From NCBI GenBank assembly GCA_021810625.1, contig JAJZIJ010000009.1:1-64000 (forward strand): a DNA stretch of 64,000 nt, read 5' to 3'. Origin of the DNA: Acidobacteriota bacterium (GTDB lineage Bacteria; Acidobacteriota; Terriglobia; Terriglobales; Acidobacteriaceae). The notes under the pieces were generated by a model. It saw nothing but the letters and a program-made list of their open reading frames with translations, did not search any database and was not told the origin of the DNA. Made by a program: the position numbers and the translations under genes. The stretch's first letter is position 1. Every line of letters begins with the position of its first letter. Shown here piece by piece: positions 1-64,000 of this stretch.

Positions 1-228
1 TCCTCGTCGCTTACATCGCTCGGATACTGCGTCGAATATCGCTTCTCCATCCCTCCATACTGCGCGAATGCTCGCCCGCTGCAATATGAAAATTACCCGC
101 AGGTATAAAGTTCATAACAGCCTCTAGAAAAATCTGCTTGACGCTAAGAAAAGGAGATTTTACACTGGCACTCTTAGGTACTCGTAACGCGATCTCAACA
201 ATCACGCGCTGAGTGCTAGGAGGGAGAC
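1..228. other. Intergenic leader, no gene seen
   Basis: No convincing reading frame is present; the only ORF here is antisense and low quality. The 3' end carries a strong Shine-Dalgarno (AGGAGGGAG at about 219-227) for the gene starting at 229. No clear promoter or terminator could be assigned. Confidence 0.5.
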
Positions 229-2952
229 ATGGAAAGGAATGGGAAGTTCGCTTCACAGGTTTTGGCGATCATAAGCGTTATTCTCGCGCTAACCGCAGCG
301 GCCATGGGTCAAGATGAGTCATGTCCCGCCCAGAACTGGGCTGGTGCTGCTCCAAACATATGGGCCGCCGAAGGCAGCGTCAAGGTGATGCTGAACAACC
401 AGAAGACCGGCAATAAGCCGACTATTCCTGTTTTTATGTACAACGGCCACATGGATGATGGTAACTTCAACCCTTGGGGGTATCCGGCGCATCCGCAGCC
501 GCTACCAGAGTTGAATTCAGTCTGGTCCTGCTCCTCGGGGGTACCCACGATTAGGGTGGCTGGGGCGGGACGCGAAACAGTTTCCTTCCAGGTGTTCATC
601 ACTGCCGGCCCGAACGCCAACGCGGTTCTCAGCGATGTCTCGGTCGATGTCAGCCCCCTGGTTCGCGCCGAGCGTCAGCAACAAGCGCACCGCGGCGATC
701 ACAGCGATGTCTCTTCGGTTGATGTCGGCCCCCGGAGAGGCTCAGGAACGCTTACTTCGGACAATACACAGACCTCCGCTGTCACCCGCTACCTGGAGGG
801 CTACGTCCCGTACTCCAACACCACAGGCCAAGCAGATCTGTATTCAGCGTCCAGTAACGGTATGCCCGATCCACTGATCCCATTTTACGATCCTTACGAT
901 TCTGGGAATCCGGCAGTGGGCACTCCCTTCAACGTGCAACCGGGAACGACCCAGGGAGTGTGGATCAATATCTCCATTCCGCCCAACCAGAGAGCCGGAA
1001 AATATACGGGGATCGTCACGGTTTCCGGCAAGGGTATCGGAAGCGAGTCGATTCCCCTCAATCTGACGGTGTGGAATGGCAATCTCCCGCGCTTCGACTC
1101 TCCAAATCGGCCCGATATGCTGAAGGCGTGGATGCCCATGTATAGCGGGCGCTTTGACGCGGGCGAGGGCATGAGCTGCTATCTCAGTAGCGATAGCAGC
1201 AGCCCGTGCCCTCTGGAGGCCAAGCTTTTCCAAAAATATCAGGTGATGGGGCATGCCTACTATGCCGACACACAGATGGATGGCCTCGGGCCCTACATAG
1301 CTGGCGCTTATCCGGCAGCGCCCAATTCGGCCACCTCCTTTACTGTATCGGGCCCCGGCAGCGCCAGCACAATTGACTGGACAACTTACGACGCGTACGT
1401 CGGTCCGGCGCTGACGCCCGGCGGACTTTTCGCCGACGGCACCAGCATGCGGGTTTTCGATTCGCCAATTGGCAATTCGGGCAGCGGCGCATGGGGTTAT
1501 AACGGACAGGGAGGCTATACTTGGAATTTTGAAAATCCTGGCACCACTACACCCCCGGCAGGACTGTTACAGTTGTATGGAAATTATTCCACCCAGATAT
1601 CCCAGCATTTTACGCAGAACCAATTGCCTGTGCGTCGAGGAGGCAAAGGATGGGGACATCCGGAGCTGATTGCCTATACATTTGATGAGCCCTACAACAA
1701 CGAGATACGAGCCACGGCCCTCGTATATGAAGATATAGAGCAGTTCAATCAGGCGATGAACCAGGCCAATACGGCGCTTTCCCCAAGGTGGGCTGCCTCC
1801 ACCAATCCCATACGGAGCTTTTTGACGGACTTGCCCGCCTGCTTGAGAGAGGGACTGGGTAATGGTCATGGCGGGGTTGTGTACACTACTGTGGCCTGTG
1901 CGGAGCATGAGGGTCTTTCGTATCCAAGCAAGTACCCGGACACCTGGGTGATGGATTGGACCCCCAATCCAGCGGTATACATGCCGGGTCAACCGGGACC
2001 TCCCCTGTCGTACGCGTACGGGAATCCGAATGGTACCCCACTACTAACAGCTGGGACTGGCTACGAGTACACCCTGGACATGACGCAGGGCGTGCCGGCG
2101 AAGTCCACCGCCCCGGCTCCGATCGAGAAATGGTTTTACCAGGGTGGCGGCCCATACAGCCCCGACGACACCATCGGCGATACCGGCGTGGGTTTCCGCA
2201 GTCAGTTCTGGATTGCGTATAAGTATGGGCTGGATCAGACCGCCCGGCGCGCAGAAGATCAGAACCATCATCACGGCGAGGTGGCCCCGTCCCCCGGAGG
2301 AGTGTGGATGTTCGTGGGCGACTTCTGGGGTGGGTATAACGGGGATTCGTCGCCCAGCAATTGCACCGGTAGCGGTCCGTCTCCTTACGTCAGCGCGGCC
2401 ACCTCGGGGGATGGAGTTTTTTTCTACCCGGGGAATGAAGTGGGCTGCTATTACACGGCGAACCCCGTCGGCGAAAAAATTCTCACCAAAAGCCCCGCAG
2501 TCAATACACGCTGTTCTTCGAACGGCTACACTGTGTGCAATGGAATCAGCGGCCCGGTAGCGTCGATGCGCATGGAGGCGTGGCGCCGGGGATATGAGGA
2601 TTATTTGTACCTGTATCTTCTGGGCCACATGCGCGGCAGGTCGGTCGCCCTGTCGGTCGTCGATTCCATGGGTGGCGGCGGACTGACGTCATGGAATGCT
2701 TTGCAATGGTTCAATATTCAGCCTTATTGGGAGACTCCGGGCGTTTGGCCCAAAGGAGGCGGTGCGTGTACCGACAGTGCAGCCGGTGTCCCCAATGGTC
2801 CCACGGGGTCATGGCCGAGTGGAGGTAGTCCGTGCCCGGGTGAGTGGACGAACAACCCCGATCGGTATGCTGCCGCGCGAGTCTCACTGGCGGAGGGGCT
2901 TGGGTTTGCTCCACCTAAGCACGATCATCGCGACGGTGGTGGCCAGCCTTAG
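229..2952 (+). CDS. Secreted DUF4091 / GH123-like protein
   Basis: 907 aa. An N-terminal signal peptide (about residues 1-27, ending AAAMGQ) indicates export. The middle contains a motif typical of proteins upstream of DUF4091 (VTRYLEGYV near residue 185, then MPDPLIP), and the C-terminal third has the DUF4091 signature RMEAWRRGYEDYLYLYLL near residue 785. DUF4091 is related to the C-terminal part of glycoside hydrolase family 123, so a polysaccharide-acting role is likely but unproven. ATG 229 is supported by a strong AGGAGGGAG Shine-Dalgarno. Residues about 134-170 contain an imperfect internal repeat (SDVSVDVSP / SDVSSVDVGP) and look unlike the rest. The stop at 2950-2952 seems premature: an IPT/TIG domain continues immediately in the next frame (2906-3178), so the natural protein was probably longer. 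Confidence 0.75.
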   Translation: MERNGKFASQVLAIISVILALTAAAMGQDESCPAQNWAGAAPNIWAAEGSVKVMLNNQKTGNKPTIPVFMYNGHMDDGNFNPWGYPAHPQPLPELNSVWSCSSGVPTIRVAGAGRETVSFQVFITAGPNANAVLSDVSVDVSPLVRAERQQQAHRGDHSDVSSVDVGPRRGSGTLTSDNTQTSAVTRYLEGYVPYSNTTGQADLYSASSNGMPDPLIPFYDPYDSGNPAVGTPFNVQPGTTQGVWINISIPPNQRAGKYTGIVTVSGKGIGSESIPLNLTVWNGNLPRFDSPNRPDMLKAWMPMYSGRFDAGEGMSCYLSSDSSSPCPLEAKLFQKYQVMGHAYYADTQMDGLGPYIAGAYPAAPNSATSFTVSGPGSASTIDWTTYDAYVGPALTPGGLFADGTSMRVFDSPIGNSGSGAWGYNGQGGYTWNFENPGTTTPPAGLLQLYGNYSTQISQHFTQNQLPVRRGGKGWGHPELIAYTFDEPYNNEIRATALVYEDIEQFNQAMNQANTALSPRWAASTNPIRSFLTDLPACLREGLGNGHGGVVYTTVACAEHEGLSYPSKYPDTWVMDWTPNPAVYMPGQPGPPLSYAYGNPNGTPLLTAGTGYEYTLDMTQGVPAKSTAPAPIEKWFYQGGGPYSPDDTIGDTGVGFRSQFWIAYKYGLDQTARRAEDQNHHHGEVAPSPGGVWMFVGDFWGGYNGDSSPSNCTGSGPSPYVSAATSGDGVFFYPGNEVGCYYTANPVGEKILTKSPAVNTRCSSNGYTVCNGISGPVASMRMEAWRRGYEDYLYLYLLGHMRGRSVALSVVDSMGGGGLTSWNALQWFNIQPYWETPGVWPKGGGACTDSAAGVPNGPTGSWPSGGSPCPGEWTNNPDRYAAARVSLAEGLGFAPPKHDHRDGGGQP

Positions 2953-3178
2953 CCCAAGGGACGGTACAAATACGGGTGGAACCTCGGTGACTATCTCCGG
3001 GACAAACTTTACCGGCACCACGACGGTTCAATTTGGCAACAATGCGGCGACCAGCTTTACCGTGAACTCGCCGACACAGATCACAGCGGTAGCGCCAGCC
3101 GGCAGCGACAAGGTTAGCGTCACAGTAACGACATGGAATGGTACCAGTAACAGCCTACAGTTTAAATATTTCAAACTA
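2906..3178 (+). pseudogene. Out-of-frame IPT/TIG domain (C-terminal remnant)
   Basis: Frame +2 encodes a recognisable IPT/TIG immunoglobulin-like domain: SLSPRDGTNTGGTSVTISG, then GTNFTG, a VQFG motif, AATSFTVNSPTQITAVAPAG and VSVTVTTWNG. It has no start or ribosome-binding site of its own and abuts the C-terminus of the DUF4091 protein in another frame. A one-base indel between about 2905 and 2935 would fuse them. IPT domains often act as accessory modules on secreted enzymes. The frame remains open right up to the TA where the IS630 element is inserted, so the original end of the protein is missing. Confidence 0.6.
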
Positions 3179-3205
3179 GAGCATTTTCGATTTAAGTATT
3201 TACAT
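3179..3205 (+). repeat. IS630 left terminal inverted repeat
   Basis: Pairs with 4174-4200: 19 identical bases, one mismatch, then seven more identical (TTTACAT). The outermost base is G next to the TA target duplication. Confidence 0.93.
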
Positions 3206-3244
3206 TTCGTGCGATAATATCCCTGCCGTTGGATAGGGGGCAGG

Positions 3245-3649
3245 ATGCAATCGTATTCGCAGGATTTGCGTGATCGTGTGCTGTGGGCGTTGGATCGTGG
3301 CGAGAGACCCAGCTCCATTGCGCGGTGTCTGGAAGTGAGCCGCGTCTGGGTGTATCAGGTTCGCAATCGTCAGCAGAAGTCCGGCAGGCGAACCAGTTTT
3401 CCGATGGGTGGCCATCGCCGATCGCGCGTGGCAGGGATGGAATCGGTGCTGCGCGCCTGGATCGAAGCAGAACCGGATCTGGCGTTATCCGAACTATCGG
3501 AACGGTTGGCCAAACAGCAGGGTGTTTTGATCCAGCCCGGTGCCTTGTGGCACCAGTTGAACCAATGGAATCTCACCTTCAAAAAAAACCATGCACGCCA
3601 GCGAGCAAGAGCGCGAGGACGTGCAGCAGGCGCGAAGAGAATGGGTTAA
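3245..3649 (+). CDS. IS630 transposase, N-terminal part (OrfA)
   Basis: 134 aa with the helix-turn-helix DNA-binding region of IS630 transposases: YSQDLRDRVLWALDRGE at the start, then SIARCLEVSRVWVYQVRNR. The good Shine-Dalgarno AGGGGGCAGG precedes ATG 3245. The family-like sequence ends at NLTFKK, encoded by TTC followed by an A8 run (3581-3588); beyond it this frame gives Arg/Ala-rich nonsense. Removing one A (or a +1 shift) joins it to OrfB as ...LTFKKT-MHASEQ, matching the usual continuous family sequence. A two-frame transposase with slippage on an A-run is known in IS630 elements, so the element may be active. Confidence 0.88.
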   Translation: MQSYSQDLRDRVLWALDRGERPSSIARCLEVSRVWVYQVRNRQQKSGRRTSFPMGGHRRSRVAGMESVLRAWIEAEPDLALSELSERLAKQQGVLIQPGALWHQLNQWNLTFKKNHARQRARARGRAAGAKRMG

Positions 3650-4187
3650 ATCGTTGCCAGGGATGGATGTGGGAAAGCTCGTATTCATTGACGAAACGTG
3701 GACATCGACCCGCATGACCCGGCGTTGTGGGCGTGCCCCCAGAGGCAAGCGTTGTATCGCATCCGCACCGCACGGACACTGGAAGACAACTACCTTTGTG
3801 GGGGCTCTGCGCCGCCAAAGATTGACCGCGCCAATGGTCTCGGACGGCCCGATGGACGGGGAGATGTTTCTTGCCTACGTTCGCGAATTTCTATGTCCAA
3901 CGTTGCGGCCAGGCGACATCGTTATCCTCGACAACCTCAGCAGCCACAAGGTGTCGGGGGTTGAAGAAGCCATTCGTGCCACCGGCGCCACCTTGCTCTA
4001 CCTGCCGCCGTACTCTCCCGACTTCAATCCCATCGAGAAGTTCTTTTCCAAACTGAAAGCGCTGCTCCGCAAAGCGGCCAAACGATCCCTGGATGCCCTA
4101 TGGAAGGAAATAGGCGACCTACTCAACACCGTCACGCCTGACGAATGCTCGGACTTCTTCACCTCATGCGGATATGTAAACACTTAA
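3591..4187 (+). CDS. IS630 transposase, DDE catalytic part (OrfB)
   Basis: 198 aa carrying the catalytic triad of the DDE_3 domain: first Asp in VFIDETWTS, second Asp in IVILDNLSSHKV, and Glu in PPYSPDFNPIEKFF. Other family hallmarks are GRAPRGKRC, PHGHWKTTTFVGAL and APMVSDGPMDGEMF. It overlaps OrfA by 59 nt in another frame. Translation most likely comes from frameshifting at the A8 run 3581-3588 to give a full transposase of about 314 aa, rather than from independent initiation at ATG 3591, which has no clear ribosome-binding site. All three acidic residues are intact. Confidence 0.88.
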   Translation: MHASEQEREDVQQARREWVKSLPGMDVGKLVFIDETWTSTRMTRRCGRAPRGKRCIASAPHGHWKTTTFVGALRRQRLTAPMVSDGPMDGEMFLAYVREFLCPTLRPGDIVILDNLSSHKVSGVEEAIRATGATLLYLPPYSPDFNPIEKFFSKLKALLRKAAKRSLDALWKEIGDLLNTVTPDECSDFFTSCGYVNT

Positions 4188-4200
4188 ATCGAAAATGCTC
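4174..4200 (-). repeat. IS630 right terminal inverted repeat
   Basis: Reverse complement of the left repeat with one internal mismatch; followed by the TA duplication at 4201-4202. Confidence 0.93.
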
Positions 4201-5414
4201 TAGTTCTTCACCTGCACTGTGGGTGTCACGGACATGCCAGGGCGCAACAAGTGATCCTTATTTTCATCCGGGTTGGTAAAGTCGATGCGCACAGGAACAC
4301 GCTGCACAACCTTGACGTAGTTGCCTGTCGCATTCTCCGGTGGAAACAGACTGAGCATGGAGCCAGTCGCGCCGCCGATCTGTGTAACCTTGCCGTGGTA
4401 CTCCCGGCCTCCGTAGGCATCCACGGTGATGATAACCGGCTGTCCAGCGCGCATATTCGTCAACTGGGTTTCTTTGAAGTTCGCCGCAACCCAGACGTTT
4501 TCCAGAGGAATCAGTGTCATCAGCGTCTGACCGCTGCTGACATTCTGTCCAACTTCAACTGTCTTGTTGTTCACAATGCCAGACTCCGGCGCGATGATCG
4601 TGGTGTAGCTCAAGTTCAGCCGCGCCTGCTCGACGGCGGCCTGCGCCTGCTGCACCTGCGCCGCAGCCTGATCGGCTTTGGCCTTTTGCGCGGCCACTTG
4701 CTTGGGGCCTGTCTGCGCGGAACTGTAGTTTGCCTGCGCCTCTGCCAATCGTTCATTAGCCTGGCGCACGGCCTGCTGCGCGGCCATCAGGTTGGCCTGC
4801 GCCTCCGCCAGTTGCGCCTTGCCAGCGGCAGCCGCCGCAACGGTGGTGTCGTATTGCTGCTTGGAAATCACATCCCGCTGCACCAGTGACGTGTAGCGCT
4901 GCAAATCAAGTTGTGCCTTGGTGTTGTTCGCCTCCGCCACCATGACCTGCGCCTGCGCCGCATCCAACTGTTTTTCCGACTGCGTAATTCCCGACAACGA
5001 CCCTTTGACATCGGCGTCTGCCGAGCGTAGTTGTGAACTGGTGTGAATATCCATGATGGGGACATTGACCAGCGCTGCTTCGTAGTTGGCCTGCGCGCTG
5101 GTCAGGCTTGCCTCCGCCTGATCGAGCGCGGCCTGGAAGTCTCGTGGATCAATCTGCGCCAGCACCTGCCCCTTGTCCACGCGCTGATTGTCCTCGACGT
5201 TCAACTGAACAACCTGGCCCTGAATGCGCGCGCTGATCTGCACCAGTGGCCCATCAATCTGCGCGTCGTCGGTATCCTCATAATAGGTGGAGTGCCACCA
5301 GAAAAGAGCAGCCCCTATAACCAGCAGCGCAATGATGCCAAAAAGGAGCAGGCGCTTGCGAAAGGGCGGCGCATCCGGTTGCAATTCTTTTTCTTCAGCT
5401 TCTAATTCCGCCAC
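4200..5414 (-). CDS. HlyD/EmrA-family membrane fusion protein
   Basis: 404 aa periplasmic adaptor of a tripartite efflux pump. A short cytoplasmic tail is followed by one membrane helix (about residues 20-38, LLLFGIIALLVIGAALFWW) and the EmrA-type YYEDTDDAQIDG segment. The first half of a biotinyl-lipoyl-like domain comes next (VDKGQVLAQIDP), then a long coiled-coil hairpin rich in Ala and Gln, the second lipoyl half (IIAPESGIVNNKTVEVGQ) and a beta-barrel. A GTG start at 5414 is chosen because GGAGGA lies 8 nt upstream, inside the end of the TolC gene 2 nt away. The pair is an operon with the outer-membrane channel upstream. The MFS permease (EmrB) normally following is absent; the IS630 element sits at the stop codon. 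Confidence 0.9.
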   Translation of the reverse strand: MAELEAEEKELQPDAPPFRKRLLLFGIIALLVIGAALFWWHSTYYEDTDDAQIDGPLVQISARIQGQVVQLNVEDNQRVDKGQVLAQIDPRDFQAALDQAEASLTSAQANYEAALVNVPIMDIHTSSQLRSADADVKGSLSGITQSEKQLDAAQAQVMVAEANNTKAQLDLQRYTSLVQRDVISKQQYDTTVAAAAAGKAQLAEAQANLMAAQQAVRQANERLAEAQANYSSAQTGPKQVAAQKAKADQAAAQVQQAQAAVEQARLNLSYTTIIAPESGIVNNKTVEVGQNVSSGQTLMTLIPLENVWVAANFKETQLTNMRAGQPVIITVDAYGGREYHGKVTQIGGATGSMLSLFPPENATGNYVKVVQRVPVRIDFTNPDENKDHLLRPGMSVTPTVQVKN

Positions 5415-5416
5415 GT

Positions 5417-6823
5417 CTACTTTCCTCCGAGGTATGCCTTGTACTGCAATTGCGCCAGACCGATGGCGCGCGCCAGCGATAATTTCGCCAGGTTGTGTTG
5501 ATACAAACTGCCAACATATTGGTCGTTGGCCTGCGCGACACTGGCCAACGCCTGAGAAACTTCCAGATTATCGGAAACTCCCGCCTTGTAGCGCTCCTGC
5601 GCCTCGCTCAGCGTTTCGCTGGCAAGTTCCATGTTACTTTGCGCCACTTTTACCAGTTTCGCTGCGGCCTGAATATCAAGAATGCTGTCCTGCACGTCGG
5701 CGCGCACCTGCCCCTCCAGATTATTTTCCTGCGCCAGCGCCTGCTGTAGAGCCGCGTCCGCCACGCGCGCATCTCCGCGCAGCCTGCCCTCCTCAAATAA
5801 GGGAGCGCTCAATTGTCCAGAGAGATTCAAGGTTCCGTAAGAACTACCCGGGTTCACGCCAATCGCGCCGTAGTCGATCTCAAAATTCAGTTGCGGCAGC
5901 CGTTCCATTCTCGCGGCGGATCGGGATTTTTCTGCGGCAACAACCTGCTCCTGCAATGCCTTCAGGTCACTGCGATATTTCAATGCCCGTTGCATCGCCT
6001 GCTGCACGTCCAGATCATCCAAAGCCGCATAGGGAGCGCTGTCCGTCAGATCGAAGGGCTGATCCAGCGGAAGCCCAATGGCGCGGGCCAGGGCGATCTT
6101 GTCCTTCGCATATTGGTTTTGCGCGACGATCAAGAACTGCTGCTGCGTTTGATAATCGACACGCGCGCGCAATTCATCCAATCGGGGCGAGACACCCGCC
6201 TGATGGCTATATACCGCCTGATCCAATGAAATTTTCGATGTGGCAACCTGCGCCTGCGCGCTGTTCAGCCGCGCCGCATCCGCCAGACAGAGAAAATAGG
6301 CGTTGCCCACCGTCACCACAACCAAATCGCGCGCATCCTGCACGGAAAGCTGTCCAGCCTGAAAGTTGTGCTTCGCCGCCAGATAATTTTCCAGCGAGGA
6401 AACATTCACCAGCGCCTGATTCAGCGTCAGGCGGAAATCCGTGTAGCCATACGGCCCGATCACGGCAGGAAATCCTGGCCCGCGCAGTCCCTCCGCCTGC
6501 AAATTGGTCTGCGCCACCGTATCCTGGGCGGTTCCCGTCACCGATGGGAGCAAGGACTGCAAGGCTTGCAAGCGCTGCCCGCCCGCGCTTCGCGCACTTT
6601 CCGTTTGCAGCATCAGCCCAAGGTTGTACTGCAGCCCGCGTTGGATGGCATCGTCCAATCCCAGCGACAGCACCTGCGCGGATGCCTTTTGCTGCACCAC
6701 GCTGCCCTGAAAGCTGCTGCCCGATCCCGTCTGCCCCTGCAAAGAAGCAGAGACCATCAGACAAGCAACCGCCATTGGTGCCAGAATTCTCCGAACTATT
6801 TGCATCCTGTTGTTCGCACGCAT
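5417..6823 (-). CDS. TolC-family outer membrane efflux protein
   Basis: 468 aa from ATG 6823 (ATG 6805 is equally possible; the open frame extends to 6943 but lacks a credible signal before this point). A signal peptide (RRILAPMAVACLMVSASLQGQ region) indicates export. The body shows two repeats of the outer-membrane efflux protein fold: a DDAIQRGLQYNLGLMLQTES segment in the first and heptad-rich helices such as LSEAQERYKAGVSDNLEVSQA in the second. It would form the trimeric exit duct for the adaptor encoded 2 nt downstream. The substrate cannot be told from sequence. Confidence 0.88.
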   Translation of the reverse strand: MRANNRMQIVRRILAPMAVACLMVSASLQGQTGSGSSFQGSVVQQKASAQVLSLGLDDAIQRGLQYNLGLMLQTESARSAGGQRLQALQSLLPSVTGTAQDTVAQTNLQAEGLRGPGFPAVIGPYGYTDFRLTLNQALVNVSSLENYLAAKHNFQAGQLSVQDARDLVVVTVGNAYFLCLADAARLNSAQAQVATSKISLDQAVYSHQAGVSPRLDELRARVDYQTQQQFLIVAQNQYAKDKIALARAIGLPLDQPFDLTDSAPYAALDDLDVQQAMQRALKYRSDLKALQEQVVAAEKSRSAARMERLPQLNFEIDYGAIGVNPGSSYGTLNLSGQLSAPLFEEGRLRGDARVADAALQQALAQENNLEGQVRADVQDSILDIQAAAKLVKVAQSNMELASETLSEAQERYKAGVSDNLEVSQALASVAQANDQYVGSLYQHNLAKLSLARAIGLAQLQYKAYLGGK

Positions 6824-7088
6824 CAGATACTTACACGGGAAAATACTTCTGTGGCATCCATATAGATGGTTCTGCAAGGGAAAAGGATTTAAGTTTTTTC
6901 CTGCAACTGCACGGAACACAAATCCAGCGCAAACATCCTTCACCCTGAGTGCAAATTTTTACATTCTCTATAAATCATAACCGATGCTTGTCTCCACTCC
7001 AGAATGCCGCCTCCAAATGCCCGCAAACACCGAACAGCAACACGCATCTGGCAGGATTTGAGACACTAATCTTTGGAAGCGAAATGAT
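6824..7088. other. Divergent intergenic region (tolC-like / ppk)
   Basis: 265 bp between the divergent efflux operon and ppk, presumably holding both promoters. It is AT-richer than the flanks (for example around 6958-6980). I could not fit a -35/-10 pair or a Pho-box convincingly. Confidence 0.4.
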
Positions 7089-9284
7089 ATGGCTGGATCG
7101 CCCCCTGCTGAAATTCGTTACTTCAACCGCGAAGAGTCCTGGCTGGACTTCAATCGGCGCGTGCTGGAAGAGGCGCAGGATTCCACCAACCCGTTGCTGG
7201 AGCGAGTAAAGTTTTTAGCAATTACAGCCAGCAATCTGGATGAGTTCTTTGAAGTTCGCGTCGCCGGCATTCTGCAACGCATTGAGGATGGTTACGCCGA
7301 GCGCGGCCCGGATGGGCTGATGCCGCAGCAAATTCTAAATCGCATCACAGAGAAGACCCACGCTTTTGTGGAGGAGCAGTACGTCTGCTGGAAGCAGGAA
7401 CTACTCCCTGCGTTGGCACAAGCCTCCATCCGCGTGCTTCCCTGGCAGCAGCTTGACGAGGCCGCGCGCGAACACGCCATCAGCTTTTATCAAAATGAAG
7501 TCGATCCGCTGCTCACTCCGATCACGATTGATCCCAGCCATCCATTCCCGCGTGTACTCAACAAGGCTCTGTGTCTTGCGTTGCTCCTGCGTCGCAAGCG
7601 AAAGACGACCGCCGGGCCGATTCTGGGCGTGGTCACGGTGCCGCGCGCGCTGCCGCGTCTGGTACCCATCCCTTCGGCTGTCGGAACCTATGACTACATT
7701 TTTTTGCACGACCTGATCGAATCCCAGGCCGCCGCGCTCTATCGCGGCTATGAAGTTCTATCGACAGCCGCCTTTCGCGTCACTCGCAACAGTAACCTCT
7801 ACCTGCAAGGGGAAGAATCCCGCAACCTGCTGGAGAGCGTGCGCGCGGAATTGCACAACCGCCGCAAAGGCGACGCGGTTCGCATGGAGATTGAAAAAGA
7901 CGCGCATCTGGAAATCATCGAACGGCTGCGCACAAACTTTGAACTGGAGGAGTTTCAGGTCTTCCGCACCGATGGCCCCGTCAATCTGTCGCGGCTGATG
8001 AATCTCTACACCAAGACACCGATGCCGCAGTTGAAATATCCGCCGTTTATTCCGCGTGAACTGCGCTTGAATCGACAATCCTCCAACCTATTTGACGAAC
8101 TACGCAAGCGCGACCTTTTGCTGCATCATCCCTACGATTCCTACGACGCGGTCGTGGACATGATTCAGGCCGCCGCCGAGGATCCAGACGTACTTTCCAT
8201 CAAACAAACACTCTATCGAACCACAGCCAACTCGGCGATCTTTCAAGCGTTGCGCGAAGCGGCCCAGAGCAAGGAAGTAACCGTCGTCGTCGAACTGATG
8301 GCGCGCTTTGACGAGGCTTCCAACATCCGCTGGTCGCGTGACCTGGAGGACGCTGGCGTACAGGTCTTTCACGGCATCGTCGGCATCAAGACGCATTCCA
8401 AAATGGCCCTGTTGGTGCGGCGCGACCCGGACGGCAGTGTTCGCCGCTACGCGCATCTGGGAACCGGCAACTACAACGCAGAAATGGCACGTTATTACAC
8501 CGACATCAGCCTGCTGACCGCCAATCCAATCCTTACCGGAGCCGTTCACTCCGTTTTTAATTATCTGACGGCCAACTCGGAATCCGATGATTATCGTCCG
8601 TTGCTGGTGGCTCCCCTCACCCTGGCCGAGGGATTCATTCGCCTGATTCATCGTGAGGCTGAACATGCGCGCAATGGCCGCCCGGCGTGCATCCTTGCCA
8701 AGATGAACTCGTTGCTGGAGCAAGGAGCGATCGAGGCGCTATATCAGGCATCGCAAGCCGGAGTCTCCATTGACCTGATCGTTCGTGGCATCTGCGCGCT
8801 GCGTCCGGGCGTTCCGGGCCTCAGCGAAAACATTCGCGTGCGCTCCATCGTTGGGCAATTTCTGGAGCACAGCCGCATTTTTTATTTTCAGAATGACGGC
8901 GACGAGGAAATCTTTTGCGGCAGCGCCGATTGGATGCAGCGCAACTTCTTTGAACGTTGCGAGGTCGTTTTTCCTGTGCTGGATCCGCTGCTGCGCCAAA
9001 GAATTCGCGAGGATATTTTCAGCGCATATCTGGCCGACACGCGAAAAACCCGTTGGCTGCTGCCCACCGGACAGTACGTTCGCGCAACCAACACGCTGGC
9101 AGCATCCTCCGGGGGATTTTCCGCGCAGGAGTATTTCATGCGTCAGGCGGAAGGCAAAGCGCTGGTCGAACTGCCTTCCCTGCCGGCAACGCCACCGCCA
9201 GCAACAAAAAATATGTCCGCCTTGAAACATGGCCCGCACAGGCCGGAGCGACGCAAACGAGCAGCGAAAAAAATCGCATCTTAA
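7089..9284 (+). CDS. ppk: Polyphosphate kinase
   Basis: 731 aa, normal for PPK1, which reversibly polymerises the gamma-phosphate of ATP into polyphosphate. The N-terminal domain shows YFNREESWLDFNRRVLEEA and FLAITASNLDEFFEVRVAG. The catalytic half shows KQTLYRT near residue 380, RFDEASNIRW, GIVGIKTHSKMALLVRR, and RYAHLGTGNYN with the autophosphorylated His. A second conserved region with FCGSADWMQRN lies near residue 615. The C-terminal tail (last ~35 residues) is Ala/Pro/Lys/Arg-rich. It heads a plus-strand block with a membrane protein, a methyltransferase and sixA; the convergent ppx/gppA beyond could hydrolyse the product. Confidence 0.97.
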   Translation: MAGSPPAEIRYFNREESWLDFNRRVLEEAQDSTNPLLERVKFLAITASNLDEFFEVRVAGILQRIEDGYAERGPDGLMPQQILNRITEKTHAFVEEQYVCWKQELLPALAQASIRVLPWQQLDEAAREHAISFYQNEVDPLLTPITIDPSHPFPRVLNKALCLALLLRRKRKTTAGPILGVVTVPRALPRLVPIPSAVGTYDYIFLHDLIESQAAALYRGYEVLSTAAFRVTRNSNLYLQGEESRNLLESVRAELHNRRKGDAVRMEIEKDAHLEIIERLRTNFELEEFQVFRTDGPVNLSRLMNLYTKTPMPQLKYPPFIPRELRLNRQSSNLFDELRKRDLLLHHPYDSYDAVVDMIQAAAEDPDVLSIKQTLYRTTANSAIFQALREAAQSKEVTVVVELMARFDEASNIRWSRDLEDAGVQVFHGIVGIKTHSKMALLVRRDPDGSVRRYAHLGTGNYNAEMARYYTDISLLTANPILTGAVHSVFNYLTANSESDDYRPLLVAPLTLAEGFIRLIHREAEHARNGRPACILAKMNSLLEQGAIEALYQASQAGVSIDLIVRGICALRPGVPGLSENIRVRSIVGQFLEHSRIFYFQNDGDEEIFCGSADWMQRNFFERCEVVFPVLDPLLRQRIREDIFSAYLADTRKTRWLLPTGQYVRATNTLAASSGGFSAQEYFMRQAEGKALVELPSLPATPPPATKNMSALKHGPHRPERRKRAAKKIAS

Positions 9285-9285
9285 A

Positions 9286-9319
9286 AAGTGGATTCCTATC
9301 GGCAAGTGGATTCCTATCG
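9286..9319 (+). repeat. 16-bp tandem duplication after ppk stop
   Basis: AAGTGGATTCCTATCG occurs twice with an 18-bp period (9286-9301, 9304-9319), immediately after the ppk TAA. Confidence 0.85.
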
Positions 9320-9353
9320 TCGGTGCCAGCTTAAAAATGGAGCCATTCTGAAT

Positions 9354-10274
9354 ATGTCCACCACGCTCGCGCCCATATCGACCTCCAGATTGTTCACGCT
9401 GCCACGTCATTCTCCGCTGGTGTGGTGGCATCTGCTCAGCCTGGATGCGCCGACCGTCGCCGTAGTGTGGAGTTGGGCCTTTGCGCGCGCCTTCGACATC
9501 GCATTGCCTTGGTTTGCCCTGCTCACATTGGGCCTGGGAACCTGGTGCGTCTACGTTGCTGACAGATTGCTGGACGGCTGGCGCTCAGGCCGATCCACGC
9601 AACTCCGGGAACGACATCTTTTTTATGCGCGTCACCGTCGGATATTTCTTTCCGCGCTCGTCGCGGCATTTCTCCCGTTGATCTACTTCCTTTTTCTTCG
9701 CGTTGCACACGCTGTTCGCATCGACGATGTTCTGCTGGCAACGCTCGGCCTCGTCTACTTTATTCTGATTCACGGCCCGGACAAACACGATACCAACGGA
9801 AGGCGCGCATGGATGCCCAGGAAACTCTGGATACCCAAAGAAATTACGGTGGGAATTTTATTTGCTGTCGCAACAGCCATCCCTGCCTGGTCGCGGCTGC
9901 ATGGCGCCCCCCTGTGGATGCCGATGGTCGTCGTTCTTTTCTCTGGCATCTGCTGCTGGAACTGTATTGCCATTCAAATCTGGGAGAATGGCTGCGTGCA
10001 GGATTCTCGTCGCGCCGAACCTGTCCATCCTCTGACGGCATGGGTGGGCGCGCGCCTGCAATGGTTTGCAGCGGCGCTGTTCATCGTTGCTGTTGGCGTG
10101 GCGGCACTGGCTCCCACGCCGGAAATACGCATTCTGGCAGCGCTTTGCTCCCTGAGTGGAGTTTTTTTTCTGCTGCTCCACCATTTCCACCAGCGAATGC
10201 ACAGTCGCACTCTGCGCGTTACCGTCGATATGGCGCTGCTGACACCGCTGTTGTGGATGCTCGTCCTCCGCTAA
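9354..10274 (+). CDS. Multi-pass membrane protein, UbiA-like
   Basis: 306 aa from ATG 9354 (the frame is open from 9288, but that stretch is the repeat region). About eight hydrophobic segments are spread evenly (for example FALLTLGLGTWCVYVA, LSALVAAFLPLIYFLF, AAALFIVAVGVAALA). The spacing of helices and an acidic VADRLLDG segment after helix 2 recall UbiA-type prenyltransferases, but the canonical NDxxDxxxD motif is not present, so no enzymatic function is claimed. It ends 6 nt before the methyltransferase gene, consistent with an operon. Confidence 0.6.
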   Translation: MSTTLAPISTSRLFTLPRHSPLVWWHLLSLDAPTVAVVWSWAFARAFDIALPWFALLTLGLGTWCVYVADRLLDGWRSGRSTQLRERHLFYARHRRIFLSALVAAFLPLIYFLFLRVAHAVRIDDVLLATLGLVYFILIHGPDKHDTNGRRAWMPRKLWIPKEITVGILFAVATAIPAWSRLHGAPLWMPMVVVLFSGICCWNCIAIQIWENGCVQDSRRAEPVHPLTAWVGARLQWFAAALFIVAVGVAALAPTPEIRILAALCSLSGVFFLLLHHFHQRMHSRTLRVTVDMALLTPLLWMLVLR

Positions 10275-10280
10275 AAATCC

Positions 10281-10985
10281 ATGCGCACAAGACCTGCACC
10301 CAATGAAAATCGGCCCACTCCCAACTTCGATCGGCTGGCCAGGCTCTATCGCTGGCTGGAATACGCCAGCTTTGGCCCCATGTTGGAACGCTGCCGCTTT
10401 TACTTTCTGCCTGCCTGCGCCACGGCGCGACGCGCGCTCATTCTTGGCGATGGAGATGGACGCTTCACGCAACGGCTGTTGCAAGCCAATCCATTCCTTG
10501 AAGTCGATGCTGTCGATGCCAGCGCGCAAATGTTGCAGCAATTGCGCCAGCGTGTCGCCTCCTCTGGCACGGACGATGCGCTGCGCGTGCATACGCTGCG
10601 CGCCGACATTCGCGCATTCACCCCGGAGCGGCGCGACAATGATCCCGGATACGACCTTGTCGTCTCCCACTTTTTTCTGGATTGCCTCACGCCAAATGAA
10701 ATCGACGCTCTGGCGGATCGCCTGCGAGAATGCCTTGCTCCCGATGCTCTCTGGCTCATCTCTGACTTTGCGATTCCGCAGCGCGGCTGGCTGCGTCCCG
10801 TGGCGCAACTGGTTGTCCGCTCTCTTTACTTCGCCTTTGATTGCCTGACCCGGCTTCGCATAAAAAAACTTCCAGACTACGCTGGCGCATTGGAGCAACA
10901 TGGTTTTTTCCAAGTACAACAGAAAACCTTTCTGGGCGGATTGCTGACCACGGAACTTTGGCAGAAACAATCGAGCAAGCCGTAA
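10281..10985 (+). CDS. Class I SAM-dependent methyltransferase
   Basis: 234 aa. The Rossmann-fold motif I is RRALILGDGDGRFTQRLL (near residues 53-70), followed by an acidic strand end in VDAVDASAQML, where Asp would bind the SAM ribose. Motif IV is YDLVVSHFFLDCLT. Overall it resembles UbiE/methyltransferase-11 type enzymes; the substrate is unknown. It lies 6 nt after the membrane protein gene and 17 nt before sixA, all on the same strand, suggesting one transcript. Pairing with a UbiA-like protein hints at a lipid or quinone substrate, but this is weak. Confidence 0.8.
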   Translation: MRTRPAPNENRPTPNFDRLARLYRWLEYASFGPMLERCRFYFLPACATARRALILGDGDGRFTQRLLQANPFLEVDAVDASAQMLQQLRQRVASSGTDDALRVHTLRADIRAFTPERRDNDPGYDLVVSHFFLDCLTPNEIDALADRLRECLAPDALWLISDFAIPQRGWLRPVAQLVVRSLYFAFDCLTRLRIKKLPDYAGALEQHGFFQVQQKTFLGGLLTTELWQKQSSKP

Positions 10986-11002
10986 AATACATTCCATACT
11001 CC

Positions 11003-11536
11003 ATGACGAATCTGTATCTTCTCCGCCACGCCAACGCCGGACAGCGACGCTCCAACCCGGAACTCGATCAGAAACGCCCTCTCGATAAGGAAGGAAAAGC
11101 GCAGTGTCTCCTGATCGGCGGCATACTGAATGCCTTGAAGGTGCAGTTCGACTGCGTTGTCTCCAGCCCATTGAAACGCGCCTTGCAAACGGCATCCTTG
11201 GTGGGAACAGAGACCGGATATGAACAGAAGATTGTCGTCAGCGCTGCATTGTCTCCATCGGGGACGTGGCGCGATTTTCAGGCATTGCTTGATGGATTTT
11301 CTGGATATGAAGATGTACTGCTTGTAGGTCACAATCCCAATCTGACCCATCATCTCACCGCGCTGCTCTGCGCTTCAGCTACAGCAGAACCGATCCGCTT
11401 GCGCAAGGGTGCCCTCGTCAAAATAGACATGAACCGCGTCTCAGGCAGGCTGCAATGGCTCTTCGACCCAAAGCTGGCGCGAACCATTCAGTCGAGTTCC
11501 GTGACCAGATCGCGCCCAAAGACCTCACGAAAATAA
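11003..11536 (+). CDS. sixA: Phosphohistidine phosphatase SixA-like
   Basis: 177 aa histidine-phosphatase (phosphoglycerate mutase-like) protein. The catalytic RHA motif is at residues 8-10 (YLLRHANAG), the second arginine region is VVSSPLKRALQTA, and the second catalytic His is in LLVGHNPNL. SixA-type enzymes remove phosphate from His residues, for example on phosphorelay or PTS proteins. ATG 11003 gives the standard family N-terminus; the frame is open further upstream into the methyltransferase gene. The last 49 nt overlap the convergent ppx/gppA gene. Confidence 0.88.
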   Translation: MTNLYLLRHANAGQRRSNPELDQKRPLDKEGKAQCLLIGGILNALKVQFDCVVSSPLKRALQTASLVGTETGYEQKIVVSAALSPSGTWRDFQALLDGFSGYEDVLLVGHNPNLTHHLTALLCASATAEPIRLRKGALVKIDMNRVSGRLQWLFDPKLARTIQSSSVTRSRPKTSRK

Positions 11537-13020
11537 TCGGCTTCCTTGCGCAGCGACCATAGCTCCAACTCCGCGCCGGTGCGCCCCGGAGTGATCTTCA
11601 GCAACACGCGCCGGGGATGGACGCTTGTGCGCGCGCGCAGCACATCGCTGGCGCGATCCTGATGCAGCGCGACCGCCAGCCGCAATAACACCACGGCCCG
11701 CTGCACATGACGATGCTCCTGCACTGGAACACTGCGCGTCACACGGTCATTCGCATTCGGACGCGACTTTCCCAGATAGCGCGCAATGGCGGAGGTGATG
11801 GCGCGCTGCTCTGGCGTAAACCCGTATAGCTCCGAGTTGGCGATGATGTACTGCGTGTGCCGATGGTAGCCCTGATAGTTCATGAATTTTCCCGCTTCGT
11901 GCATCATCGCCGCAGCCTCCAGCCATAGCTGGTACTCTCTGGGGAGTTCATGGACACGTTGCAGATCGACAAAGAGTTGCGCGACGTGGGCACGCACCGA
12001 TTCGGCGCGCTTGGGATCGACCCCATAATGCCGACAAAGCTCCAGAACGCTGGCCCAGCGCTCCTCTTCAAAGCGATGATGCGCGGAGGTGCGCTCTTCG
12101 GTTTCGGCGTGCATCAGCGCCAGAATGCCGTCGCGCAGCCCCATCGGGGAATAACGAAACCCCGGCAAATGCAGTCGTTCGAGCATGGCGGCGTACACAT
12201 TCGCGCCCGCCACAATAATCTCCGAGCGGCGCGGCCCAATGCCAGTCACGCCAGCGCGCTGCACATCCGTCATGCGCGTCAGTTTGTCGGTAAGCTTGCG
12301 AACCAGTTCCGTCTTTGCTGGCACCGTTGATGCAACCTGACGTTTGCTTTTTCCGCTTGCGCGAATTGCATCCGTCAGCGCCGCTGCCGTGCCCGATGTG
12401 GCATAGACCGTTGTTACGCGATGGTCGGTCAGTTTGCGCTCGGCGCGGCGCAACTCGCGCTGCACAAACTTTCGCATCCGCGCAATCTCATCCGCCGTCG
12501 GCGGATCGTGGCGCAGAAACTCTCGCGTCAACCGCACGGCTCCCAGCGGCAGGCTCACCATCTCGCGGATTCGCCCCTGCTCGGAGAGCGTGATCTCGCA
12601 GCTTCCGCCCCCAAGATCGACCAGCAAACAGCGTCCGCGCGCGCCCGGCTCATTGGACACCACGCCCAGATGAATCAGCCGTCCCTCTTCCAGCCCGGAG
12701 ATGATTTCCACCTTCCAGCCCGTTGCCGAATGCACCCAGGAGACAAACGCCTGCTGGTTGCGCGCATCGCGCATGGCGCTGGTGGCCACCACGCGCAGAC
12801 GATCCACGGCGTGAGCCTGCACTGCCTTATGAAAACGCCGCAGGGCGCGAATAGTATTCGCCATCGCCTCCGGCGAAACCATGCCGCTTTCAAAGACGCT
12901 CTCGCCCAGCCGTGTCACTTCGCGGTCTTCATGCAGCGTCCGCATTCGATGATTCTGCACGCCAGCGATCTTCAACCGACAGGAGTTGGAGCCAATGTCC
13001 ACCGCAGCGTACGTTCTCAT
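11488..13020 (-). CDS. ppx: Exopolyphosphatase / pppGpp phosphohydrolase
   Basis: 510 aa, the length of two-domain Ppx/GppA enzymes. The N-terminal sugar-kinase-like fold has VDIGSNSCRLKIAG (phosphate loop 1), VVATSAMRDARN, ISGLEEGRLIHLGV and the second phosphate loop LLVDLGGGSCEITL. The C-terminal half (about residues 315-500) is an HD-type helical domain with AAAMMHEAGKFMNYQGYHRH. These proteins hydrolyse polyphosphate from the ends and/or pppGpp; which one cannot be decided here. Being near ppk on the opposite strand, it fits polyphosphate turnover. It overlaps sixA tail to tail by 49 bp. Confidence 0.93.
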   Translation of the reverse strand: MRTYAAVDIGSNSCRLKIAGVQNHRMRTLHEDREVTRLGESVFESGMVSPEAMANTIRALRRFHKAVQAHAVDRLRVVATSAMRDARNQQAFVSWVHSATGWKVEIISGLEEGRLIHLGVVSNEPGARGRCLLVDLGGGSCEITLSEQGRIREMVSLPLGAVRLTREFLRHDPPTADEIARMRKFVQRELRRAERKLTDHRVTTVYATSGTAAALTDAIRASGKSKRQVASTVPAKTELVRKLTDKLTRMTDVQRAGVTGIGPRRSEIIVAGANVYAAMLERLHLPGFRYSPMGLRDGILALMHAETEERTSAHHRFEEERWASVLELCRHYGVDPKRAESVRAHVAQLFVDLQRVHELPREYQLWLEAAAMMHEAGKFMNYQGYHRHTQYIIANSELYGFTPEQRAITSAIARYLGKSRPNANDRVTRSVPVQEHRHVQRAVVLLRLAVALHQDRASDVLRARTSVHPRRVLLKITPGRTGAELELWSLRKEADYFREVFGRDLVTELD

Positions 13021-13148
13021 GCTTTCTCCGATACCCTTTCACGAAGCGTTCAGGATCGCCCGCAGGCCAATCTCAAGATATATCCAGCGTAGTGCATTCC
13101 GGCAGACACATTCGACTGCTATTCTGAAATAGATATTTCACTCGACCC

Positions 13149-15110
13149 ATGCAGACCCCTGAAAACTCCGCCGCCACCCACGCCTCATCCGCTGAAAAGC
13201 CCGTCCGTGGGATGTTTCCGCTTTCCCTGACGACGGAATGGCTGATCCTGGGCCTTGTCTTTTTTGCCGTCTATTTTGCGGCGCTATTTTCTCCCTCGTT
13301 ATTGGATGATGCCGACGCAACGCACGCGCAAGCAGCGCAGCACATGGCCATCAGCGGCGATTACGTCACATTGAAAGTCGATGGCATTCGCTATCTGGAA
13401 AAACCTCCGCTCCCCTATTGGCTGGCAGCGACGGATTATCATCTCTTCGGCTTCAATGTTTTTGCCACGCATCTGCCGCAGACGCTGGCTGTGCTGGGCT
13501 GCGCGCTGCTGGCATTCTTCTGGGCGCGTCGAGCCTACTCCGAACGCGCCGCCTTTTACGCTGCGCTGGCGTTTCTGACCTCCATCGGCGTCTTTCTTTT
13601 TACGCGATGGTTTATTCCAGAATCCATTCTGACCTTGCTGATTGCGCTGGCGCTGTATTTATTTTTGACTGGGTTGGAAGATCATCGCCCATCGCGCCTC
13701 TATGCCGCCTATGCCATGCTGGCTCTGGCCATGCTGGCCAAGGGATTGATCGCGCCCGTATTTTTTCTTGGCGCAGTTCTTCCCTATCTATTATTGACGG
13801 GGGAATATCGCCGCTGGCGGGAGTTTCACTTATTCAGCGGCACGCTGCTCTTTCTGCTGATTGCCGCGCCGTGGCACATTCTTGCCAGCCTGCACAATCC
13901 CGACCAAGGCCATCCCGTCGGCAATATCCCCACCTTCGGCAACGTGCATGGATTTCTCTATTTTTATTTCATCAATGAGCATGTCCTGCGCTTTCTCGGC
14001 AAACGCTATCCGCATGATTACAACAAGCAGCCCAGCTATGTCTTCTGGTTTTCGCATCTGGTCTGGCTCTTCCCGTGGAGTCTCTATTGGCCTGCGGCGC
14101 TGCATCGCGCCTGGCGCAATCGAAACAGGCAAAGCTCGGCGACCAATGCAGCCCCGCTCCTGGAGCGCTTTCGCCATCGCAGCTTCGCGGGTAAATCCAC
14201 GTTGCTGCTGGCGCTATATGCGGGCTTCATCCTCATCTTTTTTTCCTTTTCCACAAATCAGGAGTATTACACCTATCCCGCCTACTTCCCCTTGCTGATG
14301 CTGACCGCCGTCGCGCTGGCAGGCATGGAAGAGGAGTTTTCCACCCACTCCAGCGGCGATGCAGCCCCGGCGCTACGCGGCGACCTGCGATGGCTGCAAG
14401 GCGCGCACGCTCTCTTTGCGCTGGTTGGGACAACGGGGGCAATGGCGTTGGGTTATGGCCTGTGGGCCTCGCGGCATCTTCCCTTTGTCGCCGACATTGG
14501 CTCGCTGCTGGCCCATCGCGATGTCGGCGGCTACTCGCTTTCGATGTCGCACTTCTTTGATCTGACGGGGCCGTCATTCGCGGCGCTGCGCCTGCCTGCG
14601 ACGTTGGCGGCCATTGCGTTGCTGCTGGGGCCATTGCTGGCATGGAGACTGCGCGCGCGGCTGCATCACCTGAGTGCTACCCTCACAACAGCCCTGACCG
14701 CAGCCGTCTTTCTGATTGCCGCGCACATTGCCTTTGCGCGCTTTGGGCCGATGATGTCCTCGCGCCCGATGGCCGATACAATCAACCGTCTGGCTGGCCC
14801 CAACGACGTGCTGATGCTTTACGGCGACCAGTCGTATGGGTCTTCGATTATTTTTTATACGCGGCGGCCAGCCTATCTGGTCAACGGACGCAGCACGTCG
14901 ATGCTCTGGGGATCGTACTATCCCGATGCGCCACACATCTTTTTGACGGATGCCGACCTGCTGGCAATGTGGGGCCACGGCCCACGAAAATTTCTGTTTG
15001 TTCCCGGGGATGATCGCGACCACGTTGAAGCCCTTCTGCAAGGACGCTTCACGCAATTGCAGGAGCTTTCTGACAAAGTGTTGCTGACGGATCGGCCACT
15101 CTCCCAATAA
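13149..15110 (+). CDS. GT39/ArnT-like membrane glycosyltransferase
   Basis: 653 aa with about a dozen hydrophobic segments. The first periplasmic loop carries the diagnostic acidic pair and motif of the PMT/ArnT superfamily: LDDADATHAQAAQHMAISGD, then YLEKPPLPYW. Such enzymes move a sugar from a polyprenyl-phosphate carrier to lipid A, protein or another acceptor at the outer face of the inner membrane. The C-terminal soluble part (after about residue 540) has DVLMLYGDQSYGSSIIFYT, as in ArnT-like proteins. The acceptor is unknown. Its stop is 10 bp from that of the convergent flgL with no terminator between them; a link to flagellin or LPS decoration is speculative. Confidence 0.85.
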   Translation: MQTPENSAATHASSAEKPVRGMFPLSLTTEWLILGLVFFAVYFAALFSPSLLDDADATHAQAAQHMAISGDYVTLKVDGIRYLEKPPLPYWLAATDYHLFGFNVFATHLPQTLAVLGCALLAFFWARRAYSERAAFYAALAFLTSIGVFLFTRWFIPESILTLLIALALYLFLTGLEDHRPSRLYAAYAMLALAMLAKGLIAPVFFLGAVLPYLLLTGEYRRWREFHLFSGTLLFLLIAAPWHILASLHNPDQGHPVGNIPTFGNVHGFLYFYFINEHVLRFLGKRYPHDYNKQPSYVFWFSHLVWLFPWSLYWPAALHRAWRNRNRQSSATNAAPLLERFRHRSFAGKSTLLLALYAGFILIFFSFSTNQEYYTYPAYFPLLMLTAVALAGMEEEFSTHSSGDAAPALRGDLRWLQGAHALFALVGTTGAMALGYGLWASRHLPFVADIGSLLAHRDVGGYSLSMSHFFDLTGPSFAALRLPATLAAIALLLGPLLAWRLRARLHHLSATLTTALTAAVFLIAAHIAFARFGPMMSSRPMADTINRLAGPNDVLMLYGDQSYGSSIIFYTRRPAYLVNGRSTSMLWGSYYPDAPHIFLTDADLLAMWGHGPRKFLFVPGDDRDHVEALLQGRFTQLQELSDKVLLTDRPLSQ

Positions 15111-15120
15111 CGGCGGAACG

Positions 15121-16020
15121 TCAGTTCAACCGGCTAAACAGTGTTGGCAGCGCGTCCAGATTGGCGATCATGTCAATCAGAGATGTGTTCTGCGTCGTGG
15201 TCTGGCTCAACTCTGCGGCCAGCTTCGCCGGATTGGACTGAATAACGGCATTTTGCGCAGCCTGCAATTGAGTCGTCTCACTCTGCGCATAGGTGCTGCT
15301 GGCCTGTAAGCGGCTCAGGCCGTTGTCCAGAATGACGCGCTGCTGCGAGACGGTCTGCAATCCTGCCGACAAATGGGAAATATCCACGGCAATCGTGCTG
15401 GCCGAAGCGCCGGTCGAGAAATCGTTGATGAGCGTATTCATCGTAGCCAGAACGCCCGTACTGCCGGAACCAAAGACCTGATTGCCCGGCAGATTCATCT
15501 GGATGTTTTGGCCGTTGGGCGTGACGGCATACGTGACCGTGCTGTCTCCGCTGTAGAGAACCAACGGCGGCGATCCTGGACTCAGAGCAAAGGGTTGTGT
15601 CTGCGTCCGGCTCCCGGCAAAGAGATACTGGCCCTGATAGCTGCTATTGGCCAGCGACACCACCTCGTCGCGTATCCCCGCCAATTGATTTGTAACAGCG
15701 GCCACATTGGACGCGTTAAGCGTTCCATTATTGCCTTGCGTCGCCAGCGAGATGGCCGAGGTCAATTGCGTGACCACGCTGCCGAGCGCCGTGTCCGTCA
15801 CCTGCATCTGACTTCCCAGCGTGCTTGCGCTCTGAATAAAGCTGTCATTGGCGCTAATTTCCGAGCGCAGCAGATAGTCCTGCGATGCCGCCGCAGGATT
15901 GTCCGAGAGGCTGTTGACGCTGACCCCCGTGGATATTTCGTTGGTGTAGGTCTGCTCGTTTGCTTGTACCTGATTCACCGCCGAGATCAGGTTCTGCACA
16001 AAATTGGGATCAATGCGCAT
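15121..16020 (-). CDS. flgL: Flagellar hook-filament junction protein FlgL
   Basis: 299 aa from ATG 16020, preceded by AAGGGG. The N-terminus has the flagellin-like coiled-coil stretch (QANEQTYTNEISTG, SDNPAAASQDYLLRSEI) and the C-terminus the matching helix (SSTYAQSETTQLQAAQNAVIQ), as in all hook-associated proteins. It forms the second junction ring between hook and filament after export. It is the last gene of the flgM-flgN-flgK-flgL unit, 37 nt after flgK, probably transcribed from the sigma-28 promoter upstream of flgM. Confidence 0.93.
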   Translation of the reverse strand: MRIDPNFVQNLISAVNQVQANEQTYTNEISTGVSVNSLSDNPAAASQDYLLRSEISANDSFIQSASTLGSQMQVTDTALGSVVTQLTSAISLATQGNNGTLNASNVAAVTNQLAGIRDEVVSLANSSYQGQYLFAGSRTQTQPFALSPGSPPLVLYSGDSTVTYAVTPNGQNIQMNLPGNQVFGSGSTGVLATMNTLINDFSTGASASTIAVDISHLSAGLQTVSQQRVILDNGLSRLQASSTYAQSETTQLQAAQNAVIQSNPAKLAAELSQTTTQNTSLIDMIANLDALPTLFSRLN

Positions 16021-16057
16021 CGTCGTTTTTCCCCTTCTGCTGAAAACTTTCTTCCGC

Positions 16058-17479
16058 CTACATAGCTGGCACCTGCATGCCAAGATTGAGCGCGCTGGTC
16101 ACCACCGTCTGCAACATGCTAAAAAACTGTGCCGCCGACTGGTACGCCTGCTCGTAGGTTTGCAGATTGGCGGCCTCTTCATTCAACGAGACGCTCGACA
16201 ACGCGCTCTGCTGGTTCTGGAGTTGCGTTAACGAAGCCTGCTGCGCCGTGTTCAGCGTACTCAAACCCGATACTGTGCTGCCAAGATTGGAGATAAACGA
16301 AGCATAAAAATCCGTCGTCGTCTGGCCAGCGACAATGGGCTGATTCGCCAGATTCGCCATCGCAACCGCATTGGAATTCCCGCCCGGCCCCTGGCCCGTT
16401 CCTGCCGCAGCAATCAGCGCAGGATTGCTAAAGGCCACGGAGATGCCCGCCGCCGATCCCGCCACAGTGCCGGGAATGTTGAAAAGCGCCACACCGGGAT
16501 TGCCATTCTGATCGACGCCTGCGATTTGCACGGCATTGACCTGCGTGGCTACGCTGTTGGCCAATGTGTCAATGGAATTTTGTATGGCCGGAATGTTCTG
16601 GTCGCGGGTCGTCAGCAATCCTGCAAGCTGGCCGCCACCACTGGCCTGCGCTGTGGTGATGTCCCCTGCGCTGCCGGGAGCGGTGTCAAAAACATGCACG
16701 TTTCCACTAACGTTGCCCGTGGTCAACGCAAAGGCCTTGCCCTCTGAGACCAGCAACGCGCCGCTGGTCGTGGTGATGGTCAGTCCATTGTTCTCCGTTT
16801 TGATGGTGCTGATGCCGATGTACTTTGAAAGCTGCTGGAGATCGTACTGCCGCTGATTTTCCAGCGCGCCGGCATCAGCATGTGGGCTGGTCGCGGTGAT
16901 CTGCTGATTCAGTTGGGCAATTGAGGTCAGCAGCGGATTGATCTGGTTCACCGCGCCGATGACCTGCTGATTCAGCGCATTGGTCTGCGCCGAAAGCTGG
17001 GCGGCAGAACTGTTGAATTGCTCCGCCAGCGTGTTGGCCGCGCTCAGCACGCCCTGGCGCAGCGCCGTACTGGCAGGGCTGGTCTCCAACTGGCTTACGG
17101 AGTTGAAAAAGCTTGTGACCAGATCGCCCAGACTTCCCGGCGATGTGCCGGAGGTGCTGGTCGTCACCTGATTGAAGATGTCCTGCACCTGCTGCATGGA
17201 TGTCCACTGCGACTGCGTGGCCTGCTGGCTCTGCATCTGCTGATCGACGTTTGTATTTAGAATCAGGCTGCGCTGCGATTGCGCCGCGACCATCTGCGTG
17301 CCCTGCCCATAGCTGATGCCGTTGAGCGTAATCGGGTCATTGGCCTGGAAGACAGCGATCTGCCGGGTGTAGCCCGGCGTCTGAGCATTGGCGGTATTGT
17401 TGGCGGTGACGTTCAAAGCGGCCTGATCCGCGTTCAGCGCCCCGGTCATAATCTGCAACGCGGAATTGATTGTGGCCAT
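16058..17479 (-). CDS. flgK: Flagellar hook-associated protein FlgK
   Basis: 473 aa. The N-terminal rod-family motif is NVTANNTANAQTPGYTRQ (residues about 24-41), followed by the FlgK-type coiled coil (TLAEQFNSSAAQLSAQTN). The C-terminus has the closing helix LNEEAANLQTYEQAYQSAAQFF. It forms the first hook-filament junction ring outside the cell. It sits between the FlgN-like chaperone gene and flgL, as in many bacteria. Confidence 0.95.
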   Translation of the reverse strand: MATINSALQIMTGALNADQAALNVTANNTANAQTPGYTRQIAVFQANDPITLNGISYGQGTQMVAAQSQRSLILNTNVDQQMQSQQATQSQWTSMQQVQDIFNQVTTSTSGTSPGSLGDLVTSFFNSVSQLETSPASTALRQGVLSAANTLAEQFNSSAAQLSAQTNALNQQVIGAVNQINPLLTSIAQLNQQITATSPHADAGALENQRQYDLQQLSKYIGISTIKTENNGLTITTTSGALLVSEGKAFALTTGNVSGNVHVFDTAPGSAGDITTAQASGGGQLAGLLTTRDQNIPAIQNSIDTLANSVATQVNAVQIAGVDQNGNPGVALFNIPGTVAGSAAGISVAFSNPALIAAAGTGQGPGGNSNAVAMANLANQPIVAGQTTTDFYASFISNLGSTVSGLSTLNTAQQASLTQLQNQQSALSSVSLNEEAANLQTYEQAYQSAAQFFSMLQTVVTSALNLGMQVPAM

Positions 17480-17510
17480 GACCGTCTTCCTCGCAAAACT
17501 TCCTGCCGCG

Positions 17511-17560
17511 CATCGTTCCGTACATCTATATCGTTCCGCGCATCGTTATCGTTCCGCGTA
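17511..17560 (-). repeat. Short repeats at the 3' end of flgN
   Basis: ATCGTTCCG occurs three times (from 17512, 17530 and 17549), giving the repetitive IIRGTITMRGTI C-terminus of the FlgN-like protein and continuing past its stop. Confidence 0.7.
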
Positions 17561-17840
17561 TGATTTCCGAATCCGCCTGCCGCCACGCTGCCGGATATAC
17601 GGCAGCCCCGGTCGCATCCTCGGCAAAACCGCAGAGCGAGGTGCTTCGCAGCAGACGCAGATTCCGTTCCGTCTCCCGAAGCAATGCGCCCAGTACGCGC
17701 TGCGCTGGAATCGCCTCCTGCGCGGCCTCCCGCGAAGGTGGATGCATCGGGAAGGTCGCCAGTTCACCCAGCAAGGCATCCAGCCGCGCCGCATCCAGCG
17801 CCGTCAACGCTTCGATGGCCTCTTCCACCAACCGCTTCAT
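17526..17840 (-). CDS. FlgN-like export chaperone (putative)
   Basis: 104 aa from ATG 17840 (an in-frame TTG lies at 17858). It is all-helical in appearance: KRLVEEAIEALTALDAARLDALLGELATF, then AQEAIPAQRVLGALLRETERNLRLLRS. The identification as FlgN, the cytoplasmic chaperone of FlgK and FlgL, rests mainly on size, helical pattern and its position between flgM and flgK; sequence conservation in this family is low. The C-terminal residues IIRGTITMRGTI come from short DNA repeats and are probably recent. Confidence 0.6.
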   Translation of the reverse strand: MKRLVEEAIEALTALDAARLDALLGELATFPMHPPSREAAQEAIPAQRVLGALLRETERNLRLLRSTSLCGFAEDATGAAVYPAAWRQADSEIIRGTITMRGTI

Positions 17841-17880
17841 CTTCCGCCCCCGACGCAATTGCGCCTTTATTCTTTATCCG

Positions 17881-18237
17881 CTACCCGCCCTGCAACATCA
17901 TGCTCTGCATAATGCTGTTCGCAACCTCCGAGGCTGGCACGTTATACGTCCCGGCCTGGATGGCGGATTGAATGCTGTTCACCAAAGACATGCGCACATC
18001 CGAGTTAGTGGAACCGGCTGCACTGGCCGATCCCGACAGCGTCGCATTCTGCGCCGCTGCCAGGCCGCTGGCGCTCAGATCGGCCTGATCGGTCTTCATC
18101 AGCGCCGAAGAGGTTGCCTGCGTTGCCAGTTCGCTTGCGCCCGGCTGCGGATTTCCCACCGGAGTGGCCTGTCCCGGCTGGTTGCTCGGCGCAGGCTGCG
18201 TAAGACCTGGAAAATTAAAGAGACCCGAAAGATTCAT
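17881..18237 (-). CDS. flgM: Anti-sigma-28 factor FlgM
   Basis: 118 aa from ATG 18237 with GGAGGA upstream. The N-terminal half is disordered and Ala/Pro/Gln/Ser-rich. The C-terminal 35 residues carry the FlgM signature (VRMSLVNSIQSAIQAGTYNV, then PASEVANSIMQSM), the part that binds sigma-28. FlgM holds FliA inactive until the hook is complete and is then secreted. It is the first gene behind a strong sigma-28 promoter (18262-18288), so FliA controls its own inhibitor. FliA is encoded at 28694-29824. Confidence 0.88.
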   Translation of the reverse strand: MNLSGLFNFPGLTQPAPSNQPGQATPVGNPQPGASELATQATSSALMKTDQADLSASGLAAAQNATLSGSASAAGSTNSDVRMSLVNSIQSAIQAGTYNVPASEVANSIMQSMMLQGG

Positions 18238-18261
18238 ACACCGTTCCTCCACATATCTATC

Positions 18262-18288
18262 CCATCGGCGCACTGCATAAAAACTTTA
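18262..18288 (-). promoter_or_regulatory. Sigma-28 (FliA) promoter of flgM-flgN-flgK-flgL
   Basis: On the minus strand: TAAAGTTT (-35; 18281-18288), an 11-bp spacer, and GCCGATGG (-10; 18262-18269). This matches the TAAAGTTT-N11-GCCGATAA consensus of FliA promoters except for the last two bases. The predicted start lies about 15-20 nt upstream of the flgM ATG, leaving room for the GGAGGA site. Confidence 0.85.
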
Positions 18289-18329
18289 GTACCCTTTTCG
18301 GGAAAATTTGGATTGACAATTCCACTCCC

Positions 18330-18815
18330 TCAGCGTATCGGCTGCACCCAGGGAAGCATCTTCGGATTGCCTTTACCCTGTACCTTTCCCTGCGCGTTGC
18401 CCTGCCCCTTCATCTGCGGATGCCCTGGCTCCGTGTCTCCAGCGTGGTCGCTGGTTCCGCTTGAAGCATTGCGTTTCGCCTCGTTGGCCGCTTCCAGCGG
18501 AGCCATCTGGGCAAGAATATGCTTCGCAATTCCCAGACCTCCGGCGCTGGCCAGCGCATTCGCCAATGCCTCGGTGCCAAGACTGTCCACTGTGCCCAGG
18601 CTTCCGCTTATTTCCCCATCTCCACTACCGCTTCCCCCCAGACCATCACTACCGGAAAAGAGGGGGTCTTCCTTGAGCGGCTTCAGGAGTTCCTCTAAAA
18701 AATTCGCCTCAAATTCCTGCGCCGCCTTACGCAATCGTGGACTGGCAACCGCCGTAGCCTGCTCCTGCATCTGACTCGCTGCGGATGGATGATTCCAACT
18801 CACTAGATGTGCCAT
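18330..18815 (-). CDS. flgJ: FlgJ rod-binding protein, no muramidase domain
   Basis: 161 aa. The rod-binding signature (RKAAQEFEANFLEELLKPL) lies at residues about 29-47, followed by a Gly/Ser-rich loop and a second helix (GTEALANALASAGGLGIAKHI). FlgJ caps the growing rod in the periplasm. The peptidoglycan hydrolase domain found at the C-terminus of enterobacterial FlgJ is absent; instead there is a Gly/Lys/Gln-rich tail. Single-domain FlgJ is common outside gammaproteobacteria, with a separate lytic enzyme. It is the last gene of the flgF-G-A-H-I-J set. Confidence 0.88.
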   Translation of the reverse strand: MAHLVSWNHPSAASQMQEQATAVASPRLRKAAQEFEANFLEELLKPLKEDPLFSGSDGLGGSGSGDGEISGSLGTVDSLGTEALANALASAGGLGIAKHILAQMAPLEAANEAKRNASSGTSDHAGDTEPGHPQMKGQGNAQGKVQGKGNPKMLPWVQPIR

Positions 18816-18868
18816 CGCTGCTCTACGCTCCCTCGCTTTGTTCTTCGTGCATGGATCCCCATCTGTAC

Positions 18869-20194
18869 CTAAATCACAACCAAATCGGCTTCCAGCGCCC
18901 CGGCCTGCTTCATGGCTTGCAGGATGGAAATTACATCGGTCGCCGTGGCCCCAATGTTTTGCAGATTCCGCACCAGATCATCCACCGTCGCGCCTTCCTT
19001 CAGTTGGATGCGATTGACTGGCTGATTTGTGGCCTGCACCTGCGACTGTGGCACCACCTCCGTGGTTCCAGCGCCAAAGGCATTGGGCTGCGAGACCTGA
19101 AACTCTGTAACAACATCAATGGCCAGCCCACCGTGCAAAATCGAGACCGGGAGCAACCGCACATTGCCCCCAATCACCACGGTTCCGGTGCGCTCATTCA
19201 CCACCACTCTAGCCAGCGGATAGACATGCACGGGCAACGATTGCACCCGCGCCAGCAGCCGGGGAACATCCTCTCCGGGCGCGACATCCAGATGCACCTG
19301 GCGGCTGTCGATAGCGCGCGCCGCATTCCGGCCCAGCGCCGTATTGATAGTGTCGGCCATGCCAATGGCTGTCTCAAAGTCGGCCTCATGGAGTTCAATG
19401 GTCAGCGCGCGCATCCCCACCAGCGTCATCGGAACCGGGCGCTCCACAATCGCGCCATTGGGAATGCGCGCGGCATCGGGGAAGTTCAACTGCTTGGTAT
19501 TTCCATTGGCAGAAACGGAATATCCGCCCACCACAAGCGGGCCTTGCGACTCGGCATATATCTGACCATCCGGGCCATAGAGCGGGGTCAGCAACAAAAC
19601 CCCGCCGGTCAGGCTGCGCGCATCGCCGGTGGAGCCAACCGTTACATCAATCTTCGCTCCCGGCTGGGCAAAGGGAGGCAGTGTTGCCTCGACAAAAACC
19701 GCAGCCATATTTTTCACCATGATCGTGGTCAGAGGATAGGGCACCACAATGCCCAACCGCTGCAAGGTTGAAAGCAGCGTTTGGAGCGGGAAATATGTCA
19801 TCTGGCTGTCGCCGGTGTTCTGCAAACCCACCACAATGCCGTAGCCGATGAGTTGGTTGTCGCGAATCCCGGCAATGGAGGTGACATCTTTAATCAACGC
19901 CTCGCGCGCAACCGGAGACGCGGCCACTGGCGTCGCCGTAGCAGCAGGCGCAGTCGCGGCAGGTGGAGTCGCAACCGCAGGCGCAGTTTTCTTGGCTGCC
20001 GCAGCCTTCTTAACGGCCACAGGTTTTTTGGTGGTCGCAGCAGGCGCAGCCGCGGCAGGCGCAGCCACGGCTGCGGCCTCTGCCTGCATCGGAAGCAGGA
20101 TCAAAAGCGAGCAGAGTATTGACAGCGCCAGAGCTAGCAGCACACTCTGCCCTGCCATTGCCACATCCAGGATTGCCCCTTGCCGCTGCCGCAT
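18869..20194 (-). CDS. flgI: Flagellar P-ring protein FlgI
   Basis: 441 aa from ATG 20194 (GGAG 6 nt upstream; the frame opens at a GTG 12 nt earlier). The signal peptide is followed by an unusual Ala/Pro/Thr/Lys-rich segment of about 60 residues (AAAPAATTKKPVAVKKAAAA and onward). The conserved FlgI core follows: IKDVTSIAGIRDNQLIGYGI, GLQNTGDS, IMVKNMAAVFVEA, DVTVGSTGDARSL. FlgI forms the periplasmic ring around the rod. The linker may bind peptidoglycan or span a thicker periplasm. It sits 36 nt downstream of flgH. Confidence 0.95.
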   Translation of the reverse strand: MRQRQGAILDVAMAGQSVLLALALSILCSLLILLPMQAEAAAVAAPAAAAPAATTKKPVAVKKAAAAKKTAPAVATPPAATAPAATATPVAASPVAREALIKDVTSIAGIRDNQLIGYGIVVGLQNTGDSQMTYFPLQTLLSTLQRLGIVVPYPLTTIMVKNMAAVFVEATLPPFAQPGAKIDVTVGSTGDARSLTGGVLLLTPLYGPDGQIYAESQGPLVVGGYSVSANGNTKQLNFPDAARIPNGAIVERPVPMTLVGMRALTIELHEADFETAIGMADTINTALGRNAARAIDSRQVHLDVAPGEDVPRLLARVQSLPVHVYPLARVVVNERTGTVVIGGNVRLLPVSILHGGLAIDVVTEFQVSQPNAFGAGTTEVVPQSQVQATNQPVNRIQLKEGATVDDLVRNLQNIGATATDVISILQAMKQAGALEADLVVI

Positions 20195-20230
20195 CTTCAA
20201 CTCCACTGCATACCCGTTCTGGAAAATCTT

Positions 20231-20998
20231 CTAAAACACCAAAATCTTCTGCACCGTGCGCACCAGCCAGTTGGGGCGATAGGTGTAGTCATTCACAATG
20301 CCCTTGCCAATCACCTGAATCTCCAGACCGGAGATGGCCGTCGAAAGAATCTGGTTGGAAGGACTCACATCCTCTGGCCGCACCAGACCGCGCAACAGAA
20401 TCGTCTCGGTCTGCTGGTTGAACTCCAGTTGCCGCGCTGCGGAGATGACCAGCATCCCATTGGGCAGCACATCGGCGATCTCGCCGCCAATGGTTGCGTC
20501 CAAACTGTTGCTGGTTACGCTTTGTCCCTGCGCGTTCAAGCTGGAGCCAGCATTCGCATTCAACATGTTGGCCGCCGCGCTCCCCGCAGACATCTTGGAC
20601 AGCAGCGCCGTTAACTGCGCGTTGGCCGAGGAGGCCCGCTGGTTCTTCACCGTCCCCTGCGTCGAGGCATTCAAGCTCTCCGAGACCACAATCGAAATCA
20701 GATCGTGCGGATACATCGCTTTTACATCCGCAGAGAACACGGTCAGTCTTCCGGTACTCGACCAGATGGAACCCTGGGTGCTGGCCGAGGGATACATCTG
20801 GCGTACCCGCGCAATGTACTCCGCCATGTCCGTGCTGGCGGGATTGGCCCTGATCTCGGTCGAAGGGGGCTTCTTCGGCTGCTTGACCTTCTTTTTGTTT
20901 TTGGCAGCCACCACTCCGGGGGCAGCACAACAGAAGAGCAGCAGGTAGCATCCACAGATCGCAGCCCCGCGCCGCTGCGTTTTCGTAAGATTTTTCAT
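20231..20998 (-). CDS. flgH: Flagellar L-ring protein FlgH
   Basis: 255 aa. The N-terminal signal ends in a cysteine-containing stretch (YLLLFCCAAPG) that could be a lipobox, as FlgH is normally a lipoprotein. A Lys-rich segment (KNKKKVKQPKK) follows, then conserved motifs GSIWSSTGRLTVFSADVKA, DLISIVVSES, IADVLPNGMLVISAARQLEF and LRGLVRPEDVSPSNQI. It forms the outer-membrane bushing. Its ATG overlaps the flgA stop (ATGA), indicating translational coupling. Confidence 0.94.
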   Translation of the reverse strand: MKNLTKTQRRGAAICGCYLLLFCCAAPGVVAAKNKKKVKQPKKPPSTEIRANPASTDMAEYIARVRQMYPSASTQGSIWSSTGRLTVFSADVKAMYPHDLISIVVSESLNASTQGTVKNQRASSANAQLTALLSKMSAGSAAANMLNANAGSSLNAQGQSVTSNSLDATIGGEIADVLPNGMLVISAARQLEFNQQTETILLRGLVRPEDVSPSNQILSTAISGLEIQVIGKGIVNDYTYRPNWLVRTVQKILVF

Positions 20999-21720
20999 GG
21001 CATCAACTCCACGGAGCCAGGCCCGCGCACCACTCCGCTCATCGTCGCGTTCAGGCTGGCCCCCCGCCCATCCCGGCGCAGGCGAATCACCTGTCCGGCA
21101 TGGCCGTATTCCAGCGCCACAGCTTCAATTTCCATCCGCAGTTGCGGCTCCTGATTCCAAAGCACCACACGATCCCCGGCGCGCACCAACACCGGAGCAG
21201 AGGCAGGCGCGGAGATTTTCGTGAACCTCCCAGTGTTTCCGCCAACCGTCGAGGCGGGAGCCGAGACAGGAGACGCATCCAGACGCACCAACACAGGAAC
21301 ATATCGCGGCACTTCGGGCATCCCCGCCAGCATGGACGCTGCTCCAACAGCAGCGAAACGCGCCGCCTGCTGGTGCAAAAATCTGGAATCTTCCCCGGAG
21401 AGCGCCACGGCAATCGGAGGGCGTTCCGGGTGCGCACAGTTGACGACCAGCGCCCATTGCGCGCCCAATACTGGATCGGAGATTACCCGCTGCACGGCAT
21501 AGCCATCCTGTCGCGTGGCATCGGCTGCCGGACGCGCCTCCGCCGACGAACGTACCCACTCCCGCGCTGCAATTTCTGGCGTCGCCGCCGCGCAAGCGAG
21601 CGCCCACGCGCTGCCAGCGCCTCCCAGGCAGAGAGCCGACAGCCAACAGAGCGCCATCCACCAATAGAGAGCTATCCGCCCTCCTCTGCCCCACACTCGA
21701 AGATCGAAAGGTTTTCTCAT
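20995..21720 (-). CDS. flgA: P-ring assembly chaperone FlgA
   Basis: 241 aa from ATG 21720 (AGGA upstream); the frame extends to 21837 but that part is repeat DNA. A basic N-terminus and a membrane-like signal (ALYWWMALCWLSALCLGGAG) direct export. The C-terminal half is a SAF/ChapFlgA domain (APVLVRAGDRVVLWNQEPQL, then GHAGQVIRLRR and GVVRGPGSVEL). FlgA helps FlgI fold and polymerise in the periplasm. The middle (residues about 60-140) is divergent. Confidence 0.85.
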   Translation of the reverse strand: MRKPFDLRVWGRGGRIALYWWMALCWLSALCLGGAGSAWALACAAATPEIAAREWVRSSAEARPAADATRQDGYAVQRVISDPVLGAQWALVVNCAHPERPPIAVALSGEDSRFLHQQAARFAAVGAASMLAGMPEVPRYVPVLVRLDASPVSAPASTVGGNTGRFTKISAPASAPVLVRAGDRVVLWNQEPQLRMEIEAVALEYGHAGQVIRLRRDGRGASLNATMSGVVRGPGSVELMP

Positions 21721-21736
21721 ACCATCCTGCAATTTC

Positions 21737-21829
21737 CAACGTTCCAACACCCCAACGTTCCAACACTTCAACACTCCGGCGCGACGAGCGCGGCTATCGC
21801 GGCTATCGCGACTAGCGCGACTATCGAAC
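21737..21829. repeat. Two short-repeat tracts between flgG and flgA
   Basis: 21737-21774 repeats a CCAACGTTCCAACAC-like unit. 21779-21829 repeats a 9-bp unit (CGGCTATCG, CGGCTATCG, CGACTAGCG, CGACTATCG) that runs into the flgG TAG stop. The tracts occupy nearly all of the 100-bp gap. Confidence 0.8.
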
Positions 21830-22609
21830 CAGTCCATTCACCTGCTGGTACATGAGGTCGGCAGCCGTGGCGACTTTGGAGTTACTCTCATAGGCCCGCT
21901 GCGCCAGAATCATCTGCACAAACTCCTCGACAATATCCACATTGGAGTTCTCGACATATCCCTGTTGCAGCGTGCCTGCTCCCGTGGTGTCGCCGGGATT
22001 GCCCAGCGCGGGCTGCCCCGACGAATAGGTGGCTTGAAACAGATTGTTGCCCACGCTGTTCAATCCGCCGGGATTGGTAAAGATAGCCAACTGAATCTGG
22101 CCAAGCTGCGCCGGATTGGTCTGTCCAGGCAACGTCGCATTCACCACGCCGTACTGCGTGACCGTGACGGAGGTGGCGTTGGAGGGAATCGTAATCGTCG
22201 GAATCAGCAGGTTGCCATTCACATCAACGATCTGCCCCTGATTGTTCAACTGAAAGTTGCCCGCCCGCGTGTAGGCGATTATGCCCGTCGGGGTCTGCAC
22301 CTGGAAGAATCCCGTTCCCTGAATCGCCAGATCGAGAGGGTTGTTGGTTTGGTTGAACGATCCCTGCGTCTGGATGATCTCGGTTGTCGAGGGCTGCGTT
22401 CCCAGGCCGACCTGCAATCCTGCCGAGACCGTTTGCGCGCTCTCTGCCGCCCCCGGCGTGACCAGGTTTTGATAGATCATGTCCTGAAACTGCAACTGGC
22501 GGCTGCGAAAGCCCGCCGTGCCGGAGTTGGCCAGATTGTTGGCAATCGTATCCAGATTAAGCTGCTGCGCGCTCATGCCACTGGCGGCGGTATACAAGGC
22601 TCGGATCAT
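21821..22609 (-). CDS. flgG: Flagellar distal rod protein FlgG
   Basis: 262 aa, the normal FlgG length. N-terminus MIRALYTAASGMSAQQLNLD followed by IANNLANSGTAGF; the body has PLDLAIQGTGFFQV and YTRAGNF; the C-terminus has QQGYVENSNVDIVEEFVQMI and QRAYESNSK. It is the distal rod subunit running from the P ring to the hook. It lies 105 nt downstream of flgF. Confidence 0.96.
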   Translation of the reverse strand: MIRALYTAASGMSAQQLNLDTIANNLANSGTAGFRSRQLQFQDMIYQNLVTPGAAESAQTVSAGLQVGLGTQPSTTEIIQTQGSFNQTNNPLDLAIQGTGFFQVQTPTGIIAYTRAGNFQLNNQGQIVDVNGNLLIPTITIPSNATSVTVTQYGVVNATLPGQTNPAQLGQIQLAIFTNPGGLNSVGNNLFQATYSSGQPALGNPGDTTGAGTLQQGYVENSNVDIVEEFVQMILAQRAYESNSKVATAADLMYQQVNGLVR

Positions 22610-22673
22610 CGCTGCATCTCCTTATTTCTTACCCATACTGCTTATGCGTTCCCCTACTACGATTGCCCTGCCG

Positions 22674-22733
22674 CCACTACGCGCGCGGCAAATCTTCTTT
22701 CCCTGGCCGCGCCGCTACGCGCGCGGCAAATCC
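22674..22733 (-). repeat. Duplicated 3' end of flgF
   Basis: The 21-bp stretch 22713-22733, which contains the flgF TAG stop and last codons, recurs with one mismatch at 22674-22694 (39-bp period) in the gap before flgG. Confidence 0.85.
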
Positions 22734-23461
22734 TGGCTGGCCTGCAAATCCAGCGTGTTGCCAAAGACCGAGAGCGCCTTCTGCATCATCTCCGCCTGCC
22801 GCTGCACCAGAATCAACTGTAGGGTGCCGCGCACAATATCCTGATTCGAGCTTTCCAGCATTCCCTGATGGAGCGAGGCCGTCGGGCTGGGTCGGGCCGT
22901 GCCAACCGGAGCCGTATACTGGCTGATTCCATCCGGGATGAGCGGCGTGCCTGCGGGAAAATCAACAATGCTGATCTGGCCGACCACCGCGCCCCCCACC
23001 GAGACGCTGCCATCGGAGGCAATCGTCACCTGCCCGATGGGCAGCGCAATTTTCTTATAGGGCTTCTTGCTCGTGTCCAGAACCGGCTCGCCCTTGCCAT
23101 TCACCAGAATGCCTTTGGCGGAGCGCAGAAACGACCCATCGCGGGTGTAGACAATGGTGCCATCGGCACGCTGCACCTGAAAGAATCCAGCGCCTTCAAT
23201 AGCAACATCCAGCGGATTGCCCGTGTTGTTCAGTTGCCCCTGGCCCAGATCGACATTGTTGCCGCCCAGCACGCCAAAATTGTTGACCGCCGTATTCAAC
23301 TGCGAGTTCAGCGCATTGGGACCAGTCACCGTATCGCGAAAGAAGTCCTTCTCGGCGCGAAATCCATTGGTGTTGGTATTGGCCAGATTGTTGGCCGCCG
23401 AATCCAGCGCCTGCATCCGCGCCATTAACCCAGTAAAAGCTGCATAATATCCACTGTCCAT
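22715..23461 (-). CDS. flgF: Flagellar proximal rod protein FlgF
   Basis: 248 aa FlgG-like rod protein. The N-terminus DSGYYAAFTGLMARMQALD followed by NNLANTNTNGFRAEKDFF is FlgF-type, and the core has NPLDVAIEGAGFFQV and YTRDGSFLR. The C-terminus QGMLESSNQDIVRGTLQLI is followed by a helix with QRQAEMMQKAL. It is the first gene of the flgF-G-A-H-I-J unit, preceded by GGAGGG and a possible sigma-54 promoter at 23491-23506. Confidence 0.9.
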   Translation of the reverse strand: MDSGYYAAFTGLMARMQALDSAANNLANTNTNGFRAEKDFFRDTVTGPNALNSQLNTAVNNFGVLGGNNVDLGQGQLNNTGNPLDVAIEGAGFFQVQRADGTIVYTRDGSFLRSAKGILVNGKGEPVLDTSKKPYKKIALPIGQVTIASDGSVSVGGAVVGQISIVDFPAGTPLIPDGISQYTAPVGTARPSPTASLHQGMLESSNQDIVRGTLQLILVQRQAEMMQKALSVFGNTLDLQASQDLPRA

Positions 23462-23490
23462 GAGAACGACCCTCCAACGCAGGAGGTAGG

Positions 23491-23506
23491 TGCAGCAGAA
23501 GGGCCG
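23491..23506 (-). promoter_or_regulatory. Possible sigma-54 promoter of flgF
   Basis: Minus-strand CGGCCCTTCTGCTGCA has GG and GC exactly 12 bp apart (-24/-12) in the frame of the TGGCACG-N4-TTGCW consensus, with GGC and TGCA conserved. It lies about 30 nt upstream of the flgF ATG in a 162-bp gap. The match is partial. Confidence 0.4.
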
Positions 23507-23623
23507 GAATCGTAGAGGGGGGATTAGAAAAAACTCACGCGGACGGAGATGCGGAAAAGTACAAACAATGGAAGCACTTGGCGTGTGGGAAATTCGCGCG
23601 CATCCCTCCAGCCGCGACGTGTG

Positions 23624-24352
23624 TCACAGAATGTCATCCGCCGCTGCGCAGCGAATGGCCAGCAGCATCCGGTGACCACAGAAGTGATAGGTACGCTCCA
23701 CCAGCAGACGATCTCCGACCGGATGCAACTCATAATCAGAGCCGGAGACAATGGTCGGAACCGAGAGCGCGCATCCAGAGTCCAACCCCAGCATCCAGTT
23801 CTTCCAGCCCCCGGCAATCATGTTGCATATCTCGCCAAAAGCATCCAGCAACGTGCCATCCAGTCGATACGGGCCACGATGCGGCCACTCGCAGACGCCA
23901 GAACTGTTCTCCTCCAAATCGCGCGTATGCGGATCACGCATTGTCGGATGCCGCTGCGACAGCGGAGGCGACAACAGGTGCCAGGCCATGACGGCAACCG
24001 CCTCTGGTTCCGCGCTCATGGTGCAGGAACCGGAGAGCTTTCCGGCAAAACCGAGAATCGCGCTGACGGTCTCCTGCCAACCCATCGGCTGCGCCGGAGA
24101 TGGGCACGCCTCAGAGGAATCCTTGGGTGCGCCCATGAGAATCTCCACATCTGCGATCAAGGGCGGAACCAAGGGGGAAATCGCAGATGAAACCACGAGC
24201 GCGCCCTCTGGAAACTCCACATCCGGGATGCCCAGCATACGCTCGAAGACCTCCTGAACAGCCGCATCCAGCGCCTGCGCCGGATTTGCAGCCAAAAGAG
24301 GCGCGGCAACAACCCTATGCATGGCGCGCGCAATTGCCGGATCCAGAGCCAT
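23624..24352 (-). CDS. CheX-like chemotaxis phosphatase (divergent)
   Basis: 242 aa. The C-terminal half has a CheC/CheX-type phosphatase helix with the E-x3-N pattern (DAFGEICNMIAGGWK near residue 165), followed by the characteristic ALSVPTIVSGSDYEL strand. The N-terminal half (about residues 40-115) resembles a first domain half (QETVSAILGFAGKLSGS) but lacks an obvious second E-x3-N. CheX-type enzymes dephosphorylate CheY-P; a cheY-like gene lies directly upstream (96 nt). ATG 24352 is used; a TTG 6 nt earlier is also possible. Confidence 0.72.
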   Translation of the reverse strand: MALDPAIARAMHRVVAAPLLAANPAQALDAAVQEVFERMLGIPDVEFPEGALVVSSAISPLVPPLIADVEILMGAPKDSSEACPSPAQPMGWQETVSAILGFAGKLSGSCTMSAEPEAVAVMAWHLLSPPLSQRHPTMRDPHTRDLEENSSGVCEWPHRGPYRLDGTLLDAFGEICNMIAGGWKNWMLGLDSGCALSVPTIVSGSDYELHPVGDRLLVERTYHFCGHRMLLAIRCAAADDIL

Positions 24353-24447
24353 TGACAAGTATTTGCCTCTCTTCCCAAGTGCAGACTGGCAGAAGGCGCG
24401 ATCTCGAAACTTCGCTCCTCCTGTTTTCTTTCAAGATTCCAGAATTT

Positions 24448-24831
24448 TCATGCCCCAATCATCAACGGCAGCACCCGCTCCTGAATCTGTTCGGGCGTAA
24501 ACGGCTTGCGGATATAGGCCTGCGCCCCATACATCAACGCGGATCGGACATGGCTTTCGCTGCTCTCCGTGGTAATCATCACCACGGGAACCTGCCGCGC
24601 CAGATTCTCAGCCTGCATCTGTTGCAGCATCCCCAGTCCGTCCATCCCTGGCATGTTGATGTCGCACAGAATCAGATCGAAGGTCTGCCGCCGTAAAAGA
24701 GCCAGCCCCTCCTCGCCGTTGCCAGCCTCGGCCACGATCTCCATATCCACCCCCCCCTGACGCAGGGTGCGTTCCACAATCTTGCGCATGACCGCCGAAT
24801 CATCCACGATCAATGCTCGGATCCCTGGCAT
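24448..24831 (-). CDS. CheY-like single-domain response regulator
   Basis: 127 aa receiver domain with no output domain. It has the acidic pair in ALIVDDSAVMRKI, the phospho-acceptor Asp in LILCDINMPGMDG, the switch Thr in VVMITTES and the Lys in YIRKPFTPEQI. FliM in this cluster keeps the CheY-binding EIDALF peptide, so this protein can plausibly bind the motor. Its place between motor genes and the CheX-like gene supports a chemotactic role; other functions are possible because no kinase genes are visible. Confidence 0.88.
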   Translation of the reverse strand: MPGIRALIVDDSAVMRKIVERTLRQGGVDMEIVAEAGNGEEGLALLRRQTFDLILCDINMPGMDGLGMLQQMQAENLARQVPVVMITTESSESHVRSALMYGAQAYIRKPFTPEQIQERVLPLMIGA

Positions 24832-25014
24832 CGCGTTTCCGCCCCCACACTCTTGTTCCGCGACCTTCTCTGCGGTCTGTCCCTGACTTCATCGGCGCAG
24901 ACAGGCCAACCATGAGAATCCCAGAAACTGCCCCCGGTTGCGATCTTGCTTCCAGGCCACACAGCCCTGCACATGGTTTTCCCGTCCGATTGCCGCATCT
25001 CTGCCCGTAGACGA

Positions 25015-25194
25015 TTACAAAATCCCGTTGCAGGCCCATGCCATCGCAGCGCAGGACATAATGGCTAGAATGCCAAAGACAATGGCGCCCCAAACTTCCG
25101 TGTACTCGTCGAAATGGTGGAAAATACGGGAACAAACGCGGCTGATTCCACTCTGATCGCTGATTCCACTCTGATAGCCGATGGCATGGATCAT
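25015..25194 (-). CDS. Small membrane protein of unknown function
   Basis: 59 aa. ATG 25194 is chosen for the excellent GGGAGGAG site 6 nt upstream. The N-terminal half contains a tandem QSGIS-D-QSGIS made by an 18-bp DNA duplication, then a short helix (RIFHHFDEYTEVWG). One membrane helix (AIVFGILAIMSCAAMAWAC) ends close to the C-terminus. It starts 54 nt after the MshEN-domain gene and precedes cheY. No known family is recognised. Confidence 0.6.
   Translation of the reverse strand: MIHAIGYQSGISDQSGISRVCSRIFHHFDEYTEVWGAIVFGILAIMSCAAMAWACNGIL
25141..25175 (-). repeat. 17-bp tandem repeat in the small membrane protein gene
   Basis: GCTGATTCCACTCTGAT is present twice with an 18-bp period (25141-25157, 25159-25175), in frame, encoding the repeated QSGIS. 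Confidence 0.9.
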
Positions 25195-25248
25195 GGTCAT
25201 CTCCTCCCACTCGGCGAACATGGCTACAAACCGTGGTTGCGTTCGTGG

Positions 25249-26472
25249 TTATGCTCGCGCTTCGTCTTCCACGGGAGCGTATCGGCAGATCAGGTCTTCC
25301 ACCTGATGAATACGCGGGATGGGAATCACCGGAGTCGCGCCCCCTGTTCCTGAAGCGGAACGACGAGCAGCCATCGGCATCGGAGTACGCCACATCCGCA
25401 GCCAGAGATACTGATGCAGCCGCACCAGGCGGGCTTCATGCGGACGCACCCGCTCAATGACCTCCGCCAATTTGTCAGCGACCGCCTGCGCGGTTAAAGC
25501 CTCGGTCAGCACCGTCTTGGGAAACACTGCGTCCATCATGCGCTCGTGCGCGCGCAGATACTGCGTGGCAGGCACCACCCCGGTCTCAATCCGCAGCCCG
25601 GTCATGCGCGTGACCGCCAATGCCGCCGCAGCGTCCAGACGGTCTTCAAATCCCAGATAGAGGATGCGCCCGGAGGCAACGCGCACCGGCAGCAGGCCGA
25701 AGCTATCCAAAAACAGACGTGGAATCAGCGTGGCCACCGTCTCCGGCTGGTGGATGGCGACCGGAAAAATTGGACAGCCCCACTGCATCGCCAGCGCCCG
25801 CGTCACCCGTTCCTCCGGCAGCTTGCACTGGCGCATCAGCCATGCCCCGATGCGTCCCTTACCCACCGTGCGTTGCGCCTCCAGGGCGGCCCGCAACTGT
25901 TCTTCTGTGATCCAGCCCTGCCCCAGCAGAATCAGGCCGAGTGGCATCCGATGCCGATGCTGCTGCGGTTCCCAAGGCATGTCTCCGGCCAGTTCCCTGG
26001 CCACCACCGTTTCGACAAAACTCCGCATGCATTCCGCGCTACAGGCCCACCGTCCCTCCAGACGTGGCGCCTGCCGCCGACGCCACGATCGCAGCCAATT
26101 CGTCTTGCAATACGGATTCATGCAGGTGGAAGACGAGAGGACTTCGCTGGCAGCCTCGTCGCCAAAATTGTTTTCCGTCAGCGCAAATCCAGCGTCGTCC
26201 TCCCCTTGCAGGGGAAGCCGTCCGTTGGCGCGGCGCAGACGGGCGCTCTGCTCCCGTTGCTCCCAGGAGAGATTGCGATTCCAGGACAGATTGCGCTCCC
26301 AGGGCAAATTACGATTCTCGAACGGCGCGGAATCCGTCTCCCGGCCTCCGCCGTCGCCATCGCTGCCGGAAAACAGCGCTTCCTCCCAGGGACTCTGGGC
26401 TGTCACTCCCTGACGCGACTTGCTTCGCGCCTGCGACGCGCGCAAATGAGTACGCAGATTTAGAAGAGGCAT
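25249..26472 (-). CDS. Cys4-motif protein with tandem MshEN motifs
   Basis: 407 aa. The N-terminal ~105 residues are low complexity with Trp-rich repeats (NLPWERNLSWNRNLSWE). Residues C117, C122, C144 and C148 form a probable zinc site (CMNPYC ... CSAEC). Residues 178-200 (LGLILLGQGWITEEQLRAALEAQ region) match the MshEN pattern LGxxLxxxGx6Lx3LxxQ exactly, and 208-230 (IGAWLMRQCK...ALAMQ) form a second, weaker copy 30 residues on. MshEN domains of the type II secretion/type IV pilus ATPase family bind c-di-GMP. No ATPase domain follows, so this may be a stand-alone sensor. Its start overlaps the upstream fliN-like gene by 13 nt. Confidence 0.72.
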   Translation of the reverse strand: MPLLNLRTHLRASQARSKSRQGVTAQSPWEEALFSGSDGDGGGRETDSAPFENRNLPWERNLSWNRNLSWEQREQSARLRRANGRLPLQGEDDAGFALTENNFGDEAASEVLSSSTCMNPYCKTNWLRSWRRRQAPRLEGRWACSAECMRSFVETVVARELAGDMPWEPQQHRHRMPLGLILLGQGWITEEQLRAALEAQRTVGKGRIGAWLMRQCKLPEERVTRALAMQWGCPIFPVAIHQPETVATLIPRLFLDSFGLLPVRVASGRILYLGFEDRLDAAAALAVTRMTGLRIETGVVPATQYLRAHERMMDAVFPKTVLTEALTAQAVADKLAEVIERVRPHEARLVRLHQYLWLRMWRTPMPMAARRSASGTGGATPVIPIPRIHQVEDLICRYAPVEDEARA

Positions 26473-27560
26473 CGTATCGTCTCCAAACGGCGGCGCGGTT
26501 CCGCCACCTCGGTTACATGCAGTCCAAAATTTCCGCCCACCAGCACCACTTCGCCGCGAGCCACAATGCGGTCGCCCACCACCAGATCCACCGGCTCCTG
26601 AACATGGCGATCCAGTTGCAACACGTCACCCGGCCCCAGTTCCAGCACCTTGCGCAGCGGCATCTCCACGGCGCCAAAACGCAGCGTCGCCTCCAGTTCG
26701 ATGTCCAGCAGCAAATCCAGTCGCTCTGGATGCGTGCGGAAGAGACTCGACTCCTCCGGATTTGACTCGCTGCGACGCCGTGCCGCGCGCGCCTCCGCCG
26801 CCGTCGCCGCCCGATTCATGGATTCCTCGGCAGCCTGGGCCTCAGCGGCGCGAATATCGGCAACCTGCCGCGCAACAAACTCGGCAGTTTTGGCCGCCGC
26901 AGCATCCGCTTCCTTGGAGGTGGGGGCCGCATCGAGGGCCGCCTCTGAACTTATGTCCGGGGCTGCTGGCTCCATGCGGGTTTGTATCGCGATACGCAGC
27001 GCAATCTCCCCGGCGCGCAACACATACGACGATTGCTCCACTCCATCTGCGCTGCCCACCGCGCTCTCCCCAGCCATCGCGGCAGCGGTCGCTGTCTCTT
27101 TCGGATCAGCGCCCGGATCAGCACCCGGATCGGCGCCTGCATTCTCGATTGCGTCAGCACCCGCCTCCGCATCGGCCCCTGCATCGGCCTCCGCATCGGC
27201 GGCCCGCATCTCGCGCAGAACGGCTTTGTACTCGCCCTCACCCTCCGCCAGCATCTGCGCGGTCAGACGCGCTGCCGACTCTTCGAGAAGGTTCTTCCAT
27301 TCCGCCAGAATGCCCTCATCCAGCGCCACCTGCGCATCGAGCGGCCTGCGCCCAGCCAGTTGCGCAAACTGCACCATCTCGGCATCAGGAACGGCAATCC
27401 GCAGCACCCCCCGCATGGGGCCATCCAGAGTGATGGTGCTCAGAAACAGCGCCGCCGGGCGAGGCTCCGTCAGTTCCGGCGTGACCGTCAGCGCCGCCCC
27501 GGAGCGTTCTTCGAGTAGCTTCTCGAACTGTTCGATCCAGCCCTGCATTACGTTCGGCAT
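26460..27560 (-). CDS. fliN: FliN-like motor switch protein with long N-terminal part
   Basis: 366 aa. The C-terminal ~80 residues are a SpoA (FliN/FliM C-terminal) domain: LDLLLDIELEATLRFGAVEM, PLRKVLELGPGDVLQLDR, PVDLVVGDRIVARGEVVLV and FGLHVTEV. The N-terminal ~115 residues form a CheC/FliN_N-like domain (LRIAVPDAEMVQFAQLAGRR). Between lie about 150 residues of Ala/Asp/Glu-rich low complexity, including GAD/EAD repeats near residue 125-150. FliN makes the bottom of the C ring and binds FliH during export. Canonical FliN is about 100-150 aa, so this one is much enlarged. It lies 79 nt after fliM. Confidence 0.85.
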   Translation of the reverse strand: MPNVMQGWIEQFEKLLEERSGAALTVTPELTEPRPAALFLSTITLDGPMRGVLRIAVPDAEMVQFAQLAGRRPLDAQVALDEGILAEWKNLLEESAARLTAQMLAEGEGEYKAVLREMRAADAEADAGADAEAGADAIENAGADPGADPGADPKETATAAAMAGESAVGSADGVEQSSYVLRAGEIALRIAIQTRMEPAAPDISSEAALDAAPTSKEADAAAAKTAEFVARQVADIRAAEAQAAEESMNRAATAAEARAARRRSESNPEESSLFRTHPERLDLLLDIELEATLRFGAVEMPLRKVLELGPGDVLQLDRHVQEPVDLVVGDRIVARGEVVLVGGNFGLHVTEVAEPRRRLETIRCLF

Positions 27561-27585
27561 TCCCTGTCTCCCTGCATCTTTCCGT

Positions 27586-27629
27586 GTTTGAAATCTTTTT
27601 CGTTATGGTTTGAAATCTTTTCCGTTACG
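27586..27629 (-). repeat. 22-bp tandem repeat between fliM and fliN
   Basis: Two adjacent 22-bp copies (27586-27607, 27608-27629), 20 of 22 bases identical, fill most of the gap just beyond the fliM stop. Confidence 0.9.
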
Positions 27630-27639
27630 CCGAACTCCA

Positions 27640-28617
27640 TTACTCCGCAGTCTGATTGAGCAGCGGATAGTTGCGCGCCACAACCTGCGCCCCGCGATGC
27701 TCCCCGCTGCGCACGGGAACAGCCTGAAACAACGACATCCCGGCCACGCGCAACTCCGCCATCGTCGAAGCCGGAAGGCCCAGCCGCAGCACTGTTCCCG
27801 AATGCATCGCCTCCAACTCCGTGGCCGAGACCCGCACCGAGGGCAACTGCAACGCCGCGCCAATCTTCACCTGCCGCACCCGCTCCTCCATCCGCGCCAG
27901 CATCTCCGGCGAGCGGCGACGGTTCTGGCGGCCCCAATCGGTAATCAGGCGGCGCAAAATCGTATTTGAGACCACGGCGGGAAACGCAAGATTCAAGATG
28001 CCCTGCACCTGCGGCGTACGCATCTCAAAACTGACCGAAAGGGTCTTCTCGCTGACGGCCATCAACCGGGCGATCTGCGTCTGCATCTGGCGTTTTTCAA
28101 AGGTAAAGGTCAGCCCCACTGGCTGCCAGGCCGCGCTTAGCTCGCGGCAAATGATCTCCACCACGCTGCCCAGAATCGACTCTTCAATATCGGTTAGTTC
28201 GCGCACCGCCGCCACCTTGCCCTCGCCGCCCAGCAGCAGGTCGATCATGGGCAGCGCCAGATTGAGGTCGAGTTGCAAAACGCAGATCGCGCCCAGCGGC
28301 TCCAGACGCACCGAGCCGACATAGCAGATGTCCGGGATGCGCTGCAAAAACTCGGCATACGGCAACTGCTCGGCGGAGACCAGATTGACCTGAAAATGAC
28401 TGCGCAGAAACGCCCCAAGATTGTGCGTCAGGTTGCGGGCAAAAATGTCATTCAGCAGGCTGATGGCCCGCATCTGCTCGTTGTTAATCTGACCACCGCG
28501 CGTGAAGCTAAAGGGCTGGATGCGCGGGTTGATCTCCTGCGGTTTTTGCTGCGTGGCCTTGGTGCGGGCCTGGAGAAAAAGCGCGTCGATTTCATCTTGC
28601 GCCAGCGGCTTATCCAT
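27640..28617 (-). CDS. fliM: Flagellar motor switch protein FliM
   Basis: 325 aa, normal length. Residues 7-14 (QDEIDALF) are the CheY-P binding peptide. The middle domain has the FliM GGxG-type loop (IDLLLGGEGKV) and LTDIEESILG. The C-terminus is a SpoA domain (RVRQVKIGAALQLPSVRV and ELRVAGMSLFQAVPV). It forms the C-ring wall and controls rotation direction. It is 76 nt after fliA. Confidence 0.95.
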   Translation of the reverse strand: MDKPLAQDEIDALFLQARTKATQQKPQEINPRIQPFSFTRGGQINNEQMRAISLLNDIFARNLTHNLGAFLRSHFQVNLVSAEQLPYAEFLQRIPDICYVGSVRLEPLGAICVLQLDLNLALPMIDLLLGGEGKVAAVRELTDIEESILGSVVEIICRELSAAWQPVGLTFTFEKRQMQTQIARLMAVSEKTLSVSFEMRTPQVQGILNLAFPAVVSNTILRRLITDWGRQNRRRSPEMLARMEERVRQVKIGAALQLPSVRVSATELEAMHSGTVLRLGLPASTMAELRVAGMSLFQAVPVRSGEHRGAQVVARNYPLLNQTAE

Positions 28618-28693
28618 ACAACATCCATCCTTAGAGCATTACATTATGAAATTCCAGATTCGCATTGAAAATAAAAGAGATTACCAAGTCGAA

Positions 28694-29824
28694 TTATCCC
28701 CATAATCGCTGCTTTGGCTCCGGCTTTTCCGCAGTCGTCCGCCCCTTTGCATGCCCGCCCGACCCGGCCAGAGGCGGCGATTGCGCCCGCGCACCCGCCG
28801 TCTTGTTCGTATGCATCGTTTTGCTTTTGGCTCCATGTGTTTTTGCCCCGTGCGCCAGCTTGGAGCGCAGATGCAGCACTGCCGAGGAGTGAATCTGCGA
28901 GATGCGCGACTCGACCACGCTCAGCGTCAGTCCAATCTCTTTCATGGTCATCTCTTCGTAGTAGTAGAGCGTCAACACCAGCCGCTCCTTCTCTGGCAAT
29001 TCGCCAATGGCCGTCGCCAGTCGCTCCCGCATTTCCCCCTTCAGACAGCGAAAGAGCGGATCCTCTTCTGGACTGTTGGGGATGTAGGCCAGCTCCTCGT
29101 CGCCAGAGTCCTCGGTATGCTCGACGTTCAGGCTGCCGATCTCCAGCCCTTTCAGATCGCCGAGCAACTGCTGGTATTCGATCAGGGACATGCCCATCTC
29201 CACGGCAATTTCATTCTCCAGAGGCGTCCGTCCCAGCCGCGCGGTCAGCGCGTGCATGGCCTCTTCAATCGCCCGTCCCTTGCGGCGCAGCTCGCGCGGC
29301 CCCCAGTCCAGCGTGCGCAGGCTGTCCAGAATGGCCCCGCGAATGCGGAACTGGGCATAGCTGCGAAATTGCACATTTTTTTTGGCATCGAATTTATTGA
29401 AGGCATCCAGCAATCCCACCATGCCCGCGCTCACCAGATCCTCAATCTCGACGTGCTGGGGCAGCCGCTCGTGGATGCGCCGGGCGATATAGCGCACCAC
29501 GGGCAGATGCGCCAATAGCAGCGCCTCGCGCTCGGCGGTATCGAGTTCAGCAAAGGGCCGCGATGGCAGATCAGTCGGTGGCGGCGCATCTTCGAGCAAC
29601 GCCGAGACCACCTCCGGCGAGACCTCCTGTGAAATATCTGCGACTCTTTCTGCGGCAAGCCCTGCCACGACATGCGCAGCGCCCGCGCCGCCTGTCGCGC
29701 CCGCGCCTGTCGCCCCCGCGCCTGTCACCACGGTTCCCGTCGCCAAAAGCGAGGGGATTGCAGACGTACCCTTGCGGCCCTGGGCCGATATCTCTGATAC
29801 CGATCGCATAGCTCCCTTTCTCAT
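28694..29824 (-). CDS. fliA: Flagellar sigma factor sigma-28 (FliA)
   Basis: 376 aa, longer than usual (~240) because of a ~85-residue N-terminal extension with GAGATGAGATGGAGA-like repeats and a Lys/Ala/Gly-rich C-terminal tail of ~45 residues. The core is typical: HLPVVRYIARRIHERLP, IEDLVSAGMVGLLDAFNKFD and FRSYAQFRIRGAILDSLR (region 2), WGPRELRRKGRAIEEA (region 3), LPEKERLVLTLYYYEEMTMK and ESRISQIHSSAV (region 4). It should transcribe late flagellar genes from promoters like that at 18262-18288. It sits between flhA and fliM. Confidence 0.94.
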   Translation of the reverse strand: MRKGAMRSVSEISAQGRKGTSAIPSLLATGTVVTGAGATGAGATGGAGAAHVVAGLAAERVADISQEVSPEVVSALLEDAPPPTDLPSRPFAELDTAEREALLLAHLPVVRYIARRIHERLPQHVEIEDLVSAGMVGLLDAFNKFDAKKNVQFRSYAQFRIRGAILDSLRTLDWGPRELRRKGRAIEEAMHALTARLGRTPLENEIAVEMGMSLIEYQQLLGDLKGLEIGSLNVEHTEDSGDEELAYIPNSPEEDPLFRCLKGEMRERLATAIGELPEKERLVLTLYYYEEMTMKEIGLTLSVVESRISQIHSSAVLHLRSKLAHGAKTHGAKSKTMHTNKTAGARAQSPPLAGSGGHAKGRTTAEKPEPKQRLWG

Positions 29825-29916
29825 CTCATTGCCCTCGGCCTACGCCGACCTGCCTTCGCACATGCGCGCTTCCCTAATTTGCGTTTCCCTCGCCAGACTC
29901 TTCTCTTGCTCCAGCT

Positions 29917-32175
29917 TTATTGGGCCATCGCTTCGTTCGCCCGGAGTTCATTGGGTCGTACCTCGTTGGTTCGCACTTCGTTCGGTCGTATCTCATTGCC
30001 GCGAATCATGCCCAGCGAACGTACCCGGACATCGGCGGAAATCTCCGCCGGAGCCAGCACGGTAACGCGCGGCAGAATCGGCTCCAACCAGCGCCGCAGA
30101 TAAAAACGGGCTGGACTGGAACAGAGAAGCACGGGCATCGCCGAAGTGGGCACCTCCCCGATGAGGCGTTTCAAAGAGTCCACGATGCGCCGCAGAAAAT
30201 TTCCGGCTCCGCGAATCGGCTGGGTTCCCTCGCCCAACATGCGCAGCGCGCCTTCGCTGTCGAGCAGCGCGACGATCTCCTCTTCGAGCGCCGGTTCGAG
30301 CACAAAGGCCCGCAGCACACCTTCGCCGTCCAGCAGCGGCTGCACCAGCGAGCGACCCATCGACTGGCGGATGGTCTCGACCAGATGCACCACATTCTTG
30401 TTGCCTGCCGCCGCCTCGACCATCACCTCTAAAATCGAGCCGAGATCGCGGATGGAGACCTGCTCGCGCAACAACTGTTGCAGGACGCGCTGCACCTCGC
30501 CCAGCGTCATCAGCTTGGGCACCAGTTCCTCGATCAACTTGGGATGAGTTTCGCCCAGGCCTTCAAGCAGACGCTTGGTTTCGGCGCGACCCAGCAGCCG
30601 ATGCGCCTCGCGTCGGATCACCTCGCCCAGATGCGTTCCAATCACCGTTGTTGGATCGACCACAGAGTAGCCCGCCGCGACGGCCTGCTCCTCATACGCG
30701 GGTTGAATCCAGCGCGCGGTCACGCCAAAGGCCGGCTCACGAGTTTCAATGCCGGGAATGGCGCGCGCTTTGGGATCGGCATTGACGGCCAACAGGCAGG
30801 TGCCCTCCGTATGCCAGCGCGCAATCTCCACGCCGCGCAGCGAGAGCGCATACTCGCGTGGCTTCAGCCGCAAATTGTCAGTAATATGCACGGGCGGAAC
30901 AATAAAGCCCAGCTCCGTCGCCAGATGACGGCGCAGCGCGCGCACCCGCTGCAACATCTGCCCGCCCTGTTTCTCATCGACCAGCGGGATCAACTGGAAG
31001 CCAATCTCCAGGCTCAGATCGTCCATTTGTAGCAGCGAGGCAAGATTTTCCGCCTTGGCCGCCTCCGTGGGCTTGGCCTCTGCTGCCTCTGCCGCCACCA
31101 TCTCGGCCTCGCTCAGCATCGGAGTATCCGGCATCTTGTAGGCGATGTAGCCCAGGCCAAGCGCCAGCAGCAAAAATGGCAGCTTGGGCAGACCGGGAAT
31201 CAGCGCCATCACCGTCAACAATCCAGCAGCGATCCAGAGCGTGTTCCGCCGCCGCAGCAGTTGCGATCCAATCTCCCCACCCAGCGATCCGGTGGAGGAA
31301 GAGGCCCGCGTCAGCACTACAGCGCCCGCCACGGAAACCAGTAGCGACGGAATCATGGTGGCCAGGCCGTCGCCCACGGTCAGCACGGTATAGGTTTTGA
31401 GCGCCTCGCCAATGGCAATGTTCTGCTGAAAGACGCCAATCAGCAATCCGGCGAAGATGTTGATCGTGGTGATGAGAATGGTCGCCAGAGAATCGCGTTG
31501 ATTGAAGCGCGCCGCGCCATCCATCGCGCCATAAAACTCCGCCTCGCGGGCGATGGCATCGCGCCGTTTCTTCGCGGTAACTTCGTTAATTATCCCCGCA
31601 TTCAGATCGGCATCAATGGCCATCTGTTTGCCCGGCAGAGCGTCGAGCGTAAAGCGCGCCGTCACCTCCGCCGTGCGTACCGCGCCGTGGCTGACCACCA
31701 AAAACTGAATGGCAATCAACGCCAGAAAGAGTACAAAACCCACAACGTAATTGCCGCCCACGACAAACTGTCCAAAGGCTTGAATCACCTGTCCGGCGGC
31801 GTGCGTGCCCTCGTAGCCATGCAGCAGAATCCGGCGGCTGGAGGCAAGATTGAGCGAGAGCCGAAAGAGCGTCAGCAACAGCAGCAATGTTGGGAAGACG
31901 GAAAACTCCACCGCGCGGCGCAACTGCACTGCCGAGAGAAAAACCACGATGGAGGCTGTAATGGACAGCGACAAAAGCATGTCGAGCATGAAGGCGGGCA
32001 GCGGAATCAGCATCACCAGCACCATGCTGATCGCAGACGCTGGCAGCAACATTTCATGCAAGCGACGACTGGCCTCTGGCGTCAGGAACTTCCCAAGAAA
32101 CCCTGTAGCCCCGGCACCCTGCGGCGCGCCAGCAGGCGCTTTCAGCGGATTTTGAACCACCACTTGCGTACTCAT
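29917..32175 (-). CDS. flhA: Flagellar export gate protein FlhA
   Basis: 752 aa. The N-terminal ~330 residues hold the eight membrane helices and the conserved FHIPEP segments (LFRLSLNLASSRRIL, GHAGQVIQ-like HAAGQVIQAFGQFVVGG, DALPGKQMAIDADLNAG). The C-terminal cytoplasmic domain (from ~370) binds chaperone-substrate complexes. Its last ~28 residues are 5-residue repeats (RGNEIRPNEVRTNEVRPNEL and onward) from 15-bp DNA repeats, extending beyond the normal FlhA end. The ATG overlaps the flhB stop (ATGA). Confidence 0.96.
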   Translation of the reverse strand: MSTQVVVQNPLKAPAGAPQGAGATGFLGKFLTPEASRRLHEMLLPASAISMVLVMLIPLPAFMLDMLLSLSITASIVVFLSAVQLRRAVEFSVFPTLLLLLTLFRLSLNLASSRRILLHGYEGTHAAGQVIQAFGQFVVGGNYVVGFVLFLALIAIQFLVVSHGAVRTAEVTARFTLDALPGKQMAIDADLNAGIINEVTAKKRRDAIAREAEFYGAMDGAARFNQRDSLATILITTINIFAGLLIGVFQQNIAIGEALKTYTVLTVGDGLATMIPSLLVSVAGAVVLTRASSSTGSLGGEIGSQLLRRRNTLWIAAGLLTVMALIPGLPKLPFLLLALGLGYIAYKMPDTPMLSEAEMVAAEAAEAKPTEAAKAENLASLLQMDDLSLEIGFQLIPLVDEKQGGQMLQRVRALRRHLATELGFIVPPVHITDNLRLKPREYALSLRGVEIARWHTEGTCLLAVNADPKARAIPGIETREPAFGVTARWIQPAYEEQAVAAGYSVVDPTTVIGTHLGEVIRREAHRLLGRAETKRLLEGLGETHPKLIEELVPKLMTLGEVQRVLQQLLREQVSIRDLGSILEVMVEAAAGNKNVVHLVETIRQSMGRSLVQPLLDGEGVLRAFVLEPALEEEIVALLDSEGALRMLGEGTQPIRGAGNFLRRIVDSLKRLIGEVPTSAMPVLLCSSPARFYLRRWLEPILPRVTVLAPAEISADVRVRSLGMIRGNEIRPNEVRTNEVRPNELRANEAMAQ
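29931..29999 (-). repeat. 15-bp tandem repeats at the flhA 3' end
   Basis: Four to five degenerate 15-bp units (such as GGTCGTACCTCGTTG and GGTCGTATCTCATTG) encode an R-x-N-E-x pentapeptide ladder just before the flhA stop. Confidence 0.88.
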
Positions 32176-33443
32176 TCGTTCGCTCCTTCATCGTTCCCGC
32201 CATCATGCGAGGCATCGCCAGCTTCCCCATCGCCATCGTTTCCTGCCGCCAGCGTCTCCGAGGATGCCGCCAGCAAAGGCGTTTGCATCAGAGGCGCTGC
32301 GCCTGCCTGCCCGTTCTGAGGGCGCGCAGATTGCTGCCGGGCATACCCCCGATGGCGCTCGCGGACGCGCTGTTTTTCCTCCTCGCGCGCCCTCTCCTGC
32401 ATTCGCTGGCGATAGAGGAAGGCCAAAATAGCCGCCACCGCCGCATACAAATCCTGCGGAATCGATTGCCCCGGCTCAACGCTGCGATAGAGCGAACGGG
32501 CCAGCGGAGGATTTTCGATGATGGGAATGCCCGCCCAGCGCGCCGTGTCTTTGATGCGCTCGGCTTGCAGGTTGCGACCTTTGGCCAGCACCTTGGGCGC
32601 CATCATGGTCTCAAAGTCAAAGGAAAGCGCGACCGCATAATGCGTGGGGTTGGTGATGACCACGCTGGCGGCACGCACATCGGCATCCTGCTTGCGACGG
32701 CGCATCTGGCGCTGGATGGAGCGGATGCGATTGCGAATCTGCGGATTGCCCTCCGTCTGCTTGTACTCATCGCGCATGTCGTCGCGGCTCATCTTGAGAC
32801 GCTGCTCCCAGCTTCGCCACTCCACCAGATAATCCAGCGCCGACCAGCTTAGAAAAATCGCGCTGGAGACCAGCAGCGTGTGATACAGCGCGTGCAACAG
32901 CGCAGGAATGCGCGCCAGCGAAAGTACGGGCAGGGCGAGTACATCCCGCTCCACCGACCCCAGCCCAACAAAAAGCACCAACGACGCGGGAATCATGGAT
33001 TTTCCCAGGCGCGCCATTGAACGCATGGAAAACACATTGCTCAGATTCGTCACAGGATTGATGCGATCCGGCTTCATGATCAGAACCTCGGCGTTGAACT
33101 GCACGCCCCCGTTCTGCGCGATGCCAACGGCCAGCGTCGCCGCCAGCGTCATCCCCAACACCAGCGCCACCGGCAGCCAGAGTGGAACCAGGCAGCTCCG
33201 CATCAAATCCGACATCACCGCGCCCTGGCCCAGGCTCAGATCGACATGGGTGCTAAAGAGAAGGGACTGCTCCAACACTCCGCGCCAACCAATGACAAAT
33301 GGCACGGTCACAACGCCAAGCACCCACACGCCAGCCAGCGTTCCCAACGCGCCGGTCAACTCGCGGCTGCGCACGCCATCGCCCTTTTTGCGCGCCTCCT
33401 GCTTGCGGTGCGGTGTTGCTTTCTCTGTCTTCTCGCCTGCCAT
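32172..33443 (-). CDS. flhB: Flagellar export switch protein FlhB
   Basis: 423 aa. N-terminal EKTEKATPHRKQEARKKGD is diagnostic. Four membrane helices follow, then the cytoplasmic domain with the self-cleavage site NPTH at residues 265-268 (VVITNPTHYAVAL), which switches export from hook to filament proteins. The final ~70 residues form a charged, Gln/Arg- then Gly/Asp-rich tail (GNDGDGEAGDASHDGG) longer than usual. It starts 51 nt after fliR and overlaps flhA by 4 nt. Confidence 0.96.
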   Translation of the reverse strand: MAGEKTEKATPHRKQEARKKGDGVRSRELTGALGTLAGVWVLGVVTVPFVIGWRGVLEQSLLFSTHVDLSLGQGAVMSDLMRSCLVPLWLPVALVLGMTLAATLAVGIAQNGGVQFNAEVLIMKPDRINPVTNLSNVFSMRSMARLGKSMIPASLVLFVGLGSVERDVLALPVLSLARIPALLHALYHTLLVSSAIFLSWSALDYLVEWRSWEQRLKMSRDDMRDEYKQTEGNPQIRNRIRSIQRQMRRRKQDADVRAASVVITNPTHYAVALSFDFETMMAPKVLAKGRNLQAERIKDTARWAGIPIIENPPLARSLYRSVEPGQSIPQDLYAAVAAILAFLYRQRMQERAREEEKQRVRERHRGYARQQSARPQNGQAGAAPLMQTPLLAASSETLAAGNDGDGEAGDASHDGGNDEGANE

Positions 33444-33494
33444 ATCGTTTCTCTGTCCACGCCAGCGGGTTTCGTCTTCGCCTGCGCCATTTCC

Positions 33495-34265
33495 TTACCT
33501 GTGTGGCCCGGAGGCCACAACCAACTGCATGGCCGGATTCAGCAAGCCCGTAAAACGCGCCTCAATGTACCGAGGCCAGATGCCGAGCGAAGCAATCAAC
33601 ACCACGTACCCAACCAGGGTTTTTAAGGGCAGGCCGACAAACAAAACCGGCAACTGCGGCGAAAGCCGGCCCATCAGCGCCACCGTAATATCCACCATCA
33701 TCGTGGCCGCCAGAACCGGAGCGGCCAGTTGCACCGCCGCCAGAAAAACACCCCCGACCATGCCAATCAACATCACGCCCGTTCGCCCCGGAATTAGAGC
33801 CTGGCCCGCAGGAACAATCACGAAGGAACGCATCACGGAGGCCAGCAGCGTGCGATCCAACCCGGCGGAGAACAAAACCAAAATCCCGATCAGAGAAAGC
33901 ATCTGGCTGAGCACCGGCGTCTCCACCGAAGAGTTGGGATCAAGTACGTTGACCAGCGAAAAACTCATCTGAAAGCCCAGCAATTGTCCGGCGAAGACAA
34001 TCATTTCGCTCAGCATCTTCAGAGAGAAGCCAAAGATAAAACCCACGCCCAGTTCCCCAGCGATGGGTTCCAGTCCCAGCGTCAGATGCCCCATGCTCTG
34101 CGTGGCCGCCACCGGTGCCAGCAACACCGTCAGCGCCATCACAAAACCAAGCTTGACCTGTGGGGGAATTGCCTGCGAGGAAAAAATGGGGGCAAAGACC
34201 ATCAAGCCGCTGAGTCGAATCATCACCAGCACGGCTGCGATCAAAAACTGGCTCCAGTCCTGCAT
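33495..34265 (-). CDS. fliR: Flagellar export protein FliR
   Basis: 256 aa inner-membrane protein with about six hydrophobic segments. Motifs typical of FliR include RLSGLMVFAPIFSSQAIPPQ at the N-terminus, FGFSLKMLSEMIVFAGQLLG in the middle and LPVLFVGLPLKTLVGYVVL near the C-terminus. It joins FliP5Q4 to form the export gate. It is 99 nt downstream of fliQ. Confidence 0.95.
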   Translation of the reverse strand: MQDWSQFLIAAVLVMIRLSGLMVFAPIFSSQAIPPQVKLGFVMALTVLLAPVAATQSMGHLTLGLEPIAGELGVGFIFGFSLKMLSEMIVFAGQLLGFQMSFSLVNVLDPNSSVETPVLSQMLSLIGILVLFSAGLDRTLLASVMRSFVIVPAGQALIPGRTGVMLIGMVGGVFLAAVQLAAPVLAATMMVDITVALMGRLSPQLPVLFVGLPLKTLVGYVVLIASLGIWPRYIEARFTGLLNPAMQLVVASGPHR

Positions 34266-34364
34266 GAATACTTCCTATCTGTATCGCGCCAGAATTGACT
34301 GGCCCTTTCTGTGGGCTTGCGTGTCAAACAGATTCGAGGTTTTCTTCTTTCTGCCAATTTTTCT

Positions 34365-34634
34365 TTACCCCAGATAGCGATGCATATTCGTCCAAAGCTG
34401 AATGGTGTACTCGACCAGTTGGCGCAGCATCCACGGCATGCCCACCACAGAACCCAGGGCGATCACAGCCAGGCGCGGCACCGTCGTAATGCTCTGCTCC
34501 TGAATCGAAGTCAAGGTCTGCACCAGGCTGAGCAGCACGCTGACCAGCGCCGATGCCAGCAGGAGCGGCGCGCACAACAGGAATGCTTCCAGCAGCAGAT
34601 GCCGCGCCAATTCCGTTACTTGATCCGGCCCCAT
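34365..34634 (-). CDS. fliQ: Flagellar export protein FliQ
   Basis: 89 aa, the normal size, with two membrane helices (LLLEAFLLCAPLLLASALVS, then LAVIALGSVVGMPWMLRQL) linked by the family loop QTLTSIQEQSITTVPR. A subunit of the FliPQR gate. It starts 13 nt after the fliP stop. Confidence 0.95.
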   Translation of the reverse strand: MGPDQVTELARHLLLEAFLLCAPLLLASALVSVLLSLVQTLTSIQEQSITTVPRLAVIALGSVVGMPWMLRQLVEYTIQLWTNMHRYLG

Positions 34635-34647
34635 CGTCCCTCCCTTT

Positions 34648-35349
34648 CTAAAAACTCTTCAACAACGTTCCCGCCAGCAGATTCCATCCATCCACCATTA
34701 CGAACAGCAAAATCTTGAGCGGCGTGGAGATGATGACCGGCGGCAATTGCAACATGCCAATCGAAGTCGTAATGGATGCAATCACCAGATCGACCAGAAG
34801 AAACGGCAGAAAAAGTACCGCGCCAATTTGAAATCCAGCCTTCAGCTCCGACAGCATGTACGCCGGAACCACCACGCGCATGGGCAGGTCTTCCGGCTTG
34901 GCCGGACGCTCCGGCAGCGTGGCCGAGGCAAAGAGCGCCAAGTCCTTTTCCCGCGCATAATGCAGCATGAAATGCTTGGGCGGCTCAACGCCGCGATTGA
35001 TGGCCTCCATGCCGCCAATCTGCCCCATGCGAAAGGGTTCCACCGCGTCGTGATCCACCTGCATCAGCACTGGCTGCATCAAAAACCAGGTCATCATCAG
35101 GCCAAGCGCCATCAACACCTGATTGCTCGGCGCGGTCTGCGTGCCCAGCGCCTGACGCAGAAAGTGAAAGACCACCAGCAACCGCACCATCGGCGTCATG
35201 GCCAGCAGCAGCGCGGGCAACAGCGTCAGAAAGGTCAGCAGGAAGACAATCGTCCAGGGAACGGTTCCGTTGCCGGCAATCTCCAGGCCATTGGCGTTGG
35301 GCAACAACGCGGGCTTCGGAGCCGCGAGAATCAAGGCAAGTACAGTCAT
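34648..35349 (-). CDS. fliP: Flagellar export protein FliP
   Basis: 233 aa from ATG 35349, which overlaps the fliO stop (ATGA). Four membrane segments and FliP signatures: LLAMTPMVRLLVVFHFLRQALG, QTAPSNQVLMALGLMMTWFLM, VVPAYMLSELKAGFQIG, and the C-terminal PPVIISTPLKILLFVMVDGW. FliP is the core of the export gate pore. The N-terminal signal segment is short. Confidence 0.96.
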   Translation of the reverse strand: MTVLALILAAPKPALLPNANGLEIAGNGTVPWTIVFLLTFLTLLPALLLAMTPMVRLLVVFHFLRQALGTQTAPSNQVLMALGLMMTWFLMQPVLMQVDHDAVEPFRMGQIGGMEAINRGVEPPKHFMLHYAREKDLALFASATLPERPAKPEDLPMRVVVPAYMLSELKAGFQIGAVLFLPFLLVDLVIASITTSIGMLQLPPVIISTPLKILLFVMVDGWNLLAGTLLKSF

Positions 35350-35858
35350 GCGCACTCCTCAACGGCTCGCGTGGCCTCTGTGGTGGGCGCGTCTTCTGCA
35401 ACCAGATTTTCTGGAAGAAGATTTTTTTTACCCGCTTCAGCGCCAACCGCGACAATCGCCGTCACACTGTCGGCCCCGCCTCCCACCAGATAGCGCTGCC
35501 CTTCCACCTCCACCAGAGTGATCGTCTTCCGTCCACCCAGAGCCAGATGGCCGACCAGTCGCATGGCGGGTCGCGTGGCCGCAGGAACACCTCCCGCGCA
35601 GCGCGCAACCAGCCAGCGCCAGCCGCGCTGGCCCAGCGCCAGCACGGGCGATTGCGCCAGCACGGAAAAACTGCCTCTGGCTGATTTCGCCTTATTTTTT
35701 TTCGCTGCTTTTTTCGCTCTTTTTCTTACTTCCAGAGCGCTTCTTCCCTCCAGGGGAACAGGCCCCTCGCCTGCGGAGGAGATCAGGACTTCCTTCGACA
35801 GCAGATTCTCGATGTATGTATTCCACGTCCATGTCGCTGGCATTGCAGTCGCTGGCAT
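35346..35858 (-). CDS. fliO: FliO-like protein lacking an obvious membrane helix
   Basis: 170 aa. The C-terminal part has the FliO pattern (LVGHLALGGRKTITLVEVEGQRYLVG split across residues ~100-126, then a hydrophobic SVTAIVAVG strand). Position directly before fliP and the ATGA overlap support fliO. Canonical FliO has one N-terminal membrane helix needed to scaffold FliP; here the N-terminus (MPATAMPATWTWNTYIENLL) is not clearly hydrophobic enough and a KKAAKKNKAK basic stretch follows near residue 50. The start codon lies in a 15-bp tandem duplication, so the original N-terminus may have been lost or altered. Confidence 0.6.
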   Translation of the reverse strand: MPATAMPATWTWNTYIENLLSKEVLISSAGEGPVPLEGRSALEVRKRAKKAAKKNKAKSARGSFSVLAQSPVLALGQRGWRWLVARCAGGVPAATRPAMRLVGHLALGGRKTITLVEVEGQRYLVGGGADSVTAIVAVGAEAGKKNLLPENLVAEDAPTTEATRAVEECA

Positions 35859-35861
35859 TGC
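35833..35861 (-). repeat. 15-bp tandem repeat over the fliO start
   Basis: GTCGCTGGCATTGC occurs twice with a 15-bp period (35833-35846, 35848-35861) and encodes the repeated MPAT at the fliO N-terminus. Confidence 0.9.
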
Positions 35862-35910
35862 TCGGCTTCCTCTCTTACGTCCCCGGAAAAAACAAAACCT
35901 CGTTGCCTGA

Positions 35911-36294
35911 CTACAGCAATCGCGTCAGGCGTACCGCCATCTCCTGCTCGACGGTCTCCACGTCCACCCAGGCCAGTTGCACCGCGCCTGCGGAGAGCGG
36001 CAGATCATCTCCATTCGGCCACTCCGTCACCACCACCGATCCAATTTCGAGCATCAGGAGATCGCGCACGCGAAAGGATGGAATTGGCAGGCCGATGGAC
36101 AACGAGATTGGCAACCAATCGACCACTGGCCATCCGGCATGAGAACTTTCGGCCACCTCTGCGGCAAAATCTCCCGCGTCCTCCTGTGCCTCCGGCGCGC
36201 TGTTTGCGCCCGACGCATGATCGGTGCCCTGCCCTGGCCGCAGCGCGATCTCCGTCTCGGCTCCTGTCGGCTTCTTTGCGCTGCTGACTTCCAT
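35911..36294 (-). CDS. Second FliN-like SpoA-domain protein
   Basis: 127 aa from ATG 36294 (the frame is open to 36360). After a ~50-residue disordered N-terminus comes one SpoA domain: PVVDWLPISLSIGLPIPSFR, VRDLLMLEIGSVVVTEWP, LPLSAGAVQLAWVDVETVEQ and MAVRLTRLL. SpoA domains build the lower C ring (FliM/FliN). It occupies the fliL-fliN-fliO slot where classic fliN lies, yet a longer FliN-like gene exists at 26460-27560. Roles may be divided between ring and export (FliH docking), or one may have taken over a FliY-like function. Confidence 0.78.
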   Translation of the reverse strand: MEVSSAKKPTGAETEIALRPGQGTDHASGANSAPEAQEDAGDFAAEVAESSHAGWPVVDWLPISLSIGLPIPSFRVRDLLMLEIGSVVVTEWPNGDDLPLSAGAVQLAWVDVETVEQEMAVRLTRLL

Positions 36295-36363
36295 TGCCTG
36301 CCTCTTTCGCCCGCTTCTCGCGCCAGCCCCGTTCAACTTTCGGTCGCGTCTCTCCCTCAAAAT

Positions 36364-36382
36364 TTCAGCCCTCAGGGCTGAA
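36364..36382 (-). other. Stem-loop at the fliL stop codon
   Basis: TTCAGCCC-TCA-GGGCTGAA: a perfect 8-bp stem with a 3-nt loop that is the fliL TGA stop on the coding strand. It is followed downstream by AATTTTG, not a real T-run, so it may slow or stabilise the message rather than terminate it. Confidence 0.55.
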
Positions 36383-37010
36383 CGAGGAATTCCGTAAAGT
36401 AAATGTCCGTCACCTGCAAGCGTGGATCGCGTGCCAGCATCGCCTGACGCAGCAACTGCTTCAAGTGATCTTTGCCGCCCACAGCCAGCAAATCGGCAGA
36501 CTGCTGCTGGCTGAGCACATCAATGATGGTGTCGCGGGCCACATCGCGCAGATCATCGCCACCGCCTGCGCCCGCTTTCTTGTCCCCGGATCCCTTGGCA
36601 TCGGCCTTCTTGTCCTCGGCGGGCGCAATCAGGCGCAACGTCAGCCCGACCCGCGCATAGCTGTGTCCGCCAGCATCAGCCAGATTGACGACAAATGGCT
36701 CCAGCGGCATCTCCACTGTGGTTGGGGTTGCCGCCGATAGGCTCGCCTTTTCCGGCGCGACCTTGGTCGAAGCCGTGGCCGCCGTTTTGTCGTGGACGCG
36801 GCCATGCCGCTTCCACATCCAGCCGCCTGCCGCAAGGCCAACCAGCAATAGCAACGCGACGCCGCCAATCAGCAGCCAGCGCAGCATTCCGCCGGATTTG
36901 CCACCGGAGATTTTCGTCGGGGTGGAGGATGCCGCTTCGGTTCCCGCAGAAGTACCGCTTGCCTTTGCGCCTGGAGTCTTGAGAATGGTGGGTTTGGGTG
37001 TCGTCGCCAT
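36372..37010 (-). CDS. fliL: Flagellar basal body-associated protein FliL
   Basis: 212 aa from ATG 37010. One membrane helix (LLIGGVALLLLVGLAAGGWMW, about residues 46-66) follows a Thr/Ser/Lys-rich cytoplasmic stretch. The periplasmic domain has EMPLEPFVVNLADAGGHSYARV, the typical RDTIIDVLSQQQSADLL, and the closing VTDIYFTEFLVQ. A Lys/Asp/Gly-rich insertion (DKKADAKGSGDKKAGAGG) sits inside the domain. FliL supports stator units. It is 207 nt downstream of flgE. Confidence 0.92.
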   Translation of the reverse strand: MATTPKPTILKTPGAKASGTSAGTEAASSTPTKISGGKSGGMLRWLLIGGVALLLLVGLAAGGWMWKRHGRVHDKTAATASTKVAPEKASLSAATPTTVEMPLEPFVVNLADAGGHSYARVGLTLRLIAPAEDKKADAKGSGDKKAGAGGGDDLRDVARDTIIDVLSQQQSADLLAVGGKDHLKQLLRQAMLARDPRLQVTDIYFTEFLVQP

Positions 37011-37192
37011 AGTGACGAGCAAGAGTGCAGCAGACGTGCCGAATGGGGATGGAAAAGATTAGAAAATTCTTGAAAATCCCGACAGCCTCGCTGCCTGCCG
37101 CTATTTTCGGAGCGCACCGAAGAAAACAGCGTTCCGAGAGCGCAGCACGAAGCGGTCGATGGACGGCTCCGTGCTACTCTCTCCTTTTCCTG

Positions 37193-37225
37193 CGCGAGTT
37201 ACTGCAATCTACGCGAGTTACTGCA
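37193..37225 (-). repeat. 14-bp direct repeat over the flgE stop
   Basis: CGCGAGTTACTGCA occurs at 37193-37206 and 37212-37225 (19-bp period). The inner copy contains the flgE TAA stop, so the outer copy duplicates the stop region. Confidence 0.9.
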
Positions 37226-38741
37226 CCATACTGATGGTGGCCTGCTCAATCGTGTCAAAAGTGGTGATCGACTTGGCATTGGCCTGATATGCGCTCTGCG
37301 CCACAATCAGGTTGGAGAACTCATTCGAGATGTTCACGTTTGATTGCTCCAGCGCGCCCCCTTGAATCGTGCCGCGTCCGCCCGATCCCGCCACGCCCAC
37401 CGTCGCCTGACCGGAGGCCAGCGTGGTGGCATAGTTAGTGCCCCCCAGTTGCTGCAAGCCCTGCTCGTTGTTTACCGAGGCCACCGCCAACTGGCCAACC
37501 GATTGGGTCTGCCCGTTGGAGAACTGCACGGAGACTGTGCCATCCGAGCCAATGTTGAAGCTCTGATAGGTTCCGCTGGCGTACCCATTCTGCGAGGTGC
37601 TGGCCACCGCCGAGGGCGAGGCCACCTGGGTAATGAGTGGGTTGCCGGAGGAGTTGTACATATTCCAGGAAAAATTCATATTCTGAGCGCCATCGGTCAT
37701 GCCCGCGAAGCTGATGCCGCTCAGATTAGCTGCCGGGGAGGTAAGCTGGCCACTACTGTTGAAGGTCAGCGTTCCGGTGGTGTTGGCCGTGGCTCCCGTG
37801 TAATCGCTGGCGGGCAGGGCAATGCTGTAGTTCCAGGTATTGGGCGTTACCTGATTCAAAAGAGGCACCGTCGCGGACAAGGTGTTTGAAGCCGTACCCG
37901 TCACCGTCAGGGTGGTTCCTCCAGCGCTGACCGATGCCGTGATGCCGGGAACGTTGGCGCTGTTGATGGATGCCGCCATCTGCGTCAGCGTCTCTCCGGC
38001 TGCGGGAATGGCGACGTTGGTCGGTGTCGTGGTTCCCAGCGTGATGGAGTTGGTCGGCGAGATCATCAGATCCGAGGCCGCTCCCGCCGTGTAGGTGTAG
38101 GTATCCGCAGCCCCGGAGTATGTTCCAATGGCGGGCGTCGTTGCCTGCGTGAAATCCACGGTCGCCACATGGCTGTTGCCCAGCGAATCGTAGAGCGTGA
38201 CCTGGGCTGGAACCACCGTGCCCGGAATGGTGCTGGAGTTCAGATTCATGTTCAGAGAGAAATTGCTGCTGGGGTTTGGACTCTCTGTCGCGCCCACGGG
38301 AATCTGAATGGGAGCCAGTGGCGCATTGGTGTTGACCACTCCATTGGTCGCCGGATAGCCCATGACGGACATACCATTACTTGTAATCAGATTGCCGCTT
38401 TGGCTCGTTTGAAAATTTCCCGCGCGCGTGTACTCATTGACCCCACCGTTATTGACCACAAAAAAGCCATTGCCCGTCAGCGCCACATCGCTGGCCACGC
38501 CCGTGGAACTGATGCTGCCCTGGGTATAGTTGGTGCTGTTGGCCGAGACGGCGACGCCCTGGCCGGAGAGCACCGGATCGCCCGATCCAGAGGAGCCAAC
38601 CTGCTGATAGAACAAATCCTGAAAGGATGTCTGCTGCGACTTGAACGCGGTGGTGTTCATGTTCGACAGGTTGTTTGCGATGGTATTGAGCGAGGTTGCG
38701 TCCGCCTCCAGCCCCGTCAGTGGAATAGAAAATGATGCCAT
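37218..38741 (-). CDS. flgE: Flagellar hook protein FlgE
   Basis: 507 aa. ATG 38741 has an ideal AAGGAGGA site. The N-terminal rod-family motif is IANNLSNMNTTAFKSQQTSF, with DVALTGNGFFVV and YTRAGNFQTS next. The variable middle is Thr/Ser/Gly/Ala-rich. The C-terminal D0 segment is ALEQSNVNISNEFSNLIVAQ and QANAKSITTFD. It polymerises into the hook. Confidence 0.95.
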   Translation of the reverse strand: MASFSIPLTGLEADATSLNTIANNLSNMNTTAFKSQQTSFQDLFYQQVGSSGSGDPVLSGQGVAVSANSTNYTQGSISSTGVASDVALTGNGFFVVNNGGVNEYTRAGNFQTSQSGNLITSNGMSVMGYPATNGVVNTNAPLAPIQIPVGATESPNPSSNFSLNMNLNSSTIPGTVVPAQVTLYDSLGNSHVATVDFTQATTPAIGTYSGAADTYTYTAGAASDLMISPTNSITLGTTTPTNVAIPAAGETLTQMAASINSANVPGITASVSAGGTTLTVTGTASNTLSATVPLLNQVTPNTWNYSIALPASDYTGATANTTGTLTFNSSGQLTSPAANLSGISFAGMTDGAQNMNFSWNMYNSSGNPLITQVASPSAVASTSQNGYASGTYQSFNIGSDGTVSVQFSNGQTQSVGQLAVASVNNEQGLQQLGGTNYATTLASGQATVGVAGSGGRGTIQGGALEQSNVNISNEFSNLIVAQSAYQANAKSITTFDTIEQATISMVQ

Positions 38742-38815
38742 AAATCCTCCTTGATCAAAATCCGAACTGAATGTTTCCGTTGGCTCTTTCCTGTGCCAGA
38801 CGGCTGCGGTCGAAC

Positions 38816-38849
38816 ATCGGTTCGACCAGAAAATCGGTTCGACCGGAAA
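38816..38849 (-). repeat. 17-bp tandem repeat between flgE and flgD
   Basis: ATCGGTTCGACCAGAAA followed directly by a copy with one change (38816-38832, 38833-38849), close to the flgD stop. Confidence 0.9.
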
Positions 38850-38866
38850 GTATCATCGGTCGTCCG

Positions 38867-39544
38867 CTAACGAAGGCTGCCTCCTGAGATGCCCGATGGC
38901 AGCGCCGGGATATTTGCAGGCGTGCTGAGTCCGCTCATCGTCGCGCCGGGAATCGACATCTCAATGGCGCGCAGCACCTCCGGCTGCACGGCCACATGTG
39001 AAGGCGGCAATTGCGTCGGGGAGGCCTGCGATGCCATCGGCACCGACCGGCCCATCGCCTGCGCCACCGCCTGTACGGCGGAGCCAGTCATGGAGCCATG
39101 ACTGCCTATCGGCAGCAGCGCAGACGTAGTCGCTGTCGCCAACGGCATCGTGGACTTGGTGATCGCCGCCGTCGGTGTCGTTCCGCTTCCCGAAGTGCCG
39201 CTCGAAGTGCCGCCCGAAGTTCCGCTTGGAGTTCCGCTTGGAGTCAGATCCTGGTTGATCTGCACCAGTTGCTCCAAACTATTGACCCCAACCAACTGCG
39301 TGATGTACGACATGGGATCGGTCTGATTGGTCGGATCCTGATTTTGAATCTCCGTCACCAACAGCGACAGAAAATCATTGGCCGTGATACCCGCGCTACT
39401 AGAGGCGCTGGGCGTAGCCGGCACACTCCCGCTGGCAGCGCTGGTGGAAGAACTCTGCGTGGCCGCAGCCCTGGGTTGCAACACCGCTGCGGAAGATCCG
39501 CCTCGGTGCTGCGTCGGCATAGGTGACAACATGGGTGCTAGCAT
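38867..39544 (-). CDS. flgD: Hook-capping protein FlgD
   Basis: 225 aa. The conserved N-terminal cap motif is ITANDFLSLLVTEIQNQDPT then QTDPMSYITQLVGVNSLEQL (about residues 52-92). A Gly/Ser/Thr repeat (PSGTPSGTSGGTSSGTSGSG) follows, then a poorly conserved remainder. The immunoglobulin- and tudor-like domains of enterobacterial FlgD are not recognisable. FlgD caps the growing hook. It lies between fliK and flgE. Confidence 0.88.
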   Translation of the reverse strand: MLAPMLSPMPTQHRGGSSAAVLQPRAAATQSSSTSAASGSVPATPSASSSAGITANDFLSLLVTEIQNQDPTNQTDPMSYITQLVGVNSLEQLVQINQDLTPSGTPSGTSGGTSSGTSGSGTTPTAAITKSTMPLATATTSALLPIGSHGSMTGSAVQAVAQAMGRSVPMASQASPTQLPPSHVAVQPEVLRAIEMSIPGATMSGLSTPANIPALPSGISGGSLR

Positions 39545-39671
39545 TTTCTTCGATCCTCTCCGGGAACCCCTCTGGTTCCCCTACCGCAATCCAAACTCCA
39601 CAATTCCTGTTTCCCGTTCAAAAATCTTTAGCTTCTCTCAAAACTCCGCTGCCTGCGCCAACCAGCGCGCA

Positions 39672-41864
39672 TCATGCGTGCAAGCTCACCTGATGCCCCC
39701 CTTGCAGATAGGAAGAGATCTGCCCAACAGATGACCCGGCGGCAAACACGCCGCTGACCGCCGTCGCTCCAATGCCTGCGACCGCGCCCACAGTCGATGT
39801 CCCGGACATGCGCGATTCCGCCGCAGGCGGCTGCTGCCCGCTGCCGCCCGAAGTATCCGCATGGGGCGTTCCCTGCCCTGAGCTTTGCCCTGCATTCTGT
39901 CCTGCATGACCTGCCAGTTGCGTGGCCACGGCCAGCGACTGCACGCCCGCCCGCTGCTCCTGTAGATAGCTGGTCATCGCAGGCAGCGAGGCCGCCAGCA
40001 CCGCATGGCTGGAGGCGGAATCTGCCGCCACCTGCGCCATCAACTGCCCTCCGCTCCGCTCCGCCCGCACCTCCAGCCAGCCCAATTGTGGATCGGCCAC
40101 GCCAACAGCAAGTTGGTGGGGCGTGGCATAGAGAATTCGATTTGGCTCGCTCGATACATGGTCAAGCGCGGCAAAGGCGTCGCTGGCCGTCGGGCTGGAC
40201 GCGCTGGGAAGACGCGCGCCCTGCGGCAGGGAGAGATTTCCGCCGCCGGTGGCAGTCAGAGGATTTGCGCTGGCTCCCGCAACGCCCTGACCTGCGACCG
40301 GAGGCGCACCCGCAGGCGCGATTCCATGTGCTCCTGAAACGCTATTCGCGGATGAAACGGCTGCAACGGTTCCCCCAGAAACAAAATTTGTCGTTCCAGA
40401 ATTTGTCGTCCCCGGCGCATGCGTCCAACCCTGGGATGTGTCCCCACTGGGAAGCGCTGCCGTGGCGCTGCCGCCTGCATTCCCAGCGCCTCCAGAATTA
40501 CCCGCATTGCCCGTCGCGCTTCCGCCAGCGCCAGACCCAGCGCCTGCTCCGGCGCCAGATGCGGCATTGCCGGATGCGGCGACATTGAGAGCGGCAGAGG
40601 AGATGCCCGCGCCATCGGTCGAGGAGGAGGCAGTTCCATTTGCCTGCACAGGAAACGCGCTGCTGCCTGTCTGCGCCTTGCTCTGTACATTGCCCTGGGC
40701 ATTGCCCTGAACGGCACTCGTACTTTCTTTGTTGATCGCGGCATTGGCGGTAGTGGCAGCATTGACAACGGTGGCGCTGGCAATGGTCGGCGTGTTCACC
40801 TTTGGCCCAATCTCGCTCCCCACACCTTTGGGCAATGTGGCTGGAGAGATTCCGGGCGCAGCGGCCAGCGCCTCCGACCGCAGATTGCCAGGATTCGGCA
40901 TCGTCCCTGTCGTTCCTATCGTCCCTGTCATTCCGGTTGCTCCTGCCGTTCCTGTTTCCACGGGCGCATTGGTTGGTGCATTGCCTGCGAGCGCCCCATT
41001 CTGAGGAAGCGCGCTGGCTGTAGATGGCGCGATCAGCCCTCCTATAGGAGTTCCCTTCATCGCGTTCTGCGTCGAACCATTGGCGGCGAAGCCACGGAGC
41101 GGCAATGGACTGCCGGAAAGATTGGAAACATTCGTTCCCAACATATCCGACGATAAAGATTTCGATGGAGAACTTGACGGAAGCGCAACAACTATGGGAA
41201 CAACCACCATCGCCTGCGTGGAAGGAACGGGAGTGCCGCTTCCATTGCCAGCCCCTCCATTGCCCGCCGGGGACATGGCCTCTGCCTTCCGCTTCGTCGC
41301 GTCGGACACAGAACTGGTCGCAGTGCTTGTCGCGGAACTGGTCGCAGAATCTGCGGACGCTCCTGTGAGATTTCCAAGAGTCTGCGTTGTAACCGCCACG
41401 CGAGCAGGAGTCGCCTGTATGGTCGCTGGCGACGCCACATTTGCAGGCTGAGCATTCTCCGGCTGCGAAATTTCCAAAGCTGAGCCTGTCGAAGCGCCCG
41501 GCGATGTTGCATTGCTGACTGCGTTGCTCCCCACGGCTGCGCTGCTTCCTTGATCTGCGGGGGCAACCGAAACGCTCTTCATCGGCGTACCGGACTGCCC
41601 TGTTGCCTGCACAGGGGGCTTCGCTGCCACCTGCATAGACGACTGCGAGGTCGGATTCATCTCCTGCTGCATGGTTGCGGCAAAGGTAGAGGAATGCGGC
41701 TGACCCGTCCCATTACTGAGCGCACGGTTGGAGCCAGAGATTCCCGACATGCTGGACGACATATTCGACACATTCGACGACAGGCCCGACGACAGACTGG
41801 ACGACGGATCGGGCGGGGGCATCGGTGCTGCAATTGCGACAGCGATCTGGGGAAGAGCTTGCAA
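39672..41864 (-). CDS. fliK: Hook-length control protein FliK (putative)
   Basis: 730 aa, long and very Ser/Ala/Gly/Thr/Asn/Pro-rich, as expected of a secreted molecular ruler. The C-terminal ~130 residues contain the conserved FliK core: LGWLEVRAERSGGQLMAQVA, then VLAASLPAMTSYLQEQ and a short strand. Placement between fliJ and flgD supports the call. A TTG start at 41864 is used because GAGGTGA lies upstream; the next ATG (41822) has none. The extreme length implies either a long hook or loosely folded regions. Short repeats (VPIVVALPSS; GTAGATGMTGTIGTTGT) are present. Confidence 0.82.
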   Translation of the reverse strand: MQALPQIAVAIAAPMPPPDPSSSLSSGLSSNVSNMSSSMSGISGSNRALSNGTGQPHSSTFAATMQQEMNPTSQSSMQVAAKPPVQATGQSGTPMKSVSVAPADQGSSAAVGSNAVSNATSPGASTGSALEISQPENAQPANVASPATIQATPARVAVTTQTLGNLTGASADSATSSATSTATSSVSDATKRKAEAMSPAGNGGAGNGSGTPVPSTQAMVVVPIVVALPSSSPSKSLSSDMLGTNVSNLSGSPLPLRGFAANGSTQNAMKGTPIGGLIAPSTASALPQNGALAGNAPTNAPVETGTAGATGMTGTIGTTGTMPNPGNLRSEALAAAPGISPATLPKGVGSEIGPKVNTPTIASATVVNAATTANAAINKESTSAVQGNAQGNVQSKAQTGSSAFPVQANGTASSSTDGAGISSAALNVAASGNAASGAGAGAGSGAGGSATGNAGNSGGAGNAGGSATAALPSGDTSQGWTHAPGTTNSGTTNFVSGGTVAAVSSANSVSGAHGIAPAGAPPVAGQGVAGASANPLTATGGGNLSLPQGARLPSASSPTASDAFAALDHVSSEPNRILYATPHQLAVGVADPQLGWLEVRAERSGGQLMAQVAADSASSHAVLAASLPAMTSYLQEQRAGVQSLAVATQLAGHAGQNAGQSSGQGTPHADTSGGSGQQPPAAESRMSGTSTVGAVAGIGATAVSGVFAAGSSVGQISSYLQGGHQVSLHA

Positions 41865-41997
41865 GCGACTGTCACCTCAGCCAGGGAAGGTGCAGGTGAA
41901 GGGCCAGAAAAATGTCCGAAGCCTTGGGAATAGATAAATTGCTGTTCAGAAATCGCTTGTAGTCCGCAGCGGAAGCTGCCGATGCGTCGAGGCACCT

Positions 41998-42480
41998 CTA
42001 TTCGCTCTGGCTCCGCTCCCGACGCCGGGTTTCAATCTGGAACCAGGCATCGGCCTCAGCCTGATCGCGGTGATCCTGCACGATGCGCTCGGCACTGGTC
42101 TGGCGCTCCACCAATTTCTCCACCTGGAGTAGCTCCTGACGGCGCTGCTGATACTGCTCGGCCAGCGGAGCCACGCGCTCGGCCTCCTGTATGCACCACT
42201 GTTCCAACTGCATCTGGTTCCAGGAGGAAAATTCCAGGGCCGCCTCCGCCAGCACCCAATCATTTTCTTTGCGAATATCTTCGGAAGCCTCCGTTCCTGT
42301 TTCTCTTCCAGAGACAAAGCTGCCCGCCAGTTGCTCCCGCTGCTGGTGAACCTGCGCCGAGACATGAATGCGCGCCGCCTGCGCCTGACGAAGCCGCTGC
42401 GTCTCGCGCTCCAACTCCAGACGCGCCTGCTCCTCGACCAAATGGCGTATCCGCAAAATTCGTTTCAGGGAACCAGCCAC
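41998..42480 (-). CDS. fliJ: Flagellar export protein FliJ
   Basis: 160 aa, almost entirely an antiparallel coiled coil: LKRILRIRHLVEEQARLELE at the start, RQELLQVEKLVERQTSAERI and QIETRRRERSQ at the end. FliJ inserts into the FliI hexamer and couples it to FlhA. A GTG start at 42480 is supported by AGGAG 6 nt upstream. It lies 27 nt after fliI. Confidence 0.88.
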   Translation of the reverse strand: MAGSLKRILRIRHLVEEQARLELERETQRLRQAQAARIHVSAQVHQQREQLAGSFVSGRETGTEASEDIRKENDWVLAEAALEFSSWNQMQLEQWCIQEAERVAPLAEQYQQRRQELLQVEKLVERQTSAERIVQDHRDQAEADAWFQIETRRRERSQSE

Positions 42481-42507
42481 TATATTCTCCTGCGCCCCAC
42501 GCTTTAC

Positions 42508-44133
42508 CTACACCGACAATGCCTGCAACTGCGCCACGGCGGTTTCAAGCGTCACCCGCTCCTCCGGCGTCTGCTCCATATACCGCCGCATCACCGGACG
42601 GGCCGCCAGCGCGCGATCCAAATCCGGGTCTGCCCCCGGCTTGTAGGCTCCGATACGCACCATATCCTCCGAGCGGGCATAGGCGGCCAGCAGCCGTCGC
42701 AACAGGCTGGCTCGCTCGCGATGCGCTCCCGTGGTCACGGCGGGCATCAGGCGGCTGATGGAATCGAGCACGCTGACCGGCGGATACCATCCCTCCGCAG
42801 CCAGAGCGCGAGAGAGAACCACATGCCCATCGAGCAGCGAGCGCGCCGCATCCACCAGCGGATCGTTCAGGTCATCGCCCTCCATCAACACGGTGTAGAA
42901 AGCGGTGATGCTGCCGTTGGCAAACTGTCCGGCGCGCTCAATCAGCCGCGCCAGACGCCGAAAAACCGAGGGCGTATAGCCACGCGCCGTTGGAGGCTCC
43001 CCTGCCGCCAAACCCACTTCGCGGGCCGCCATCGCATAGCGCGTCAGGGAGTCGAGTACCAACAGAACATGTCTGCCCTGCGCCGCATAGTATTCGGCCA
43101 CTGCCGTTGCCGCCTGCGCGGCGCGCATCCGCAACAGTGGCGATTGGTCGGAGGTGGAGACCAGCACGACGGAGCGGGCGCGTCCCTCCATGCCCAGATT
43201 GTCTTCCAGAAATTCGCGGACTTCGCGGCCACGCTCCCCCACCAGTCCCACCACAGTCATGTCGGCGGCGGTGTTGCGCGTCATCATGCCAATCAGCGTA
43301 CTCTTGCCCACGCCGGAGCCGCCAAAAATGCCCACCCGCTGCCCACGTCCCACGGTCAGCAATCCGTCGAGCACACGCAGCCCCGTTCCCAGCGGCGTGG
43401 TGATGGGCACGCGATCCATCGGCTGCGGAATCAGGCTCTCCAACGGCCAGCTCTCTTCGACGTGCGGCGGCGGCGCGCCATCCAGCGGCTGGCCCAGCGC
43501 ATCCAGCACGCGCCCCAGCAATCCCGGCCCCATGTCCATGCGCGGCATCTCGCCCATCGCCGCCACGGCATCGCCGTAACGAATGCCATCCGGGGAATCG
43601 AGCGTCATGGACAGAACCTGCGATCCGCGAAAGCCAATCACCTCGCCAGGATGCCGCTGGCCCTCACGATCCAGAATTTCGCAACACTCGCCCACAGAAC
43701 AGAATGGCCCCTCGGAGGCAATCGTCTGCCCGGTAGCCTCGATCACATGCCCATGCCAGCGCCAGGCCGGACGGTTTTGCAAGCGCCGAAAATAAGCGCG
43801 CAGAATCGCCTGCCCTGGATCGAAATCGTCAATCTCCGTCGCCTGCGGCTCCGTTTCTTCGGAGGAAGCCTGCGCCTCCGCAGACGGAAAATCTGTCGGA
43901 GAAAATTTGGACGTGTACCCAACAGGCTCATCGAAGGATTCGGGATCGCGATGCGGCTCCCAGACATCTTCGGCCAATATCTCTGGCGGCGCGGTGGCTT
44001 CCGGCCCTGACTCCGACTCTGATTTGCGGGCAGACCTTCGCGCTTTGGAGCGCGCGCCGTTCATCGGAGCCGCAGCCGCCGTGCCTTCGACCGGAATGAT
44101 CCCCAACGGATTGGAGATGGAATTTTCCGCCAT
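42508..44133 (-). CDS. fliI: Flagellar export ATPase FliI
   Basis: 541 aa, about 100 longer than usual because of an Ala/Ser/Glu/Pro-rich N-terminal extension (residues 1-105). The ATPase core is intact: Walker A GGSGVGKST (271-279), VVGLVGERGREVREF, Walker B HVLLVLDSLTRYAMAARE, GEPPTARGYTPSVF and VLMEGDDLNDPL. It forms the hexameric, F1-like ATPase that feeds substrates to the export gate. It lies 54 nt after fliH and 27 nt before fliJ. Confidence 0.95.
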   Translation of the reverse strand: MAENSISNPLGIIPVEGTAAAAPMNGARSKARRSARKSESESGPEATAPPEILAEDVWEPHRDPESFDEPVGYTSKFSPTDFPSAEAQASSEETEPQATEIDDFDPGQAILRAYFRRLQNRPAWRWHGHVIEATGQTIASEGPFCSVGECCEILDREGQRHPGEVIGFRGSQVLSMTLDSPDGIRYGDAVAAMGEMPRMDMGPGLLGRVLDALGQPLDGAPPPHVEESWPLESLIPQPMDRVPITTPLGTGLRVLDGLLTVGRGQRVGIFGGSGVGKSTLIGMMTRNTAADMTVVGLVGERGREVREFLEDNLGMEGRARSVVLVSTSDQSPLLRMRAAQAATAVAEYYAAQGRHVLLVLDSLTRYAMAAREVGLAAGEPPTARGYTPSVFRRLARLIERAGQFANGSITAFYTVLMEGDDLNDPLVDAARSLLDGHVVLSRALAAEGWYPPVSVLDSISRLMPAVTTGAHRERASLLRRLLAAYARSEDMVRIGAYKPGADPDLDRALAARPVMRRYMEQTPEERVTLETAVAQLQALSV

Positions 44134-44187
44134 ATCAATCTTTCTTTGCCAACCCCCAAAGCCATCAAGAAACCTGTCCCCTGCGTT

Positions 44188-45075
44188 TTATGCAATCTGC
44201 TGCGCCCCCAGGTCATTGGGGGCGCGGCTGGCCGTGGGATGATGATGCAGGAGATCGAAAAATCCCTTTTCAATCTCCTCCAACTGCGCCTTTACGCCCA
44301 ACTCCACCGTGCCCAGGCGCGTCTCCAGTACGCATTCGCCAGCCTTCAGGGAGAGATCGCCCAGAATCTCCGGCTGCATGCGCGCGCCGCTGTGCAAACG
44401 AAACATCTCCTGCCAGGCCAGCACCTGCGCCGGAGCCACGCGCAGCACCACGCCAGAGGTATCGTTCAACTTGTCCAGCGCCACGCGAACGGCCCCGGCC
44501 AAAAACAGCGGATCCATCTGCGCCTGCCGATGCAGCACGCGCGCGGCAATCGCCAGGGCCAGTCGCACCACCTCGCGCTCCACGGAGTGGAAGTAGCGCT
44601 CGCGTTGCTGGCGAAACTCCTCCAACGCATCCACGATTTGTTGCCGAAGATGTCCCTGCTCCTCCACCATCGTCGCCTCAGCCATTTGACGGCCTTCGCG
44701 ACGGCCCTCGTCTCTGGCAGTGGCAATGGCCCGGCTGGCGGCGGCATTTTGTTCGGCCAGACGCGCTTCCAGTTGCGCGCGCTCCTGCCGCCATTGTTCT
44801 TCGGTCATGCCCGCTGCCGTTGCCGAAGAAACATCCCCATCCGAGGCGGTTTGCCCTGCCGACGCAGGCCGCATCCACTCCTCGGCCAGTGGCGGCGCGG
44901 CCCGTGGCGGCGCGCCAGATGCGACCATCTCCGCATGCCCGCTCTCCGCTCCGCGACTGACCGCCGGATCAGGGCTGCGGTACTCCAGACGCTCCATGCG
45001 GGATGCGCCGGAGATGGCATCCGAACGCTCAGAGCCATTACGCATCGGATTGGGGATTGAAGCTCCCTGCGACAT
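44188..45075 (-). CDS. fliH: Flagellar export regulator FliH
   Basis: 295 aa. A disordered first ~90 residues give way to a Gln/Glu/Ala/Arg coiled coil (EEQWRQERAQLEARLAEQNA, ARDEGRREGRQMAEA) like the GxxxG-containing FliH helix. The C-terminal V-type-ATPase-E-like domain has VRLALAIAARVLHRQ, VRVALDKL and VLRVAPAQVLAWQE. FliH dimers hold FliI and dock on FliN. It lies between fliG and fliI. Confidence 0.9.
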   Translation of the reverse strand: MSQGASIPNPMRNGSERSDAISGASRMERLEYRSPDPAVSRGAESGHAEMVASGAPPRAAPPLAEEWMRPASAGQTASDGDVSSATAAGMTEEQWRQERAQLEARLAEQNAAASRAIATARDEGRREGRQMAEATMVEEQGHLRQQIVDALEEFRQQRERYFHSVEREVVRLALAIAARVLHRQAQMDPLFLAGAVRVALDKLNDTSGVVLRVAPAQVLAWQEMFRLHSGARMQPEILGDLSLKAGECVLETRLGTVELGVKAQLEEIEKGFFDLLHHHPTASRAPNDLGAQQIA

Positions 45076-45191
45076 ACGGTTCGCTCACTTCCTGCCCGTC
45101 GCGCAACACAAAATGCCGTCGGGTATATCGTTCCTGCCTGTCTGCTCCACTGCGCGCGATTCTCCCGGCGCAACCATTCTGCCTGTCCTCG

Positions 45192-46286
45192 CTACACCAT
45201 GAAGTCGTCTTCTTTTTCACTCATCAGCACCAGCTTGCCTTCGGCCTCCAGCTTGCGCGCCAGACTCAGAACCTCCTGCTGCGCCTGCGTCACTTCACGC
45301 ACGCGCACCGGCCCCATCACCTCCATATCTTCCTGCAACATCTCCACGGCGCGGGAACTGAGCGCCTTGAAGAGATGCGCCTTCAATTCGTCATTGGCCC
45401 CTTTAAGCGCCATTGCCAACTGCTTTTTATCCACCTGCCCAATCAACTCGCGAATGCTGTTGGCGGGCACGGTCACCAGGTCTTCAAAGGTAAACATCAG
45501 ATTGCGAATGCTGATGGCCAGCTTGGGATTGTCCGCCTCAATGTGTTCGAGCACGGCTTTGGCCGCCGGAGAATCCAGGCGATTCAGCAAATCGGCCACG
45601 GCCTTGAAGCCGGAGTACGATTTGCGCCCCATGTCGCCCAGCGATTCCAGCCGCTTGTGCAATACCAAAGCCACTTTCTGCGCCATCTCCGGGGAAAACT
45701 GCTGCATCTCGGCCAACCGCCGCACCGAATCCACACGCTGTCCATCGGCCAGTTGCTGCAAAACCTGCGAGGCTCGCTTGGGATCCAAATGAGCCAGCAC
45801 CAAGGCGACCGTCTGCGGATGCTCCCCTTCAAGAAATTTGCTGAGCTGCTGCGGATCGACCTTTTGCAACATGGCCAGATCGCTGTGCGTGGCCTCCTGC
45901 GCCCGCTTCACCTGACTGAGCAAATCCTCGGCGCGTTGCTTGCCGAGCGAATCCACCAGCAGTTTGGTGGCATACTCGATACCGCCATGCACCATATATT
46001 GCTGCGTCTTCAGCAGCTCGTGAAACTCCTCCAGAATCTCCACCGCCGCCGCCGGGGGAACATCCCGGACATTGGCAATCTCTTCGGTCAGGCGCTGTAG
46101 CTCCACTTCAGAGAAATGCGGATACATCGTGCGCGCCATCTCGTCACCCAGGGTAATCATCAGGATGGCCGCCTTGCGAATTGGCTGCATCTTCAGAATG
46201 GCCCTGGCGGGCGTTGACTCCGCCGGCAACAGCGGCGGAGCGGCGTGTTCGGGTGGAAGTTGTGGTGTCATTGCAGCGGTTGCCAT
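45192..46286 (-). CDS. fliG: Flagellar motor switch protein FliG
   Basis: 364 aa. The N-terminal domain binds FliF (IRKAAILMITLGDEMARTM). The middle armadillo segment contains the EHPQTVALVLAHLDP motif. The C-terminal domain has the conserved charged torque helix and surroundings (LMFTFEDLVTVPANSIRELI, LKGANDELKAHLFKALSSR, MQEDMEVMGPVRVREV-type end). GAGGGG precedes ATG 46286. It lies 65 nt after fliF. Confidence 0.96.
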   Translation of the reverse strand: MATAAMTPQLPPEHAAPPLLPAESTPARAILKMQPIRKAAILMITLGDEMARTMYPHFSEVELQRLTEEIANVRDVPPAAAVEILEEFHELLKTQQYMVHGGIEYATKLLVDSLGKQRAEDLLSQVKRAQEATHSDLAMLQKVDPQQLSKFLEGEHPQTVALVLAHLDPKRASQVLQQLADGQRVDSVRRLAEMQQFSPEMAQKVALVLHKRLESLGDMGRKSYSGFKAVADLLNRLDSPAAKAVLEHIEADNPKLAISIRNLMFTFEDLVTVPANSIRELIGQVDKKQLAMALKGANDELKAHLFKALSSRAVEMLQEDMEVMGPVRVREVTQAQQEVLSLARKLEAEGKLVLMSEKEDDFMV

Positions 46287-46351
46287 GATATCCCCTCTCT
46301 AAATCCCCGGTCGCGCCTTTCCGATCCCAGAACTTTTCTCATCCATCGGGC

Positions 46352-48007
46352 CTACAAGCCGGAGGTATGAATCCAACTCTGCAACAGACGGGCGCTCTGC
46401 GCCGGTTCCTTGCGGACATACTCGGCAACCTTGTCAAAAAGAACCTGCGCGTGGGCCTGCTGGCGCTCCTCGGACAACGATTCCGTGTGATCCAGCAATG
46501 GCATCTCTCCGGCATGGGCAGGAAGCTCCGCAGATCGGCTCTCGCCCGCAGTCAGGGTATGAACGGGCGATGTCCACTGCTGCATCTGCTTGAGCACCGG
46601 ACGGACAATAAAGATCAGTCCCAGCAGAAAGGCCATCGCCAGCAGCGCAAAGCGCAGCAGCGTCGCCGAACTTCCCACGCGATCCAGAAGCCGCGTCGCC
46701 AGGCCCGGCTGCGGCTGCCCGGCATTGGCCAGGAAGCTCAGATTCTCCACCGTCACCTGATCGCCGCGCTGGCTGTCAAAACCCACCGTGGCCTGCGCCA
46801 ACATCTGCAACTGCTGCATCTCCGCCGTCGTGCGCGGCTGCCAGACGACGCGCGCGCCTTTGGCTCCCGTCGTCACTTCGCGATCATTGATGAGAATGGC
46901 CGCCGTAATCCGCCGCACCCGACCCGGCCCAAGTACGTGATGGCGCACATGTTTGGAGACAGCGTAGGTGCCACTCTCCTGGCGCGTGCTCTGTGGCCCG
47001 GAGGTCTGCTCCGGGTAAACGGGTGGCTTCACGTTGGGAGCGTTACTGGCCGTTCCGGGAACTCCGGCGGGCTGCGTCTGTCCCCCGGAGTTGGCCTCCG
47101 TGCGCTGCATGGAAAGCGTGGCAACATTGGTGGGATCGTAGGTCTCGTCGAGATCGTCCTCGCTGCCGCTGTCAAAGTCCGCCGTCACCGAGGCCCGCAC
47201 GTTGCCCTCGCCGGCAATGGGTTCGAGTGTGGCCAGCAGCTTGTCCGTCAACGCCTGCTCGTAGGCGGCCTGCTGCGCCTCGGCGCTCTTCGGCCCCAGG
47301 GATTGCCGTCCGTCGGCATCGACCAGTGTGACCTGATCGGGACGCAGCGTATCCACCGCGCCCGCGACCAAATTGCGGATTGAGGCCGCCTCGTCGTCAC
47401 TCAGGCGGTGGCGCAGCTTTAACATGACGCTGGCCTTGGCTGCGCGCTGCTCATCGGTAAACATGGAATCGTGCGGCATCACAATATGCACCCGCGCCGA
47501 TTGCACGGAATCAAGAGAACCGATGGTTCGCTCCAGTTCGCCTTCGAGCGCGCGCTGATAATTCACCTTCTCGTCGAACTCCGATCCCACCCAGTTGGGC
47601 TTGTCGAAGAGGGCAAAGCCCAGTCGCCCGCTGGAGGGAAGCCCCTTGCCTGCGACCTCCAACCGCGCTTTGTTCAAATCGCTGGCTGGAACACGAATCG
47701 TGGTTCCATCGGGAGAGAGTTCATAGGAGATTCCGGCAGCGCCCAGCTCCTGCTCCACCTGCTGCGCGTCTTTGGCCTCCAGCCCGCTGAGCAGCACGCG
47801 CATATCCGGCTTGAAGATCAGATAAAACATTCCGCCCGTCGCCGCCAGAAGAAGCGCAACCGAGGCCAGCATCCCAAGTTGCTGGCGTCCGGAAAATGCG
47901 CGGAGGCGATCCCGAAAGGCGCGCGCGCCGGTATCGATATTCTTCTCCACCCGCGCCACCAAAGAGGTGGAGGTCGCCGATTGGGTTTCGTGCTTCGTTT
48001 CGCTCAT
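46352..48007 (-). CDS. fliF: MS-ring protein FliF
   Basis: 551 aa from ATG 48007 (AAGGA upstream; the frame is open to 48070). First membrane helix at about residues 45-65 (GMLASVALLLAATGGMFYLI). RBM1-type region EQELGAAGISYELSPDGTTI, then VNYQRALEGELERTIGSL and ARVHIVMP. The second membrane helix is near residue 455 (LLRFALLAMAFLLGLIFIV). The C-terminal helix DKVAEYVRKEPAQSARLLQS binds FliG. It forms the inner-membrane platform ring. Confidence 0.96.
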   Translation of the reverse strand: MSETKHETQSATSTSLVARVEKNIDTGARAFRDRLRAFSGRQQLGMLASVALLLAATGGMFYLIFKPDMRVLLSGLEAKDAQQVEQELGAAGISYELSPDGTTIRVPASDLNKARLEVAGKGLPSSGRLGFALFDKPNWVGSEFDEKVNYQRALEGELERTIGSLDSVQSARVHIVMPHDSMFTDEQRAAKASVMLKLRHRLSDDEAASIRNLVAGAVDTLRPDQVTLVDADGRQSLGPKSAEAQQAAYEQALTDKLLATLEPIAGEGNVRASVTADFDSGSEDDLDETYDPTNVATLSMQRTEANSGGQTQPAGVPGTASNAPNVKPPVYPEQTSGPQSTRQESGTYAVSKHVRHHVLGPGRVRRITAAILINDREVTTGAKGARVVWQPRTTAEMQQLQMLAQATVGFDSQRGDQVTVENLSFLANAGQPQPGLATRLLDRVGSSATLLRFALLAMAFLLGLIFIVRPVLKQMQQWTSPVHTLTAGESRSAELPAHAGEMPLLDHTESLSEERQQAHAQVLFDKVAEYVRKEPAQSARLLQSWIHTSGL

Positions 48008-48080
48008 CGCGGATTCCTTCCCGCTCCCCATGCGTGGGATACAGCTTCGCGCCAACTTCGCGCTAACCACCGCATCCCGT

Positions 48081-48467
48081 TCAGAACTGCATTCCCATCA
48101 ACTGTTGATAGGCCCCAATCGCCTTGTTGCGCAGCGACAACATCATTTCAAACGCGAGATCAGATTTTTCCGTCGCAATCATCGCCGTATGCACATCCAC
48201 GCCCTGGCCAGACAATAATCCGGTCACCGCATTTGATGCCTGCGTATCCAACGCCTGCGTCCTGGCAATGGCATCGCGCATCACGCCCGCAAAGGGAGCG
48301 TTGTACGCGGGAGCTTCCGCGCCAGGCACACCGCCCGAAGCAAGCCCGCCGGGAGCAAGGCCCGTTCCAGACAGGCCCGCCGATGATGGCGCAGTCGATC
48401 CAGAGGCATTCGCCGCGATATTGCCGAGCGATTGCGCTGCCTGCTGGATGTTGAAAATTCCACTCAT
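48081..48467 (-). CDS. fliE: Hook-basal body protein FliE
   Basis: 128 aa. A flexible Gly/Ala/Ser/Pro-rich middle is followed by the conserved C-terminal half: ATEKSDLAFEMMLSLRNKAI and AYQQLMGMQF, the FliE signature. It is the first rod component, joining MS ring and rod. It lies between flgC and fliF, 43 nt after flgC. Confidence 0.94.
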   Translation of the reverse strand: MSGIFNIQQAAQSLGNIAANASGSTAPSSAGLSGTGLAPGGLASGGVPGAEAPAYNAPFAGVMRDAIARTQALDTQASNAVTGLLSGQGVDVHTAMIATEKSDLAFEMMLSLRNKAIGAYQQLMGMQF

Positions 48468-48510
48468 CGAAATTTTGCTCCTGCCTGCCTGGGCCAGAAT
48501 TTTGGAAAAT

Positions 48511-49008
48511 TTATGCCAGAATCGTCATCGTCGCGGTAATCATGTTCTTCGATGCCGTCACTGCCGAAACATTCATCCCGTAGGAGCGCTCCGCGCCCAT
48601 TAAATCCACCATCTCGCTCAGCGGATTGATATTCGGATAGGAGACATAGCCGTTCTTATTGGCATCGGGATGGCCGGGATCATACCGCTGCAACGGAGCC
48701 GAGGTATCCGAGACCACGGCGGCCACTTTTACCCCTGGATTTTCCAGGCCCGCATTGGGCGCATTGATTCCCAACGATCCCAGCCCTCCATCCGGCGAGA
48801 AGCCGCTCTGCGAAAGCAGCGACTGGGCGAAGTTCTTCGGTTGATCGACGGCAGCCGAGGTAAAGACCACATGCTGCCGCTGGTACGGCCCTCCCTGCTC
48901 GGTCTTCGTAGTCTCGGCATTGGCCATATTGGCCGCCACCACCTCGGCCCGTACCCGCTCGGCCTCCAGCGCCGAGCCGCTGATATCCATTACGCCAAAG
49001 AGATTCAT
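48511..49008 (-). CDS. flgC: Flagellar proximal rod protein FlgC
   Basis: 165 aa. The N-terminus has ALEAERVRAEVVAANMANAE and the C-terminus the FlgC pattern YVSYPNINPLSEMVDLMGAE then RSYGMNVSAVTASKNMITAT. It is 48 nt after flgB. Confidence 0.95.
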   Translation of the reverse strand: MNLFGVMDISGSALEAERVRAEVVAANMANAETTKTEQGGPYQRQHVVFTSAAVDQPKNFAQSLLSQSGFSPDGGLGSLGINAPNAGLENPGVKVAAVVSDTSAPLQRYDPGHPDANKNGYVSYPNINPLSEMVDLMGAERSYGMNVSAVTASKNMITATMTILA

Positions 49009-49056
49009 CGTTTTCTCCTACCTGTTGCCTGCCTGGTACTTTGCTTCCTGCATCCC

Positions 49057-49446
49057 TTACTTTTCCTGAATGGCATTGAGCACTTCGGTAAACTGCGTCC
49101 TTAAAATCGAAATACCCGCTTTGTACTTCAATTGCTCCTCGCCCATCTGCAAGCCTTCCCGATCCATCGAAACGTTGTTTCCATCCGGGCGTTCCAGCAG
49201 CCCATCGACGGCCAGAATATGCGGCGTATGCGCCATCCCAATCTGCGGCGTGCCCGCATCCTCCTCCTGCCGGGCATTGAGCGCCTCGGCGGCAGCGGAG
49301 GCAAACTCGCTGGCAAAGTCGATGCCCATCGTGTGGTAGTGCGGCGTGTCGATATTGGCCGCATTGCTGGCCGTCAGCTTGAACTCCAAGCTGGTCAGAT
49401 CCAGATATCGGCTGAGCACATCCGCTAATGGCGTTGTCACCTGCAT
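49057..49446 (-). CDS. flgB: Flagellar proximal rod protein FlgB
   Basis: 129 aa. The core motif is LTASNAANIDTPHYHTMGID with the C-terminal helix QLKYKAGISILRTQFTEVLN. It is the first gene of the long flgB-flgC-fliE-fliF operon, which is preceded by a candidate sigma-54 promoter at 49545-49560. Confidence 0.95.
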   Translation of the reverse strand: MQVTTPLADVLSRYLDLTSLEFKLTASNAANIDTPHYHTMGIDFASEFASAAAEALNARQEEDAGTPQIGMAHTPHILAVDGLLERPDGNNVSMDREGLQMGEEQLKYKAGISILRTQFTEVLNAIQEK

Positions 49447-49544
49447 CGCTTCCCCCTCCCGCCTGTTCCCGTCTATCGGCTGTTCCCGTCTGTGACGACT
49501 CTCAGGATTGGCCGCCCTTAAAGTTTTCCCTCACCCTGTCGATA

Positions 49545-49560
49545 AGCAACATGACCGCCC
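49545..49560 (-). promoter_or_regulatory. Possible sigma-54 promoter of the flgB operon
   Basis: Minus strand GGGCGGTCATGTTGCT: -24 GG(C) and -12 (TT)GC are 12 bp apart as required, with the full TTGCT at -12. The -24 half deviates after GGC (GG for AC). It lies about 100 bp upstream of the flgB ATG in the 179-bp gap to the activator gene. Confidence 0.5.
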
Positions 49561-49625
49561 GTTTCCGGGGATTCCGCGTAAGAGAATTCTTAGAATCGGC
49601 GCGCTGGCCGCCTCCACGCTTCCTC

Positions 49626-51014
49626 TCAGGTAAAGCAAATCTCCGCTGCCGTGATGTGAGGCCGACCCTCCGCCAGAATGTAGGCCCGCTCGACAACATG
49701 GGAAAGTTCCCGCACATTCCCCGGCCAGGAGTGCTCCAACAAGCGCTGCACCGCCTCGGCCTCAAAGTGCTTGGCTGGCTCCTGCTGCGCCAGGCGTTCC
49801 AGAAAATGCCATGCCAGGACGGGAATGTCTTCGGGATGCTCGGCCAATGGCGCGGTGTGCAACGTAAAAACAGAGAGCCGATAAAAAAGGTCGGAACGGA
49901 AACTTCCCTCCTCGGAGCGCCTGGCCAGCGGTTGATGGGTCGCGGCAATCACGCGCACATCCACTTTGATCGGCTCGTTTTCTCCAATCCGCTGCACTTC
50001 TCCCGCCTCCAGAAAACGCAGCAGCTTGGCCTGCAAGGCGATGGGCATCTCGCCAATCTCATCCAGAAACAGCGTTCCGCCATGCGCGGCCTCCACATGG
50101 CCCACCCGCGACTGCACGGCTCCGGTGAAGGCTCCACGGGTATGGCCGAACAACTCGGCTTCAAGCAGCGCGTCGGGAATCGCGGCGCAATTCAGCACGA
50201 TAAACGGGCGGTCGGAGCGCGCGCTCAGCCGATGCAGCGCCCGCGCCACCAATTCCTTTCCGCTGCCCGTTGGCCCCTCAATCAACACAGTTGTTTTGCG
50301 CGGAGCCACCAGACGGATGTGCTGCGCCAGCGTCTCCATCGCCGCGCTGCTGCCAACCATTTCTGGAATTCCCAGCGAGGCCGGACGGGGCATCTCCTTT
50401 GCAGGCACATGGCTTGCAAAGGCGGCCACGCTGCTGTTTTCGATGACGCTGCTGTTGTCACCGGGGGCGACAGTCGCGGGACATTCTTCCGAAGCCAGAC
50501 CGGACACCGAAGCCGAATCGGACACTGTTTTTTTTGCTACAAGAAAACTGCCTGCGGGGTGGAGACCGTGGGCACGAGGCGAACGGAGACCACGCGCCGC
50601 CACACGAGTGGGCTGACGGGGGGATTCCTCCTTCGGCTCCGGCATGGGATCCCAGAGCATCGCTCCGCCTTCCTGCGCGCGATGCAGGGCAAAGAGCAAT
50701 TCATTTCTCCGACTGCTGCGTGCCGCGCCAGAGGGTTGGTTCGATTCGTCAATGCGGATCAAATCCAGCGTCGGATACATCTGGCGCAGATGTGCCGCCA
50801 GCTCCTGGGCCTCCAAATCCGGCAGCCAGGAATCCAGCAGCAACGCTTCGCAGGGGGTCTCTTCCAGACCCGTCAATGCCTCGGCGCCGCCGGAGGCCTC
50901 TCGAACCTGCCAGCGCATTCCCGTAAGCGTTTCCGATATACGATGACGTAAAGCTGCGTCGGCGCTAACTAACATCGCCGTCCGTACCGCAAGAGCGCGC
51001 GCATGTGTTTGCAT
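49626..51014 (-). CDS. flgR: Sigma-54 activator lacking a DNA-binding domain (FlgR-like)
   Basis: 462 aa from ATG 51014 (GAGG upstream; a TTG at 51062 overlapping the previous gene is possible). The N-terminal ~85 residues resemble a degenerate receiver domain: the Asp of LLLDSWLPD is present but the acidic pair and the KP lysine are not. The AAA+ domain is intact: GPTGSGKE (247-254), the sigma-54-contact loop GAFTGA (294-299), GGTLFLDEIGEMP and SWPGNVRELSHVVERAYI. The protein stops at EGRPHITAAEICFT with no Fis-type helix-turn-helix, as in epsilonproteobacterial FlgR. It likely activates RpoN-dependent flagellar operons from solution. Confidence 0.85.
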   Translation of the reverse strand: MQTHARALAVRTAMLVSADAALRHRISETLTGMRWQVREASGGAEALTGLEETPCEALLLDSWLPDLEAQELAAHLRQMYPTLDLIRIDESNQPSGAARSSRRNELLFALHRAQEGGAMLWDPMPEPKEESPRQPTRVAARGLRSPRAHGLHPAGSFLVAKKTVSDSASVSGLASEECPATVAPGDNSSVIENSSVAAFASHVPAKEMPRPASLGIPEMVGSSAAMETLAQHIRLVAPRKTTVLIEGPTGSGKELVARALHRLSARSDRPFIVLNCAAIPDALLEAELFGHTRGAFTGAVQSRVGHVEAAHGGTLFLDEIGEMPIALQAKLLRFLEAGEVQRIGENEPIKVDVRVIAATHQPLARRSEEGSFRSDLFYRLSVFTLHTAPLAEHPEDIPVLAWHFLERLAQQEPAKHFEAEAVQRLLEHSWPGNVRELSHVVERAYILAEGRPHITAAEICFT

Positions 51015-51058
51015 AACTGGCAACCTCGGCAAAAATTCTCTCGAATCCTTGATGCGAT

Positions 51059-51742
51059 TCAAGCGGTTGGAACAAGTGGTTCACGCAAAACATAACCGTT
51101 CCCGCGCACAGTGTGAATCAGTTTTTCTCCATAGCCTTCATCGAGCTTGCGGCGCAGGTAGTTGATATACACATCCACCACGTTGGTGTTGACCCCTGGA
51201 TGCATCTGCCATACATGTTCCAGCAATTGCGTCCGGGAGATGCACTCTCCGCGGTGTTCCAGCAAATACACCAGTAACGAAAATTCTTTGGTCGTCAGAT
51301 CCACAACCTTGCCGCCACGATCCACCGTGCGACGCACCCGATCCAGAGCCAGGTCTCCGCAGCGCAGCACCGCGCCCGAACCAACTCCGGCGCGCAGCAA
51401 GAGTCGGCGACTGCGCAATTGCATCTCCCGCAAAGAAAATGGCTTGGTCAGGAAATCGTCGGCACCCAGTTCCAGGCAACGCAACCGATCTTCCAGATCA
51501 TTGCGGGCGGTCAGAATCATGATGGCGGCATCGCTGGCCGCTCGAATCTCCTGCAAGACTTCCATGCCATCCCGGCAGGGCAGATTCAAATCAAGCATCA
51601 GCAGCGCGTACTGCGCCTCGCGCCAGGCGCACAGCGCGGCATCGCCATCCTGGACGCGAACCACCGCGTACCCTTCCGACTGAAACGTCCGCGCCAGGAG
51701 TACTCCCAACGCCGGGTCATCTTCTGCAATCAACACGCGCAT
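51059..51742 (-). CDS. OmpR/PhoB-family response regulator
   Basis: 227 aa from ATG 51742. The receiver is complete: VLIAEDDPALGVLLART (acidic pair), LLMLDLNLPCRDGMEVL (phospho-Asp), MILTARND and FLTKPFSLREM. The winged-helix output domain has LTTKEFSLLVYLLEHRGECI, TNVVDVYINYLRRKLDEGYG and IHTVRGNGYVL. No sensor kinase gene is adjacent. It sits 44 nt upstream of the FlgR-like gene on the same strand, so both may be cotranscribed and this regulator could supply the DNA binding that the FlgR-like protein lacks; that is inference. Confidence 0.93.
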   Translation of the reverse strand: MRVLIAEDDPALGVLLARTFQSEGYAVVRVQDGDAALCAWREAQYALLMLDLNLPCRDGMEVLQEIRAASDAAIMILTARNDLEDRLRCLELGADDFLTKPFSLREMQLRSRRLLLRAGVGSGAVLRCGDLALDRVRRTVDRGGKVVDLTTKEFSLLVYLLEHRGECISRTQLLEHVWQMHPGVNTNVVDVYINYLRRKLDEGYGEKLIHTVRGNGYVLREPLVPTA

Positions 51743-52008
51743 CGGATCACCGTTCCTTTGGATTGCTGATGCCTTGACTTCCGCCGTCGCGTTTTCTGCC
51801 CTAAACCAGCGGCAGGTGCCACGAGGAAATCTGGTGCGTTTTCCTACCATCCTCCCTAAACCGAATCTATGCAACAAAAATGCAGCACTTGAGGAAAAAA
51901 GGTACATCCATTTCGGGAAGTACCCAAAAACGTTCCAAAGTGAAACATGGGGGTGTTGCCATTCACAAAATTGCCGATACAGCCAACATAGGGTCGCGGC
52001 TTACAATC
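51743..52008. other. Divergent intergenic region (RR / HD-GYP)
   Basis: 266 bp between the response regulator and the HD-GYP gene, presumably containing both promoters. An open frame continues upstream of 52009 to 51880, but its residues do not resemble protein. No reliable promoter was identified. Confidence 0.4.
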
Positions 52009-53196
52009 ATGCCCAAATACGCAGCACCGTGGATTTCCCCGCCTGCTTCTCCCCGCGAGGGCGCGCTTTCTCCGGCTCCGATTGCTGGATTGGCGCTCCG
52101 TCCGCGCCTCCTGCTGCTGCATTCGGAGCGCCTGTCGGCGCAGGCGATTCGACACACCCTGCTTCCCCGCTGCGCCACCGTCCAGATTGCCGACACCCTG
52201 AATCAAGTTCATACATGCCTGGCGCAGGAATCCTGGGATGTTTTTCTGGCGCATCTGGCTCCAGAGGAAAAATCCGGCTTGGAGTCCCTGCGTTTTGCCC
52301 AGGGCAGTGGCCTGCTGCTGGCTCGGATTGCGCTCCTCGACCACATGGATCCCGCGCTATTGGCCGCTTCAATTCCTTTGGATCTGGATGCGCTGCTGTT
52401 GCCCCCTTTGTCGGCCCCCCTGCTACGCGAGACCGTCGAGCGCTGTTTTGTCCGCGTGCTGCAACAGCGGCAGGAGGCGCGAACCCTGGCTGCCATGCGG
52501 GAGCAAATCCTCACCCTGAGAGAGAGCCGCAAGCAATGGCTGGCCGAGCAGGAAGCGATGGAATCCTCCGTCATGGAGGCGCTGCTGTCCACGCTGGCCA
52601 TGCGAGAGGCGAACTGCGTCCTGCACGCCCTGCGCGTGCAGGCCTACGCCAGCTACTTTGCCCGCCTGGTGAACTACCCGGAGAGTCTGCGCCCACACCT
52701 GGAACATGCCGCGCTGCTGCACGACATTGGAAAAATTGGATTGTCCGATGCGCTGCTCTTTCGCTCCGGGGTCTTCACTCCTGCGGAGGTGGATCGAATG
52801 CAGTCGCACGCGGCGGCAGGCGAGCAGATTCTCCACCATATTCCTTTTCTGCGGCCAGCGGCCCAGATTGTTCGCCATCACCACGAGCGCTTCGATGGCG
52901 AGGGCTTTCCCGACGGCCTGCGCGGAGAAAAAATTCCTCTGGGCGCGCGCATCTTCTCCATTATGGACACGCTCGATGCCATGACCAGCGACCGACCCTA
53001 TCGTCCCGCCCAGACCTTTGAAAAAGCGCAGCAGGAGATGGAGCGCTGCGCGGGAAGCCACTTCGACCCCTATCTGACAAACGTATTTTTGCAGGTCTCC
53101 CCTGCATCCTGGATCAACCTCCGCCGCCAGGTGGAGGAGCGTGCCGCGCAACACCAGCCACGACTTCTTGGCCCCCAATCCCTGCGCTCAATATAA
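52009..53196 (+). CDS. HD-GYP domain protein
   Basis: 395 aa from ATG 52009. The first ~180 residues resemble a divergent receiver-like fold (RLLLLHSERLSAQAIRHTLL) without the phospho-acceptor pattern. A coiled linker (REQILTLRESRKQWLAEQEA) leads to an HD-GYP domain (about residues 185-370): ALLHDIGKIGLSD, QSHAAAGEQIL, HHHERFDGEGFPDGLRG (GFP instead of GYP) and IMDTLDAMTSDRPYR. HD-GYP enzymes usually hydrolyse c-di-GMP. The metal ligands look complete. It is divergent from the flagellar regulators, suggesting a link to motility. Confidence 0.85.
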   Translation: MPKYAAPWISPPASPREGALSPAPIAGLALRPRLLLLHSERLSAQAIRHTLLPRCATVQIADTLNQVHTCLAQESWDVFLAHLAPEEKSGLESLRFAQGSGLLLARIALLDHMDPALLAASIPLDLDALLLPPLSAPLLRETVERCFVRVLQQRQEARTLAAMREQILTLRESRKQWLAEQEAMESSVMEALLSTLAMREANCVLHALRVQAYASYFARLVNYPESLRPHLEHAALLHDIGKIGLSDALLFRSGVFTPAEVDRMQSHAAAGEQILHHIPFLRPAAQIVRHHHERFDGEGFPDGLRGEKIPLGARIFSIMDTLDAMTSDRPYRPAQTFEKAQQEMERCAGSHFDPYLTNVFLQVSPASWINLRRQVEERAAQHQPRLLGPQSLRSI

Positions 53197-53290
53197 ATGC
53201 CTCCCGGTCGATGCAGAAGATCGCAGAACTTGCGACAATCATCTTTCGAGTTCAATTTCGAGCCACAATAACACGGAGGAAACAAGAATC

Positions 53291-53980
53291 ATGTCGCAAA
53301 CCATCCAACTGAAGACCACCGATGGACACACTCTGGACGCGTATCTGGCACAACCCACCGGAAAACCCAAAGCTGGCATTGTCGTTTTGCAGGAAATCTT
53401 CGGCGTGAACCCGCATATTCGTTCCGTCGCCGACGGCTTTGCCAAAGATGGCTACCTTGCCCTCGCCCCGGCGCTCTTTGATCGCGCGCGCCGCCGGGTG
53501 GAGTACAACTACGACGCGGCTGGAATGCAGGAAGGATATGCAATCACAAAGTCGCTGCCGCTCGAAGACACGCTGGCCGATCTTCAGGCCGCCATCACCT
53601 ATCTGCGCCAGCAGCCGGGGATCAAAAAAGTCGGCGTGGTCGGCTATTGCTGGGGAGGCAAGCTGGCGTGGCTCAGCAACACGCGCCTTCGACCCGATGC
53701 CACCGTCTCCTACTACCCCGGCGGCATTCAGGAGTTCATCACGGAAAAATCAACCTGCCCTGCGATCTTTCACTTCGGGCTGGAGGACACTCATATCACG
53801 CAGGATGTCATCGAACAGGTGCGGCACGAATACCCAGGATTTCCGGTATACGTTTATGAAGGCGCCAGCCACGGCTTCAACTGCGATGCGCGCGACAGCT
53901 ATAACGAGGAAGCAGCAACATTGGCGCGGCAGCGAACGCTCGCGCACTTTGAGGAGCATCTGGTCGCAGCGCAGCACTAA
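53291..53980 (+). CDS. Dienelactone hydrolase-family protein
   Basis: 229 aa alpha/beta-hydrolase. It has GIVVLQEIFGVNPHIRSVAD near residue 30, the nucleophile elbow GYCWGG with Cys (about residue 121), an acidic residue in FGLEDTHI, and the catalytic His in EGASHGF. This is the DLH pattern, where Cys-Asp-His acts on lactones or other small esters; the physiological substrate is unknown. ATG 53291 is preceded by GGAGGA. Confidence 0.88.
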   Translation: MSQTIQLKTTDGHTLDAYLAQPTGKPKAGIVVLQEIFGVNPHIRSVADGFAKDGYLALAPALFDRARRRVEYNYDAAGMQEGYAITKSLPLEDTLADLQAAITYLRQQPGIKKVGVVGYCWGGKLAWLSNTRLRPDATVSYYPGGIQEFITEKSTCPAIFHFGLEDTHITQDVIEQVRHEYPGFPVYVYEGASHGFNCDARDSYNEEAATLARQRTLAHFEEHLVAAQH

Positions 53981-54011
53981 AAAGTCTCTGAACAAATCAG
54001 CGTTTTGAAGG

Positions 54012-54031
54012 GGCGGGACTTTCGTCCCGCC
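54012..54031. other. Perfect hairpin between the DLH gene and priA
   Basis: GGCGGGAC-TTTC-GTCCCGCC, an 8-bp G+C-rich stem with a 4-nt loop, 32 nt after the DLH stop. No T-run follows on either strand, so it resembles a REP-like palindrome more than an intrinsic terminator. Confidence 0.6.
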
Positions 54032-54091
54032 GTAGCTCACGCAAAATCAGCGCGAGGCTCCTTCCCCTGAAAAATGTGGCCTCACAATCCT

Positions 54092-56581
54092 ATGCCTCGC
54101 TTCTGTGATGTTGCCCTTCCGGTGCCCGTCGATTCCCTCTTCACCTACGCAGTGGGAGAGATGGAACCTGTGCTGGGCGGGCGCGTTCTGGTTCCCTTCC
54201 GACGGGAACAGATGCAGGGCGTTGTCGTTCGTCTCCATGACAACGCGACACAGAAAAATCTAAAGACGATCCTGCGCGTGGTGGATTCCGAGCCAGTGCT
54301 CTCCGCCGAACAGATGCAGTTGGGCGCATGGATTGCGGAGTATTATCTGTCGCCGCTTGGCGAAGTGCTGCGCTCCATGCTGCCCTTGCAGGCCGAGGTG
54401 CGCCAGCGAAAGCTCTATCGCATTACAGAGCTGGGCCGGCGCATTCTGCAAACGCCCACCCAGCGCGCGCTCACGGAGACGGCGGAGGTCGCCGCGGAAC
54501 AGGCCGTGCTCACCTACCTGAGCAGCGGATTGCCAGCGACGGCGGCAACAGTGCTGGCGAAAACTTCGGCTCGCGCTGCAACGCTCACAAGCCTGCTGCA
54601 CAAGCGATGGATCACGCGAGAATCCACCGCCGAAACGCGAACGGTGCGCCGCTCCGTATCGGTGGCCGTGCTGATTGAGGGTGATCCAGCCGTGGACACG
54701 CGAACAAAAAATGCGCGTTCGCTCAAACTCAATCAGAATCAACAGCGTTTGCTGGCGGAACTTGCCAACGCGCAGGGAGGGATTCCTGTGCAGGAACTGG
54801 CGCGACTCCCCGTGCCGAAAACAACGCTGGCTACATTGGTGCGGCGCGGGCTGGCGCGCATTGACGAGATCGCCGCTGCTTCGCCCTTTGCAGGTTCCGC
54901 TGCATTGCTCTCGCCCTCACATTTCTCCGTCACGCTCAATGCCGCGCAGTCGGACACGGCCTCGCAGATCGCCGCCAGCGTGCAGACAGGAAAATTTCAA
55001 TCTTTTCTGTTACACGGAATCACTGGCTCCGGCAAAACAGCGGTGTACCTGGCCGCCATGCAACGCGCATTGGAGCTTGGAAAATGCAGTCTGCTCCTGG
55101 TGCCGGAGATTGGCCTGACTCCCGCAATGGTGGCGCAATTGCAATCTGCTTTTGGAGACAAGGTGGCCCTGCTTCACTCATCCCTTTCCGCTGCGGAGCG
55201 CGTGGAGCAATGGCATCGCATCCGTAATGGAGAAGCGCCTGTAGTGGTTGGCACGCGCTCGGCAGTCTTTGCGCCCCTGCGCAATCTGGGCCTGCTGATT
55301 GTCGATGAGGAGCACGACACATCATACAAACAGGCGGAGTTGCCGCGTTACCATGCGCGTGATGTCGCCGTGATGCGCGCCAACTTTCTGCGCGCCACCG
55401 TGGTGCTGGGTTCGGCCACGCCGTCGCTGGAATCCTGGTCGAACGCGCAGCGCGGCAAGTACACGCTGCTCTCCATGCCGGAGCGCGTGGCCAATCGCCC
55501 ACTGCCAGCCATTTCCTTGATCGACATGCGGCAGGAGTTTCGGGAAACCAGCCAGGAACATCTTCTGTCGCGCGCGCTCATCGCCGAGATTGAGGCAACT
55601 ATAAAGCGCGGCGAGCAGGCCATGCTGCTGCTCAATCGCCGTGGCTACTCGTTTGTTGCCATGTGCCGCGCCTGCGGAGAAAAGCTGGAGTGCGAAAATT
55701 GCGCGATTGCCCTGACACATCATAAATCAAGCGGCGACCTGGATGCCCACGCGCATTCCGGCCAGCGCCTGGAGTGTCACTACTGCGGATTTCGCCGCAC
55801 CGTGCCGCAACGCTGCCCAAAGTGCGACAGCGAACATTTATATTTCTTCGGCGTTGGATCGCAGCAGGGAGAAGAGCGGCTACAGGAACTTTTTCCCCAC
55901 GCAAAGATCGGACGCATGGATCGCGACACCATGCGCGCGCATCAGGATTTTGAACAGATGCTGGCCCGACTCCATCGTGGGGAGATCAATCTGCTGGTCG
56001 GAACGCAGATGATTGCCAAGGGACATGACATGCACGGAGTCACGCTGGTGGGCGTGCTGGGCGCAGACCACGCGCTGAGCATGCCGGACTTTCGCTCCAC
56101 CGAGCGCGTCTTCCAACTGATTACCCAAGTGGCCGGACGCGCCGGACGTGGCGAACGACCTGGCCGTGTGCTGGTGCAGACCTACCATCCCGATCACTAC
56201 GCCATTCGCTTGGCCGCAAGCCATGACTATGCCACGTTTGTCGCGCAGGAGTTGCGCTATCGAACGCTGCTCCACTACCCGCCTGCCGCCGTGTTGACCA
56301 ACATTCTGCTGGAACACGCGGAGTTACATACCGTGAGTGGCTGGGCCTTGCAACTGGATCGCTGGCTACAACAGCATCCTCATCCGCATGTGCGCGTGCT
56401 TGGCCCGGCGACTGCGCCCATTGCACGCTTGAAGCGCATCCACCGCTTTCATCTCATCCTGAAAGCCTCCAGCAGAAAGGAACTCGCGCTGCTGGTGCGC
56501 CAGATGTTGGAGTACACGGATAAGCTCGGCATTCCCCGACGCAATCTCACTGTCGATGTGGACGCGGTACATCTTATGTAA
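54092..56581 (+). CDS. priA: Replication restart helicase PriA
   Basis: 829 aa from ATG 54092, which gives the family N-terminus (RFCDVALPVPVDSLFTYAVG); ATG 54074 is also in frame. The helicase core has HGITGSGKTAVYL (Walker A), LVPEIGLTPAMVAQL, LLIVDEEHDTSYKQ (Walker B) and VLGSATPSLESW. The zinc-binding insertion supplies CRACGEKLECENC and CHYCGFRRTVPQRCPKC. C-terminal motifs include GTQMIAKGHDMHGVTLVGVL and QVAGRAGRGERPG. PriA reloads DnaB at stalled forks. Its last 8 nt overlap the convergent rapZ. Confidence 0.96.
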   Translation: MPRFCDVALPVPVDSLFTYAVGEMEPVLGGRVLVPFRREQMQGVVVRLHDNATQKNLKTILRVVDSEPVLSAEQMQLGAWIAEYYLSPLGEVLRSMLPLQAEVRQRKLYRITELGRRILQTPTQRALTETAEVAAEQAVLTYLSSGLPATAATVLAKTSARAATLTSLLHKRWITRESTAETRTVRRSVSVAVLIEGDPAVDTRTKNARSLKLNQNQQRLLAELANAQGGIPVQELARLPVPKTTLATLVRRGLARIDEIAAASPFAGSAALLSPSHFSVTLNAAQSDTASQIAASVQTGKFQSFLLHGITGSGKTAVYLAAMQRALELGKCSLLLVPEIGLTPAMVAQLQSAFGDKVALLHSSLSAAERVEQWHRIRNGEAPVVVGTRSAVFAPLRNLGLLIVDEEHDTSYKQAELPRYHARDVAVMRANFLRATVVLGSATPSLESWSNAQRGKYTLLSMPERVANRPLPAISLIDMRQEFRETSQEHLLSRALIAEIEATIKRGEQAMLLLNRRGYSFVAMCRACGEKLECENCAIALTHHKSSGDLDAHAHSGQRLECHYCGFRRTVPQRCPKCDSEHLYFFGVGSQQGEERLQELFPHAKIGRMDRDTMRAHQDFEQMLARLHRGEINLLVGTQMIAKGHDMHGVTLVGVLGADHALSMPDFRSTERVFQLITQVAGRAGRGERPGRVLVQTYHPDHYAIRLAASHDYATFVAQELRYRTLLHYPPAAVLTNILLEHAELHTVSGWALQLDRWLQQHPHPHVRVLGPATAPIARLKRIHRFHLILKASSRKELALLVRQMLEYTDKLGIPRRNLTVDVDAVHLM

Positions 56582-57572
56582 TGGATTTTCCGTGAGGGAT
56601 GTCGCGATGCACGCATTTGACGCGATAGCCTGCGTCCTCCAGAAGATTCTTTATGCGCTCCGCGACCATAACCGAGCGATGCTGCCCGCCTGTACATCCA
56701 AAAGCGACGGACAGGTAGCTTTTTCCCTCCTGCAAATAATGCGGCAGAAGAAACTGCAACAGATCGCGTACCCGCTCGATAAATTCCCTGGTTTCTGGAA
56801 ATCGACTGATGTAGCGAACCACCTTGGCATCGCGCCCGGTGAGAGGACGAAACTCCGGGATGAAATGTGGATTGGGCAAAAAGCGCACATCAAAGACAAG
56901 GTCTGCTTCCTGCGGGATGCCATTTTTATAGCCAAAGCTGATGGTGGAAATCAGCATTTCCTTCTCGCCCTTGCCCTGCTGAAACAGCCCATTGATGTGC
57001 GCGCGCAACTCATGGACATTGAACTTGGTCGTGTCAATCAACACGTCGGCAAGGTTGCGCAGAGGCTCCAGCAATTTGCGCTCGGAGTGAATGGAGCGCA
57101 ATACCGTATTGCCTTTGCCCAGCGGGTGCGGACGCCTTGTCTCAGAAAATCGCCGCAGCAGCGCGCTTTCCGAAGTTTCCAGAAATACCAGTTGCGTCGG
57201 CAACATCTGCCGCACGCGGCGCAGCGTGGCTGGAAAACGGTCGAGTTGCGCCCCCTCGCGCACATCCACAACCAGCGCGGCCTGGCGAGTCTCCGGCGAT
57301 TGTCGAATTAAATCGGCAAAGGGCTGAATCAGATCAATGGGCAGATTGTCCACGGCGTAGTAACCGAGGTCTTCAAACGCCTTGAGCGCGGAGAGCTTTC
57401 CAGAGCCGGAGAGTCCGGTAAGGATCACCAGCTCATTGTCAGCAGCGCGCCGACCGCCGACACTCTGCGCTGGAGTTTTCGACGACGGTTTCGCTGGCTT
57501 CTTCAATGGCTTCCCCTCGTTTTTTTTCGCGCGCGAGCGCTTCGTTTCGGATGCCATCGTAACCCCCCCCAT
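56574..57572 (-). CDS. rapZ: RNase adapter / nucleotide-binding protein RapZ
   Basis: 332 aa from ATG 57572 (AGGAAATGAG upstream; a second ATG at 57557). After a Lys/Ser-rich leader comes the P-loop LTGLSGSGKLSALKAFED; most RapZ have Ser or Thr after GK, here Leu. It is followed by LGYYAVDNLPIDL, DVREGAQLDRFPATLR, and the C-terminal domain signature FGYKNGIPQEADLVFDVRFL, FAFGCTGG-type SVAFGCTGGQHRSVMVAERI. RapZ binds small RNAs or metabolites controlling amino-sugar synthesis in Escherichia coli. It follows hpf by 38 nt, in the conserved rpoN-hpf-rapZ neighbourhood. Confidence 0.95.
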   Translation of the reverse strand: MGGVTMASETKRSRAKKNEGKPLKKPAKPSSKTPAQSVGGRRAADNELVILTGLSGSGKLSALKAFEDLGYYAVDNLPIDLIQPFADLIRQSPETRQAALVVDVREGAQLDRFPATLRRVRQMLPTQLVFLETSESALLRRFSETRRPHPLGKGNTVLRSIHSERKLLEPLRNLADVLIDTTKFNVHELRAHINGLFQQGKGEKEMLISTISFGYKNGIPQEADLVFDVRFLPNPHFIPEFRPLTGRDAKVVRYISRFPETREFIERVRDLLQFLLPHYLQEGKSYLSVAFGCTGGQHRSVMVAERIKNLLEDAGYRVKCVHRDIPHGKSIT

Positions 57573-57610
57573 CTCATTTCCTGTGTACGCAGAGTCAAAC
57601 ACCCTCGACA

Positions 57611-58183
57611 TTACGGAACTTCGATAAGTTGTACCACGCCTTCCCGCGTGCGGTGCAGAACTTTTACGTCGCCCGTGTGATCGCGAAAAACAAAAACATC
57701 GCGATCCCGATACTCCGCCTCTTTGACCGCCTCATGGATGGACATGGCGCGCTTGGCCACGGACTCCTTCGATGGAATCACATGCAGCTCGGCAGCGGTC
57801 TCCTGCATCGTGGACGCTGCAAGCGCGGCCAAAGACGCATTGCTCCTGGCGGAAGTAGCCGCCGCCTTGGCAATGGTCTTTTCCTTGCCGTGTCGGTGTT
57901 GTTGCATCTTGCGCGTCTTCAGGCGAATCGCCTGTTTTTCCACCTTCGCCAGCGCATTCCGCAACGCGGTCTCCTCTTCAGAAGATTCCGCAACCGCCAC
58001 GATCATTTGCAGTCGAGTCCGAATGGCGACTTCCACCGTATGGCGATATTTTTCCGTCGAAAACGTCACATGCGCGCTGGCGGCTCGACCCACCATTTTT
58101 TCGATCCGGCCCAGTCCTTCTTCTGCCAGCGCGTGCAGCGCCTTGGTGATTTTCTGTTTTCTGCCTGTGAACTCCGCCTGCAT
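57611..58183 (-). CDS. hpf: Long-form ribosome hibernation promoting factor
   Basis: 190 aa. The N-terminal domain (1-100) has the ribosome-binding fold: KYRHTVEVAIRTRLQMIVAV and the basic LAKVEKQAIRLKTRK helix. A 50-residue Ala/Ser-rich linker leads to the C-terminal dimerisation domain (EAEYRDRDVFVFRDHTGDVK, then REGVVQLIEV), found in long HPF that dimerise 70S ribosomes to inactive 100S. It is the standard neighbour of rpoN, 49 nt downstream. Confidence 0.92.
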   Translation of the reverse strand: MQAEFTGRKQKITKALHALAEEGLGRIEKMVGRAASAHVTFSTEKYRHTVEVAIRTRLQMIVAVAESSEEETALRNALAKVEKQAIRLKTRKMQQHRHGKEKTIAKAAATSARSNASLAALAASTMQETAAELHVIPSKESVAKRAMSIHEAVKEAEYRDRDVFVFRDHTGDVKVLHRTREGVVQLIEVP

Positions 58184-58232
58184 GGTGTTTCCCCCTGTGT
58201 GTTTTCGAATCGTTGTGATGCGCGCGTTCCCA

Positions 58233-60014
58233 TCACCCGCGTGTACGACGCTGGTGCGTACTTGGAATTCCCATGTCCTCGCGATATTTGGCCACGGTAC
58301 GCCGGGTCACATTGATGCCATGAGAGCGCAGCAGCAGCGCGATGGCATCATCAGTGAGCGGCTTGTGTGGGTCTTCCTCTTCGATCATCTTCTTTACTTT
58401 CCGCTTCAAGAGCAGCAGCGGCGTTCCCGCGCCCTCCGGGCCGTTGACTCCTTCGGAAAAGAAAAACCGCAGCTCGAAAACTCCCTGCGGCGTGTGTACG
58501 TATTTGTTGGAAACGGCGCGGCTCACCGTCGAAGGATGCACGCCAATCTCCTCGGCAACCTCTTTGATCATCATAGGCTTGAGCGCCTCCACGCCGTTTT
58601 CCATGAACTCCTGCTGTCGCCGCACAATGATCTCGCATGTGTGCAGAATCGTGTTCTTGCGCTGCTCAATGTTCCGCATCAACTGGACGGCGGAGCGGTA
58701 CCGTTCCTTGACGTACTCCCGTACATCGCGGTCGGCATTGCCCTGCGTCAACATGCGACGATATCCGTGATTCAATCGCAGGGTGGGCATGTCGTCCTCG
58801 TTCATCAGAACCACGTATTCGTCATCGCGCTTCACAAAGGCCACATCCGGCTCAATCAGCCGCACATCTTCGCGATTGTAGCGACGTCCAGGGCGAGGCT
58901 CCAGGCTGCGGATCAGATCAATCGCCAATTGCACGCGGGCCGTCGTACTCCCCGTCAGCTTGGCAAGCTCGCGCAGATCGCGCTTTTGCAGATGTGGAAG
59001 AAACTCCGAAATAATCTTCCGCGCCAGCGCATCCACTTCAGCGACTTCGGTATGCCCCAGCGCTTCAGAAACTTCTTTCCGCAAGATTGCCGGCCCATCC
59101 ACATCCGCTTCATTCGTCGCGCTCAAAAGGGCAGCCTCATGGCTGCGCGCATCCAACTGAATCAACAGACACTCGCGCAGGTCGCGCGCGGCGATCCCCG
59201 CAGGATCAAAGCCACGCACAATATGCAATGCCTCGGCCAGCGCCTCGCGCAGCGCCGCCGGATATTCGACGGTAGTCACAGTATTCGGTGTCGCCGCCGC
59301 AGCAGCAGCGGCAATGGCGGGAATCACCGTGGCTGGCTCTGAAGTCTGCGCCGCGCCGTCCGGCGGCGGATCAATGGCAACCCCGTCGGAATGCGGCGAC
59401 TCCATCAATGCGGCAGCCCAAAGTGGATGGCCGTCCTCCACATCGCTGTGGATCGCCGAACTCTTGCGGACACTGGAATTTTCCTGCGGCGCATCTCCCG
59501 CAGCGAGTGCGGCCAGCAGCTCCGCCTCGCTCGCGGTCAAATATCCATCTTCGTTCAGATTGCCGATGACGAGTTCGGCAGCATCGCGAACATCCTGCGT
59601 CAGATTCAGCGAGCCAAGTTGCCACAACAGATGATCCGTCAGCGTGCTCGGCTTGGACAGAAAATTTTCAAACGATGGCCGCTCTGTGATCTCGCTGCTC
59701 TCCGGCGTGCGATAGCCAGGGTCAAGATAATCCTGAAAATACGAGCCAAAATCTATCTCCTCAAACGGATCGCGCTCGGCCTTGGGAATCTCTGTGGCGG
59801 CGATGTCGCCCTCTTCTGTACCGCGCACTTCATCAGGAACCGGAACGGTTTCATCCAGTTCCTCCAGAACTGGATTTTCCAGTATCTCCGCGTCGATCAT
59901 CTCCTTCAGTTCCAGCTTGTTCAGCGCCAGAACGCTCACCATCTGTACCAGACCAGGCGTAAGCACCTGCTTCTGTGTCACTTTCAGGTTGAGCCGATGT
60001 TGCAGAAAAGCCAT
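58233..60014 (-). CDS. rpoN: RNA polymerase sigma-54 factor RpoN
   Basis: 593 aa, about 100 longer than usual. The activator-contact region I is QVLTPGLVQMVSVLALNKLE (Gln/Leu-rich, residues ~18-50). The core-binding domain contains an insertion of about 80-90 residues (~residues 175-260, Ala/Pro/Ser-rich, AAAAAAATPNTVTT). The C-terminal part has the helix-turn-helix (GVHPSTVSRAVSNKYVHTPQ) and the RpoN box RRTVAKYRE near residue 578. It serves the flagellar -24/-12 promoters together with the FlgR-like activator. It lies 92 nt after lptB. Confidence 0.95.
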   Translation of the reverse strand: MAFLQHRLNLKVTQKQVLTPGLVQMVSVLALNKLELKEMIDAEILENPVLEELDETVPVPDEVRGTEEGDIAATEIPKAERDPFEEIDFGSYFQDYLDPGYRTPESSEITERPSFENFLSKPSTLTDHLLWQLGSLNLTQDVRDAAELVIGNLNEDGYLTASEAELLAALAAGDAPQENSSVRKSSAIHSDVEDGHPLWAAALMESPHSDGVAIDPPPDGAAQTSEPATVIPAIAAAAAAATPNTVTTVEYPAALREALAEALHIVRGFDPAGIAARDLRECLLIQLDARSHEAALLSATNEADVDGPAILRKEVSEALGHTEVAEVDALARKIISEFLPHLQKRDLRELAKLTGSTTARVQLAIDLIRSLEPRPGRRYNREDVRLIEPDVAFVKRDDEYVVLMNEDDMPTLRLNHGYRRMLTQGNADRDVREYVKERYRSAVQLMRNIEQRKNTILHTCEIIVRRQQEFMENGVEALKPMMIKEVAEEIGVHPSTVSRAVSNKYVHTPQGVFELRFFFSEGVNGPEGAGTPLLLLKRKVKKMIEEEDPHKPLTDDAIALLLRSHGINVTRRTVAKYREDMGIPSTHQRRTRG

Positions 60015-60106
60015 GCTGTCTATCCTAACGGTGAGGGCGAATTTTCTTCAGTTTACATGCAGCATGGACGAAGTTTTTTTCTTGTCCGCCGCAAATTCTC
60101 GAAAGA

Positions 60107-60835
60107 TCAACCCAGCGTAAAACTTTCTCCCAGATATACGCGCTTCACCTCTGGATCCCGGCCTAACTCCGCTGGCGTTCCCGCGCGAAAAATGCGGCCT
60201 TCGTTGATGATGTAGGCGCGATCCGTCACGGACAATGTTTCCCGAACATTATGATCGGTAATCAGAACTCCGTAGCCGCTTGCTTTGAGATCAAAAATAA
60301 TCTCCTGCAAATCGTGTACCGCAATGGGATCGATTCCAGAAAAAGGCTCATCGAGCAGGATAAAACGCGGGTCGATGCACAGGCAGCGGGCAATCTCCAC
60401 GCGACGCCGCTCGCCACCAGAGAGAGCGTAGCCCTGCGTCTTGCGTACATGGCCCAAATGGAGCTGCTCCACCAGTTTTTCCATTCGGGTGCGGCGCTGC
60501 TCCCATCCTCCGGGCTGCGCCTCCAGCACGGCAAGGATGTTTTCTTCCACGGTGAGCTTGCGGAAGACCGATGGCTCCTGTGGAAGATAGCTGATACCAA
60601 AGTTGCGCGCGCGCAAATACATGGGCAAACGGCTGATGTCGGTGTCATCGACCATTACACGTCCCGCATCGGGACGGATCAGGCCAACGATCATATAGAA
60701 GCTGGTGGTCTTGCCCGCTCCATTGGGGCCGAGCAATCCCACCACTTCGCCCTGATGAATCTCCAGGCTCACGCCCCGAACGACCTGTCGCCCTCGGTAG
60801 GTCTTGGCCAGTTGATCCGTTGACAATGTCTGCAT
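60107..60835 (-). CDS. lptB: LPS export ABC ATPase LptB
   Basis: 242 aa. Walker [17 protein letters not shown]-loop [12 protein letters not shown], signature [14 protein letters not shown], Walker [17 protein letters not shown] and switch His in [10 protein letters not shown]. LptB drives extraction of LPS from the inner membrane with LptFG (not in this window). The start overlaps the lptC/A stop (TAATG). Confidence 0.97.
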
Positions 60836-63402
60836 TACTTCTGAACCCGCGTCTTTGTTGTCGTGGCGGCATTGCCACCCTGCACCTGTATCGTGTTCTG
60901 CTGCGATTCAAAGATCAAAACGTGCCCCGTCAACGAACCCTGCGCCGCATCCACGATCATGGGAGGCGCCTGCTCGCTCCCCGTCAGCACAAACCGCCCA
61001 TCACTGGCAGTGTAGACGATCCGTGCCCCGGTTCCGTAACGACCCGGCTGCGCGAATCGCACATTCCCCTGCACAACCATCCGTTCGACGGAAGACTGCA
61101 TCGAATCGTTATGCTTCGGTTGCAAATTATTTTTTGTCGGATGCGCAGGAACCGCAGGAATTGCTGGCATCGCGGGAATCGAAGATTGCAGATATAAATC
61201 CGCCACATCGGACTGCAATCGGTCGCCTTGCATTGTGACCGTAACCTGCCCGGTAAAGTGCGCCTTGCGCTCCGCATCGGAGTACAGAAGTCGCTTGCTG
61301 GTAACGCTGATCGGGGTTGGCGCGCTCTGGATGTGAGTGCCTGTTGCTGAAGATGCGACAAACGTGCAGCGAATCTCGCTCGACTGGCTCTCCCCGTAGG
61401 CTTGCAAACTCTGTTGCCCTTGAAGAATTTCAATGACCGGAGCCTCAATGACACTCGCTCCCTGCCACAGGCGCGCATGTCCGGTAAAGATTGCCTGCTG
61501 CGTGTTGCGATGCAGCACGGCCTGATCGGCGATGATGTACGTGGCCTCTTGACTGCCGCTCGTGGCTTCACTTCCTCCCAGCAATCCTCCGGCGGTCGCG
61601 CCTCCACGAATGGTGGTTTGCACCGCGCCCGTCGCGGTCATTTCCCCGGTTGCGCGATTCACCTGCATCTGCTGCGCCACCATCTCCGTGTCCGAATCTT
61701 CAAAGTGCGGATTGCCCGTCAACATCAGTTGTTGCATCTCCCCGTGATACTCCGCCCGGCCTGCCGTTGCCGTGGAGATTTCTGGATGCACGCTCGTCTG
61801 CATATTCGGCTGTCTGGCAAGGGGAGTGGGATGTGTCGCAGCCACCTGCCGCAACACCACATGCCCCTGCTGCACCGCTGTCTGGATGGTATTTGCATTC
61901 ACGACAAGCGCTGCTCCCGCCGCTTCCTTTTTCTGTTGGCTCTTCTTCTTTGGCGCTGGCGACGAAGCAGAAAACACCACTTGCAGCGTGTCGCCAGCGC
62001 TGGTATCGACATCCCCATTGGCCGCCACGCTCCGCAACTGCGTGTTTCCCTTCCCGTCCATGCGCTGCAATTGATTGCCAGCGGAAAACTGCGCGGTCAA
62101 TTGCCGCGCGCGGATCGTGGTGTCCTGAAGCGTGTTCGGTTGCGCGCTCCCCGGCACTGGCTTCCGCGCAGTTTGTGGCGTGGAGATCGCTCGCTGATGC
62201 ACCCGCGCATCGCCCGTGGCCACGGCATGTTGCAGTTCCGCATTTCCTGCGGCATCTTCCACAAAATCCATCACCAGATGGTTGGCCCACACATTGCGTT
62301 CCATCGGAGATGGCAATGCCAACATGCGCTGGCGCAGATGCACCGTTCGATCCAGAATTGCCTGCCGCAAATGTCCCAGGTGATTGAAGAAGAACTGACC
62401 CTCCGCAGCCGAGCCGCTCGTGCTCTCCTGCGGCTGCTGCCAATGGAAGCGCACATCGCCACTGAAATGCGCCGCCTGCGGACGACTGTGGTCATCAAGC
62501 GCCGCGACCATCGACTGCGCCGACACTGACTCTCCACGAGTCGTGCGATAGTGTACATCCCGCTGCGCATTGATATTTTCAACGCTGCTGTCGGGACGCA
62601 GCAGAATTGTAACCTCGCGCGAGGAGGCATGCTCCATCGCGGTGACATACGTCGCGTTCTCCATGTATACTTGGCTGACGTGCTGGTCATACGTCGCTTG
62701 CGTGGCGTGGATGACCGCCAAGCCGTTCTGGGTCTGCGTGTGGATTACCACTTTAGACTTCAGCAGCAACTGACCTTGATCGCTATCGTAGACGGCACCG
62801 ACCGCATGACCTCTGCCCTGCGGCAGACGAAACTCCAGCAACTCGTCGGTGGTGGCAACTCCTGTTTTCTGGTTGAAGACCAATCCGCGTGTAACAACGT
62901 GGATCATCCGATCCTGGGCCGCAGCCTGCGTGCCGGATGGTTTTGCCGCGCCAGACGATTTTGCCGCTGGCGACGACGGAGATGCCTCCACCGGAGCGTG
63001 CAGGTCGATGTGCGCCTCGTCCAGCGCGCGCACGATGCCGTTGTTCGGATCGTATTCAAATTCGTTTCCGGTAATGATGTCCGCCAAGCCATCCTGCGGA
63101 TGAAAAACCTGGATGCGAACATCATGCAGCACCGCATGGCCTCCAGCGCGATATTGCAACGCCCTGGCGGCGTGCAGCGTAAAAACCGTCCGGCCCTGCT
63201 CTGTTTTGGAGTAGGTGAATCCCTCCGTCGATTGCTGAATCTGAATGCCCAGACGCGCCGGAAGATCGCGCGCGATGTGGCGCACCTGCCAGCGCGCATA
63301 CGCCAACGCGGCAACAATGGTCGCCGTCAGACCGATGGCCAGAATCACCAGCGACATGCGTAACCGCTCCACCGTCCATCGCCGCCACAGCGTCCATCGC
63401 AT
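60835..63402 (-). CDS. LptC-LptA fusion-like LPS transport protein
   Basis: 855 aa from ATG 63402 (the frame is open to 63579 but that stretch lacks a signal). One N-terminal membrane helix (residues ~18-40, [19 protein letters not shown]) and an LptC-like periplasmic domain ([27 protein letters not shown]-type segments) are followed by several OstA/LptA-type beta-jellyroll segments ([60 protein letters not shown]). Typical LptC and LptA are about 190 aa each, so this could form a continuous transport bridge. It is the first gene of the lpt-rpoN-hpf-rapZ operon, divergent from the hypothetical gene at 63493. Confidence 0.8.
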
Positions 63403-63492
63403 AGATGCTCTGATTTTCTCACCTTGCGCCTGCAAGTGGTTTCCGCCGTGGGAGGTCGTGCATTCGGCAGCAACTCTGCCTACAATTTCCCT

Positions 63493-64000
63493 ATGGCCGA
63501 CCCGTTGTATTTCAGTCTCTGGTTTCCGAATTTTCGCTTCCAGCAATTGCCGCAAAAGCTGGCGCAGGTGATGCAGCAATTACCCGCGTCTCAGGTTCAC
63601 GCCGCCACGGTCTTTCCTCTGAATTGGCAGGAAGCGCCCACGTTCCAGCGCATCTATGGAAACGAAGAAACGGGAGCGGTCACGCCGGAGGAGGCCGTCG
63701 CCGAGGCCACGGAGTTGCTGCATGAGGACTATGCCTACGAGTTCGAGCTACATTGGAATCTCTGGCTCCCGGAGAGCGATGGCCTGCTCGATCCCATCTG
63801 GCGCGAGCAGACGCAGCCCATTCGCATCGTCGGCCTGGGGCCGGAGTTTGACGAAGGCAGCTATCAGCAGAACGGCCACATTCGCATCGACCTTGGATTA
63901 GACACGCCATTTCTCTGCGAAGAGATTCCGCTGGACGAGGAGGGCCAGCAACGCTTGCAGCAAAATGTGGAGCAGCTTGTAGCCTTCACCAAAGCCGTGG
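63493..64000 (+). CDS. Hypothetical protein (partial, runs off the edge)
   Basis: The first 169 codons of an open frame from ATG 63493 reach the end of the window. The N-terminus is ADPLYFSLWFPNFRFQQLPQ. The rest is acidic and Gln/Glu/Leu-rich, with Trp-containing segments (YEFELHWNLWLPE, DPIWREQT) and no membrane helix or signal peptide. No known domain is recognised. The codon usage and the divergent position from the lpt operon suggest a real cytoplasmic protein. Confidence 0.75.
   Translation, partial: MADPLYFSLWFPNFRFQQLPQKLAQVMQQLPASQVHAATVFPLNWQEAPTFQRIYGNEETGAVTPEEAVAEATELLHEDYAYEFELHWNLWLPESDGLLDPIWREQTQPIRIVGLGPEFDEGSYQQNGHIRIDLGLDTPFLCEEIPLDEEGQQRLQQNVEQLVAFTKAV

Follow-up and report, generated by a model that had tools for sequence, protein, structure and literature searches.

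The window, a 64,000-nucleotide stretch of a contig from an Acidobacteriota bacterium, carries an open reading frame with an ATG start on the minus strand (25249..26472) that encodes a protein of 407 residues, henceforth Cys4-MshEN. This is a genuine gene: it has orthologs, and comparison with the ortholog from the same genus (L086) reveals purifying selection (dN/dS 0.164 overall), with the strongest constraint in the helical subdomain of MshEN (dN/dS 0.026) and the weakest at both ends of the protein. From the N-terminus, the product comprises a low-confidence tail of ~108 residues, a Cys4 module, an MshEN/GSPII domain identified by profile, structure model and fold matches (residues 175-316; 25525..25950, minus strand), and a C-terminal alpha/beta segment defined by conservation and the model (residues 318-361; 25390..25521, minus strand) in which W357 and R359 are invariant. 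Short imperfect repeats (RNLPWE, RNLSWN and RNLSWE) occupy residues 53-72 of the disordered tail (26257-26316, minus strand).

The four cysteines of the Cys4 site (26029..26124, minus strand) are spaced C117-x4-C122 and C144-x3-C148 and are kept in 46-47 of 47 aligned orthologs as well as in all eight further orthologs. In the structure model, a hairpin is predicted at this site, followed by a helix that begins at the last Cys pair, an arrangement that looks treble-clef-like. Judging from the Cys spacing and the predicted hairpin-helix, the module may hold zinc and have a role in docking. Pfam detected neither an ATPase domain with a Walker A motif (~90 residues remain past MshEN), nor a PilZ domain, nor a receiver domain in the 407-residue protein. 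The original prediction of a "stand-alone" sensor was right about the missing ATPase, but the label is not quite exact, as the conserved Cys4 module and C-terminal segment are also present. This segment may possibly be what is left of an ATPase N2 domain, as hhalign of the segment alone against PilB N2 gave a weak match (E 0.13) with the order correct. We found no plasmid match and no viral structural match.

Flagellar gene neighbourhood

The gene resides in a flagellar operon on the minus strand, with fliA, flhA, flhB and fliR immediately upstream in the same gene run. It is accompanied by fliM (27640..28617; Pfam FliM 2.2e-36) and by a fliN-like gene (26460..27560; Pfam FliMN_C 2.7e-21), with which it shares the predicted 13-nt overlap (26460..26472, minus strand), as the coordinates confirm. 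A gene for a CheY-like response regulator lies directly downstream (24448..24831, minus strand; Pfam 7.7e-31), followed by a cheX-like gene (23624..24358, minus strand; Pfam CheX 4.1e-11) whose product aligns with only part of the Pfam CheX domain. The same cheY-cheX pair past the Cys4-MshEN gene recurs in ten other loci.

The fliN-like gene encodes a protein of 366 residues that terminates in a FliN C-terminal domain. In its predicted model, residues 1-199 form a domain that resembles CheX, CheC and the middle domain of FliM (Z 10-12.6) and that Pfam does not recognise. From the pairing of such an N-terminal domain with a FliN C-terminus, we predict a FliY-like protein. In some orthologous clusters, its place is taken by a short FliN of ~100 residues.

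The gene order, which the original prediction had proposed to search for in other Acidobacteriota, is conserved there. All 40 ortholog loci first read have a flagellar context, and in 32 of them the Cys4-MshEN gene comes directly after fliN. One or two genes, often HDOD-like and membrane coiled-coil-like, separate the two in seven loci from other families, and the remaining locus begins at a contig end. In L064, for example, fliN and the Cys4-MshEN gene are separated by an HDOD-like gene (7359-8279) and one that encodes a coiled-coil-like protein with a single membrane pass (8310-8732). By its coordinates, the gene overlaps fliN by precisely 13 nt in 16 loci (the window and 15 others) and by 4 nt in seven, which suggests coupled translation. 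In seven further deep-branching loci the gene also follows fliN, with flgF next in six; in L132 it lies at the contig end, before flgF. Five loci (L058, L071, L080, L081 and L083) have no fliM beside fliN and the MshEN gene, and FliM matches occur elsewhere in four genomes of this set (G202, G281, G241 and G210). Gene order thus places Cys4-MshEN in a switch and signal-termination setting, a reading that does not identify its partner.

The MshEN fold and its c-di-GMP contact positions

The window copy scores 19.9 bits against Pfam MshEN (residues 243-312), under the cut-off of 23.1, while 33 of 44 orthologs are matched by this model (best E 2.3e-15). The family profile aligns with V. cholerae MshE (5HTL) at E 6.3e-22 and with PilB at E about 1e-30. 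Structure prediction, which had been called for beforehand, gave an AlphaFold2 model with pLDDT >90 across most of residues 180-360 and the two-subdomain GSPII fold, a four-helix bundle plus an alpha/beta subdomain. The top PDB match of the model is the c-di-GMP-bound GSPII-B domain of T. thermophilus PilF (Z 11.9, rmsd 2.7, ~135 residues), with c-di-GMP-bound MshE (5HTL) at Z 11.4 and a Foldseek E of 2e-8 for these c-di-GMP-bound structures, whereas XpsE, a non-binder, scores lower (Z 9.1 and 6.5). On the evidence of profile and predicted structure, the protein contains an MshEN fold.

Two tandem motifs lie within this domain. Motif I (residues 177-200, PLGLILLGQGWITEEQLRAALEAQ; 25873..25944, minus strand) is an exact fit to LGxxLxxxGx6Lx3LxxQ, as first noted, with a chance expectation of about 1e-5 occurrences in a protein of such composition. 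Motif II (residues 207-230, RIGAWLMRQCKLPEERVTRALAMQ; 25783..25854, minus strand) carries deviations and falls outside the published relaxed motif. The predicted order, a Cys4 site and then two motifs 30 residues apart, is borne out by residues 117-148, 177-200 and 207-230. The canonical spacing is 29 because the linker is normally five residues (PMC5013675), so the linker of the window copy is one residue longer. With reference to the c-di-GMP contact residues of MshEN defined by Wang et al. (PMC5013675), the window copy retains L10, G11, L25, L29, Q32, R38, G40, L58 and Q61 and departs at four positions (Arg9 to Pro, Leu39 to Ile, Gly47 to Cys and Leu54 to Val).

Across the orthologs, 55 sequences (47 aligned and eight further) show no substitution at the equivalents of Gly11, Gly40 and Gln61. 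In the 47 aligned sequences, Leu10, Leu25, Leu29 and Gln32 are almost invariant, position 38 is Arg or Lys in 46, substitutes at Leu39 and Leu54 are all aliphatic, the Arg9 position is Pro in 39, and the Gly47 position is variable. Mean entropy is 0.64 at the 12 ligand positions versus 1.95 in the remainder of the subdomain (p = 1.4e-5), so that, in these alignments, the contact positions are its best-conserved part. The eight further orthologs (L125-L131 and L162), mostly from other families or deep-branching, all keep both Gly (11 and 40) and both Gln, and in five of them both motifs begin with Arg or Lys. Given the canonical motifs in deep-branching orthologs and in a divergent copy in genome G248 (see below), a canonical c-di-GMP site is probably ancestral in the family.

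How do the deviations bear on binding? By analogy with PilF K167L, a Lys-to-Leu change at position 1 that still binds c-di-GMP at 2 nM (PMC11731258), substitution at the Arg9 position can be tolerable, as it may be for the Pro of the window copy. The third-position Gly of the motif is important for binding and a Leu-to-Ile change costs little, and binding is not universal among GSPII domains (PMC12002112). XpsE, for its part, is without G11, L29, R38, G40, L54, L58 and Q61 (PMC5013675). Taken at the level of sequence, the conservation pattern makes it likely that Cys4-MshEN binds c-di-GMP.

Distribution across genomes

We surveyed 297 genomes sampled across Acidobacteriota, 69 FliM-positive and 228 FliM-negative. 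A full-length Cys4-MshEN is found in 39 of the former and none of the latter (Fisher p = 3e-30, with genomes that are not independent and counts read from tables). Neither of two outcomes that would have refuted the original prediction, a predicted structure without the MshEN fold and absence of the gene from related flagellar clusters, was seen, although some flagellated relatives are without it. All but one of the full-length copies (38) are high-scoring and lie within the flagellar cluster. The 39th is the divergent copy of G248, a 274-residue Cys4-MshEN protein (L183:7246-8070, minus strand) whose motifs are canonical, whose linker has five residues and whose gene lies near secD/secF-like genes; this genome is FliM-positive and flagellated, but the copy sits outside its flagellar cluster.

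Because 30 of the 69 FliM-positive genomes, 17 of them from a single family (f23), have no recognisable copy, Cys4-MshEN is not essential for the flagellum in Acidobacteriota. The 12 FliM loci that we read among these genomes contain no Cys4-MshEN gene, and the slots after fliN are empty, hold unrelated small ORFs, or carry genes of the HDOD-like and membrane coiled-coil-like kinds. Genes similar to the pair of L064 occur in the slot of the L143 and L144 clusters. Distances between Cys4-MshEN proteins track those of FlhA (Spearman 0.87) more closely than those of FliN (0.50), whose distances are noisy because FliN is short and variable in architecture. The tracking of FlhA is consistent with inheritance of Cys4-MshEN together with the flagellum.

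Scanning genome contigs with a 7-sequence profile returned Acidobacteriota orthologs and, from other phyla, ATPases and one other MshEN protein. No full-length Cys4-MshEN was found at E 1e-28 among the best eight candidates per genome in Planctomycetota (294 genomes) and Myxococcota (284), which is not proof of absence, since scoring was limited to these candidates and the scores of the most divergent Acidobacteriota copies are close to the threshold. The matches in these two phyla cover the MshEN region alone, mostly in ATPase-sized frames.

A candidate c-di-GMP effector at the flagellar switch

MshEN, its mode of c-di-GMP binding, its fusion to chemotaxis domains and the existence of c-di-GMP effectors at the motor are all known. 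Cys4-MshEN shares with MshE and PilF GSPII-B (PF05157) the predicted fold over 135 residues, the tandem motifs and the Gly, Leu and Gln contacts. Unlike these proteins, it has no ATPase, carries Cys4 in front, has a linker longer by one residue, is encoded in a flagellar operon and, in the window copy, has Pro for Arg9 and Cys for Gly47; the missing ATPase domain also sets it apart from the GspE/PilB secretion ATPases. The YcgR/PilZ flagellar brake is a known c-di-GMP effector at the motor, and Cys4-MshEN would resemble it in linking c-di-GMP to motor output, although it has no PilZ domain. MshEN has been reported fused to REC, HD-GYP, CheA or CheX domains (Wang et al., 2016; PMC5013675). Common to these fusions and Cys4-MshEN are a place outside secretion ATPases and a chemotaxis setting, but the window MshEN is unfused to a signalling domain and belongs to a conserved flagellar-operon gene after fliN. 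The Cle proteins of Caulobacter, CheY-like receivers with an Arg-rich tail, are c-di-GMP effectors at the flagellar switch (PMC5677366), the role proposed here for Cys4-MshEN, yet the two have no domain in common. In the open-access papers searched, we found no publication linking MshEN to the flagellar switch or describing a flagellar-operon Cys4-MshEN protein.

We think it probable that Cys4-MshEN arose from the N-terminal part of a pilus or secretion ATPase and is a c-di-GMP effector dedicated to the flagellum, with the C ring as its most likely place of action. The MshEN domain would most likely have been acquired from such an ATPase, and the protein would be produced in step with FliN through the overlapping genes, one c-di-GMP being bound between the two tandem motifs. 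The protein would act at the base of the flagellum on its cytoplasmic face, and there most likely on the FliM/FliN ring. In PilF, the two subdomains change their relative orientation when ligand binds between the motifs (PMC11731258), and we infer that a similar ligand-driven shift could alter docking on the FliM/FliN ring, with altered rotor switching, torque or assembly as the outcome.

For the C ring itself as the target, we put the chances at about even. Within the effector reading, a less probable sub-case is a target other than the C ring, either the export gate (FlhA, FlhB, FliH-FliI) or, through Cys4, gene expression with FliA. It would fit the position of fliA, flhA, flhB and fliR just upstream, the likely ancestry of MshEN in domains serving export or pilus ATPases, and the closer agreement of distances with FlhA than with FliN. 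Against this, the noise in the FliN distances tempers the comparison, fliN is the conserved overlapping neighbour, and cheY-cheX come next in many loci.

The N-terminal domains of GspE/PilB dock GspL, PilM or PilZ. Cys4-MshEN could likewise be a flagellar assembly or structural adaptor, with the MshEN fold kept as a mere protein-docking module and c-di-GMP binding gone. Binding has indeed been lost in several MshEN domains, XpsE and PilF GSPII-A among them (PMC5013675, PMC12002112), and in the Cys4-MshEN family Pro predominates at the Arg9 position and Gly47 lacks conservation. However, the ligand contacts are the most conserved positions of the subdomain, unlike in XpsE, and deep-branching orthologs have canonical motif starts, so we regard an adaptor without ligand as unlikely. 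A chance motif match or spurious ORF, for which only the sub-threshold Pfam score of the window copy could speak, is ruled out for practical purposes by the profile match to MshE (6e-22), the confident fold, purifying selection and orthologs in many genera.

Returning to the proposed c-di-GMP effector, a broader and more tentative reading, to which we give somewhat less than an even chance, is that Cys4-MshEN is an old, vertically inherited part of the Acidobacteriota flagellum, with the c-di-GMP-sensing front part of a type IV pilus ATPase remodelled into a zinc-finger protein of the switch. Pili and flagella would then be controlled by one receptor fold, and tuning of the motor would proceed without PilZ or CheY-like effectors. 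c-di-GMP governs swimming versus staying put, and its route to the flagellum is known for few effector types (PilZ, CheY-like). That many swimming Acidobacteriota, members of a phylum abundant in soil and little studied, keep by fliN a gene for a zinc-finger-like protein resembling the sensory end of a pilus motor suggests a possible new such route, and a receptor gene in this position offers one defined protein for probing how c-di-GMP reaches the flagellum. If the proposal is true, the sensor domain of a pilus ATPase is reusable on a different machine.

The genome itself encodes c-di-GMP enzymes, diguanylate cyclases included: of its five GGDEF proteins two are GGDEF-EAL, and the GG(D/E)EF motif is intact in all four that were read. 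Its single PilZ match lies on another contig, where the open frame is no longer than 149 residues, and its one other MshEN is inside an ATPase.
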